Virus record (IMG/VR): IMGVR_UViG_3300032291_002116
Span: 1-38,488 of that record
Length of the DNA: 38,488 nucleotides
Reading direction: 5' to 3' (one strand)
From: a virus
The position numbers and the translations under genes are program-made. Position 1 is the stretch's first letter. Each line of letters begins with the position of its first letter. Under the pieces are notes generated by a model that did no database searches, was not told where the DNA came from, and saw only the letters and a program-made list of their open reading frames with translations. Positions 1 to 38,488 of the stretch are shown here, in pieces.

Positions 1-1830
1 ATAAATAAAAACTTTTCAGACTTTAAAACATCATTAATAGAGTTTGCTAAAACATATTTCCCTAACACTAATACTGACTTTACCCCTTCATCACCAGGAA
101 CAATGTTTATGGAGATGTCGTCATATGTAGGAGATGTTTTATCTTTTTATTTAGATAACCAAATCCAAGAAAACTTTCTCCAATTTGCAAGACAACAAGA
201 TAATATATATGCTTTAGCTTATATGTTAGGCTATAAACCTAAAGTAACTGGGGTAGCAACAGTAGATATAGATCTATACCAACTAGTCCCAGCTGCCGCT
301 GGAGAACCAGATTATAATTATTCTTTATATATACCTGAAAACTTTGAAATTTCATCTACAGGTAATACACCAACATCATTTCTTATTCAAGACCCAGTAG
401 ATTTTTCATTTTCAAGTTCTGCTGATCCAACACAAGTATCTATATATCAAACAACTGGGGCAAATATAGATTTTTATTTACTATCTAAAAGAAGAAAAGC
501 AATATCAGCAGCAATTCAAACAACTACTTTTGATTTTGGGACTGTCCAAAGGTATCCAACTGTAGAAATACAAGCTAATAATATAATCGGTATATTAGAT
601 ATTGTTGATAGTGATAGTAATACTTGGTATGAAGTACCATATTTAGCTCAAGAAATGATTTATGATACTATTAAAAATACTAACATAAATAATCCTAATT
701 TATCATCTGATGGTGGTAATACACCATATTTACTTCAACTTAAAAAAGCACCTAGACGATTTGTTACAAGATTTTTAGATGATACAACATTACAAATTCA
801 ATTTGGAGCAGGTACTAACACTGCTAATACAGATGAAGAAATAACCCCTAACCCTGATAATGTAGGTTTAGGATTACCATATAAAAGATCATTATTAACC
901 ACAGCATTCTCTCCTACTAATTTCTTATTTACTGATACTTATGGTATTGCCCCAAATAATACAACATTAACAGTTAGATATTTAACAGGAGGTGGATTAC
1001 AATCTAATATTCCATCAAATACTTTAACTAACTCAACAGATAAAAATAGAGTTAAATTTATTAATCAAGTTATCAATACAGGTAATTTAGCTGATACTAT
1101 ATTTAATTCTTTCACTACTAATAATTTAAATGCTTCAAGTGGTGGTGGAGGAGGAGACTCTATAGAACAAATTAGATTAAACGCTCTATCAACCTTCACC
1201 ACACAACAAAGAACAATAACACAAGACGATTATCTAGTTAGAACATTATCACTACCAGCTGAGTACGGAACTATAGCTAAAGTATATATTGAACCTGAAA
1301 AAATAGCTAATGTAATGCCCGGTGAAACCCCATCAGTACTAGATCTATTTATTCTCTCATTTAACGCTGATAAAAAATTAATAACATCATCACCAGCTTT
1401 AAAACAAAATTTATCAACTTATTTATCTCAAAATAGATCAATAAATGATTCTATTAAAATTAAAGATGCTTTTGTAATCAATATTGGTGTTGATTTTGAA
1501 GTAATAGTTTTACCTCAATATAATAATAATTTAGTGATAACAAATTGTATTACAGCTATACAAGATTACTTTAATATTGATAAATGGCAAATTAATGAGC
1601 CTATAATGATGAAAGATTTATATATTCTTTTAGACAAAATAACAGGTGTTCAAACTGTTAAAAATATATCAATAACTAATAAATTTAGCACAGTATTAGG
1701 ATATTCAGAATATTCATATGATATACCTGGAGCTACACTTAATAGTGTAATTTATCCAAGTTTAGACCCAATGATATTTGAAGTTAAATACCCAGATTCT
1801 GATATTAAAGGTCGTGTTGTATCTTTTTAA
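1..1830 (+). CDS. Baseplate wedge protein, gp6-like (5' end missing)
   Basis: The reading frame is open from base 1, so the gene starts upstream of the window; the first ATG at 103 is internal. The opening residues (INKNFSDFKTSLIEFAKTYF, then a PSSPGTMFMEMSSYVGDVLS-type stretch) match the N-terminal region of T4 gp6-type baseplate wedge proteins, which have a baseplate-J fold. Gp6 dimers form the ring that joins baseplate wedges around the hub of a contractile tail. A Gly-rich loop (GGGGGD, about residue 381 of the visible protein) precedes an IEQIRLNALSTFTTQQRTIT segment, typical of the conserved baseplate-J core. The next gene starts 20 bases downstream behind a promoter-like box. The gp6 assignment rests on recognition of the family pattern, not on an alignment. 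Confidence 0.8.
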   Translation: MNKNFSDFKTSLIEFAKTYFPNTNTDFTPSSPGTMFMEMSSYVGDVLSFYLDNQIQENFLQFARQQDNIYALAYMLGYKPKVTGVATVDIDLYQLVPAAAGEPDYNYSLYIPENFEISSTGNTPTSFLIQDPVDFSFSSSADPTQVSIYQTTGANIDFYLLSKRRKAISAAIQTTTFDFGTVQRYPTVEIQANNIIGILDIVDSDSNTWYEVPYLAQEMIYDTIKNTNINNPNLSSDGGNTPYLLQLKKAPRRFVTRFLDDTTLQIQFGAGTNTANTDEEITPNPDNVGLGLPYKRSLLTTAFSPTNFLFTDTYGIAPNNTTLTVRYLTGGGLQSNIPSNTLTNSTDKNRVKFINQVINTGNLADTIFNSFTTNNLNASSGGGGGDSIEQIRLNALSTFTTQQRTITQDDYLVRTLSLPAEYGTIAKVYIEPEKIANVMPGETPSVLDLFILSFNADKKLITSSPALKQNLSTYLSQNRSINDSIKIKDAFVINIGVDFEVIVLPQYNNNLVITNCITAIQDYFNIDKWQINEPIMMKDLYILLDKITGVQTVKNISITNKFSTVLGYSEYSYDIPGATLNSVIYPSLDPMIFEVKYPDSDIKGRVVSF

Positions 1831-1836
1831 TATTTT

Positions 1837-1846
1837 ATATTTATAA
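1837..1846 (+). promoter_or_regulatory. ATATTTATAA box, 3 nt before start codon
   Basis: One copy of the recurring ATATTTATAAT-like box, lying between the gp6-like stop codon and the ATG at 1850. It fits a promoter giving a nearly leaderless mRNA, but that role is inferred from repetition and position only. Confidence 0.45.
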
Positions 1847-1849
1847 CAA

Positions 1850-2938
1850 ATGGCTGTATACAAATTATTTCCTTCACAAGACGCTACAATATACTCTAAA
1901 TACCCTAATAAAAATACAGGGTTAAATGAGATATTATCAATAAATATTGAAGACGCACAAGACAGTGGTAACACACAAGCTACTAGAACTTTAATCCAAT
2001 TTTCTTCAACAGAAATAGCTAATGTAATCAATAATAAAGTAGGTAATTCTATTTGGAGTGCATCTTTAAGAGGATTCATAGCAGAAGCTAATGGACTAAA
2101 CTTAGATACTACTTTAGAAGTATATGCTATAACAGGTTCTTGGAATATGGGTACAGGAAAATACTCTTACATCCCAGAGTATACTAACGGAGTAAGTTGG
2201 TATAATAAATTATCATCAGGGAGTGGAGCATGGAGAACAACAGGATTTCCTGCGGGAGTAACAGGATCATATGGTTCCGTGAGTGGTGGGGGTAATTGGT
2301 ATACTTCATCTTATACGCAGTCATTTTCATACTATGATGATAAAGACATAAATATAAATGTTACACCTATAATTAGAAGCTGGTACTCAGGTTCTATAGC
2401 TAATAACGGATTTATTATTAAACAAGCTGTTGAATTTATAGATGATTCTCAATATAATATTAATCTAGATTATTTTTCAAGAGACACCCATACTATATAC
2501 CCTCCACAATTAGAAATAAAATGGAGAGACTATTCATTTATAACAGGATCATTAACTGAAATAAATGTATTCCCTACTACAATAGCAATAGACAACAACC
2601 CAGGCACATTCTACCCAGATAGTGATAATATTTTTAGAGTAAATAGTAGACCTGAATACCCAGCTAGAGTATTTGCTACTGCTTCATATTTTACTCAAAA
2701 TTATTATCTACCAACAGCATCATATTATGCTATTAAAGATTTATACACTAATGAATATGTAATTGATTTTGATAATCAATTTACTCAATTAAGTGTAGAT
2801 GAGAATGGAAGTTATTTTAAGCTTTATATGAACGGCTTGGAACCTGAACGATTTTATAGTATATTGATTAAGACCACTATAAATGGTAACACGATGGTAT
2901 TTGATGATAACTATTATTTTAAAGTAATAAATGGCTAA
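1850..2938 (+). CDS. Tail/baseplate structural protein with DNRLRE-like domain
   Basis: A 362-residue protein. The N-terminal part (FPSQDATIYSKYPNKNTGLN, then RTLIQF about 45 residues on) has the look of a DNRLRE-type beta-sandwich, a domain found in surface and carbohydrate-associated proteins. The middle is rich in Ser, Gly, Tyr and Trp, as in phage fibre and baseplate-attached proteins. It sits between the gp6-like wedge gene and a very large tail protein and overlaps the next gene by 8 bases, so it is probably co-translated with the tail module. A role in the distal tail or in host-surface contact is inferred from position and composition. Confidence 0.55.
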   Translation: MAVYKLFPSQDATIYSKYPNKNTGLNEILSINIEDAQDSGNTQATRTLIQFSSTEIANVINNKVGNSIWSASLRGFIAEANGLNLDTTLEVYAITGSWNMGTGKYSYIPEYTNGVSWYNKLSSGSGAWRTTGFPAGVTGSYGSVSGGGNWYTSSYTQSFSYYDDKDININVTPIIRSWYSGSIANNGFIIKQAVEFIDDSQYNINLDYFSRDTHTIYPPQLEIKWRDYSFITGSLTEINVFPTTIAIDNNPGTFYPDSDNIFRVNSRPEYPARVFATASYFTQNYYLPTASYYAIKDLYTNEYVIDFDNQFTQLSVDENGSYFKLYMNGLEPERFYSILIKTTINGNTMVFDDNYYFKVING

Positions 2939-3275
2939 GTATCCACTAACTAAAACAGTTTACCCAAAAGGAGTATATGAAAATATTATAGACACTTCAT
3001 TTGCTCAAACTCCTCCTGCTCCTAAAGAGAATACTATAACTGTAAACCAGTTTTTTAGTTATTATAATACTATATTCTATGATATACCTGTAGAAGGTGA
3101 TATTAATTCACATGCTTATTTAGTTAAAAAAAGTGGGGAATACGTTGGGGTAACTGGGTTCAATGAAGATACTCAAATATTATTAGACGAAATATCATCA
3201 CTACAAAAAGAAAATCTAGCATTAAATCAACAAATAACCAACATACAACTCTCTGGATCTGTAACCAACATATAA
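2931..3275 (+). CDS. Small tail-module protein with C-terminal coiled coil
   Basis: A 114-residue protein with no family I recognise. The last 35 residues (LLDEISSLQKENLALNQQIT and onward) form a heptad-like helix that could make a coiled coil. The first half is Pro- and Tyr-rich (KTVYPKGVYENI). It overlaps the upstream gene by 8 bases and ends 5 bases before the 1608-residue tail gene, so it is embedded in a translationally linked tail cassette. It is probably a small virion or assembly protein bridging its two neighbours; this is inference. Confidence 0.6.
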   Translation: MAKYPLTKTVYPKGVYENIIDTSFAQTPPAPKENTITVNQFFSYYNTIFYDIPVEGDINSHAYLVKKSGEYVGVTGFNEDTQILLDEISSLQKENLALNQQITNIQLSGSVTNI

Positions 3276-3280
3276 TCTAA

Positions 3281-6200
3281 ATGGCTATAAATGTTTCTCA
3301 AATACTTAATTCTGAACAGTATTCACTAAATGAAGTTAATTTATTAAATGCTTCATCAATTGATGTAACATTTAATCCATCAACAAATTATATAGAATAT
3401 ATTATTACTGACAATAATAATTCATTTAAAATAGTTGATGAACAATATAATAAATATTCTTTCCCAACAGATGGAACAGTAACATCTAACGCTATATCAT
3501 CTATTGAATTTGACCCAACACTTGATATAAAAAGTAAAAATTTAAATGTTGGTGATTATATTACTCATTATAATTTCTTTCAAAATGAAGTTGACACTTC
3601 TCCATATGATAAAAATTTATTTATTAAAGAAATATCAGCTGATAGAACAGAAGTAGTTATAGGATTTTTATACTTATTTACAAATTTACAAAGTGTAGTT
3701 GATCGTTTAAAAATAAATAATAGTAATTATTTTAAGGAATTTTATTTAAACTTTGGTAGTGGAAATATATATTTAGCTAATAATATACAAGTTAGTTCTA
3801 ATAATACATTAACAATTAATTTATACAAACCCCTTCCGTCTAATATTAGTATAAATGCTTCGTTTTGGATTGTTACTAAAATAGCAGATACTTTAAGTTT
3901 CTCTATCAATATTACACCAGAACCGTATGTCCCAACTGCTACTTATCTAAATATTAAAGGTCCTAATTTTAATTTACCTACTAATGATCAAACTAACAAT
4001 TCTACAGGATATTTAGATTATAATACTTTACTACAAATACAATCAGTATCTTCATCAAATCAAATTAAAAGTTTATTATCATCATCTGGGATAAACATAA
4101 ATATAGATTATACTGATTTTAAGAATTTTATTCACTTCTCATCAGTTTACCAAAGATTAGAAAACTTTTATTATAAAGTAAGCCAAATAGAAAGCTTAAC
4201 TAACCAAATAAATAGTTGGTCCTCAGTAACAAACTCTTCTTCTAGTATAAATAATCTTCAAGCTCAAATAACAAGTATTATTACTAATTTTGATAATTAT
4301 GATTACTACTTATACTACAACTCAAGTTCTTGGGCATGGCCTAAATCTAATAGTACTTTACCATATATTCTTTATTCAACAGGTAGTGCTCAAGTAATTA
4401 ATTGGTTAGGTAGTGGAGAAAATTTAACTGGAATTTTAGGTAGTGCTTCTTTATATGATGAAAGAAATCAAGATAGTTTATATTATTCCATCCCAGCATA
4501 TATAAGAGATGATGAGCGAAACGCTCCTTATTACTTGTTTATAGAAATGATGGGTCAACATTATGATAATATATGGACTTATTATAAGGATGTAACTAAT
4601 TTACATCTAGCTGATAATAGATTAGATCATGGTATTTCTAAAGATTTAGTAGCTGAAGCGCTTAAATCATTTGGAATTAAAATATATCAAAATAACTTCA
4701 CATCAGATGATTTATACTTATCATTTTTAGGATATATATCTAATAATCCTAATACTACTGGGTCATTACCTGTAGCTACAGGCTCATTTCAAGATTATAT
4801 TAGTAATTATGTAACTGCTTCTTATGAAGCGTCTGTAAATCCTTTAGATAACTATAATAAAGAGATATATAAACGTATTTATCATAATTTACCATACTTA
4901 TCTAAAACTAAAGGTACTATACCTGGTTTACGAGCTTTAATAAATTGCTTTGGTATACCTGATACTGTCTTAAGAATTAGTGAATTTGGAGGTAGAGACA
5001 AAGATACTTCTACTTATGATTATTTTGATCAACAATTTAATTACGCTGCTATTGCTAGTTCATCCACCGAAATATTTACTCCTTGGTTTTTAAGCACAGC
5101 TTGGAGTTCTAGTATCAATGATAGCAAAGCATCATCAGTACAATTTAGATTTAAAACTAATAACTCCGATACTGGGTCAAATTATCAAATGTGGAGTCTA
5201 TCTACCGTGGGAGCAGGGACATATCCTTCATCATCATTAGTCCTTAGATATAGTGGATCAGGTCTAACTACAAGTTCATATAATGGGTCATCATTAAATC
5301 CTTATTACCAGCATGCTTATTTAACATTTTACCCAAAAGTAAATGATATTGTAAACACAGCTAGTATATATCTACCATTTTTTGATCATGGGTGGTGGTC
5401 AATTATGATTAATAAATTTCAAGATACCTACATATTATACGCTGGTAATAAACTTTATTATGATGGATATGATGGTAATCAAATAGGATATTTAGCTTCT
5501 TCATCAATTACATTAGCTAATACTTCTTGGACTGCTAGCCAAGCATCTACATTTCTCTCATCATCTGTTAACATAGGAGGAACAACATACAACAAATTTA
5601 CAGGCTCATTACAGGAAATAAGATACTGGATTAAAACCGGAAGTGTAGATTCATTTAAAGATTTTGTGATGAATCCTCAATCTATAGATTATTCTGGAGA
5701 GATTTTATATGATGATTATTTAGCATTTAGACTACCTTTAGGAGGAGATTTATATACTGGATCACAATCTGTACATCCTAGAACAACTGGATCTTGGGCT
5801 ATAACTTCTTCATTTATATCTTCTAATGATGCAACATTAACTAATGTTTCTTTCACTCCTAATATAGAACCAAGATTTTTAAATTCTCCTATTATAGGTT
5901 TAAGAGGTAGAGTAACAGACAAAATACAAATTGTATCTTCTAGTTTACCTACAGGAAGTGTATTATCACAATATATATCTTTAGAACAAAATTACCCATC
6001 ACTAGGTAGTGAATCACCTGATGTTAACATGTTAGAGGTAGCATTTTCACCTCAAAATGAAATTAATGATGATATTATTGATTCATTAGGATATTTTAAT
6101 ATAGGAGAATATATTGGTGATCCAAGACAAGTATCATCATCTGCTACTTCATATCCTGACTTAAACACTTTAAGTAATAATTTCTTCCAAAAATATTTTG

Positions 6201-8107
6201 ATTCTTATGATTTAAATGATTATATAAGATTAATTAAATATTTTGATAACTCATTATTTAAGATGATTAAAGATTTTGTTCCTGCAAGAACAAGTCTTAC
6301 AACCGGTGTAGTTATTAAACAACATATCTTAGAAAGAAATAAATACCCTCAACCACAAGTTAATAATACTCAATTCCAAAATATCAATGTTTATTCTTCA
6401 AGTGCTGGTTTATATGAAGTATCTAATTATGGAGAAGATTTAACATATGAAGGCACTATAGATACTGCTTTTATAGATGGAGGTACTGGAGGAACATTTA
6501 ATCAATATAATGTATTAACAACTACCCAAACCTCATCATTTATAGTATCTGGTTCATTCATAGTAGACCCAGAAGAATATATTAATTACTTTAATATTTC
6601 TTCAAGTACTATAACAAATAATACTAACAGTCAAGTTAATTGGAGCAATGGAGAAATAACAACTAATTTTAACGGATTAATCATATTAATAGCATCAGGT
6701 AGTAATAGCCCTGGAGGAAACACTATTGATTTAAGATTTTCTTCTTCATTACAAGGAACTATAAGTACAACCACAACCGGTGCTACCACATTTAATATTA
6801 CTTCATCTCTTATATCATGCTCATATGGTGAAAAATTTTCACTACATATACAGGATGGAGGAGATGGCCCTAATACAGTAGGTACTCAATTTGGATTATA
6901 TAATGTATTACCCTATTCTCAACAAACTTGGCCTCAATACTATACTGGATCAACAGGAGTATCTACTATAATTCACTCAACACAAGACGAATTTTATAAT
7001 GGAGAACTCCCAGGTACAGAGATTATTGTTACTACAGGAGAATTAAACCCAGATAATCAATTTAAAACACCTGTCATCACAGGTATATATTATATTCCTA
7101 CAATATATAACCCAAGTATTACCCCAGAAGATACATTTTTAAATACCAATACATCACCTAACCCAGGTGAAATATATTTATGGAAAGGTAATTCAATAAT
7201 AAAAATTAATAGAATTGATGCTAATGGTGTAGATCAATCTGCTCTTTTATCACAACTTCAATCCATTATTATAAATTTTGATGAAGTAGGAAATACAACA
7301 TCTTACATTAATTCAATACAACCTCAAGAAGATTATTACCTATATAACGCGGGAGGATATTTTCCTAATGTTATAGTTGGTAATATAAATGATTATAGTT
7401 TTTTAGTCTCTACTTCATCTTGGTATGCACCTCTCCAAACAGATCCTCTAAATACACCTTCTAATTTTAATTTACTAACAGGAAATACATTAAATTATTT
7501 TAATACTTCCTCTGGAGTATGGAGATTAGGAGACACCCCAAATAAAATTATCCAAATTCAAGTTAGTGGAAACGCTGACATTGCAGTTCCTACTAATTTA
7601 TTATTAAGAGTTCAAGCTAATGATACCTTAATTGGCAGTTCTGTACTTTTAGCTTCTGGACCAGGATCAGGTATAACTTTTAATAAAACTATAACTTTTA
7701 GTTCATCTTTTTATCATCCTATAGAAAATGATAATATATATATTGGTTTAACAAGACAAGGAGGAGGCTCTACTTCTATATTAGTTAATAATTTATACAT
7801 TAGTGCTTCTTTACTTGGTTCTAGTTCATATAATGCTTCTTCATCTTTAGTAATATTCAACCCATCTTTTTTTAATTTTGATTATAATGATTATAATCCA
7901 ATATTAGATAATGCTGAGATACCTAGACCCTCAGTAGTATGGATGGATGTAGATTATTCTCAAAATCCCGTGATTCCTGTTAATTTTAATAATATATTAA
8001 ATAATAGCGCTGATAGAGCATTTGTCCAAGATTCAAATTATAGTTCAAAATCTTGGTCTAATTTAAGATATAATGGTAGTAGAACAAATTCATTTAGAAA
8101 CATATGA
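3281..8107 (+). CDS. Giant tail/baseplate protein with LamG-like region
   Basis: At 1608 residues this is the largest protein here. It has a Ser/Asn/Tyr-rich composition typical of phage tail structural proteins. A central block (IPAYIRDDERNAPYYLFIEM, then YNKEIYKRIYHNLPYLSKTK and GTIPGLRALINCFGIP) is a well-conserved tail-protein core in uncultured T4-like phages. It is followed by a concanavalin/LamG-like beta-rich region (SVQFRFKTNN to GSLQEIRYWIKTGSVDSFKD, about residues 620-790). The C-terminal third is repetitive beta-structure without a recognisable domain. The stop overlaps the next start (ATGA at 8104). It may play the part of gp7/gp10-type wedge or fibre-attachment proteins; the exact T4 equivalent is not clear. 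Confidence 0.65.
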   Translation: MAINVSQILNSEQYSLNEVNLLNASSIDVTFNPSTNYIEYIITDNNNSFKIVDEQYNKYSFPTDGTVTSNAISSIEFDPTLDIKSKNLNVGDYITHYNFFQNEVDTSPYDKNLFIKEISADRTEVVIGFLYLFTNLQSVVDRLKINNSNYFKEFYLNFGSGNIYLANNIQVSSNNTLTINLYKPLPSNISINASFWIVTKIADTLSFSINITPEPYVPTATYLNIKGPNFNLPTNDQTNNSTGYLDYNTLLQIQSVSSSNQIKSLLSSSGININIDYTDFKNFIHFSSVYQRLENFYYKVSQIESLTNQINSWSSVTNSSSSINNLQAQITSIITNFDNYDYYLYYNSSSWAWPKSNSTLPYILYSTGSAQVINWLGSGENLTGILGSASLYDERNQDSLYYSIPAYIRDDERNAPYYLFIEMMGQHYDNIWTYYKDVTNLHLADNRLDHGISKDLVAEALKSFGIKIYQNNFTSDDLYLSFLGYISNNPNTTGSLPVATGSFQDYISNYVTASYEASVNPLDNYNKEIYKRIYHNLPYLSKTKGTIPGLRALINCFGIPDTVLRISEFGGRDKDTSTYDYFDQQFNYAAIASSSTEIFTPWFLSTAWSSSINDSKASSVQFRFKTNNSDTGSNYQMWSLSTVGAGTYPSSSLVLRYSGSGLTTSSYNGSSLNPYYQHAYLTFYPKVNDIVNTASIYLPFFDHGWWSIMINKFQDTYILYAGNKLYYDGYDGNQIGYLASSSITLANTSWTASQASTFLSSSVNIGGTTYNKFTGSLQEIRYWIKTGSVDSFKDFVMNPQSIDYSGEILYDDYLAFRLPLGGDLYTGSQSVHPRTTGSWAITSSFISSNDATLTNVSFTPNIEPRFLNSPIIGLRGRVTDKIQIVSSSLPTGSVLSQYISLEQNYPSLGSESPDVNMLEVAFSPQNEINDDIIDSLGYFNIGEYIGDPRQVSSSATSYPDLNTLSNNFFQKYFDSYDLNDYIRLIKYFDNSLFKMIKDFVPARTSLTTGVVIKQHILERNKYPQPQVNNTQFQNINVYSSSAGLYEVSNYGEDLTYEGTIDTAFIDGGTGGTFNQYNVLTTTQTSSFIVSGSFIVDPEEYINYFNISSSTITNNTNSQVNWSNGEITTNFNGLIILIASGSNSPGGNTIDLRFSSSLQGTISTTTTGATTFNITSSLISCSYGEKFSLHIQDGGDGPNTVGTQFGLYNVLPYSQQTWPQYYTGSTGVSTIIHSTQDEFYNGELPGTEIIVTTGELNPDNQFKTPVITGIYYIPTIYNPSITPEDTFLNTNTSPNPGEIYLWKGNSIIKINRIDANGVDQSALLSQLQSIIINFDEVGNTTSYINSIQPQEDYYLYNAGGYFPNVIVGNINDYSFLVSTSSWYAPLQTDPLNTPSNFNLLTGNTLNYFNTSSGVWRLGDTPNKIIQIQVSGNADIAVPTNLLLRVQANDTLIGSSVLLASGPGSGITFNKTITFSSSFYHPIENDNIYIGLTRQGGGSTSILVNNLYISASLLGSSSYNASSSLVIFNPSFFNFDYNDYNPILDNAEIPRPSVVWMDVDYSQNPVIPVNFNNILNNSADRAFVQDSNYSSKSWSNLRYNGSRTNSFRNI

Positions 8108-9543
8108 GTGATCAAAATTATTTTACAAATATTGATGTAACTGGGGATTTTAATGATCCTACTATAGATAATAGTGGATATGGTTCATTGCCAGCAGCTG
8201 AAAAAAATCAAACATATTTTGCTTATTTTAATGGTGTAGGTAGTACTTCCCCTGAAATTTTAGATCAAACAGCTTATTTTATAAAATATTTAATTGATGT
8301 CCAAGGTAATGTAGTTACTCCTCAAGCTAATTCTATTGATTTATTAAATCTAAATCAAAATTTTGAAATTGGAAAAATAGCTAATGTTACAAGTTTAGAA
8401 GGAACAACCCTATTTAACACATTATTAGGTAATAAAACTATTACAGGTGTAGGAAAAATTGAACCTATATTTGTTACACAAACTGGATCTGGTATACAAG
8501 ATTTTGTGAAAACTGTTGTATTCACTGATGTATTTAATGATTACACTTATGACGAATATGATTTTGCTTTTAACGCTCAAAAAAACTTTCAAAGTCTTTA
8601 CAATGACCTAACAGTGATCGAATTTACCTCATCGCCTTTTAACCCTAACAATAATTTCGCAACAGGATCACTTTCATCTTTTACAAGCTTATCAAGCTCA
8701 TACCTCTTCCCAGTAAATACATCTACTTATAGTAATCCTGTTCAATTCTCAGTTGATACTATACTATTTACTGCTGTAACACCCAACCACCCTATAGTAA
8801 ATACTTATATAAGAATAGTTACATCTTCTATTGACAACCCAACTGTATTTGATTATGTGTTATGTTCTAAGACTTATCAATATAACACTTCCCAAATAAC
8901 TAATAATTACGCAGGTAAACAACTTTCAGTTACATCTTCTTTTACTTCATTTAGTAGTGGGTCTAGGGTTAGGGCTGAAATATATATAGATGATAATGAT
9001 ACTTTTGATGATACAAGTTTCTTCAATTACTCTAAGTTTAAACTAATACCTCAATACTCCAACCCAGCTAATACTACACATCCATATTGGTATCCTACTC
9101 CTAGAACTACTGATAGTTTTTACTTAACAGCATCTACAGCTTTAGGAAATGCTTATGATTTTAACTTCCAACAAACTCTACCTACACAATCACTTGGTTT
9201 TTCAACTATAGCTACTCCATTTCAACCTATACCTGGTGATTTTATTAGGTTTGAGCGTAATCCTTTAAAAACATTTGTTGTATATGAAGTTATAACAGAT
9301 ACTCCTGGTCACAGTTTAGTCCTTAGACTAAATAAACCTATTCCAGCTGGTACTCAAATTCAAAATTGTGTTTTATATAGAATTATACCAAATGGTAATT
9401 ATATAATATTAGATGTTAAAAAACCTGATGGTACAACAGGACAACCTTTAACTGGTTTTCTCAAACCTCAATATATGTCTAAAGAGTTAGAAGATAATTT
9501 CACAAATATAATTCAAAAACTTGCCGCAGAAGGCACAATATAA
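8104..9543 (+). CDS. Tail-module structural protein, unknown
   Basis: A 479-residue protein starting in a 4-base ATGA overlap with the giant tail gene. It is Ser/Thr/Asn/Tyr-rich with many short beta-prone stretches and no signal peptide or membrane segment. The C-terminal end (MSKELEDNFTNIIQKLAAEG) is a helical tail after a beta-rich body. There are no enzyme motifs. Position and composition suggest a baseplate or tail virion protein acting with the upstream gene. I do not recognise a named family. Confidence 0.6.
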   Translation: MSDQNYFTNIDVTGDFNDPTIDNSGYGSLPAAEKNQTYFAYFNGVGSTSPEILDQTAYFIKYLIDVQGNVVTPQANSIDLLNLNQNFEIGKIANVTSLEGTTLFNTLLGNKTITGVGKIEPIFVTQTGSGIQDFVKTVVFTDVFNDYTYDEYDFAFNAQKNFQSLYNDLTVIEFTSSPFNPNNNFATGSLSSFTSLSSSYLFPVNTSTYSNPVQFSVDTILFTAVTPNHPIVNTYIRIVTSSIDNPTVFDYVLCSKTYQYNTSQITNNYAGKQLSVTSSFTSFSSGSRVRAEIYIDDNDTFDDTSFFNYSKFKLIPQYSNPANTTHPYWYPTPRTTDSFYLTASTALGNAYDFNFQQTLPTQSLGFSTIATPFQPIPGDFIRFERNPLKTFVVYEVITDTPGHSLVLRLNKPIPAGTQIQNCVLYRIIPNGNYIILDVKKPDGTTGQPLTGFLKPQYMSKELEDNFTNIIQKLAAEGTI

Positions 9544-9545
9544 TA

Positions 9546-9556
9546 ATATTTATAAT
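9546..9556 (+). promoter_or_regulatory. ATATTTATAAT box, 16 nt before start codon
   Basis: Exact copy of the recurring 11-base box, immediately after the stop of the upstream gene and followed by a purely A/T leader to the ATG at 9573. Promoter role inferred. Confidence 0.5.
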
Positions 9557-9572
9557 AAATTAAAATAAAAAA

Positions 9573-10229
9573 ATGGGATATTTAAATAACCAAATAATAA
9601 CAGTTGATGCTATTTTAACTAAAAAAGGTAGAGAGTTATTAGCAAAAAATGACGGCTCATTCCGTATTACTCAATTCTCATTATCAGATGATGAAATTGA
9701 TTATACATTATTCAACCCAAACAATCCTTCAGGCTCTGCTTATTATGGCCAAGCAATTGAAGGTATGCCTTTATTAGAAGCATTTTCTGATGAGACACAA
9801 ATAATGAAGTATTTACTTACTACATTACCTCGTGGCACAGCTAAAATGCCTATTCTTAATATTGGTTATACTAATATAGTATTAAAACAAGGAGCTTCAC
9901 TTTCAATAACACCTCAAACATTAAATTACTTAGGTGGCTCTCAAACATATGAAGCATCAGGATATAACTTTACTATAGGTGATGTTAGAACAATGAGTGT
10001 GTTCAATGGTGTAGGTATTAATACAGATGCCTCTACTGCTTTAAATTCAACAACTACTCTTGGAACTAATGTGTCTAAAACAGTAATTGGTACTACATTA
10101 AACATGACTGGTACTACAATTAATACATTATTTGGTTCACAAACTCAATTACAAACTGTATTAATTATACAAGGTAGAGATAGTGGAGCAAGAGTAACTA
10201 TCCCAATCACTGTAACAAGAGTTAGCTAA
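9573..10229 (+). CDS. Conserved tail-associated virion protein, unknown
   Basis: A 218-residue protein. The N-terminus (MGYLNNQIITVDAILTKKGR, then ELLAKNDGSFRITQFSLSDD) is a pattern I associate with conserved structural proteins in the tail modules of uncultured marine T4-like phages. The second half is Thr/Gly/Asn-rich and beta-prone, ending in an ITVTRVS strand. It has no catalytic motif and no membrane segment. It has its own promoter-like box and is followed after 16 bases by another structural gene. Its function in the particle is unknown. Confidence 0.6.
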   Translation: MGYLNNQIITVDAILTKKGRELLAKNDGSFRITQFSLSDDEIDYTLFNPNNPSGSAYYGQAIEGMPLLEAFSDETQIMKYLLTTLPRGTAKMPILNIGYTNIVLKQGASLSITPQTLNYLGGSQTYEASGYNFTIGDVRTMSVFNGVGINTDASTALNSTTTLGTNVSKTVIGTTLNMTGTTINTLFGSQTQLQTVLIIQGRDSGARVTIPITVTRVS

Positions 10230-10245
10230 TAAAATATCATAAAAA

Positions 10246-11310
10246 ATGTCATACAAAGCTTTAGACCCCCAAGATTTTCTAGTAAGTGCTGATTCAATAA
10301 CAGCACCATGTTGGACTAATTATTCAAACCCAATAACAACCCTATATACCTCTTCTGTACAAACATCAGGAACATCAGGTAATTATTACTTAAATGTATA
10401 TAGCACTAACCCATCAACAGATTCTTCCGCTGAAATCCAATTTAATATTGCTTATGGGAATAAAGATGGATATGGATCATTATTATATGATGCTGGTATA
10501 AACGGATTATCTCCCACTAGAACAATATACGGTCAATTCCGTAATTTAATATATGGTGATGAAAATACACAATTCTCATTTTCAACTGTTGCTCCTTTAC
10601 AACAAGATTTTTACGCAATCACAGTTGACAGAGCAAGATTTAAAGAATCATTATTCCCAGGAACATTAACTTTAACATTATATTCTGCCTCTCAACAAAT
10701 TACATTAACAGATGATAGTTTAACTACTTCCACAGTTTCTTATTGTGATGCTGGGAGAGTATTTAATATTATTTCTGGAAGTGCTGGGGTGGCGACTACA
10801 CGTAATGCTTTAGGAGCTATAAACACAGGTATGACTATCTCTGGATCATACGGTTTATTCTTACCAGACATTGGGACCATTATATTAAACGCTCCAGCTT
10901 TAGATTTACCATTCGCTAGTGGTGGTATTGCTTTAACTACAAGACGCAATTCTAATACTATGGATTCTAATCCATTACGTTTATTTTCAACTGGAAGTGG
11001 AACAAGAGGATTAACTACAGGATCTATAACAAGTAGTTTTTCATTAAATAGTAATGAAACAGTTACCTCTGATTTTGTATTTTGTAGAGCAAGAAATGCT
11101 GAGTTTAACTACACTGAAAATCCAAGTTTTATATCAGGTAGTACAGGAGCTGTATTATATGATTTATTCATTAATAGTCCAACTACTTATATTACAACAG
11201 TAGGAATGTATAATAATTCAAATGAATTATTAGCGGTAGCTAAATTGTCTAAACCACTTAAGAAAGATTTTACAAAAGAGGCATTAATACGTGTTAAATT
11301 AGATTTTTAA
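10246..11310 (+). CDS. Tail structural protein, paralogue A
   Basis: A 354-residue protein opening MSYKALDPQDFLVSADSITA. Its last 75 residues (AEFNYTENPSFISGSTGAVL, then YITTVGMYNNSNELLAVAKL) are clearly related to the end of the next gene's product, while the middles differ. Many Ser/Thr/Gly residues and GSxG-type turns suggest a beta-rich virion protein. It sits 16 bases after the previous gene and 3 bases before its partner, so the two are almost certainly co-transcribed. The shared C-terminal domain may be an assembly or attachment domain; its precise role is unknown. Confidence 0.6.
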   Translation: MSYKALDPQDFLVSADSITAPCWTNYSNPITTLYTSSVQTSGTSGNYYLNVYSTNPSTDSSAEIQFNIAYGNKDGYGSLLYDAGINGLSPTRTIYGQFRNLIYGDENTQFSFSTVAPLQQDFYAITVDRARFKESLFPGTLTLTLYSASQQITLTDDSLTTSTVSYCDAGRVFNIISGSAGVATTRNALGAINTGMTISGSYGLFLPDIGTIILNAPALDLPFASGGIALTTRRNSNTMDSNPLRLFSTGSGTRGLTTGSITSSFSLNSNETVTSDFVFCRARNAEFNYTENPSFISGSTGAVLYDLFINSPTTYITTVGMYNNSNELLAVAKLSKPLKKDFTKEALIRVKLDF

Positions 11311-11313
11311 TGA

Positions 11314-12279
11314 ATGAGTGCTTACAAACAATTTTTAAGCACGGATGTTATTGTAGCACCGTTAGTTGTTAACAAAAGTTTTTCTTTTGAAGGCACTGCA
11401 TCTTTAAATAATAACGGGATTTTAAGATTAGTAGGGCAAGACATTAATAAATCTTCTTCGACTTTCTTTAACTCAGCTTCTATAGTACCTAGTAGTAGCT
11501 CAATCACATTAGGTGGATTATATAATTCTATAAAACAATTATATTATACTAACTATATTCCTAATCCAATTAGTGGTTCACCTTATATTACTGATTTTAA
11601 TAATCAAGTAGTAGAAGATGATTCTTTAACTAATGTATATAGTAGATTTTATAATTATGAATCTACAACATTATTTCAAACGAACTCATTAGGATATACT
11701 TCTAATTATGGTTATATTAGATATCTTAGTACTGGTGTGTATGTATTACCTATCCCTAGAGATTTATTTGGAGATTATATTAACCCAAATACTCTTCGTA
11801 TAAAGTTTCCCACAGATACAGGTGCGTCTACTTATTATGATTTTTATGATAATGGGGAAGGAATATTAATTTCTTCTCCAAATATATATGATGTTAATTA
11901 TACTCCTATAGGTATTGTTAATTATACTCATGGTATAATCTCAATTTCTCCTACAATATCAACTCCATCAATTGATGAAGCATGGTATGGAAACAATTTT
12001 ACTTGTAGTTTCCAAAGTTCAAGAACAATATATGAAACTCAATACAAATGTACTATTAGACCTGATGAATTTAACTTTAGCCTAAATCCATCTTTAATAT
12101 CAGGTTCTACAGATGGTACAGTTTATAATTTTGTAACAAGTTCATATTTTAGTCCATATGTCACAACAGTTGGATTCTATAATGAGGCACAAGAATTATT
12201 AATGGTGGCTAAATTAGGTCAACCCCTCCCAACAAGTGCAACAACTGACACAACAATATTAGTTAATATAGATAAATAA
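11314..12279 (+). CDS. Tail structural protein, paralogue B
   Basis: A 321-residue protein beginning MSAYKQFLSTDVIVAPLVVN. Its C-terminal region (DEFNFSLNPSLISGSTDGTV, then YVTTVGFYNEAQELLMVAKL) matches the corresponding part of the upstream protein, including the TTVG-YN-ELL-VAKL core. The N-terminal two thirds differ, apart from a similar opening. This looks like gene duplication with replacement of the exposed part. It starts 3 bases after the stop of paralogue A. It is probably a virion component; nothing enzymatic is visible. Confidence 0.6.
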   Translation: MSAYKQFLSTDVIVAPLVVNKSFSFEGTASLNNNGILRLVGQDINKSSSTFFNSASIVPSSSSITLGGLYNSIKQLYYTNYIPNPISGSPYITDFNNQVVEDDSLTNVYSRFYNYESTTLFQTNSLGYTSNYGYIRYLSTGVYVLPIPRDLFGDYINPNTLRIKFPTDTGASTYYDFYDNGEGILISSPNIYDVNYTPIGIVNYTHGIISISPTISTPSIDEAWYGNNFTCSFQSSRTIYETQYKCTIRPDEFNFSLNPSLISGSTDGTVYNFVTSSYFSPYVTTVGFYNEAQELLMVAKLGQPLPTSATTDTTILVNIDK

Positions 12280-12283
12280 GATT

Positions 12284-12751
12284 ATGATAAATTGGTTATA
12301 TAAAGGTAATAGAATTGAAAATATAGAAGATTTTGGTAAACAAACTCCATTTGGATTTGTCTATCTTATTTCTAATACTATTGATGGTAGAATATACATT
12401 GGTAAAAAATTCCTACAACATAAAAAGACTAAAAAATTAGGTAAGAAAGCCATAGCTGAGCAAACTGGTCCTGGCCGTAAGAAAACTAAAGAAGTTTCAT
12501 ACGCTGAATCAGATTGGCAAACATATTGGGGTAGTTGTAAACCATTATTAGAAGATGTAAAACACTTAGGTGAAGATAAATTCTATAGAGAAATACTAGA
12601 CCTAGCATGGTCATCAAAACATCTGTCATATCTTGAGGCTAAATACCAATTCAAAACAGACGTCTTAGAAACAAATAGCTATAACGATAACATACAAGCA
12701 AGATATTATAGAAAAGACTTGGCAGTCCCAAGTTCTATTGATATATTGTAA
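12284..12751 (+). CDS. SegE-like GIY-YIG family protein
   Basis: A 155-residue protein. The core GFVYLISNTIDGRIYIGKKF (residues about 24-43) fits the two strands of a GIY-YIG nuclease fold, with Y/I-G in the second strand. A conserved acidic helix follows (SYLEAKYQFKTDVLETNSYN, starting about residue 114). The overall pattern, including the YWGS segment, resembles the SegE-type GIY-YIG family of T4-like phages. Members are freestanding homing-type or junction-type endonucleases. It sits between tail genes and the primase gene with only 2-4 base gaps, so it is well integrated here. It lacks the NUMOD modules of the two other GIY-YIG genes in the window, which may mean a resident role rather than a mobile one. 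Confidence 0.65.
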   Translation: MINWLYKGNRIENIEDFGKQTPFGFVYLISNTIDGRIYIGKKFLQHKKTKKLGKKAIAEQTGPGRKKTKEVSYAESDWQTYWGSCKPLLEDVKHLGEDKFYREILDLAWSSKHLSYLEAKYQFKTDVLETNSYNDNIQARYYRKDLAVPSSIDIL

Positions 12752-12753
12752 GT

Positions 12754-13683
12754 ATGGTAAATCAAGCTTTAGTAGCTACAATAAATTCTGTTTTAGGCAC
12801 TGGTAAATCTACCTCTAAAGGTAATTTTGCCTACCACTGTCCATTCTGTAATCACCATAAACCTAAACTTGAAGTTAATCTATCTGAAAATGAGAAAGGT
12901 GAACATCCATGGCATTGTTGGGTGTGTGATAAAAGAGGTAAAAACTTAGTTAAACTATTTAAGTTAATAGAGGCAACTGCTGAAAAAATAAATGAACTAA
13001 AATCACTAGTAAAATACACATCAGGTGTAGAAACAGTAGTAGTTGATAAAAAAGTAGAATTACCTAAAGAATTTAAACCACTGTCAAACCAATATAATAG
13101 CATTGCATATAAGCACGCTATCAGCTATTTAAAACGCAGACAAGTTACATCTAACGACATTATTAAATACAACATAGGTTATTGTGAATCTGGCAAGTAT
13201 AACAACTGTATTGTAATACCATCATATGATAAGGATGGAATCTTAAATTATTTTACTGCTCGTAGTTTTGATAAAAACTCATCTATAAAATATAAAAACC
13301 CAGATGTATCTCGCGATATAATACCGTTTGAGTTGTTTATTAACTGGAATATACCAATTATATTATGTGAGGGACCATTTGACGCACTAGCTATTAAACG
13401 CAATGTTATCCCACTGTTAGGCAAAAATATTCAACAAAATTTAAGAAAAAAATTAGTTACTTCTAAAGTACAAAAAATATATATAGCATTAGATAAAGAT
13501 GCTATTAAACAAGCTCTATCATTCTGTGAAGAGCTAATCAATGAAGGTAAAGAGGTATATTTGGTAGATATGCAAGATAAAGATCCTGGTGAGATGGGAT
13601 TTGAAAATTTTACAAATCTAATCCAACATACTGTTCCATTAACATTCTCAAGTTTATTTGAGAAAAAACTCCAATTAGTATGA
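12754..13683 (+). CDS. DNA primase, zinc ribbon plus Toprim
   Basis: A 309-residue protein, close in length to T4 gp61. The zinc ribbon is visible as C29-P-F-C32 and C55-W-V-C58, used for template recognition by CHC2-type and related primases. The Toprim catalytic core shows the acidic residue E206 (ILCEGPFDALAIKR) and the D247-K-D249 pair (IYIALDKDAIKQA), which bind the catalytic metals. Such primases make RNA primers for lagging-strand synthesis with a hexameric helicase; no helicase gene is in the window. The stop codon overlaps the start of the nuclease gene (ATGA at 13680), coupling the two. Its place directly after tail genes is unusual compared with T4. Confidence 0.85.
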   Translation: MVNQALVATINSVLGTGKSTSKGNFAYHCPFCNHHKPKLEVNLSENEKGEHPWHCWVCDKRGKNLVKLFKLIEATAEKINELKSLVKYTSGVETVVVDKKVELPKEFKPLSNQYNSIAYKHAISYLKRRQVTSNDIIKYNIGYCESGKYNNCIVIPSYDKDGILNYFTARSFDKNSSIKYKNPDVSRDIIPFELFINWNIPIILCEGPFDALAIKRNVIPLLGKNIQQNLRKKLVTSKVQKIYIALDKDAIKQALSFCEELINEGKEVYLVDMQDKDPGEMGFENFTNLIQHTVPLTFSSLFEKKLQLV

Positions 13684-14450
13684 GCAAAATAAAGCACTCG
13701 TATAAACGTATATTAGAAATTTCTGATGACCATAAACAAATAACATTACCAGATTCTAGATATTATAGAAGAAATAGTGATTATTATCCATCTGTTACTT
13801 ATGTGTTAGGTACTTATCCTAAAGGTAAACATTTTGAAGATTGGTTAAAGAAAGTAGGCTACGCGTCAGAATATATAGTTAAGAAAGCAGCTGAAGATGG
13901 TACTCAAACTCATGAAATGATTGAGGAATACTTAAATGGTGAAGAATTAACATTTTTAAATTCATATGGTGTACCACAATATGATCCAAATGTTTGGATT
14001 ATGTTCTTACGTTTTGTAGATTTTTGGGAAATATACAAACCTAAATTAATAGAAACTGAAGTACACTTATTCTCAGATGAATTAAAAGTAGCAGGTACAT
14101 GTGACTTAGTTTGTGAGATTGATGGTAAATTATGGATTATTGACTTTAAGACATCTAACCATTTACAAACAGTATATGAATTGCAAACAGCTGTTTACAA
14201 ACAATGTTACAAAGAATGTTATGGTTTAGAAGCTGATCACGCTGCTGTGTTATGGTTGAAATCATCTAAACGTAAGGCTAGTAAAGAGAAAATGCAAGGT
14301 AAAGGATGGGAAATAGCTGAATCGGAACGTACATTTGAAGAAAATTTAGAAATATTTAAAACGGTACGTAAGTTATTTGATCTTGAGAATCCTAAATCGG
14401 CACCTGTGTTTGAGTCGTTTAGAACTACCGCAAAACGAGAAGACTTGTAA
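13680..14450 (+). CDS. RecB/Cas4-like PD-(D/E)XK nuclease
   Basis: A 256-residue protein with the ordered motifs of RecB-type nucleases: a conserved acidic strand (ETEVHLFSDELKVAGTC), D142 in GTCDLVCEIDGK, then D155-F-K157 in LWIIDFKTS as the D-x-K catalytic pair, and a YELQTAVYKQ helix matching the Q/Y motif. These nucleases degrade or process DNA ends in recombination and replication. It is coupled to the primase by a 4-base overlap, which suggests work in the same DNA-metabolism step. There is no iron-sulfur cysteine cluster of the Cas4/AddB type, so it is probably a plain metal-dependent exonuclease. Confidence 0.8.
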   Translation: MSKIKHSYKRILEISDDHKQITLPDSRYYRRNSDYYPSVTYVLGTYPKGKHFEDWLKKVGYASEYIVKKAAEDGTQTHEMIEEYLNGEELTFLNSYGVPQYDPNVWIMFLRFVDFWEIYKPKLIETEVHLFSDELKVAGTCDLVCEIDGKLWIIDFKTSNHLQTVYELQTAVYKQCYKECYGLEADHAAVLWLKSSKRKASKEKMQGKGWEIAESERTFEENLEIFKTVRKLFDLENPKSAPVFESFRTTAKREDL

Positions 14451-14460
14451 TATTTATGAT
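14450..14460 (+). promoter_or_regulatory. ATATTTATGAT box after nuclease gene
   Basis: One-mismatch copy of the recurring box, overlapping the nuclease stop codon. It precedes a hairpin and the start of the kinase run at 14503. Role inferred. Confidence 0.35.
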
Positions 14461-14499
14461 AAAGGTTTGGCTTCGCCAAATCTCTTTATTATATTTAGC
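14461..14499 (+). repeat. Dispersed intergenic repeat, copy 1
   Basis: Hairpin plus T-rich stretch plus TATATTTAGC tail, shared with 30484-30521 with a few changes, some of which keep the stem paired. Both copies sit just upstream of a new gene group. Confidence 0.6.
14464..14482 (+). terminator. Hairpin, copy 1 of a repeated intergenic element
   Basis: GGTTTGGC (14464-14471), loop TTC, GCCAAATC (14475-14482), then a T-rich tract and ATATTTAGC. Nearly the same element occurs at 30483. It could end transcription of the DNA-metabolism genes while the following ATATTTA starts the next unit. Confidence 0.5.
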
Positions 14500-14502
14500 A
14501 AG

Positions 14503-15300
14503 ATGATAAAACTAACTGACTTACTAAAAGAAGTACAAACTAAACCAAAAGCCATAATAATGGCTGGAGGAGCATCAGTAGGTAAATCAACAATCCTAAA
14601 AACAATTGATTCTCAATTAAAGGGATTTGAAAACTTAAATGCAGACAAATATGTAGAAGATAAAGATTCACCAATGTTTGGTAATTTATCTGCTGCCTCA
14701 TCTCAAATAAGAAAACAAGACTTACCTAACGCTATAGCGGCTAAACGTAATTTAATTTACGATACCACAGCATCTAATCTATCTACTCTTCAACCAACAT
14801 TAGACATGTTAAATGAAGGTGGATATGATACAATGATGATAATGGTTTATGCTCATCCAATAGTATCATTTTTAAGAAACTATAAGCGTGAACGTAAAGT
14901 GCCAGCAGCTGGTGTTTTAGGTACTTGGGCCAATGTTTACAATTTGTTAGATGAGTATAAAAATATATTCGGAGACAATTTTATTTTAGTAAATACACCA
15001 TCAGGCCCAGAAGAAGAAGGAGAAATTGCTAATTTTGAAAAAGCATATCAAGATGGTACTTTAAAAGAATATTTTGATAACTTATTATCTACAGGTCAAT
15101 TTACTTCATCATTTAGAAAAGATGATACTGAGTTATCACCTGAAGAAAAAGCTAAACGAGAAAAATCAAGAGAAAAAACAAAACAACAACTTTATCAAAA
15201 CATTGATAAAATAGCTAATACTTACGGGGATATTCAATCTAAATTGAATCCTATAGATAGTAAACAATTACCTACTGTTGTTAATAATTTTATTAAATGA
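14503..15300 (+). CDS. P-loop kinase, zeta-toxin-like, with capsid-targeting-like N-terminus
   Basis: A 265-residue protein from the ATG at 14503. I prefer this to the in-frame ATG at 14377, which would run through the upstream gene and the hairpin. Walker A is G22-GASVGKST30, followed by NLNADKYVED, a zeta-toxin/polynucleotide-kinase-like substrate region, and a lid-like region with RNYKRERKVP. The fold suggests phosphoryl transfer to a nucleotide, sugar-nucleotide or similar small molecule; the substrate is unknown. The first ten residues, MIKLTDLLKE, closely match the starts of other genes here and end in L-K-E, resembling a T4-type head-targeting peptide with a prohead-protease site. The stop overlaps the next start (ATGA). 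The C-terminal 60 residues are charged helix. Confidence 0.7.
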   Translation: MIKLTDLLKEVQTKPKAIIMAGGASVGKSTILKTIDSQLKGFENLNADKYVEDKDSPMFGNLSAASSQIRKQDLPNAIAAKRNLIYDTTASNLSTLQPTLDMLNEGGYDTMMIMVYAHPIVSFLRNYKRERKVPAAGVLGTWANVYNLLDEYKNIFGDNFILVNTPSGPEEEGEIANFEKAYQDGTLKEYFDNLLSTGQFTSSFRKDDTELSPEEKAKREKSREKTKQQLYQNIDKIANTYGDIQSKLNPIDSKQLPTVVNNFIK

Positions 15301-16940
15301 ACTCATTAGTTAAATCACTTATATTACCATTTTTAACTGAAGTTGATTCTTTAGGTGAAGGAAAAACTGTAGGTTTGTTTGGTGGTGGGTTTCAACCACC
15401 TACTAAGGGTCATTTTGAAGTAGTTAAAAAAGCTATAGAAAAATATAACCCAAACAAATTTATTATATTTGTTGGAACAGGAGGCGGAAGATCAGATATT
15501 ACCCAGGACCAATCATTAGCAATTTGGGACATATATAAAAAGTATCTACCAGATAATGTTGAAATTATAGCTTCACCTAATCCAGTATCTTCAATCTATA
15601 GATACGCTAAAGAACATCCATTTGAGGATGTTAAATGGTTTTTAGGATCTAGACAAGGTAGTAACCAAGATTTTGAAGATTTTTATAAACGCTCTAAAGC
15701 AGTAGATACTCGTGACAATCTAGAGGCAATTAATATTGTTACTACTAATGATGTTAGTGGTACTAAAGCTAGACAAGTATTGGTTGATAAAGAATCATTA
15801 TTTAATTACCTACCAGGTGAATTAGAATCTGAAGAACAAGAAAAAGTATATAGTATACTTAACCCAATGTCTGAAGGTGAAGAAATAACAACTTGGGTTG
15901 AAGAAGAAATAGATAATGAAGATTTAGATATAGATACAACAGGAGTATTAGATGATACTGATATAGTCATATCTAAACATGTTAAAGATAGAGCAAAAGA
16001 AAGAAATATTAGTACTAATGATATTGAATTGTTTTTTCAACATCTAAAACAAGATTCTGAAGCTAATGATGAACTTGAAATAGATTTACAATATAATAAT
16101 GCTGTTGCATCTGATCTTAATAAAACCAAATCAAAGCCTAATCCAACAAATATTAACATTCCACTTTCAAAGATTAAAAATAATCAAACTGTAGCTGCTA
16201 CTATAATGAAAGGTAAAAACTTTATACCTAATAGTGCTAGAGAACCTAAAATAGTTTTTGAAAAAGTTGTAGGTGATAGTATAGTTTGTGATGGTTGTGG
16301 TTGGACTTGGAAAATAAAAGATGGCGGTGATGATTTATTTATGTGTCATAAATGTGGACACGATAATACACCTGAAGGAATAAATAATTTCTTTGAACCC
16401 ATTCAAGACAAACAATTAGACTTAAACATATCATCAGAACCTACTAGAGTAGATTACTATAAAGATTATTATAAGAATCTATCACCACCAGATTTTAAAA
16501 TTGACAAAGATAAAGATAAAATAGTAATATCTAATATTAGTAAAAAAGGTCTAGAACATAATGTTGATTTTATAGAAAAGTTAGTATCATTAACAGAATA
16601 CATGATGGAACATATCAATATTGAACCATTACCAGATGTTAATTTTGTTGAAGATGATACTAAGAACGCTGATGATTTCTTCGGCAAAACAGCGTATTAT
16701 AACCCAAATGACAAGTCAATCACGTTATACACACTAAAACGCCATCCTAAAGATGTATTGCGCTCTTTCGCACACGAAATGGTACATCATAAACAAAATC
16801 TTGAAGGAAAATTACAAAATATAGAAGGACATAATATAAATGAAGACGATTATTTAAAGGAATTAGAACGTGAAGCATATGAGTATGGTAATGGTCTATT
16901 ATTTAGAGGTTGGGAAAATTCAATAAAGGGAAATGATTAA
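15297..16940 (+). CDS. Nucleotidyltransferase / zinc-ribbon / metallopeptidase fusion
   Basis: A 547-residue protein with at least three parts. Residues 24-185 are a cytidylyltransferase-like (NMN adenylyltransferase-type) domain: G29-GGFQPPTKGH39 is the HxGH-type nucleotide-binding motif and V153-SGTKAR159 matches the C-terminal ISSTxxR signature. Residues about 331-357 hold a zinc ribbon (C331-DGC334 and CHKCGHDN). The C-terminal part has a zincin motif, H493-EMVHH498 within SFAHEMVHHKQNLEG, followed by a Glu-rich helix. The N-terminus MNSLVKSLILPFLTE ends in L-T-E like a head-targeting peptide. It overlaps the genes on both sides by 4 and 8 bases. The substrates of both enzyme domains are unknown; NAD-related chemistry is a guess from the fold. 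Confidence 0.75.
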   Translation: MNSLVKSLILPFLTEVDSLGEGKTVGLFGGGFQPPTKGHFEVVKKAIEKYNPNKFIIFVGTGGGRSDITQDQSLAIWDIYKKYLPDNVEIIASPNPVSSIYRYAKEHPFEDVKWFLGSRQGSNQDFEDFYKRSKAVDTRDNLEAINIVTTNDVSGTKARQVLVDKESLFNYLPGELESEEQEKVYSILNPMSEGEEITTWVEEEIDNEDLDIDTTGVLDDTDIVISKHVKDRAKERNISTNDIELFFQHLKQDSEANDELEIDLQYNNAVASDLNKTKSKPNPTNINIPLSKIKNNQTVAATIMKGKNFIPNSAREPKIVFEKVVGDSIVCDGCGWTWKIKDGGDDLFMCHKCGHDNTPEGINNFFEPIQDKQLDLNISSEPTRVDYYKDYYKNLSPPDFKIDKDKDKIVISNISKKGLEHNVDFIEKLVSLTEYMMEHINIEPLPDVNFVEDDTKNADDFFGKTAYYNPNDKSITLYTLKRHPKDVLRSFAHEMVHHKQNLEGKLQNIEGHNINEDDYLKELEREAYEYGNGLLFRGWENSIKGND

Positions 16941-17433
16941 ATTAAAAGAGTTATTAGAAGAAGTTGAAAGTGACAAGTATACTATATATTGTGATTTAGA
17001 TGGTGTATTAGTTGATTTTGAAAAAGGTTATGAGGAAGCAACAGGTAAACCAATATCTACAGCGGGTGAAGGAGCTGAATTTTGGGAACCAATACATAAA
17101 ATGGGAGCCTCATTTTGGATTAAATTAAAATGGTTACCTGATGGACAAACATTATGGAATTATATTAAACCATTTAACCCAACAATACTATCGGCACCTT
17201 CACAAGAAGAGTCATCTAGAATAGGTAAACGAGTATGGAAGAAAAATAACTTACCTGATGCTAAAATGATTTTAACACCAGCTAAGTTTAAACAAAAATA
17301 TGCTGGGGAGAATAAAATACTTATTGATGATATGGAAAAAAACATACAACAATGGAGAGATAAAGGTGGAATAGGAATATTACATACATCAGCCGCAGAT
17401 ACAATTAAACAATTAAAAGAACTAGGACTATGA
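16933..17433 (+). CDS. HAD-family phosphatase (5'-nucleotidase-like)
   Basis: A 166-residue protein. D21-L-D23-G24-V in YTIYCDLDGVLVDFEKG is HAD motif I (nucleophile and acid/base aspartates). TILSAPSQEE fits motif II, an early lysine of RIGKRVWKKNN motif III, and KILIDDMEKNIQQW motif IV. The size and the substrate-side helix pattern resemble small 5'(3')-deoxyribonucleotidase-like HAD proteins common in phages. The first ten residues, MIKLKELLEE, are nearly the same as the start of the kinase gene (MIKLTDLLKE) and end in L-E-E, consistent with head targeting and cleavage. It starts inside the end of the fusion gene and its stop overlaps the next start, so the four genes are translationally coupled. 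Confidence 0.75.
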   Translation: MIKLKELLEEVESDKYTIYCDLDGVLVDFEKGYEEATGKPISTAGEGAEFWEPIHKMGASFWIKLKWLPDGQTLWNYIKPFNPTILSAPSQEESSRIGKRVWKKNNLPDAKMILTPAKFKQKYAGENKILIDDMEKNIQQWRDKGGIGILHTSAADTIKQLKELGL

Positions 17434-17885
17434 AATACAGTTTAGTAAGAATAATGGAAAATGAAGATGAAGCAACATTTTCAATTAATAAACAAACCAA
17501 TGATCTATTATTGACTCCAATTGGTTCAACTGTTGATAAAGTAAAAGAAGCAATTAAGAATCCTAAGAATTATGAAAAACTATTTGCTAAAATCTCTAAA
17601 TCAGCTTTAGAAGATTATTTTGGCCCACAAAATCCGGCTAAAAGAAAATCATTAGAAAAACAAAGAGGAGAAGCATTCCCAACAAAAACAGCTGCTGAGA
17701 TAAATAAATTTAAAGAAAAATTAGCAAATCCAAATAAATTTAATTTTGAAGTTGAAGGTGAATCTTTAAGATTTCCACAATCTAAAAATACACTTACTCT
17801 AGTTCAAATGGAAAACGATCTAAAAATGATTTTAGATAGTGCTAAAATAAAATGCAATATAGAAAAAGTTCCATCAAAATCATAA
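17430..17885 (+). CDS. Small unknown protein in the coupled run
   Basis: A 151-residue protein with no recognised family. It begins MKYSLVRIMENEDEATF, which has the short hydrophobic N-terminal pattern of its neighbours but a weaker I-x-x-E end. The body is Lys-rich (KVKEAIKNPKNYEKLFAKIS, then AEINKFKEKLANPNKF) and helical, ending with a small mixed region. There are no cysteines beyond one near the end, no membrane segment and no enzyme motif. The start overlaps the HAD gene stop (ATGA). It is probably functionally tied to the kinase, fusion and HAD proteins. Confidence 0.6.
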   Translation: MKYSLVRIMENEDEATFSINKQTNDLLLTPIGSTVDKVKEAIKNPKNYEKLFAKISKSALEDYFGPQNPAKRKSLEKQRGEAFPTKTAAEINKFKEKLANPNKFNFEVEGESLRFPQSKNTLTLVQMENDLKMILDSAKIKCNIEKVPSKS

Positions 17886-17888
17886 GTT

Positions 17889-18458
17889 ATGGCTGAAAAT
17901 GTTTTGAAAAAAGAATTTAAGGAAAAAGATGTACAACGTCTTCGTAATCTTATACAAGGTAAATATGGTGAAAAAAATACTATAAGTACTGGTTATACTA
18001 AACAACATGAACATCATGAAGAAGGTGATGTATGGGAAGAAGATGATCGTACTTGGACTATCAAAAATGGTGTTAAGCAAAATATCACTAAACTAGACGC
18101 TGCTAAAAAAGAAATTAACTTACCATTATTTTGCCCATGTTGTAGTAATGTAATGAAACCCCATCTAGATAAACGTTTTTACTTACAATATAAAAGATGC
18201 TTTAATTGCCAGGTAGATTTTGAGCATAGTCTTAGACAAAAAGGATTACTTGAGGAATATGAAAAATTCATAGGCAACTCAGATATTGATGGTATGATCC
18301 ATGATTTTAACATTTGGATTGATGAAGAAATGAATACTAAAACTGAGTCATATATAACTGAAGCAGGTGATATGGAACGTTGGTCTGGTAATGCTAAACA
18401 AAAACTTCTTGAGAGTAAAGAAGAAACCATTAAATATCTTGAGAGCTTGAAAAAATAG
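17889..18458 (+). CDS. Zinc-finger protein, unknown function
   Basis: A 189-residue protein starting 3 bases after the previous stop. The central zinc-binding region has C82-P-C-C85 and C104-F-N-C107, spaced like a zinc ribbon. A His/Glu-rich segment lies before it (TKQHEHHEEGDVWEEDDRTW, starting about residue 37). The C-terminal half is helical (LEEYEKFIGNSDIDGMIHDF). It could bind nucleic acid or act in virion assembly; nothing decides between these. It ends with TAG, one of the few in the window, and is followed by a strong box for the next gene. Confidence 0.6.
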   Translation: MAENVLKKEFKEKDVQRLRNLIQGKYGEKNTISTGYTKQHEHHEEGDVWEEDDRTWTIKNGVKQNITKLDAAKKEINLPLFCPCCSNVMKPHLDKRFYLQYKRCFNCQVDFEHSLRQKGLLEEYEKFIGNSDIDGMIHDFNIWIDEEMNTKTESYITEAGDMERWSGNAKQKLLESKEETIKYLESLKK

Positions 18459-18461
18459 CCG

Positions 18462-18472
18462 ATATTTATAAT
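18462..18472 (+). promoter_or_regulatory. ATATTTATAAT box, 12 nt before start codon
   Basis: Exact copy of the recurring box with an A/T-only leader to the ATG at 18485. Promoter role inferred. Confidence 0.5.
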
Positions 18473-18484
18473 TAAAAATTAAAC

Positions 18485-18847
18485 ATGGATTTTGTAAAGT
18501 TAATATCATATTTATTCCACTCCCGTACCCAAGCTCACATATTCCATTTACAAACACAGTCATATGCTGAACATATGGCTTTAAATGTTTATTATGATGG
18601 TATAGTACCATTAATTGATGGTATTGTAGAAGCATACCAAGGTAAATATGGTATTGTAAAAGGTTATTCTAATTTTAATTTAATGGAGTATAATAATACT
18701 CAACAAGTAGTAGCCTACTTAGATGCGTTATGTAAAGCAGTTTATGAAGTATACCAATCAACTGAAGACACTAATATACAAAATTTATTAGATGGTATTA
18801 CAGATTTAATCAAATCAACAATTTACAAATTACAAAACTTACGATAA
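18485..18847 (+). CDS. Ferritin/Dps-like small protein (DUF5856-type)
   Basis: A 120-residue, fully helical protein. The N-terminal region FHSRTQAHIFHLQTQSYAEH then MALNVYYDGI (residues 11-40) resembles a conserved phage family I know as DUF5856, which looks like a Dps/ferritin-like four-helix bundle. His and Glu/Asp residues are spaced for metal binding (H18, H21, E29, H30, D38). Dps-like proteins bind DNA and sequester iron in bacteria; whether the phage version does either is unknown. It overlaps the next start by one base and is directly preceded by an exact promoter-like box. Confidence 0.55.
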   Translation: MDFVKLISYLFHSRTQAHIFHLQTQSYAEHMALNVYYDGIVPLIDGIVEAYQGKYGIVKGYSNFNLMEYNNTQQVVAYLDALCKAVYEVYQSTEDTNIQNLLDGITDLIKSTIYKLQNLR

Positions 18848-19056
18848 TGGCTTTTAAATATAAATTAGCTGAAGACAAACATGCTGGTACAAAAGGTATG
18901 TTTAGAGATCTTTTAGATAAATGGGATGCTGAAGGAAAAGAAAAAGAAGCTGAAATATCTAAACTTCCTCAAGATCTTCAAGATAAAATTAAAAACATAG
19001 CTAAAGAAGCATTATCTAAAAAGAAATGTTATGAGTGTAAAACCATTAAAAAATAA
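18847..19056 (+). CDS. Small protein with C-terminal CxxC
   Basis: A 69-residue, strongly charged helical protein (KWDAEGKEKEAEISKLPQDL) ending in KKKCYECKTIKK. The single CxxC pair at the end could bind zinc as a dimer or with a partner, or be redox-active. The start codon shares a base with the upstream stop (TAATG), so it is translated together with the ferritin-like protein. No family recognised. Confidence 0.55.
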   Translation: MAFKYKLAEDKHAGTKGMFRDLLDKWDAEGKEKEAEISKLPQDLQDKIKNIAKEALSKKKCYECKTIKK

Positions 19057-19057
19057 C

Positions 19058-19068
19058 ATATTTATAAT
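19058..19068 (+). promoter_or_regulatory. ATATTTATAAT box, 8 nt before start codon
   Basis: Exact copy of the recurring box, two bases after the preceding stop codon and 8 bases before the ATG at 19077. Promoter role inferred. Confidence 0.5.
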
Positions 19069-19076
19069 AAAACACA

Positions 19077-19439
19077 ATGAGTACTAAGTTAAAATCATTA
19101 ATACAACAAATCATTAAAGAGGAAGTTGCTTTATTTGAAAAGAAAAAGAAAAAAGACGAATTACCTCCTCTAGATGTAGATGTTGATGTAGATGCTGACA
19201 TAGCACCTGCTGAAGAAGCACCTGTAGATGACTTATCTACTGACCCAAACATGGATATGAATATGGGAGCAGATATGGGTGGTGACTCAATTGAAAAACA
19301 AGTTGGCCAAGGTTTACAAACAGCACTAGATGCTGCTAAACAACTACCAGACGGAGAAAATAAAGATAAATTAGTACGCCAAATCGGAAACACCGCTTTA
19401 TTCTTTTTAAAAACACAAATCACTAAGGATCAAGCATAA
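19077..19439 (+). CDS. Acidic protein with capsid-targeting-like N-terminus
   Basis: A 120-residue protein. It begins MSTKLKSLIQQIIKEE, an amphipathic helix ending in I-K-E like other putative head-targeting peptides here. Then comes a Lys cluster, an acidic Asp/Val repeat (DVDVDVDADI, about residues 38-47), a Met/Gly/Asp stretch (NMDMNMGADMGGD), and a C-terminal helix (KLVRQIGNTALFFLKTQITK). It could be a scaffold-like or internal head protein. There are no enzymatic motifs. It has its own exact promoter-like box, suggesting strong late expression. Confidence 0.6.
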   Translation: MSTKLKSLIQQIIKEEVALFEKKKKKDELPPLDVDVDVDADIAPAEEAPVDDLSTDPNMDMNMGADMGGDSIEKQVGQGLQTALDAAKQLPDGENKDKLVRQIGNTALFFLKTQITKDQA

Positions 19440-19462
19440 TATAAACTAAATAAATAAAATCT

Positions 19463-19636
19463 ATGAACAGTCAAGAGTTATTAGAAAGAATGCAAGAGTT
19501 ATTCGAATTATTAGTAGCAGAACACTTAAAACCAGCAAAAGCAGCACATGGACGTGCTCGCAAAACTGCAGGTGAGATTAAGAAGGTAATTGCGGAATAC
19601 CGTAAAGCTTCTACTGCTGAGGACAAAGCGAAATAA
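19463..19636 (+). CDS. Histone H1-like (Hc1-type) small DNA-binding protein
   Basis: A 57-residue ORF starting MNSQELLERMQELFELLVAE. The second half, HGRARKTAGEIKKVIAEYRK, closely resembles the chlamydial/Bacteroidota Hc1 histone-like family, where a short acidic-hydrophobic helix precedes an (A/G)xRxRK helix ending in EYRK. The basic half would contact DNA. In a phage it could compact or mark viral DNA, or interfere with host nucleoid proteins. It is followed after 20 bases by a strong bidirectional hairpin terminator, supporting a real transcript. Too short for reliable similarity scoring, so the family call comes from the motif pattern. Confidence 0.65.
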   Translation: MNSQELLERMQELFELLVAEHLKPAKAAHGRARKTAGEIKKVIAEYRKASTAEDKAK

Positions 19637-19649
19637 GAATTGTAAATTT

Positions 19650-19681
19650 AAGTTATAGGGGAGCATTGCTCCCCTTAACTT
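19650..19681 (+). terminator. Bidirectional-looking hairpin terminator
   Basis: GGGGAGC (19658-19664), loop ATT, GCTCCCC (19668-19674), extended by AAGTTA/TAACTT flanks with a small bulge. This perfect GC-rich 7-bp core stands out in AT-rich DNA. T-rich on the right and A-rich on the left, it separates the histone-like gene from the next unit. Confidence 0.8.
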
Positions 19682-19695
19682 TAAAATAAATAGAT

Positions 19696-20364
19696 ATGCC
19701 ATACGAATTAAGAGGCAAATGTGTTTATAATAAAGAGACAGGTAAGAAGAAAGGATGTTCTTCATCTGTTAAAAAAGCTAAGGCTTATATGAGAGCTCTA
19801 TATGCGTCTGAACCTATCAATGAAGGAATATCAGATGCTGTTAAAGACAGAGCAAAAGACATATATTCAGCAATGAAAGCTGATGATAAAGCAATAATGA
19901 ACGCTATTAATAACCATAATAATAACGCTGAAGATATACTATGGGGTCGTGCAATTAATATAGCTAAAAAACAAGTACAAACTATGAGTGAGACTAAATT
20001 AAAAGATATAATTAAGAAAAAATTATCTACACCTCCTGTAAGTGAGAAAAAAAGTAAAGAATTTCCTGATTTAACAGGTGATGGTAAAGTGACTAAAGCT
20101 GATATACTAAAAGGACGTGGGATAGATCTTAAAGAAGAAGTTGACTATGAAGGTGAAATGGCTAAATCTGAATTATATCGTTTAGTTAAAAACTCTCAAG
20201 AGTTAATGCAAATGCTAGATGATGATACTCAATTAGAAGCTTGGGTACAAAGTAAAATTACTAAAGCAGCTGACTACATAGCATCAGTTAGCCAGTATTT
20301 AGGATTTCAAGCAGCTAACAAGCCAGGAATAGATGAAAAAACTGAATATACTTTAGATAAATAA
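19696..20364 (+). CDS. Virion-associated protein with EF-hand-like loop
   Basis: A 222-residue protein. The N-terminus (MPYELRGKCVYNKETGKKKG, then CSSSVKKAKAYMRALYAS) is a small basic module seen in other phage proteins. Residues D125 to D136 (DLTGDGKVTKAD) form an EF-hand/dockerin-like calcium loop with D125, T127, D129 and D136 as ligands. The C-terminal region (YEGEMAKSELYRLVKNSQEL, then EAWVQSKITKAADYIASVSQ) is a helical domain widely found in marine T4-like phages. Residues 97-110 (MSETKLKDIIKKKL) look like an internal copy of the N-terminal tag of other genes, with an in-frame ATG at 19984. The protein may therefore be a fusion or have two starts. It probably acts in or on the virion. 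Confidence 0.6.
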   Translation: MPYELRGKCVYNKETGKKKGCSSSVKKAKAYMRALYASEPINEGISDAVKDRAKDIYSAMKADDKAIMNAINNHNNNAEDILWGRAINIAKKQVQTMSETKLKDIIKKKLSTPPVSEKKSKEFPDLTGDGKVTKADILKGRGIDLKEEVDYEGEMAKSELYRLVKNSQELMQMLDDDTQLEAWVQSKITKAADYIASVSQYLGFQAANKPGIDEKTEYTLDK

Positions 20365-20365
20365 A

Positions 20366-20923
20366 ATGGCAAGCAGAAAAGAACTAGTAGATAAAATACA
20401 GTCTATAGCTAAATGTGTTTATGCTGCTAGAAAAGCAGGTGAAAATTCAGAAGAAGCTCAAGAAGATACATTTGGTGTAACACCAGATGATGTTAATTTT
20501 GAAGAAGAATTATTTCCTGTATTAGCTAAATTTCCTAAGTTAAAACAAGTTATATTAGATTTACTCACAGACCAATATGGAGATTTTATATCTGACATAT
20601 GGTGGGTAGCTCCTCGTCCTACTACATTTAAAATTATGTTAGCTAATGATCAACATTTCTATCTAATATACACTGAACGTTCTTGGATTGCTCAAGTTGA
20701 AGGTAAAAAATTCTATTTAGCTAGTCTAAATGAAGAACAACGTGCTGCAGCAGCTATAGCTCGTATATTACGTTATGGTGGAGGTGCAGAACCAGATAAA
20801 GATGCACCAGTAGGTGAAGTGCCAATGGGAGGAGAAACACCAGCAGATGAAACAACCCCAGAAGCACCAACTGAAGAAACACCCCCAACAGAGGAAACAC
20901 CTGAAGAAACACTACCAGCATAA
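20366..20923 (+). CDS. Unknown protein with acidic Pro/Glu/Thr tail
   Basis: A 185-residue protein. Residues 1-140 form a compact mixed alpha/beta region with conserved-looking aromatics (FISDIWWVAPRPTTFKIMLA, then FYLIYTERSWIAQVEGKKFY). The last 40 residues are a low-complexity acidic tail of repeated Pro-Glu-Thr units (TPEAPTEETPPTEETPEETL). This is a flexible, exposed extension like those on some phage structural or scaffold proteins. The stop overlaps the start of the spanin-like gene (TAATG). No family recognised. Confidence 0.6.
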   Translation: MASRKELVDKIQSIAKCVYAARKAGENSEEAQEDTFGVTPDDVNFEEELFPVLAKFPKLKQVILDLLTDQYGDFISDIWWVAPRPTTFKIMLANDQHFYLIYTERSWIAQVEGKKFYLASLNEEQRAAAAIARILRYGGGAEPDKDAPVGEVPMGGETPADETTPEAPTEETPPTEETPEETLPA

Positions 20924-21240
20924 TGAAGAAATTTTTAAAACATCCTGCTTTACCATGGTTATTAGTTGTATTATTGGTTTCCTTATTAATAATACAATAT
21001 ATAACACCAACACCTAGACCCGTAGTACCCCCAGCTGATAATCGTATTGATAGTTTAAGTCATATTGTAGACTCATTAAACACATCTTATATTAAACTTA
21101 AACAAGATTATGATAGTGCTCAATCAAACATTAAAACAGAAATCCAATATATCCAAATCAAAAATGCTAAAGACATTTCTAATATCCATAATTTTACTCT
21201 TGACCAGCGTGATAGCATGTGGTCAACACTTAACCCCTAA
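20923..21240 (+). CDS. Inner-membrane spanin-like protein (Rz-like)
   Basis: A 105-residue protein with one N-terminal membrane segment (residues about 11-27, LPWLLVVLLVSLLIIQY) after a basic start, then a Pro-rich linker (TPTPRPVVPP) and a coiled-coil stalk (RIDSLSHIVDSLNTSYIKLK and on). This N-in/C-out layout is that of phage i-spanins, which span the periplasm and fuse inner and outer membranes at lysis. A second gene encoding a lipoprotein starts inside its 3' end in another frame, the classic Rz/Rz1 nested arrangement. No endolysin or holin is seen nearby. Confidence 0.65.
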   Translation: MKKFLKHPALPWLLVVLLVSLLIIQYITPTPRPVVPPADNRIDSLSHIVDSLNTSYIKLKQDYDSAQSNIKTEIQYIQIKNAKDISNIHNFTLDQRDSMWSTLNP

Positions 21241-21604
21241 ACGTATTGTTTTTAGTGGTGATACAGGTATATTTTTCACTCATAAACAAGAAATTGAATT
21301 ATTAGTAAAATTTAAACAGTTTGAAGGGTGTAAGCTTGAAATTGAAAAATGGAAGAAATATGCAATGGATTCTGATCTACAGATAGATAAAGAAAGAAAA
21401 GCATATGATGATTTAGATAAAGAATATGATAACTTATTAGCTATTTCTAAAGACTTTCAAAAAAAATATAATAATGAGTATATTGCTCATGAAAACACAA
21501 AAGTAGAATTAAACATCCAAATAGGTAAAAAACAAACTTGGATTAAAATAGCAGCTGCTTCTTTAACTGCTAACATAGGATTGATATACATACTAACTCG
21601 ATAA
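21164..21604 (+). CDS. Lipoprotein spanin (o-spanin or u-spanin-like), nested start
   Basis: A 146-residue protein starting at the ATG at 21164, inside the Rz-like gene and in another frame. The open frame extends to an ATG at 21110, but only the 21164 start gives a proper lipoprotein signal: MLKTFLISIILLLTSVIAC, with lipobox V-I-A-C19. A long charged coiled coil follows (KFKQFEGCKLEIEKWKKYAM and on). The protein ends in a hydrophobic segment (TWIKIAAASLTANIGLIYIL) that looks like a transmembrane anchor. An outer-membrane lipid anchor plus a C-terminal membrane helix is the design of unimolecular spanins (T1 gp11 type). So it could act alone or with the upstream protein to fuse the membranes. 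Confidence 0.7.
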   Translation: MLKTFLISIILLLTSVIACGQHLTPKRIVFSGDTGIFFTHKQEIELLVKFKQFEGCKLEIEKWKKYAMDSDLQIDKERKAYDDLDKEYDNLLAISKDFQKKYNNEYIAHENTKVELNIQIGKKQTWIKIAAASLTANIGLIYILTR

Positions 21605-21614
21605 TATTTATTAA
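21604..21614 (+). promoter_or_regulatory. ATATTTATTAA box directly before start codon
   Basis: Variant of the recurring box spanning the spanin stop codon and ending one base before the ATG at 21616. With so little leader it may act as a promoter for a leaderless message or as a translation signal; role inferred. Confidence 0.35.
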
Positions 21615-21615
21615 T

Positions 21616-22584
21616 ATGAATATATTCGATAAATTTTTACATAGTGTTTCTTACAAATTTCCTAAAGGTTACCCAGACATGAATGACCCTACTGATATTT
21701 TATTACTTGAGTCTTTAATAAATGAAAAATTAGGAGAAAATGTGAATATAACAAATATTTTAACTGAAGGTAATAGTTCATATGATGCCTTAATACAATC
21801 AGCTTTAAAAACTAATGATATTCCAAAATGTAAAACTCCTCTATCTGTAGGTGAATCTTTTAATTTAAGAGGAGATGATGAAAAAATCTGGACAGCACTA
21901 TACCCAGTTAAACCATTAAAAGCAGATGGTACACCTACAGCTGGATCAGGAAATGGAGAAGTAGCTACTTATTGGGCTTACCAACATAATATAAAATCAA
22001 TAGATGTTATAGACGGTAGAGGAGGAGAAAACCCAGATTTAATTATTAGTGGGATTGGAGTTGAAGTTAAAGCATATGATACTAAAACTATTACTTTAGG
22101 TAAATTTGGAACTGATAAAGAAACAATTAGTCTTTTAAATAAAGTATTTGGTACATTATCATTATTCAATGAAGAAGCCATCCAAGCTAACACAGGTAAT
22201 TTTAAACCCCAAGATTTATTAAGTGGCTTTAAAATTATATTTGAAATTTATTCTAATAATGATTTAAGAAAATTAGATATAACTAAGCCTTTTTTTAGTA
22301 AGATAGATACTTTATATAAAGCACTAGGATTAGATTCTAACCCAACTCCTGAACAAGCAACTGTAGCTTTACTACGTAAACTTTTATGGACAAAGTTAAT
22401 TAAAAAACCTAATATGAATCAAGAAGTAGGGTATATTTTAAATGTTAATCTTTTTGGAAAAGGAGACTACACAAAAATTACTAGTGACATAATATCCCAA
22501 ATCCCAGATGAAAACTTATTAAATAATGGAATTGCAGTTAAATCTTCTGAGATATCAATGAATTTTAACCAATTGTTCAAATAA
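21616..22584 (+). CDS. PD-(D/E)XK nuclease-like protein with cleavable N-terminal region
   Basis: A 322-residue protein. The N-terminal 52 residues include FPKGYPDMNDPTDILLLESL, a pattern recurring in marine T4-like phage proteins, and end in ITNILTEG, an L-T-E site like those cut by the prohead protease. Beyond it, P140-D141-LIISGIGV-E150-V-K152 is a clear PD-(D/E)XK catalytic arrangement, preceded by GSGNGEVATYWAY, which may supply the upstream acidic residue, and DVIDGRGGEN. The rest is a mixed alpha/beta body without other known domains. It may be a nuclease packaged in the head and trimmed to its active part, but no biochemical role is shown. The stop overlaps the next start. Confidence 0.6.
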   Translation: MNIFDKFLHSVSYKFPKGYPDMNDPTDILLLESLINEKLGENVNITNILTEGNSSYDALIQSALKTNDIPKCKTPLSVGESFNLRGDDEKIWTALYPVKPLKADGTPTAGSGNGEVATYWAYQHNIKSIDVIDGRGGENPDLIISGIGVEVKAYDTKTITLGKFGTDKETISLLNKVFGTLSLFNEEAIQANTGNFKPQDLLSGFKIIFEIYSNNDLRKLDITKPFFSKIDTLYKALGLDSNPTPEQATVALLRKLLWTKLIKKPNMNQEVGYILNVNLFGKGDYTKITSDIISQIPDENLLNNGIAVKSSEISMNFNQLFK

Positions 22585-23228
22585 TGAAACAACTAATAAT
22601 AGAAGCAATAAAATCAGCTTTATTAGAACAACCTAATGTCGCCCCAACATTAAATGAGTCTAAACAATATAATGCTCCTATATCTGAGGAAATGAGATAC
22701 CACATCTCTAATAAAATACCGATCCATGAGAATATATTCCGTCCTGGTTCTAAATCACATATAGAATTAATCCATGAAGCTCGTATATTATGGAAACAAG
22801 GTATTATTGAACTTTTAGCTGAAGATAAAAAATTATTTGAAAATACAGATTTAGGTCGTTTTGGAATGTTTGAAGGTGAAATAGTACCTTTAGATTTACC
22901 AATGATGGAAATTGAAATATTAACAGAAATAGAATTAGAAGAAGAAAAGAAACAACCTGCATTAGGAAAACCAAAACGTGGTGGTTCTAAAAAATTCTAT
23001 GTTTATGTTAAAGATCCTAAAACCAAACGTATTAAAAAAGTATCATTTGGTATGGCTGGTGGTGGGCTACGAGCTAAGTTAAATAACTCTAAAGCACGCT
23101 CAGCATTCTCTAAACGTCATAACTGTCCACAAAAGAAAGATAGAACAAAAGCTAGTTATTGGAGTTGTAGGTTGCCCCGCTACAGCAAGTTGTTAGGGTT
23201 CAAAACCACTTTTAGCGGTTATTGGTAA
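22584..23228 (+). CDS. Basic Cys-containing protein, DUF5872-like C-terminus
   Basis: A 214-residue protein. It starts MKQLIIEAIKSALLEQ, with an L-L-E tripeptide like the head-targeting peptides nearby, and has a second L-N-E (TLNESKQY) shortly after. The C-terminal half is a basic domain: KRGGSKKFYVYVKDPKTKRI, then a VSFGMAGGGLRAKLNN turn, KARSAFSKRHNCPQKKD and ASYWSCRLPRYSK. The RHNC...YWSC pattern recurs in T4-like marine phages and looks like a small zinc- or nucleic-acid-binding module, which I associate with DUF5872-type proteins. It could be an internal head or DNA-associated protein. Confidence 0.6.
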   Translation: MKQLIIEAIKSALLEQPNVAPTLNESKQYNAPISEEMRYHISNKIPIHENIFRPGSKSHIELIHEARILWKQGIIELLAEDKKLFENTDLGRFGMFEGEIVPLDLPMMEIEILTEIELEEEKKQPALGKPKRGGSKKFYVYVKDPKTKRIKKVSFGMAGGGLRAKLNNSKARSAFSKRHNCPQKKDRTKASYWSCRLPRYSKLLGFKTTFSGYW

Positions 23229-23235
23229 ACCCAAT

Positions 23236-23246
23236 ATATTTATTAT
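23236..23246 (+). promoter_or_regulatory. ATATTTATTAT box, 3 nt before start codon
   Basis: One-mismatch copy of the recurring box, 3 bases before the ATG of the GIY-YIG gene. That a mobile endonuclease gene carries it suggests the element travels with, or is captured by, inserted genes. Role inferred. Confidence 0.4.
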
Positions 23247-23249
23247 TGT

Positions 23250-23903
23250 ATGAAAACAATAATATATTATTTACATAGAGGAGACAAGGTCCCATTCTAT
23301 GTTGGAAAAACTAAAAATCTAAAAAATAGACTAAATACACATAAAAGTGTTTTTGGAAAAGATATCTATATAGAGTGTATAGATAAAGTAGATGATTGGA
23401 AATATTGGGAAAAACACTATATAACTCTTTTTAAAAATTTAGGATATATCCTAGAGAATAAAAATGAAGGCGGTGGAGGTCCATCTGAAGGAGTTGTTTT
23501 TCCTGAAGAAAGAAAACAAAAAATTGGTCAAGCTAATAAAGGTACAATTCATCCTATAGAAGGTAGATTAGCAACTAGCCAAAAATTAAAAGGACGTAAG
23601 CTTTCTCCTGAACAAGTTGAAAAAATTCGTTTAGCTAAAACAGGTAAACCTAACCCTAAAAAAGGTAAACCCGATGGTCCTAAACCTAATGTATCTAAAG
23701 CTCATAAAGGCAGAATAAGCCCTAATAAAGGAAAAGGTAACCCTGTAGCTTTATATAAAACATCAGGTGAATACATCCAAACATATCCTAGCTATCATGA
23801 TTTAGCTCTTGATCTTCAAATTAACCCAGAAACAGTAAGATGTCAACTTATTGGGAAAGCTCAAACTATTAAGAATAAGCAATATAGGGCTCAATATGTA
23901 TAA
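23250..23903 (+). CDS. GIY-YIG homing endonuclease with NUMOD modules
   Basis: A 217-residue protein. The N-terminal nuclease shows YYLHRGDKVPFYVGKTKNLK (the GIY-YIG strands as YYL...YVG), an Arg-bearing helix (NRLNTHKS) and a catalytic-Glu helix (YWEKHYITLFKNLGYILENK). Residues about 85-165 are Lys/Pro/Gly-rich repeats (KIGQANKGTIHP, KGRKLSPEQVEKIRLAKTGK, KAHKGRISPNKGKG) typical of NUMOD3 DNA-binding modules. The C-terminus (TYPSYHDLALDLQINPETVR) is a NUMOD1-type helix-turn-helix. This is the architecture of freestanding T4 Seg-like homing endonucleases. It sits between two structural-type genes, with the next gene starting 4 bases after its stop. Confidence 0.85.
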   Translation: MKTIIYYLHRGDKVPFYVGKTKNLKNRLNTHKSVFGKDIYIECIDKVDDWKYWEKHYITLFKNLGYILENKNEGGGGPSEGVVFPEERKQKIGQANKGTIHPIEGRLATSQKLKGRKLSPEQVEKIRLAKTGKPNPKKGKPDGPKPNVSKAHKGRISPNKGKGNPVALYKTSGEYIQTYPSYHDLALDLQINPETVRCQLIGKAQTIKNKQYRAQYV

Positions 23904-23907
23904 TCAT

Positions 23908-24366
23908 ATGAAACTTACACACATACTAAGACAACTCCTTGAGGAGCAAAAGAAAAAAGAAGATCGCTGTAAACGCATTGCTGATCGTCGCTATGATAAA
24001 CCATCTGCTTATAAATCAGGTGCTATTGTTAGATGTCGTAAAGGTAAAATTTGGAAAGACTTAAAAGAAACAGATGATCCGCAATCAGGTAAAGCTGCTC
24101 CTTATGGATCAGGATATGCTAGATTAAAAGAAGTAATTCAAAAAATATTAAATGAAGATGAATCACTTTATAAATGGTTTAAACGTAGAGGTGCTAAAGG
24201 TAAAGAAGGTGGATGGGTAGACTGTAATGCACCTGATGGAAAAGGTGGATATAAATCCTGTGGTAGAAAAGAAGGTGAAAAACGGGCTAAATATCCATCA
24301 TGTCGTCCTACACCAGCTGGATGTAAAAAGAAAGGCAAAGGTAAAACTTGGGGTAAAACAAAATGA
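23908..24366 (+). CDS. Basic Cys-rich protein with capsid-targeting-like N-terminus
   Basis: A 152-residue protein. The start at 23908 was chosen over upstream in-frame ATGs that overlap the endonuclease gene, because it begins MKLTHILRQLLEEQKKKE, the same type of tag (L-E-E) as other genes here. Two basic Cys-containing modules follow: CKRIADRRYDKPSAYKSGAI with VRCRKGKIWK, and a C-terminal WVDCNAPDGKGGYKSCGRKE with YPSCRPTPAGCKKKGKGKTW. The latter is a DUF5872-like pattern of phage proteins. A second L-N-E site (VIQKILNEDES) separates the modules. With many Lys/Arg and paired cysteines it is probably DNA-binding and may be packaged with the genome. Confidence 0.65.
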   Translation: MKLTHILRQLLEEQKKKEDRCKRIADRRYDKPSAYKSGAIVRCRKGKIWKDLKETDDPQSGKAAPYGSGYARLKEVIQKILNEDESLYKWFKRRGAKGKEGGWVDCNAPDGKGGYKSCGRKEGEKRAKYPSCRPTPAGCKKKGKGKTWGKTK

Positions 24367-24788
24367 TAAAATTAGTAGATATCTTAAATGAAGCAGATAT
24401 AGATAAATGTCCTGCTGCTACACAAAACATAGAATTAAATCTTCAAAATAGACAAAAAGCTATTGAAGGTCAAGGATATGGTCCTTTAAACCCAAATGAA
24501 TCTAATGAAAAATTTTGGCAAGCTAAAGCAGATATGTGGCAGCTTGACTCTATAGAAGAGGCTAAAACTTCATTATGTGGTAATTGTGCTGCTTTTGACA
24601 TCACAACAAAAACATTAGATTGTATCGCTAAAGGAATAGGTACAGATGACGGATCAGAAGATCCATTCGATGTTATTGACGCTGGTAAATTAGGATACTG
24701 TAGATTTTTAAAATTTAAATGCGCAGCTGCTCGAACTTGTGATGCTTGGGTTGTTGGAGGTCCATTAGTTGATAAAACTGAAGAATAA
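24363..24788 (+). CDS. Cysteine-rich protein with capsid-targeting-like N-terminus
   Basis: A 141-residue protein beginning MIKLVDILNEAD, a near match to the kinase and HAD starts and ending in L-N-E. It has seven cysteines in spaced motifs: C16, C72-GN-C75, then LDC, YC and FKCAAARTCDAW. A conserved-looking core (AKTSLCGNCAAFDIT, then DAGKLGYCRFLKFKCAAA) resembles a small family in marine T4-like phages, of a type that could hold an iron-sulfur cluster or zinc. Binding of either is not shown. It starts in an ATGA overlap with the previous gene. Confidence 0.65.
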   Translation: MIKLVDILNEADIDKCPAATQNIELNLQNRQKAIEGQGYGPLNPNESNEKFWQAKADMWQLDSIEEAKTSLCGNCAAFDITTKTLDCIAKGIGTDDGSEDPFDVIDAGKLGYCRFLKFKCAAARTCDAWVVGGPLVDKTEE

Positions 24789-24795
24789 TTACCCA

Positions 24796-24806
24796 TATTT
24801 ATAATA
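24796..24806 (+). promoter_or_regulatory. ATATTTATAAT box, 9 nt before start codon
   Basis: Exact copy of the recurring box between the cysteine-rich gene and the 1038-residue gene. Promoter role inferred. Confidence 0.5.
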
Positions 24807-24815
24807 AATTTAGTA

Positions 24816-27800
24816 ATGAGTAATATTCATAAATTAATAGAACATTTAGTTAATAATTGGTCAAATAATTTGTCTGAAGCTTTAGCTCCAAGAGTTAAGC
24901 AACAGTTAATGGACAAATTTAAGCAAGAAGCAGATGATTTCAATATCACAATTGCTGATAAACAATTAAGCGATTATATTGACTATTTTGATGAACGATT
25001 AAAGAACAATCCTAAAGTAACTGAAAAAGATTTAGCTAAATATCCATTAAAATCTTTAATAAAACTTGTTTCTGCTTATAAAGGTTCAAGTAAAGAAGAA
25101 GATGATGAAGATACATCAAACATACCTGATGTTGTTTATAATGAAAATGGTCTTATAATTTATAGTGGCCACAATGAAGAAAACTGTTTAAAGTTTGGTA
25201 AAGGTGAACAATGGTGTATCACTAAAGGTTCATTTGGTAATTATCGTTATGATTCAAATAGAAAAAATCCAACATTTTATTTAGTAAAAGACACTAACTT
25301 ACCAAACAGTGATAGAAAAAGTTTCTTTGTTATTGTAGTGGGTAGTGACAATACTTATAAAGTATCAGATAGATCAAATAATGATGTTGGTGGTAGAGGT
25401 ACAGAATGGAACAGATGGGAACCATGGTCATTTGTTGAACAAAATTTTCCATCAGTCCAAGGTTTAGAAAGAATATTTAGATACATTCCTGTTAGTAAAG
25501 TTGAGCTATCAACTCGCCAATATGCTAACCAAGCTATGACTGTTGAAGAATGGGAAGTAGCACCACCCGATTTTAAAGAACGATATCTTATTATTAGAAA
25601 AGGAAAAGGACTTTTTAGTGATATTACTAATGAAAAATTTGTAAAAACTATCCTCCCAGATAACCAAGATATGGCTACAATAGTAGCTAAAAACTATGGG
25701 ATGATAAATTTAGATACATTATTACAAGAATTTGATTCTTTTTCTAATCAAAATCAAAAATCAATCATAGCTAATGCTCGGAGATTTTCAAAAGTATCTA
25801 CAGACACTTTAAAATCACGTAGTATTCCTTTTTCAGCTAAAAAAGCAGTAGTTAAAGGTGAATTACTTAATATTCCTAGTGATGAAAGATATTATGTTTC
25901 TAATGATGATAAGGCTATAATTAAATTAAAATTTAGTGGTGATGATGTATCAATGGGTTTATTTACTGAAAAAGAAACGTATCCTAATGTTAAAGTAAAC
26001 TCTCGTACAAGTAGTATATTAAGGAGTTTACCTAGATTTGATGAGATGCCTTTTGATGCTTTATTAAAGTTAACAAAAGATAATCTTTTACCTAAAGACA
26101 CTGTTGATAAAGTAATTGATAAATCAAAAGAAGAAGACTCTAAATCAGCTATTATAACAGCAAACACTGATGAAGGCGAAATAGTGTTAGATACAAATAC
26201 TTTTAAAGCATATAAATCTGAAAATGGAGAATACACACCAGTACCATTTGAAGATGATTCTGTCCAAAGTATACTAAAATCAGATACAGTAGGTGGTGGT
26301 ATCCAAGATGGTATTATAAGGATAGTTTCAACATTTGATAGTATTCCTCCATCAGTACTACCTATGTCAACTGTAGTCTCAATAGTGAAACAAACTCCAC
26401 CAGAAAAAAGAATAGTAAGAAAAGGAGATGAAAGTTTTATAATAATACCTAGTAGTACAGGAAATGAACTTAATCTATGGAATACAAATAATCCTTTAGA
26501 TAGAAGTTCTGTAGCGTTTAATTATAGAGAAGATGGAAGATTTGGTAGTGGAAAAATGGCAAACCAAGAAATATGGTCTGACTATTTTAATTATTTACGA
26601 TCTCAAAACTTAGCTTATGATTCTCCCCAATTCCTTGCTTTAGCTGGATCTCAATATTACGCTGGACAAAAATTCATAGCTGCTAATCCTCCTTTAACAG
26701 CTGACAACACATACAAACCTGCTCAATATGAAGGAACATGGTATATTATAAATCAAAATAATCCATCTGAGAGTAGAAAACTTAGTCCACAAACAGGTAA
26801 TTTACTTAGAGCTAATCTTACCCCAGCTAAAGTATCTACAATATTAGGAACAAGACCACCTGCAGGAGCAGTTAGAGGTACTAGAACACCTAGAACAGCA
26901 ACCGCAGCAGCGGCTACACCACCTACAACTACTGGCCAAGTAAATGATGCTGTACGACAAGCAATTGTTGGAGCAGGTTTAGAACAAGGATTTACTGCCT
27001 TACCAGCTCCACTTAGAAGTAGAATATTATCAGGTACATTAGTAGCTAATGACAATGGAGTAGCAGGTCGTAATAGAGCATTAGGAGACAGAGGACGAGT
27101 TACTAGAATTATATCTGCTGGTCAAAGTAGAATGTATATCATTCGTTTAGCTAGTGGTACTATGATAGGACAAGCATCATTCCAACCTGAGGCAAGACAC
27201 TTTATTATAACCGCTGCTAGCGCATTTAATATGGGTAGAGTAGGTAACTTTATAGCTGCTTTAGACGCTCGTAACTTACGTGAAACAGAAGATATAATGC
27301 GAGTAGCAATAGGAGCAGCAACACCACAAGAACTAGAAGAAATTAAATCTAAAGTTAAAACTAAACCTTATAAAGATTTAGAAGTAACTAACGAACATAT
27401 CATTCGTGAGTTTGATGAGAATATTGATCCTATTGAATTAAAATGGCATCGTGATAATGAAAACCGAATAGTAGAAATTATAGGCGAAACTGATTGGAAA
27501 ATACAATTAGAAAACCAACTACCAGTCTCTATAAATCAACCTATTTCAATACCTAAAGGTGAATGGCATCGTGTTATTAAAGGTAATGGTAAGCTAACTT
27601 TAAAAATAATTAAAGAAGAATCTACCCAATATAACATTGAAGGATTATTACTAACTAATACTGAAGATCGCCCACAAAAAGATATATTGTCTGATATACG
27701 TTCATTACCTGGTGTAACAATTGTGTCAAGCAAAGATTATGACCTATCAGGTGAGACATCAGCGTTTAGTAATCCTAACTACTATACTATAATTAAAATG

Positions 27801-27932
27801 AAAGTAGACCCACATCCATATCCTAATGGATTTAAAGATGAAGATCTACAGCAACTATTTACTGATATTAGAGCAATTAAAGGTGTTCGAAACTTTAAAT
27901 TAAACAAATCTGTAGAGAAAAAAACAGTTTAA
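24816..27932 (+). CDS. Large multidomain protein (1038 aa), likely virion-associated
   Basis: Opening MSNIHKLIEHLVNNWSNNLSEAL has the amphipathic tag with L-S-E. Residues about 105-200 contain NCLKFGKGEQWCITKGSFGN and FFVIVVGSDNTYKVSDRSNN, a conserved domain found in phage proteins, function unknown. A long region follows without recognised domains. A low-complexity linker (GTRTPRTATAAAATPPTTTG) lies near residues 685-707. Residues about 860-940 look cupin-like (ELKWHRDNENRIVEIIGETD, then SIPKGEWHRVIKGNGKLTLK). The last 95 residues form a ferredoxin-like alpha/beta domain (DILSDIRSLPGVTIV...YTIIKMKVDPHPYP...IRAIKGVRNFKL). Several parts recur in marine T4-like phages. It could be a large internal or decorating head protein; its function is unknown. 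Confidence 0.6.
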   Translation: MSNIHKLIEHLVNNWSNNLSEALAPRVKQQLMDKFKQEADDFNITIADKQLSDYIDYFDERLKNNPKVTEKDLAKYPLKSLIKLVSAYKGSSKEEDDEDTSNIPDVVYNENGLIIYSGHNEENCLKFGKGEQWCITKGSFGNYRYDSNRKNPTFYLVKDTNLPNSDRKSFFVIVVGSDNTYKVSDRSNNDVGGRGTEWNRWEPWSFVEQNFPSVQGLERIFRYIPVSKVELSTRQYANQAMTVEEWEVAPPDFKERYLIIRKGKGLFSDITNEKFVKTILPDNQDMATIVAKNYGMINLDTLLQEFDSFSNQNQKSIIANARRFSKVSTDTLKSRSIPFSAKKAVVKGELLNIPSDERYYVSNDDKAIIKLKFSGDDVSMGLFTEKETYPNVKVNSRTSSILRSLPRFDEMPFDALLKLTKDNLLPKDTVDKVIDKSKEEDSKSAIITANTDEGEIVLDTNTFKAYKSENGEYTPVPFEDDSVQSILKSDTVGGGIQDGIIRIVSTFDSIPPSVLPMSTVVSIVKQTPPEKRIVRKGDESFIIIPSSTGNELNLWNTNNPLDRSSVAFNYREDGRFGSGKMANQEIWSDYFNYLRSQNLAYDSPQFLALAGSQYYAGQKFIAANPPLTADNTYKPAQYEGTWYIINQNNPSESRKLSPQTGNLLRANLTPAKVSTILGTRPPAGAVRGTRTPRTATAAAATPPTTTGQVNDAVRQAIVGAGLEQGFTALPAPLRSRILSGTLVANDNGVAGRNRALGDRGRVTRIISAGQSRMYIIRLASGTMIGQASFQPEARHFIITAASAFNMGRVGNFIAALDARNLRETEDIMRVAIGAATPQELEEIKSKVKTKPYKDLEVTNEHIIREFDENIDPIELKWHRDNENRIVEIIGETDWKIQLENQLPVSINQPISIPKGEWHRVIKGNGKLTLKIIKEESTQYNIEGLLLTNTEDRPQKDILSDIRSLPGVTIVSSKDYDLSGETSAFSNPNYYTIIKMKVDPHPYPNGFKDEDLQQLFTDIRAIKGVRNFKLNKSVEKKTV

Positions 27933-27943
27933 CAAACCCCAAC

Positions 27944-27954
27944 ATATTTATAAT
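27944..27954 (+). promoter_or_regulatory. ATATTTATAAT box, 14 nt before start codon
   Basis: Exact copy of the recurring box, 11 bases after the stop of the large gene, with an A-rich leader to the ATG at 27969. Promoter role inferred. Confidence 0.5.
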
Positions 27955-27968
27955 AAAATACAAACAAA

Positions 27969-28442
27969 ATGGAAATTAACAAATTACGTTCAATTATAAA
28001 AGAAGCAATTAAAGATGTTCACCTTAAGGAAATCGAAGCTGTAGCTGAAAACGCTGCAATGGAAGCACGTTTAGCAGAATATGGTAAAGCTATTAAAATG
28101 TGTGAAGATAAAATTGAAATGGCTGAAAGTCTTGAAGAAATGAAAGAATTAGTAGATGATGCTAAATTAAATGAACTTAAGAAAAAATTAAAAAGTTTGA
28201 CTAAAGCTAAAGAAAAATTAGAAAAAGCTAAAGCTAAGAAAAATAATGGTAAAGAAGTAGTGACTGATGAGCCTGTTGAAGACACAGTAGATGAAGGAAG
28301 TTATTATGATGAAGCTGAATCTGATGATGCTGCTCATATTGACGCTTTAGAAAAAGATATGGAAGATGATGCTATGAACAATGAAGTGACATTAAATGAG
28401 TCATTCATTAAAATGCAAAAATTAGCAGGTATTATTAAATAA
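27969..28442 (+). CDS. Charged helical protein with capsid-targeting-like N-terminus
   Basis: A 157-residue, Lys/Glu-rich, almost entirely helical protein. It starts MEINKLRSIIKEAIKDVHLK, with I-K-E and L-K-E tripeptides in the first 20 residues. The middle is a coiled-coil-like stretch (LNELKKKLKSLTKAKEKLEK). Then comes an acidic segment (YYDEAESDDAAHIDALEKDM) and a C-terminal end LNESFIKMQKLAGIIK. That last motif resembles a short sequence I have seen in other T4-like phage virion proteins and also contains L-N-E. Size, charge and two candidate cleavage sites fit a scaffold-like or internal head protein. It has a strong promoter-like box upstream and a strong terminator downstream, so it forms its own transcript. 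Confidence 0.6.
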   Translation: MEINKLRSIIKEAIKDVHLKEIEAVAENAAMEARLAEYGKAIKMCEDKIEMAESLEEMKELVDDAKLNELKKKLKSLTKAKEKLEKAKAKKNNGKEVVTDEPVEDTVDEGSYYDEAESDDAAHIDALEKDMEDDAMNNEVTLNESFIKMQKLAGIIK

Positions 28443-28481
28443 TTTATAGACAGATTCATAGCCTGTCGATTTAACAAAAAT

Positions 28482-28523
28482 ACTAAGGAGCTGTGGCCCA
28501 CCCAAAAGGTGGGCCACCTTAGT
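28482..28523 (+). terminator. Long GC-rich hairpin terminator
   Basis: GTGGCCCACC (28493-28502), loop CAAAA, GGTGGGCCAC (28508-28517), a perfect 10-bp stem. Outer ACTAAG/CTTAGT arms continue it across a 5-base bulge, and TTTCT follows. It is the most stable hairpin I see in the window. The 130 bases from 28443 to 28573 hold no gene: they contain this hairpin, a small GACAG/CTGTC hairpin (28449-28467) and the box at 28555. Confidence 0.8.
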
Positions 28524-28554
28524 TTCTAGGTAGTTGGCCTGACGGAATTTTGGA

Positions 28555-28565
28555 ATATTTATAAT
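28555..28565 (+). promoter_or_regulatory. ATATTTATAAT box, 8 nt before start codon
   Basis: Exact copy of the recurring box, downstream of the terminator and 8 bases before the ATG of the second NUMOD-containing GIY-YIG gene. Promoter role inferred. Confidence 0.5.
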
Positions 28566-28573
28566 AAAATAAT

Positions 28574-29167
28574 ATGACTAAAATTTACATATTGGAAAGA
28601 AATGGAGTTCCATTTTATGTTGGTAAAACATTACAAGAAATAAAAGAACGTTTTTATACTCATAAAGACAAAAAAGAAAATAGTGAAATATTTGAAATTG
28701 ATTGTGTAGATGATAATGAATGGAGATTTTGGGAATCATGGTATATTGAACTATTTAAGTCGTGGGGATTTGAATTAGAAAACAAAAATAGTGGTGGTGG
28801 GGGAAGAGGCCCAGGATGGATATCACCTCCTGAAAGAAATGCTAAAATAAAAGCATCAATGAAGAATCATTCACAATATTACACTGATGATGTTAGAAAG
28901 AAAATAAGTAAAGGTAATAAGGGTATACCTAAACCATTCACCGAAGATCATATACGAAACATCGGTTTAATTAAACGTAAGAATGCTAAACGGGTACTCA
29001 TGTATGATTTAGAAGATAATTTAATTAAAGAGTGGGAATGTAAAAGTCAAGCAGCTGAATGGATAAAAGAAACAAAGAAAAGACAAGGAAATTTGACTTC
29101 CCAGATAAAAGATGCTATATTAGGTAGGCAAAAAACAGCTTTTGGATATAAATGGAAATATAAATAA
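28574..29167 (+). CDS. GIY-YIG homing endonuclease with NUMOD modules
   Basis: A 197-residue protein. The nuclease domain has KIYILERNGVPFYVGKTLQE (GIY-YIG strands), an ERFYTHKD helix and the catalytic-Glu helix WRFWESWYIELFKSWGFELE. A NUMOD3-like region (VRKKISKGNKGIPKPFTEDH) and a NUMOD1-like C-terminus (VLMYDLEDNLIKEWECKSQA, then AILGRQKTAFGYKWKY) follow. It is clearly homologous to the gene at 23250, sharing VPFYVGKT and LENKN-GGGG. It lies between a strong terminator and the oxidoreductase gene, which starts one base after its stop, so insertion may have separated that gene from its own promoter. Confidence 0.85.
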   Translation: MTKIYILERNGVPFYVGKTLQEIKERFYTHKDKKENSEIFEIDCVDDNEWRFWESWYIELFKSWGFELENKNSGGGGRGPGWISPPERNAKIKASMKNHSQYYTDDVRKKISKGNKGIPKPFTEDHIRNIGLIKRKNAKRVLMYDLEDNLIKEWECKSQAAEWIKETKKRQGNLTSQIKDAILGRQKTAFGYKWKYK

Positions 29168-29168
29168 T

Positions 29169-30458
29169 ATGAAAGAACAAAAAATAGTAGTAATTGGAGC
29201 AGGAGTAGCAGGTATTAATTTCGCAACTAAACTTGTAGACAATGGATACCCAGGCGAATTAATTACTATAATTGATAAGGGTAATGATCCTTTTAATAGA
29301 CAACCAGAGGAAGTAATGACTGGTATGCTCGGAAGTGGAGGATGGAGTGATGGTAAATTAACATATCATACTGCTATTGGAGGCGTACTATCAAAATATT
29401 GTGGTGAAGAAAAAGCAATGGAGTTAATGGATCAAGTTATTAATAACTTTAGACGTTTTCATCCTAAACCAGAAGAAATATTTTGCTCTGATCCACAAGC
29501 AGAACCTGATTTTATTAAACCATATTTTGGATTACGTCTATTCCCTGTATGGCATATTGGTTCAAATTACCTACATGAAATTGCTAAAGCATGGTATTCA
29601 TACTTAGTTGATAAAGGTGTTAATTTTATATGGAATCATACTGTTTATAATATTGATTTTAAAAATAATAAAATAGAATTAGCTGAATTAAATAATGCTG
29701 GTGAAATTTATTATGACAAACTAATTTTCGCAGTAGGTAAATCAGGTATTGATTTTGGTAAAAAATTAGCAGATGAATATAACTTACCAACAGAACCAAA
29801 ATCAGTACAAATTGGAGTACGTTTTGAAGCACCACAAAAATATTTCCAACGTCTAATTGATATTAGTTATGATTTTAAACTATATCAAAAGTTTAATAAT
29901 GTATCATTACGTTCGTTTTGTACTAACAATAACGCAGCTTATGTAGCAGTAGAAAAAACATATGGTGATATTAGTTATAATGGTCATGCTAAGAAAGGTG
30001 AAGAATTTAGAAATGATATGACTAACTTTGGTATTTTAATGGAAATTAAAGGTATTGAAAATCCATTTGAATGGTCAAGAGAAGTAGTAAGTAAATTACA
30101 ATTTAGAAATATTGGATTATATTATAGCCCATCTCGTACACCATCACAAACATCTGAAGGTGAAAGCATCAATACAGTTCAAATTGGTAATCTAAACCAA
30201 TTTAAAGAAGTAATGGGTGAATATGCTGATTACATTATTAACTTTATTGATCAAATGAATAAAGTATTTGAGTTTAAGAATGATTGGGGAATGTATATAC
30301 CTGAAGTTAAGTATTTAAGTCCTGAACCATTAGTTGATTATAAAAACTTAGCATTGGTTGATTATCCTAATGTACATTTTGTAGGAGATGCTTTATCTGC
30401 TCGTGGAATCACAGTAAGTGGAGCGCAGGGAATATATGTAGCTGAGTCGCTTTTATAA
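29169..30458 (+). CDS. FAD-dependent dehydrogenase/oxidoreductase
   Basis: A 429-residue protein from the ATG at 29169. The N-terminal Rossmann motif is V8-I-G10-A-G12-V-A-G15, a textbook FAD-binding GxGxxG, followed by an acidic strand end (ITIIDKG). GSGGWSDGKLTYHTAIGG is typical of an uncharacterised FAD-dependent dehydrogenase group (COG2509-like). The C-terminal VHFVGDALSARGITVSGAQG contains the GD motif that contacts the FAD ribityl and phosphate. Substrate unknown. Such enzymes are rare in phages and could alter host metabolism or a nucleotide or lipid. It follows the homing endonuclease gene by one base and has no recognisable head-targeting peptide. An ATG at 29142, inside the previous gene, is the less likely start. 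Confidence 0.75.
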   Translation: MKEQKIVVIGAGVAGINFATKLVDNGYPGELITIIDKGNDPFNRQPEEVMTGMLGSGGWSDGKLTYHTAIGGVLSKYCGEEKAMELMDQVINNFRRFHPKPEEIFCSDPQAEPDFIKPYFGLRLFPVWHIGSNYLHEIAKAWYSYLVDKGVNFIWNHTVYNIDFKNNKIELAELNNAGEIYYDKLIFAVGKSGIDFGKKLADEYNLPTEPKSVQIGVRFEAPQKYFQRLIDISYDFKLYQKFNNVSLRSFCTNNNAAYVAVEKTYGDISYNGHAKKGEEFRNDMTNFGILMEIKGIENPFEWSREVVSKLQFRNIGLYYSPSRTPSQTSEGESINTVQIGNLNQFKEVMGEYADYIINFIDQMNKVFEFKNDWGMYIPEVKYLSPEPLVDYKNLALVDYPNVHFVGDALSARGITVSGAQGIYVAESLL

Positions 30459-30482
30459 AGACTATACATAACATTTGACATG

Positions 30483-30507
30483 AAGGGTTTGGCTTTGCTA
30501 AATCCTT
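30483..30507 (+). terminator. Hairpin, copy 2 of a repeated intergenic element
   Basis: AAGGGTTTGGC (30483-30493), loop TTT, GCTAAATCCTT (30497-30507), followed by TTG and TATATTTAGC. Two G-T pairs keep the 11-bp stem. It resembles the element at 14461 and closes the oxidoreductase unit. Confidence 0.6.
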
Positions 30508-30521
30508 TTGTTATATTTAGC
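30484..30521 (+). repeat. Dispersed intergenic repeat, copy 2
   Basis: Shares GTTTGGCTT-GC-AAATC, the T-rich stretch and TATATTTAGC with 14461-14499. It lies upstream of the VWA/MoxR group, as the first copy lies upstream of the kinase run. It may be a terminator-promoter module. Confidence 0.6.
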
Positions 30522-30538
30522 TATAATTATAAATACTT

Positions 30539-31735
30539 ATGGCAAATTTACAAGAAGACCTATCAAGAATAGGCAAGCAATTAATGTTTAGTGAACCATT
30601 CTATGGTATATTCATGTCAACTCTTAATAAAGTTGTAAGAAAAGATTTACCTACTGCTGGAGTTTCTAAAAATAACATTAATTATCAACTAGCTATCAAT
30701 GAGGAATTTTGGAACTCATTAGATAATGACAAAAAGAAGATAGGTCTATTAAAACATGAACTACTTCACATATGTTTTAACCACTTAGAAGATAGAGAGT
30801 GGTTCCCTAATCATGAATTACATAATATAGCCGCGGATTTAGAAATTAACCAATATCTAACACCAGAGTATTACCCAATGGATGGTATTATATTATTATC
30901 GTCATTTCCCGAATTAAATCTACCTGAAAAAGCTGGTACTAAAGTGTATTATGGGCTATTACAACAAGCATTAGATAAAGGTACAAGTCCATCATTACAA
31001 GCATTAATGGATCAATTAGTTGGGAATGAATATGGTGGTTTACACCCAACATGGAAAGAATTTGATGGGATGAGTGAAGCTGATGCTAAATTAGCTAAAG
31101 CACAAATTGAACACCAAATTAAAGATATTGTTAATTCACAGAATAATCAAAGTAGAGGATTTATACCTGCAGAATTACAAAGTTGGGTCGATAATATGTT
31201 TGAAGAAACAGAACCTTCATATGATTGGAAGTCATATTTTAGACGATTCTGTGGTACATCATCAAAAACATACACTAAAAAAACAAGACGTAAGCTAAAT
31301 AAACGTTTTCAAGAAAACCCAGCATTAAAAATTAAAACTAAAAAGAAAATACTAATAGGAGTCGACACATCAGGTTCAGTTAGTAATGAAGATTTGATTG
31401 AGTTTTTTAATGAAATTAATCACATGCATAAAACTGGTGTATCAATTACTATAGCTGAAGGTGACGCTGATATCACTAATATATATGAGTATAAAGGTGA
31501 TATGCCTAACCAAATAACAGGTAGAGGTGGTACTGATATGAATCCATTTATTGTATATTTCAACGAGCATAGGGAGTTTAATAGTTTAATTATATTAACT
31601 GATGGCCATATAGGTGAAAACACAGTTAAGACACTTAAACCAATGATGATGGTTATATGCTCAAGTGGTGATGATATAGAATCAGTAAAAGAAAATGGAT
31701 GGGGCCACACAATCAAGATAAGTTTGGCTTCTTAG
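30539..31735 (+). CDS. VWA-like/HExxH metallopeptidase-like protein (DUF2201-type)
   Basis: A 398-residue protein with two recognisable parts. An N-terminal zincin-like region has H73-ELLH77 (LLKHELLHICFNHLEDREWF) followed by a helix with ADLEINQYL, as in putative metal-dependent peptidases of the COG3864/DUF2201 type. The C-terminal VWA-like region has the MIDAS signature D276-TSGS280 (ILIGVDTSGSVSNEDLIEFF), a distal GRGGTDMNP with the conserved Thr/Asp, and ILTDGHIG. In bacteria such proteins are encoded beside MoxR-type AAA+ ATPases and act with them as chaperone or maturation pairs. The MoxR-like ATPase follows here after 38 bases. It ends with TAG. Confidence 0.8.
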   Translation: MANLQEDLSRIGKQLMFSEPFYGIFMSTLNKVVRKDLPTAGVSKNNINYQLAINEEFWNSLDNDKKKIGLLKHELLHICFNHLEDREWFPNHELHNIAADLEINQYLTPEYYPMDGIILLSSFPELNLPEKAGTKVYYGLLQQALDKGTSPSLQALMDQLVGNEYGGLHPTWKEFDGMSEADAKLAKAQIEHQIKDIVNSQNNQSRGFIPAELQSWVDNMFEETEPSYDWKSYFRRFCGTSSKTYTKKTRRKLNKRFQENPALKIKTKKKILIGVDTSGSVSNEDLIEFFNEINHMHKTGVSITIAEGDADITNIYEYKGDMPNQITGRGGTDMNPFIVYFNEHREFNSLIILTDGHIGENTVKTLKPMMMVICSSGDDIESVKENGWGHTIKISLAS

Positions 31736-31745
31736 AATATAAATA

Positions 31746-31754
31746 TTATATTTA
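31746..31754 (+). promoter_or_regulatory. TTATATTTA box, 19 nt before start codon
   Basis: Shares the ATATTTA core of the recurring box but lacks the 3' TAAT. Similar TTATATTTA boxes lie at 30511 and 34834, also 17-19 bases before a start codon. They may form a second, related class. Role inferred. Confidence 0.35.
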
Positions 31755-31773
31755 ATTAAAATAAATAAAGGTT

Positions 31774-32967
31774 ATGGCAAAACAAAAAACAAAACACACT
31801 GAAGTGTCTCTAAATATTAAAGAGGCAAAACAATTCTTAAAACACATTATAAATAACAATCGTTATTTACAATCAAATGGTAAGTTACCTGTAGCCGTTG
31901 AGGTAGTTGGTGACTCAGGTATTGGTAAAACATCAACAATTTTACAATTAGCCAAAGAAACAGATCTAAACTTTGTTAAGTTAAACTTAGCTCAAATTGA
32001 GGAGCTAGGTGACTTAGTAGGTTTTCCAATTCGTCAATTTGAAGTATGTAAAACTGATAATGACTGTTTATGGATTGATGAACATGCAGTAGAAGAGTAT
32101 ACTAAACAAGGTTACAAATTTACAGGTCTAAATCGTATGAGTTATTGTCCACCTGAATGGATTAGTGGCAAAACTAATGGAGGTATCTTATTATTAGATG
32201 ACTGGAATCGTGCTGATGTTAGATTTATTCAAGCTGTTATGGAGTTAATTGATAGACAACAATATATTAGTTGGACATTACCTAAAGATTGGCATATTAT
32301 ATTAACAAGTAATCCTGATAATGGAGACTATTTAGTTAATAGTATTGATAGTGCTCAAAAAACACGATTTATCTCAGTTAATCTTAAATTTGATATTAAT
32401 TGTTGGAGTGAGTGGGCTGAAGATGCTACAGTAGATAGTAGATGTATTAACTTCTTACTTAAACACCCAGAATTAGTATCAACAAATACTAACTCAAGAA
32501 GTATTACAACATTCTTTAATTCAATCTCATCATTAAATTCATTTGATAGTGAGTTAGGTTTAATTCAAATGATAGGTGAGGGTAGTGTTGGGCCTGAGTT
32601 CACAACTATGTTTACAATGTTTATTAATAATAAATTAGATAAGATTATCTCACCAGAAACTATTATGACTCATGAAAGTGAGGAGTATGTTTTGAATACT
32701 TTAAAAGGTATTATTGGTAAGGGTGATAAATATAGAGCAGATTTAGCATCAATTTTATCAACTCGTATTGTTAACTTTAGTTCATATTATGCTAAAAATA
32801 ATAAAGTTGAGAAACCATATATTGATCGTTTAGCGTTTTTAATGAATGAAGAGTTGTTTGCTATGGATTTAAAATACAAAATTGTAAAAACAATTTATAA
32901 TAACAACCCATCAGCTTTCAAATCATTAATGTTAAATAAAACTTTAATTCAATTTTTAACTAAGTAA
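31774..32967 (+). CDS. MoxR-like AAA+ ATPase
   Basis: A 397-residue protein. Walker A is G46-DSGIGKT53 (VEVVGDSGIGKTSTILQL). Walker B is ILLLDDWNRAD with D142-D143, in which the usual D-E is D-D. Sensor 1 is visible in WHIILTSNPDNGDYLVNS, and an Arg follows in AQKTRFISVNLKFD. The pattern LDDWNRAD...TSNPDNGDY fits the MoxR/CbbQ-like AAA+ group that works with VWA-domain proteins to remodel target proteins. Its direct partner is the upstream VWA/HExxH gene. The following gene starts 2 bases after its stop and is probably the third member of the unit. Confidence 0.8.
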   Translation: MAKQKTKHTEVSLNIKEAKQFLKHIINNNRYLQSNGKLPVAVEVVGDSGIGKTSTILQLAKETDLNFVKLNLAQIEELGDLVGFPIRQFEVCKTDNDCLWIDEHAVEEYTKQGYKFTGLNRMSYCPPEWISGKTNGGILLLDDWNRADVRFIQAVMELIDRQQYISWTLPKDWHIILTSNPDNGDYLVNSIDSAQKTRFISVNLKFDINCWSEWAEDATVDSRCINFLLKHPELVSTNTNSRSITTFFNSISSLNSFDSELGLIQMIGEGSVGPEFTTMFTMFINNKLDKIISPETIMTHESEEYVLNTLKGIIGKGDKYRADLASILSTRIVNFSSYYAKNNKVEKPYIDRLAFLMNEELFAMDLKYKIVKTIYNNNPSAFKSLMLNKTLIQFLTK

Positions 32968-32969
32968 TT

Positions 32970-34079
32970 ATGAAAAATCAAAATATAGGACATTTAACAA
33001 CTGTTAATTCTGGTCACCCTTACCGTATTGAAATGTTTAGTGTAGGTTACCAATTAGTAGGAGGAATCATACCTGAAGATTATCAAAACAAAATTAAAAA
33101 TTTTCTAAATGGGATAAAAGATAATAAATTAACTGATAACAGTACAGTATATGTCACTCCATTATCTGAGTTACCTTCATATAAGCTTAAAAATTATATT
33201 GGAGAAAATAAATTAAATATAACTACTGCTCGTAAACTTGAAAAATTAGATACTCTAATTATTAATAAAGAATTTATTGAAAATAATTACCTTAATATTA
33301 CAGTATGGGATCGAAATTCAAACACATATTTAACTAATCATATAACTGATTATTTAGTATTTCCAATAGATGTTTTAACAAAAGATCCTAAATTTAAAAA
33401 ACATATCAACCCACATAAGAATAAATGGAATGATATAACTATAAAAGGAAAAAAACATATTACTCATTATTGTGTATCCATAGATGAATATAATATTATA
33501 TGCACTAAAATTCCTCAATTCCAAACTATTAAAGATAAAGCTACAATACATAGAGGAATTAGGCTTGAAGGATCACATGGTTCTAAAAAAGCATTTGATA
33601 ATTTAGAGTTTTATATTGATTTATTAGATAATGTTAAAAAACATAATTTAAAAGTTGTATTTGACTCAAGTGTAAATGAAGATATTAATAAAGGATTAGT
33701 TATTGATTTTGATATATTCCAAAACTTATATGGGATGTTAAAAAGTACTGATACTGGTAATTGGGAGGTAGCAAAAGAAATTATAGCTAACTGTGAGTTT
33801 GAGGCATCAAAATCTTATATTATAGCTTTATATAATATGTTTATGGATTTACGTAAAACAAGCCCTAATAAAAATTATAATTTAGTTAAAAAAGTATTAG
33901 ATACTAAAAAATTAGGTATAAGTATAAAATATAGAGGATATGTTCCGGCATTTGAATCACTATTAACACATTTTAGTGCTAAGTGTCCTGAGTTAATTCC
34001 ACAACTAATGCCTTGTTTGATTTATCGTATAAATGACTTAGCTAAAAAAGAAGTAATTAAAGAGATAACACTCGCTTAA
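32970..34079 (+). CDS. Unknown third protein of the MoxR-VWA unit
   Basis: A 369-residue protein starting 2 bases after the ATPase stop, so almost certainly co-translated with it. I recognise no domain. Residues 1-180 are a beta-rich mixed region (HPYRIEMFSVGYQLVGGIIP, then KKHITHYCVSIDEYNIICTK). The second half is helical (NWEVAKEIIANCEFEASKSY, then LTHFSAKCPELIPQLMPCLI), reminiscent of a helical-repeat scaffold. No signal peptide, membrane segment or obvious catalytic motif. The association suggests an adaptor or substrate of the ATPase/VWA pair. Confidence 0.55.
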   Translation: MKNQNIGHLTTVNSGHPYRIEMFSVGYQLVGGIIPEDYQNKIKNFLNGIKDNKLTDNSTVYVTPLSELPSYKLKNYIGENKLNITTARKLEKLDTLIINKEFIENNYLNITVWDRNSNTYLTNHITDYLVFPIDVLTKDPKFKKHINPHKNKWNDITIKGKKHITHYCVSIDEYNIICTKIPQFQTIKDKATIHRGIRLEGSHGSKKAFDNLEFYIDLLDNVKKHNLKVVFDSSVNEDINKGLVIDFDIFQNLYGMLKSTDTGNWEVAKEIIANCEFEASKSYIIALYNMFMDLRKTSPNKNYNLVKKVLDTKKLGISIKYRGYVPAFESLLTHFSAKCPELIPQLMPCLIYRINDLAKKEVIKEITLA

Positions 34080-34088
34080 TATTTATAC
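34079..34088 (+). promoter_or_regulatory. ATATTTATAC box, 13 nt before start codon
   Basis: Near copy of the recurring box overlapping the preceding stop codon, upstream of the ATG at 34102. Promoter role inferred. Confidence 0.4.
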
Positions 34089-34101
34089 GTAAACAATATT
34101 A

Positions 34102-34584
34102 ATGGCTAAAGTAGTACTTTTAAGTTGTACCAAATCAAAGACTAAACACGCAGCTCCAGCACAGGAGCTGTATTCTGCTTCTCCAATGTTCCAAAAGACA
34201 TTAGAATATGGTAAATCACTCAAACCAGATAAAATGTATATCTTATCTGCTAAACATCATCTAGTTCCATTAACTAAGACATTAGAACCTTATGATAAAA
34301 CTCTTAAGGAAATGCCTAAAGATGAAAAAGATAAATGGGGTGAGGAAACAATTAAACAAATGAGATCAGCAGGTATTAATCCTGAAAAAGATCAATTTGT
34401 ATTTCTAACTGGAAGTGAGTATATGAAACCATTTGACCAATATATCCCAGATAGTAGTATAGAAAATCCTATGAAAGGAAAACGTTTCGGAGAACGTTTA
34501 AAGTGGTTAAACTCACAAGTACAAAAATTAACTGAAGCATTTAAACGTTTAAAAAATCTTATATATGAAAGTCTCAAAAAATAA
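34102..34584 (+). CDS. DUF6884-like protein
   Basis: A 160-residue protein. The opening VVLLSCTKSKTKHAAPAQEL, with C9 and the Lys pair, plus LYSASPMFQKTLEYGKS, MYILSAKHHLVPLTKTLEPY and DKTL, matches the DUF6884-type pattern (S/A-C-x-K-x-K ... ILSAKHGLV ... PYD.TL). Related domains occur in proteins near 7-deazaguanine modification and in archaeosine-type enzymes, but the molecular role is unknown. The C-terminal LTEAFKRLKNLIYESLKK is a helical extension containing an L-T-E. It overlaps the next gene by 20 bases. Confidence 0.65.
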   Translation: MAKVVLLSCTKSKTKHAAPAQELYSASPMFQKTLEYGKSLKPDKMYILSAKHHLVPLTKTLEPYDKTLKEMPKDEKDKWGEETIKQMRSAGINPEKDQFVFLTGSEYMKPFDQYIPDSSIENPMKGKRFGERLKWLNSQVQKLTEAFKRLKNLIYESLKK

Positions 34585-34804
34585 ACTAAACGAGTACATT
34601 CAACTGTATCTAAACGACTTAGAAGACTATGGTGATAGTCAAGCTGACTTACTAATAGCTGAGTCAACATTAAATACATTTAAATTATTGTTAGTTGAGT
34701 CTAATCAAGATGTCCCAACTATATTACGTGAAGCTATAACAAAGTCGGAACATGAGCAACGTGAAGTGTTTGAAGATTTCTTAAATTATCTAGAAAATAT
34801 ATAA
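34565..34804 (+). CDS. Small helical protein, unknown
   Basis: A 79-residue acidic helical protein (MKVSKNKLNEYIQLYLNDLE, then EHEQREVFEDFLNYLENI). The start overlaps the preceding gene by 20 bases in another frame. L-N-E at residues 8-10 recalls the tag of other genes, but the pattern is weak. It has no recognised family. The following 55 bases hold a weak CTTATT/AATAAG hairpin and a TTATATTTA box. Confidence 0.5.
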   Translation: MKVSKNKLNEYIQLYLNDLEDYGDSQADLLIAESTLNTFKLLLVESNQDVPTILREAITKSEHEQREVFEDFLNYLENI

Positions 34805-34833
34805 CACTTATTTGGCTATTGGGAATAAGGATG

Positions 34834-34842
34834 TTATATTTA
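34834..34842 (+). promoter_or_regulatory. TTATATTTA box, 17 nt before start codon
   Basis: Related to the recurring box through its ATATTTA core, and similar in spacing to those at 30511 and 31746. A purely A/T leader with one C leads to the ATG at 34860. Confidence 0.35.
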
Positions 34843-34859
34843 ATAAATAAATTAATAAC

Positions 34860-35114
34860 ATGAAAGAAGTAAAACCATTAGTTGTAGATGAGACATTAAA
34901 AACAAAAAAGTATACATCAACAGACGGTACTGTACGTTACATGAAAGATGGTAAATTACATAACTGGGAAGGCCCAGCATTAATTACACCTGAAGGTAAA
35001 AAAGAGTATTTTATTAATGGTACTCAACATACTAAAGATAGTCATAAAAAAGCTAGAAAAGATGGAGTTGGATTACCATGGTATAAGTCAGGTGTAGCTA
35101 AACAAAGATTCTAA
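34860..35114 (+). CDS. Small protein with MORN-like hairpin motif
   Basis: An 84-residue basic protein. Residues 24-58 (TVRYMKDGKLHNWEGPALIT, then PEGKKEYFINGTQH) form a repeated strand-turn pattern of the MORN/WW-like type (Y-x-x-G-x-x-H/N-x-x-x-G-P-A), common in small phage and toxin-immunity proteins. The ends are Lys-rich. It has its own promoter-like box and abuts the glycosyltransferase-like gene with no gap. Function unknown. Confidence 0.6.
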   Translation: MKEVKPLVVDETLKTKKYTSTDGTVRYMKDGKLHNWEGPALITPEGKKEYFINGTQHTKDSHKKARKDGVGLPWYKSGVAKQRF

Positions 35115-35669
35115 ATGAAAATAGGTTTTATTTTACCTGGGAGAGAATTCTCAGAGAAATTTCTAAATAGTTGGACAAGTACATTAAAGTCAATCCCTAA
35201 AGAATGGGATTGGTTTTTAGTTACTGGGTATGTTCCAAATGTATTCTACAATAGACAAGCATTACTTGATCGAGCTAAAATGCTAAGACCAACCCACTAT
35301 ATGTGGATTGATAGTGATCAAGTATTTAATTTCCAAATGCTTAAAAAATTAGTAAATCATAATTTACCTATAGTCTCAGGAATATACAAGAAAACACCAG
35401 ATATATTTGCTTGCTGTGGGATAGATGGCCGAACATTAACTGTTAACGATATTGAAGGTCAAACTGATTTAATTGAGGTTAAGGCGAATGGAATGGGTTT
35501 TATGTTAGTTAAGCGTGAAGTACTTGATTATATAATAGATCCATTTGAACCTATTGATCCTGATCAATGGGAGGATTTTACTTTTCAAGAAAAAGCTAGG
35601 CTAAAAGGATTTAAGTCATATATTGATCCTACAATTATAGTAGGACATGAAAAAAAGATAGTATTATGA
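35115..35669 (+). CDS. Glycosyltransferase-like (GT-A fold) protein
   Basis: A 184-residue protein. The D66-S-D68 in HYMWIDSDQVF is the D-x-D metal/nucleotide-sugar motif at the end of a beta strand, preceded by FYNRQALLDRAKMLRPTHYM, typical of small GT-A proteins. LPIVSGIYKKTPD and the later EVKANGMGFMLVKREVLDYI region complete the acceptor-side fold, and FTFQEKARLKGFKSYIDPTI fits the D/E-rich catalytic helix and strand. Phage glycosyltransferases often modify DNA bases or virion proteins; the substrate here is unknown. It starts directly after the previous stop and overlaps the kinase start (ATGA). Confidence 0.7.
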   Translation: MKIGFILPGREFSEKFLNSWTSTLKSIPKEWDWFLVTGYVPNVFYNRQALLDRAKMLRPTHYMWIDSDQVFNFQMLKKLVNHNLPIVSGIYKKTPDIFACCGIDGRTLTVNDIEGQTDLIEVKANGMGFMLVKREVLDYIIDPFEPIDPDQWEDFTFQEKARLKGFKSYIDPTIIVGHEKKIVL

Positions 35670-36196
35670 AAATAGGATTTTGTGGAACAATGAGTGTAGG
35701 TAAATCTACATTAGTAAATGCGTTAAAGGAATTACCTGAATTTAAAAATTATTATTTTGCTACTGAACGTAGTAAATATTTACGTGATTTAGGTATTCCA
35801 TTAAACACTGACAGTACACTAAAAGGACAAACAATATTCTTAGCTGAACGTTGTTCTGAATTAATGAGAGATAATGTTATTACTGATAGAACAATTATTG
35901 ATGTGATATCATTTGCTAAATGTGCCCAATCAATTAATAGTGATGATAAATTAGCATTTACTAAATATGCTGCTCCATTAATTTGGGAGTATGATTATAT
36001 ATTCTATGTATCACCTGTTGGAGTTGATATTGAAGATAATGGAGTTAGAACAACAGATGCTGATTATCGTAAATTAATTGATATCACTATTAAGGGTACT
36101 ATAAGTGAAAATTTAAATAAAATTAAAAGTTTAGCATTTATATCGGGTACTACTGAGGAAAGAATAAAACAGGTTAAATCTTGTCTAGGTTTTTGA
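35666..36196 (+). CDS. P-loop nucleotide kinase-like ATPase (AAA_28-type)
   Basis: A 176-residue protein. Walker A is G7-TMSVGKST15. TERSKYLRDLGIPLNTDSTL and RDNVITDRTIIDVISFAKCA, with the D-R pair, resemble the NadR/deoxynucleoside-kinase-like P-loop family. The lid region DNGVRTTDADYRKLID follows. It probably phosphorylates a nucleoside, nucleotide or similar small molecule. It is coupled to the glycosyltransferase-like gene by an ATGA overlap, so supply of a modified or activated precursor for that enzyme is possible but unproven. Confidence 0.7.
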   Translation: MKIGFCGTMSVGKSTLVNALKELPEFKNYYFATERSKYLRDLGIPLNTDSTLKGQTIFLAERCSELMRDNVITDRTIIDVISFAKCAQSINSDDKLAFTKYAAPLIWEYDYIFYVSPVGVDIEDNGVRTTDADYRKLIDITIKGTISENLNKIKSLAFISGTTEERIKQVKSCLGF

Positions 36197-36205
36197 TATT
36201 TATAT
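36196..36205 (+). promoter_or_regulatory. ATATTTATAT box, 16 nt before start codon
   Basis: Near copy of the recurring box, overlapping the kinase stop codon. An A-rich leader leads to the ATG at 36222. Promoter role inferred. Confidence 0.45.
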
Positions 36206-36221
36206 ACAAAAACTAAACACA

Positions 36222-36746
36222 ATGAAATTATCTGAATTAAAAAAGTATATTGAAGAAAACATCGTTGAAATCTTAGATGAAGCTGGAACATATGGTGGTA
36301 AAAAAGCAGTGGATGATATGAAAAAAGATCCAGACTATAATACATTAAGTGGTCAAACTAAAATAGACGCTGAAAACAAATTAAAATCTGGTGGAAGTTT
36401 TACAGTAGGAGAAGCTAAAGATGAAGATGAAGAAGTAGAAGATACTTATGGTAAAGAAGATGAGGATGATAAGAAAGATGCTAAAATAGCTAACGCTGAG
36501 CCTTCAAAATCTGAACTTAAAAAGTTAGATAAAGAATTTAGTTCAACTAAATTAGCTAAAAAATTAGCACCCGCTGATCAAGAAAAATTAGATAAATTAG
36601 AAGCTGGTATTAAGAAAAAATTAGCTAACCCAACTAAAGATAATATCGAAATTGTTAGACAACTTATTAAGAAACCAGAAATTAAAAAGTTGTTTAAAGA
36701 TGGAGGTAAAGATCTTAAAGCATTAATATCTGACATTATCAGATAA
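36222..36746 (+). CDS. Acidic-basic helical protein with capsid-targeting-like N-terminus
   Basis: A 174-residue protein. It begins MKLSELKKYIEENIVEILDE, followed by AGTYGGKKA; I-L-D-E gives an L-D-E site followed by Ala, close to the T4 I-A-E/A arrangement. An acidic linker (KDEDEEVEDTYGKEDEDDKK) is followed by a Lys-rich helical C-terminus (KLDKLEAGIKKKLANPTKDN). It lies directly before the large terminase, where T4 has the small terminase gp16. But the tag and unordered composition fit an internal head or scaffold-like protein better. Both remain open. Confidence 0.55.
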   Translation: MKLSELKKYIEENIVEILDEAGTYGGKKAVDDMKKDPDYNTLSGQTKIDAENKLKSGGSFTVGEAKDEDEEVEDTYGKEDEDDKKDAKIANAEPSKSELKKLDKEFSSTKLAKKLAPADQEKLDKLEAGIKKKLANPTKDNIEIVRQLIKKPEIKKLFKDGGKDLKALISDIIR

Positions 36747-36771
36747 TACCTCCCTTTAATAAGGGTTACCT

Positions 36772-38343
36772 ATGAGTCAAGACATAAAACAAATAATTCG
36801 TGAAGAATATCTGAAGTGCGCCTCTAATCCGGCGCACTTTATGCGTAAATATTGCTATATCCAACATCCACAACGTGGTAGAGTATTATTTAACTTATAT
36901 CCATTTCAAGATAAAGTACTTAACTTATGGAAAGATAATCCATATGATATAATACTTAAATCAAGACAATTAGGTATATCTACTCTAGTAGCGGGTTACT
37001 CATTGTGGTTAATGTTATTTCAACAAGATAAAAATATCTTATGTATAGCAACTAAACAAGAAACAGCTAAAAACATGGTAACGAAAGTTAAATTCATGTT
37101 TGAAAATTTACCTTCTTGGTTAAAAATCACAGCTGAAGAAAATAATAAACTAACATTACGACTAAGTAATGGCTCCCAAGTTAAAGCAGTATCAGCAGCT
37201 GGTGACGCAGGTCGATCTGAAGCCGTTTCTTTGCTGATTATAGATGAGGCTGCATTCATTGATGGTATTGGTGAGATATGGGCATCAGCCCAACAAACCT
37301 TAGCTACAGGTGGAGGTGCTATTGTGTTATCTACCCCATATGGTACAGGTAACTGGTTTCACCAAACATGGGTTAAAGCAGAAGCAGGTGAAAACCAATT
37401 CTTACCTATTAAATTACCATGGTATGTTCATCCTGAACGAGATGAGACTTGGAGAAAACGACAAGACGAATTATTAGGTGATCCTAGAATGGCGGCGCAA
37501 GAATGTGACTGTGATTTTAGTACATCTGGTGATGTAGTGTTCTATCCTGAGTATATAGACTTTATTGCTCAAACTTATATTAAGGATCCCTTGGAGAGGC
37601 GCGGAGTTGATCATAACTTATGGATATGGGAACCAGCAGATTATAGTCGCAGCTATATAGTTGTAGCTGACGTTGCTCGAGGAGATGGTAAAGATTTTTC
37701 TGCATTTCATATTATAGATGTTGAAACAAATACTCAAGTAGGTGAATATAAAGGACAGTTATCACCTAGAGAATTTGGTTATTTGTTAGTAGCAATAGCA
37801 ACAGAATATAATGAAGCATTATTAGTTGTTGAAAATGCTAATATAGGATGGTCAACAATTGAGGCAATTCAAGAAAGAGGATATAGAAATTTATACCATT
37901 CTCCAAAAAGTGAAGCTACAAATGCTGATTCTTATTTAGATAAATTTGATGACCCATCAAAAATGACACCTGGATTTACAATGTCTTTAAAAACAAGACC
38001 ACTTGTAATTAGTAAATTTAGAGAATATATTGGAGATAAAAGTGTTATTATACAATCTAAACGATTGTTAGAAGAAATGAAAGTGTTTATTTGGAGAAAT
38101 GGACGACCAGAAGCACAATCAGGATATAACGATGATTTAGTTATGAGTTTTGGAACAGCAATGTACATAAGAGACACAGCTCTTAAATTTAAAACACAAG
38201 GAATGGATTTAACTCGTGCAATGCTTAATAACATTACTGTAGTTAAAACAAACCAACAAGGTATTTATGGAGCTGGTTTTAATAGTAATCCATATAATAT
38301 GGATTTTGGTCATGGACCTGAAGACATTAGCTGGTTATTATAA
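36772..38343 (+). CDS. Terminase large subunit, gp17-like
   Basis: A 523-residue protein, somewhat shorter than T4 gp17. The ATPase part has the Walker A variant S64-RQLGIST71 (ILKSRQLGISTLVAGYSLWL), Walker B LLIID158-E159 and the coupling motif VLSTPYGTGNWFHQTW. The nuclease part has D300 in VVADVARGDGKDFSAFHIID, an acidic VVENANIGWSTIE strand, and NDDLVMSFGTAM, supplying the RNase H-like catalytic aspartates. It packages DNA into the prohead with the portal, whose gene follows. The first 70 bases contain a striking 9-bp hairpin, and an in-frame ATG lies just after it (residue 24). Confidence 0.95.
   Translation: MSQDIKQIIREEYLKCASNPAHFMRKYCYIQHPQRGRVLFNLYPFQDKVLNLWKDNPYDIILKSRQLGISTLVAGYSLWLMLFQQDKNILCIATKQETAKNMVTKVKFMFENLPSWLKITAEENNKLTLRLSNGSQVKAVSAAGDAGRSEAVSLLIIDEAAFIDGIGEIWASAQQTLATGGGAIVLSTPYGTGNWFHQTWVKAEAGENQFLPIKLPWYVHPERDETWRKRQDELLGDPRMAAQECDCDFSTSGDVVFYPEYIDFIAQTYIKDPLERRGVDHNLWIWEPADYSRSYIVVADVARGDGKDFSAFHIIDVETNTQVGEYKGQLSPREFGYLLVAIATEYNEALLVVENANIGWSTIEAIQERGYRNLYHSPKSEATNADSYLDKFDDPSKMTPGFTMSLKTRPLVISKFREYIGDKSVIIQSKRLLEEMKVFIWRNGRPEAQSGYNDDLVMSFGTAMYIRDTALKFKTQGMDLTRAMLNNITVVKTNQQGIYGAGFNSNPYNMDFGHGPEDISWLL
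36814..36839 (+). other. Perfect 9-bp GC-rich hairpin inside the terminase start
   Basis: AAGTGCGCC (36814-36822), loop TCTAATCC, GGCGCACTT (36831-36839). It lies within the coding sequence about 40 bases from the ATG. Such a GC-rich stem is exceptional in coding DNA here. It could regulate terminase expression, mark a packaging site, or be coincidental with the encoded residues. Confidence 0.6.
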
Positions 38344-38352
38344 TATTTATAT
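38343..38352 (+). promoter_or_regulatory. ATATTTATAT box, 17 nt before start codon
   Basis: Near copy of the recurring box overlapping the terminase stop codon, upstream of the portal ATG. Promoter role inferred. Confidence 0.45.
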
Positions 38353-38369
38353 ATATAATTTAATATAAA

Positions 38370-38488
38370 ATGGCAGATACAAGTGTATTTACACGACTAA
38401 GACGGTTATTCTCTACTGATGTTATTATCAGAAATGCCGGAGGTAACGAACTTAAAGTAATGGATGTTAATAGTATCCAATCTACAGG
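38370..38488 (+). CDS. Portal vertex protein, gp20-like (3' end missing)
   Basis: Only the first 39 residues are in the window and the frame is open to the last base. MADTSVFTRLRRLFSTDVII followed by RNAGGNELKVMDVNSIQST is a pattern I recognise as the start of portal (gp20) proteins of T4-like marine phages. The position right after the large terminase is the T4-like order (gp17 then the head genes). The portal forms the dodecameric DNA channel of the head and docks the terminase. Confidence 0.8.
   Translation, partial: MADTSVFTRLRRLFSTDVIIRNAGGNELKVMDVNSIQST

Follow-up and report, generated by a model that had tools for sequence, protein, structure and literature searches.

The window, i.e., the whole 38,488-nucleotide stretch of DNA that was analyzed, from a large uncultured phage (IMG/VR record IMGVR_UViG_3300032291_002116), contained three consecutive genes that encode a VWA protein, a MoxR-like ATPase and a third protein, which is referred to here as U3 (Table 1). 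The first-pass annotation, made from the sequence alone, had described a VWA gene, a MoxR-like ATPase gene and, two bases further on, a 369-residue open reading frame (ORF), and all three genes were confirmed at their positions, including the 2-nt gap between the ATPase and U3 genes. The same three-gene module was seen again in ~100 distinct contigs. Chance does not explain the array of ORFs, given this recurrence and the dN/dS values of U3, which ranged from 0.07 to 0.35 and indicated purifying selection. The terL gene was located within 5 kb of the module in the window.

Table 1. Positions of the genes, motifs and upstream elements of the module in the window.
Feature	Position	Strand	Remarks
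Terminator-like hairpin	30482..30508	+	In the gap that separates the VWA gene from the FAD oxidoreductase gene
Promoter-like element TTTGGCT-N16-TTATATTTA	30488..30519	+	Upstream of the VWA gene
VWA ORF	30539..31735	+	398 aa; zincin-like metallopeptidase domain at N-terminus (DUF2201_N + DUF2201)
HExxHxxxxH motif	30755..30784	+	VWA residues 73-82
MIDAS DTSGS	31364..31378	+	VWA residues 276-280; MIDAS completed by T332 and D355
Promoter-like element TTTGGCT-N16-TTATATTTA	31723..31754	+	Precedes the ATPase gene; overlaps the VWA gene end with its first part
ATPase ORF	31774..32967	+	397 aa; MoxR-like AAA+
U3 ORF	32970..34079	+	369 aa; represents a new family; evolves fastest among the module genes
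U3 beta-alpha-beta-beta-alpha stretch	33141..33293	+	U3 residues 58-108; weakly BRCT-like
U3 helical core	33651..33794	+	U3 residues 228-275; most conserved part, with D232, S259, A268 and N274

The ATPase matched Pfam AAA/AAA_5 as well as phrog_1297 (E 4.2e-34). Its Walker A (residues 46–53), acidic Walker B (D142 and D143), sensor-1 N180 and candidate arginine finger R198 were invariant among 98 distinct ATPases. The VWA protein matched phrog_1314 (E 1.7e-54), the putative metallopeptidase family DUF2201_N (E 2.5e-10) and the VWA-like family DUF2201 (E 2.6e-9) of Pfam. The intact MIDAS reported from the first reading was borne out, as D276-T-S-G-S280, T332 and D355 were unchanged in 93 distinct VWA homologs. 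The HELLH motif reported from the same reading was also found and could be extended to HExxHxxxxH, of which H73-E74-x-x-H77-x4-H82 were invariant in 93/93 homologs. No C-terminal effector domain was found on the VWA protein, whose VWA domain reaches residue 394 of 398 according to Pfam. The ATPase and the VWA protein are an already described phage pair (phrog_1297/phrog_1314; Iyer et al., 2021). Cellular homologs of the ATPase clade of the window were found only in three MAG contigs, each of which carried the whole three-gene module; these contigs are in all likelihood phage-derived.

U3 is a fixed member of the module in the T4-like phage group to which the window belongs. Of the distinct ATPases, 87 had over 1.3 kb of DNA downstream, and each of these was accompanied by U3; all three genes were found in each of the 53 loci with 5 kb of sequence on either side. 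A second contig set, obtained with a different ATPase query and including clades at 55–60% ATPase identity, also contained U3 wherever the sequence sufficed. Two further IMG/VR seeds contributed few loci. The linkage between U3 and the ATPase was complete over ~29 clusters at 90% ATPase identity despite rearrangements of the VWA gene. The gene orders found were VWA-ATP-U3, ATP-U3-VWA and VWA-U3-ATP, in all of which U3 adjoins the ATPase. The suggestion that the third protein belongs to the unit was upheld within the phage group. In one clade, U3 was tandemly duplicated into two divergent copies. No gene fusion of U3 to either the ATPase or the VWA protein was found.

U3 is a protein family new to description. 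No sequence match of U3 was found in Pfam, PHROG, NCBIfam, PADLOC or PDB, and four divergent U3 queries, run with tblastn against 50,697 phage records to find U3 in cultured phages, gave nothing. The AlphaFold model of U3 was confident (pLDDT 91.5) and consisted of an alpha/beta region followed by the conserved helical core. A structure search identified relatives in crAss-like phages (A0A8S5QMV2, A0A8S5TL70, and A0A8S5TKB2), and A0A6J5LXR8 was singled out along with them. Hence, the earlier remark that this protein has no assigned fold no longer holds in full. Full-length U3 gave no significant Foldseek match. The BRCT profile PF00533 matched U3 with E-values of 4.3e-4 and 2e-4 on two contigs that share one locus; the best score of 18.1 bits was below the curated cut-off of 21.3. 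Across 30 phage records, the sole match of this profile fell on U3. The order of strands and helices in the U3 model fits the BRCT topology, and BRCT domains of PARP and REV1 ranked first in a Foldseek search with the isolated domain (prob 0.69 and 0.35, respectively), but with E-values of ~0.7. The mean entropy of the helical core was 2.1 bits, compared with 2.8–2.9 bits in the variable parts. Moreover, several relatives have ORFs of 81–135 amino acid residues next to the ATPase gene or the VWA gene in which this core recurs.

More distant phages also possess the pair. AR9, BpSp, S-TIM5, phiKT1024, MTATph1, Salmonella SP-076 and Aeromonas 2L372D all have the ATPase, most of them with a recognizable VWA-zincin protein, and no U3 was detected in the flanks of these seven by HMM and hhalign comparisons. 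Thus, U3 is a lineage-specific addition to the pair. The first-pass annotation had held that relatives with the pair and without the third gene would speak against the unit; no such relative was found among the 87 ATPases of the group, and such relatives were found among the distant phages. The pair also occurred in human faecal "Bacteriophage sp." contigs, which were not kept as evidence from crAss-like phages because the neighboring genes look bacterial; by reading, these neighbors were TruA-like, RnfC-like and aminotransferase-like.

In group 2.2 jumbo phages, a chaperone pair of a MoxR AAA+ protein and a metallopeptidase-vWA protein is described in the relevant passage of Iyer et al. (2021; PMC7824862). 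Similar to the module in the window, a MoxR-like ATPase is encoded beside a VWA protein with an N-terminal metallopeptidase domain. Different from the T4-like group of the window, whose genomes are ~160–180 kb and always carry the third gene, that passage presents a pair with no third protein. In N4-like phages (Schitoviridae), gp25 (vWFA) and gp24 are core genes, and the pair is on middle transcripts (PMC4193335); the corresponding SP-076 proteins, COG0714 followed by COG3864, both match profiles built from the module, whereas the flanks checked lack a U3-like gene. Similarly, gp28 and gp29 of the Bacillus jumbo phage AR9 are an AAA ATPase and a "zincin-like protease fused to vWA domain," but their flanks are without U3 and an annotated early promoter is located directly upstream. 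Proteins p618 and p892 of the archaeal Acidianus two-tailed virus (ATV) are also a viral MoxR-VWA pair, whose interaction was shown experimentally (PMC4124505); they differ in their role in tail development and, according to PMC7824862, in the lack of a metallopeptidase domain. The cellular RavA-ViaA, CbbQ-CbbO and CobS-CobT also combine an AAA+ ring with a VWA co-chaperone that work on a third partner, but their homology to the pair of the window is at the superfamily level only. Finally, the MoxR-vWA ternary conflict systems (VMAP, iSTAND; PMC7159879) resemble the module in having MoxR, VWA and a conserved, fast-changing third protein. However, they are cellular, the VWA protein of the window lacks fused effector domains, and U3 shows no recognized relation to VMAP or STAND; with respect to a VMAP-C or inactive STAND domain, 66 U3 members had no supported Pfam-A family and U3 had no PDB sequence match. 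In addition, PADLOC had no match for the VWA protein, the ATPase or U3. Given this and the lack of a C-terminal effector domain on the VWA protein, the idea of a defense-like ternary system, raised at first reading, is not supported.

The elements upstream of the VWA and ATPase genes differed from the TATTTATA element of the flanking genes. A TTATATTTA-like box was found in 16/30 distinct VWA upstream regions and 14 of the 25 distinct ATPase upstream regions, none of which contained TATTTAT. In contrast, TATTTAT was found in 30 of 38 upstream regions of DUF6884 genes and the TTATATTTA-like box in none. On the plus strand, the TATTTATA form was confined to gene gaps, and in the cultured Flavobacterium phage immuto it preceded the TerL, portal and fiber genes. 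TATAAATA was rejected as a T4-type late promoter of the VWA and ATPase genes, as its 15 matches compared with 16 expected on both strands and the VWA start was too near. Being conserved and distinct from TATTTATA, the putative upstream elements of the module speak against its being simply expressed late with the virion genes.

U3 diverged faster than terminase and every neighbor tested. Compared over 378 genome pairs, it was the least identical of seven neighboring genes in 356, with an identity of ~34% where that of the ATPase was ~82%. This rapid change is as compatible with a client, an inhibitor or an anti-defense protein as with an adaptor. We infer that U3 is a target-recruiting subunit and consider, at somewhat less than even confidence, that the module encodes a three-part remodeling machine to which U3 brings the target. 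By analogy with other MoxR-VWA systems, the ATPase would assemble as a hexameric ring, with the VWA protein as its MIDAS-dependent co-chaperone. U3 would dock on the ATPase or VWA protein through its helical core (about D232 to N274) and bind the target with the variable alpha/beta part; the target would then be remodeled by ATP hydrolysis and might be clipped by the zincin domain. Given the fast variation of U3 and the non-late upstream elements, this target is likelier to be a host factor or an early or middle phage complex than the virion. The distant phages in which the pair occurs with no U3 detected speak against this reading.

Alternatively, head or tail parts may be the substrates of the ATPase and the zincin-VWA protein, which would act on them as chaperone and processing protease, and U3 may be a helper or a client. 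Such a role in virion assembly was proposed for group 2.2 jumbo phages by Iyer et al. (2021; PMC7824862). ATV MoxR p618 is a virion component that binds p892 and tail proteins (PMC4124505), one peptide of an AAA ATPase encoded beside a metallopeptidase was found in virions of a Staphylococcus jumbo phage (PMC10638138), and the N4-like phage RPP1 encodes virion proteins near the pair (PMC4193335). The proximity of terL in the window also fits. However, the upstream elements of the module are unlike the TATTTATA found before the terL, portal and fiber genes of immuto, the pair has an early promoter in AR9 and middle transcripts in N4, and U3 outpaces terminase and all tested neighbors in divergence, which makes virion assembly a rather unlikely, if serious, explanation.

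It is also conceivable, but unlikely, that U3 is a dedicated client that is folded, loaded or activated by the pair and afterward acts alone. Other MoxR-VWA pairs have NorCB or Rubisco as their client, client genes often neighbor such systems, and the gene linkage of U3 to the ATPase is one-to-one. Conversely, no catalytic motif or cofactor site was visible among the conserved residues of U3, and the occurrence of its core motif in small ORFs beside the ATPase gene resembles a docking element more. That U3 is an independent anti-host or anti-defense protein merely traveling with the pair, as its fast divergence and tandem duplication might suggest, is improbable in view of its complete linkage to the ATPase through the VWA gene rearrangements and the lack of a PADLOC match.

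MoxR-VWA pairs occur widely in large phages and in N4-like phages, and in the latter they belong to the core genes. A clade with a constant, fast-evolving third protein provides a handle on them, as U3 may reveal the target of the machine. With the new family come a confidently predicted fold, relatives by structure in crAss-like phages and defined residues, namely D232 of U3, MIDAS D276, Walker B D142/D143 and H73/E74/H77. It is a speculative proposal, and probably not the correct one, that U3 is a fast-diversifying, sometimes duplicated targeting subunit that steers an AAA+/metallopeptidase machine at changing host proteins, such as defense factors. In that case, the module would be a phage machine for remodeling or degradation whose targeting part can be exchanged.

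The first-pass annotation had described a MoxR/VWA-HExxH pair followed by an unrecognized protein of 369 residues, and the ORF coordinates confirmed all three genes where it had placed them. The zincin/VWA protein (VWA) matched DUF2201_N (putative metallopeptidase), DUF2201 (VWA-like) and phrog_1314, while the MoxR-like AAA+ protein (ATPase) matched AAA/AAA_5 and phrog_1297, its best PDB sequence match being midasin. The third protein (U3) had no match in Pfam, PHROGs, NCBIfam or PADLOC. The VWA and ATPase genes were 38 nt apart and the ATPase and U3 genes 2 nt apart. Given that the active-site motifs of VWA and ATPase were invariant across ~100 homologs, both catalytic parts are probably functional. 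In PHROGs and RefSeq phage records, such as NC_031039.1 and NC_021782.1, the phrog_1314 family is named 'HNH endonuclease', a label unsupported by the domain content found. In one relative the VWA gene was split into two ORFs, possibly by assembly error, with ATPase and U3 intact.

Coordinates of the module and associated features in the window and in contigs of relatives (L-numbers)
Feature	Source	Position	Remarks
VWA	window	30539-31735	398 aa
ATPase	window	31774-32967	397 aa
U3	window	32970-34079	369 aa
TTTGGCT-N16-TTATATTTA	window	30488-30519	upstream of VWA
TTTGGCT-N16-TTATATTTA	window	31723-31754	upstream of ATPase
TTTGGCT-N16-TTATATTTA	window	34811-34842	upstream of gene at 34860
TTTGGCT-N16-TTATATTTA	window	14466-14497	
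TATTTATA	window	1838, 9547, 18463, 19059, 24796, 27945, 28556, 34080, 36197, 38344	+ strand
DUF6884 protein	window	34102-34584	directly downstream of U3; position kept in many relatives
T4-type terminase large subunit (terL)	window	36772-38343	
Homing-endonuclease-like ORF	window	28574-29167	just ahead of FAD oxidoreductase gene
Split VWA	relative	L028:405-1616	
Split FAD oxidoreductase	relatives	L037:2067-4237; L053:1289-3459; L057:3828-6228	
Core-only small ORFs	relatives	L061:7669-7971; L065:7612-7947; L069:404-739; L070:7350-7685; L080:7667-7912; L101:6425-6832; L072; L129/L130	L129/L130 grouped with L080

U3 is a new protein and, in this phage group, a constant component of the module, in line with its initial grouping with the pair. 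Profiles for all three proteins were built, with IMG/VR relatives of U3 and ATPase as the starting point, and run on all ORFs. Among 98 distinct ATPases examined, all 87 with >1.3 kb downstream had U3 in the locus, and the complete trio was found in 53 of 53 distinct ATPase loci with ≥5 kb on both sides. These make up 29 clusters at 90% identity. A second contig set, reached via a divergent ATPase and including clades at 55–60% identity, agreed: only three loci lacked U3, all ending just behind the ATPase gene. The same trio was also found on three metagenome-assembled genome contigs. The gene orders were VWA-ATP-U3, VWA-ATP-U3-U3, ATP-U3-VWA and VWA-U3-ATP; U3 kept adjoining ATPase (median gap 2–3 nt), while VWA shifted position.

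The MoxR/VWA-metallopeptidase pair itself is already known. For group 2.2 jumbo phages, Iyer et al. (2021; PMC7824862) describe a MoxR AAA+ ATPase paired with a vWA cochaperone that bears an N-terminal metallopeptidase; the role they propose is virion assembly, accompanied by peptidolytic processing. The AR9 counterpart is annotated 'zincin-like protease fused to vWA domain', and further related pairs are annotated in BpSp, S-TIM5, MTATph1, Aeromonas 2L372D and N4-like phages, of which N4 gp24 and gp25 are core genes (PMC4193335). Human fecal contigs L106 and L119–L123 (MT83xxxx 'Bacteriophage sp.') carried a VWA-MoxR pair with leucine-rich BspA-like neighbors; at least some appear bacterial by gene content (TruA-like, RnfC-like and aminotransferase-like genes).

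The window, a 38,488-base IMG/VR virus record of low G+C content (~30%), also encodes a baseplate wedge protein, a DNA primase and an exonuclease. The closest cultured terminase was that of the 160 kb Flavobacterium phage immuto (60% identity), so the host is probably a member of Bacteroidota; the second closest was that of Microcystis phage Mel-JY01 (52%). In neither phage did profile searches find the trio in the regions flanking terL. In several relatives, the FAD oxidoreductase gene that precedes the module was split by a homing-endonuclease-like ORF, similar to the one in the window.

U3 had the lowest identity of seven neighborhood genes in 356 of 378 genome pairs. At 78–85% ATPase identity, average identities were 34% for U3, 69% for VWA and 68% for terminase. 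The dN/dS of U3 was 0.07–0.35, indicating that it is under purifying selection and expressed. Between the window and relative L014, flanking genes were 94–97% identical and U3 only 69%, with greater synonymous divergence in U3 than in its neighbors, which suggests that U3 alleles have been exchanged. Moreover, one marine clade had a tandem U3 duplication with highly divergent copies.

Two upstream elements were distinguished. The window contains four copies of the 32-base TTTGGCT-N16-TTATATTTA, against none in 100 shuffles. This element resembles Bacteroidota promoters (TTTG and TAnnTTTG) and is a probable non-late promoter class, with two caveats: upstream of VWA it overlaps a terminator-like hairpin, and upstream of ATPase its first half overlaps coding sequence. 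All ten + strand copies of TATTTATA were intergenic (intergenic sequence being 2.9% of the window); nine lay 12–26 nt ahead of a gene start, and one immediately followed terL. Because TATTTATA also precedes terL, portal, fiber and other genes in immuto, it probably serves this phage group as its late promoter. In relatives, the TTATATTTA-type box was found in 16 of 30 VWA and 14 of 25 ATPase upstreams and TATTTATA in none; thus, the trio is probably not a late unit. Consistent with this, AR9 has an annotated early promoter at the pair, and the N4 pair is transcribed in the middle class. The DUF6884 gene belongs to the other class despite adjoining U3: TATTTATA was found in 30 of its 38 upstreams and also before two further genes, the TTATATTTA-type box before none of the three. 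Virion assembly by the module, a main rival explanation of its role, is weakened by this probable non-late class, but it is still tenable because in RPP1 genes for virion proteins lie close to the pair, in the middle region.

An AlphaFold2 model of U3 built from 66 sequences (mean pLDDT 91.5, pTM 0.76) showed an alpha/beta region to approximately residue 231 and helices after it. No PDB chain was significantly similar, while four proteins in a viral structure library matched with E <1e-3: one from an uncultured Caudovirales (3.0e-13), another from a CrAss-like virus (2.6e-10) and two more from a single podovirus genome (3.8e-8 and 1.8e-5), the latter two recalling tandem U3 copies. In the model, the strands and helices of residues 58–108 followed one another in the same order as in a BRCT domain. 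Among 30 phage records, PF00533 hit a single phage locus (two contigs), on U3, at 18.1 bits, below the cut-off, and PARP and REV1 BRCT ranked first, not significantly, when the isolated domain was searched against PDB. Whether this domain is BRCT-like is evenly balanced. The helical core (residues 228–275) was the most conserved part, with D232, S259, A268 and N274 nearly invariant, and it alone was shared with ORFs of 81–135 aa beside ATPase or VWA in relatives. Such recurrence is as expected of a docking element, other explanations being possible.

The proposed mechanism starts from the conserved three-gene unit, its intact motifs, a fast-evolving U3 under purifying selection and distinct upstream elements. 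Besides virion assembly, the main rivals are that U3 is a client of the pair or an independent passenger. We infer instead that U3 is a target-recruiting subunit, its predicted function being to bring a target to the ATPase/VWA machine. The conserved core would be the docking part, with D232 as the candidate acidic residue contacting the VWA MIDAS, which would parallel the MIDAS-acidic residue contact between midasin and its UBL-domain clients. The variable alpha/beta part would bind the target, which the VWA peptidase may clip.
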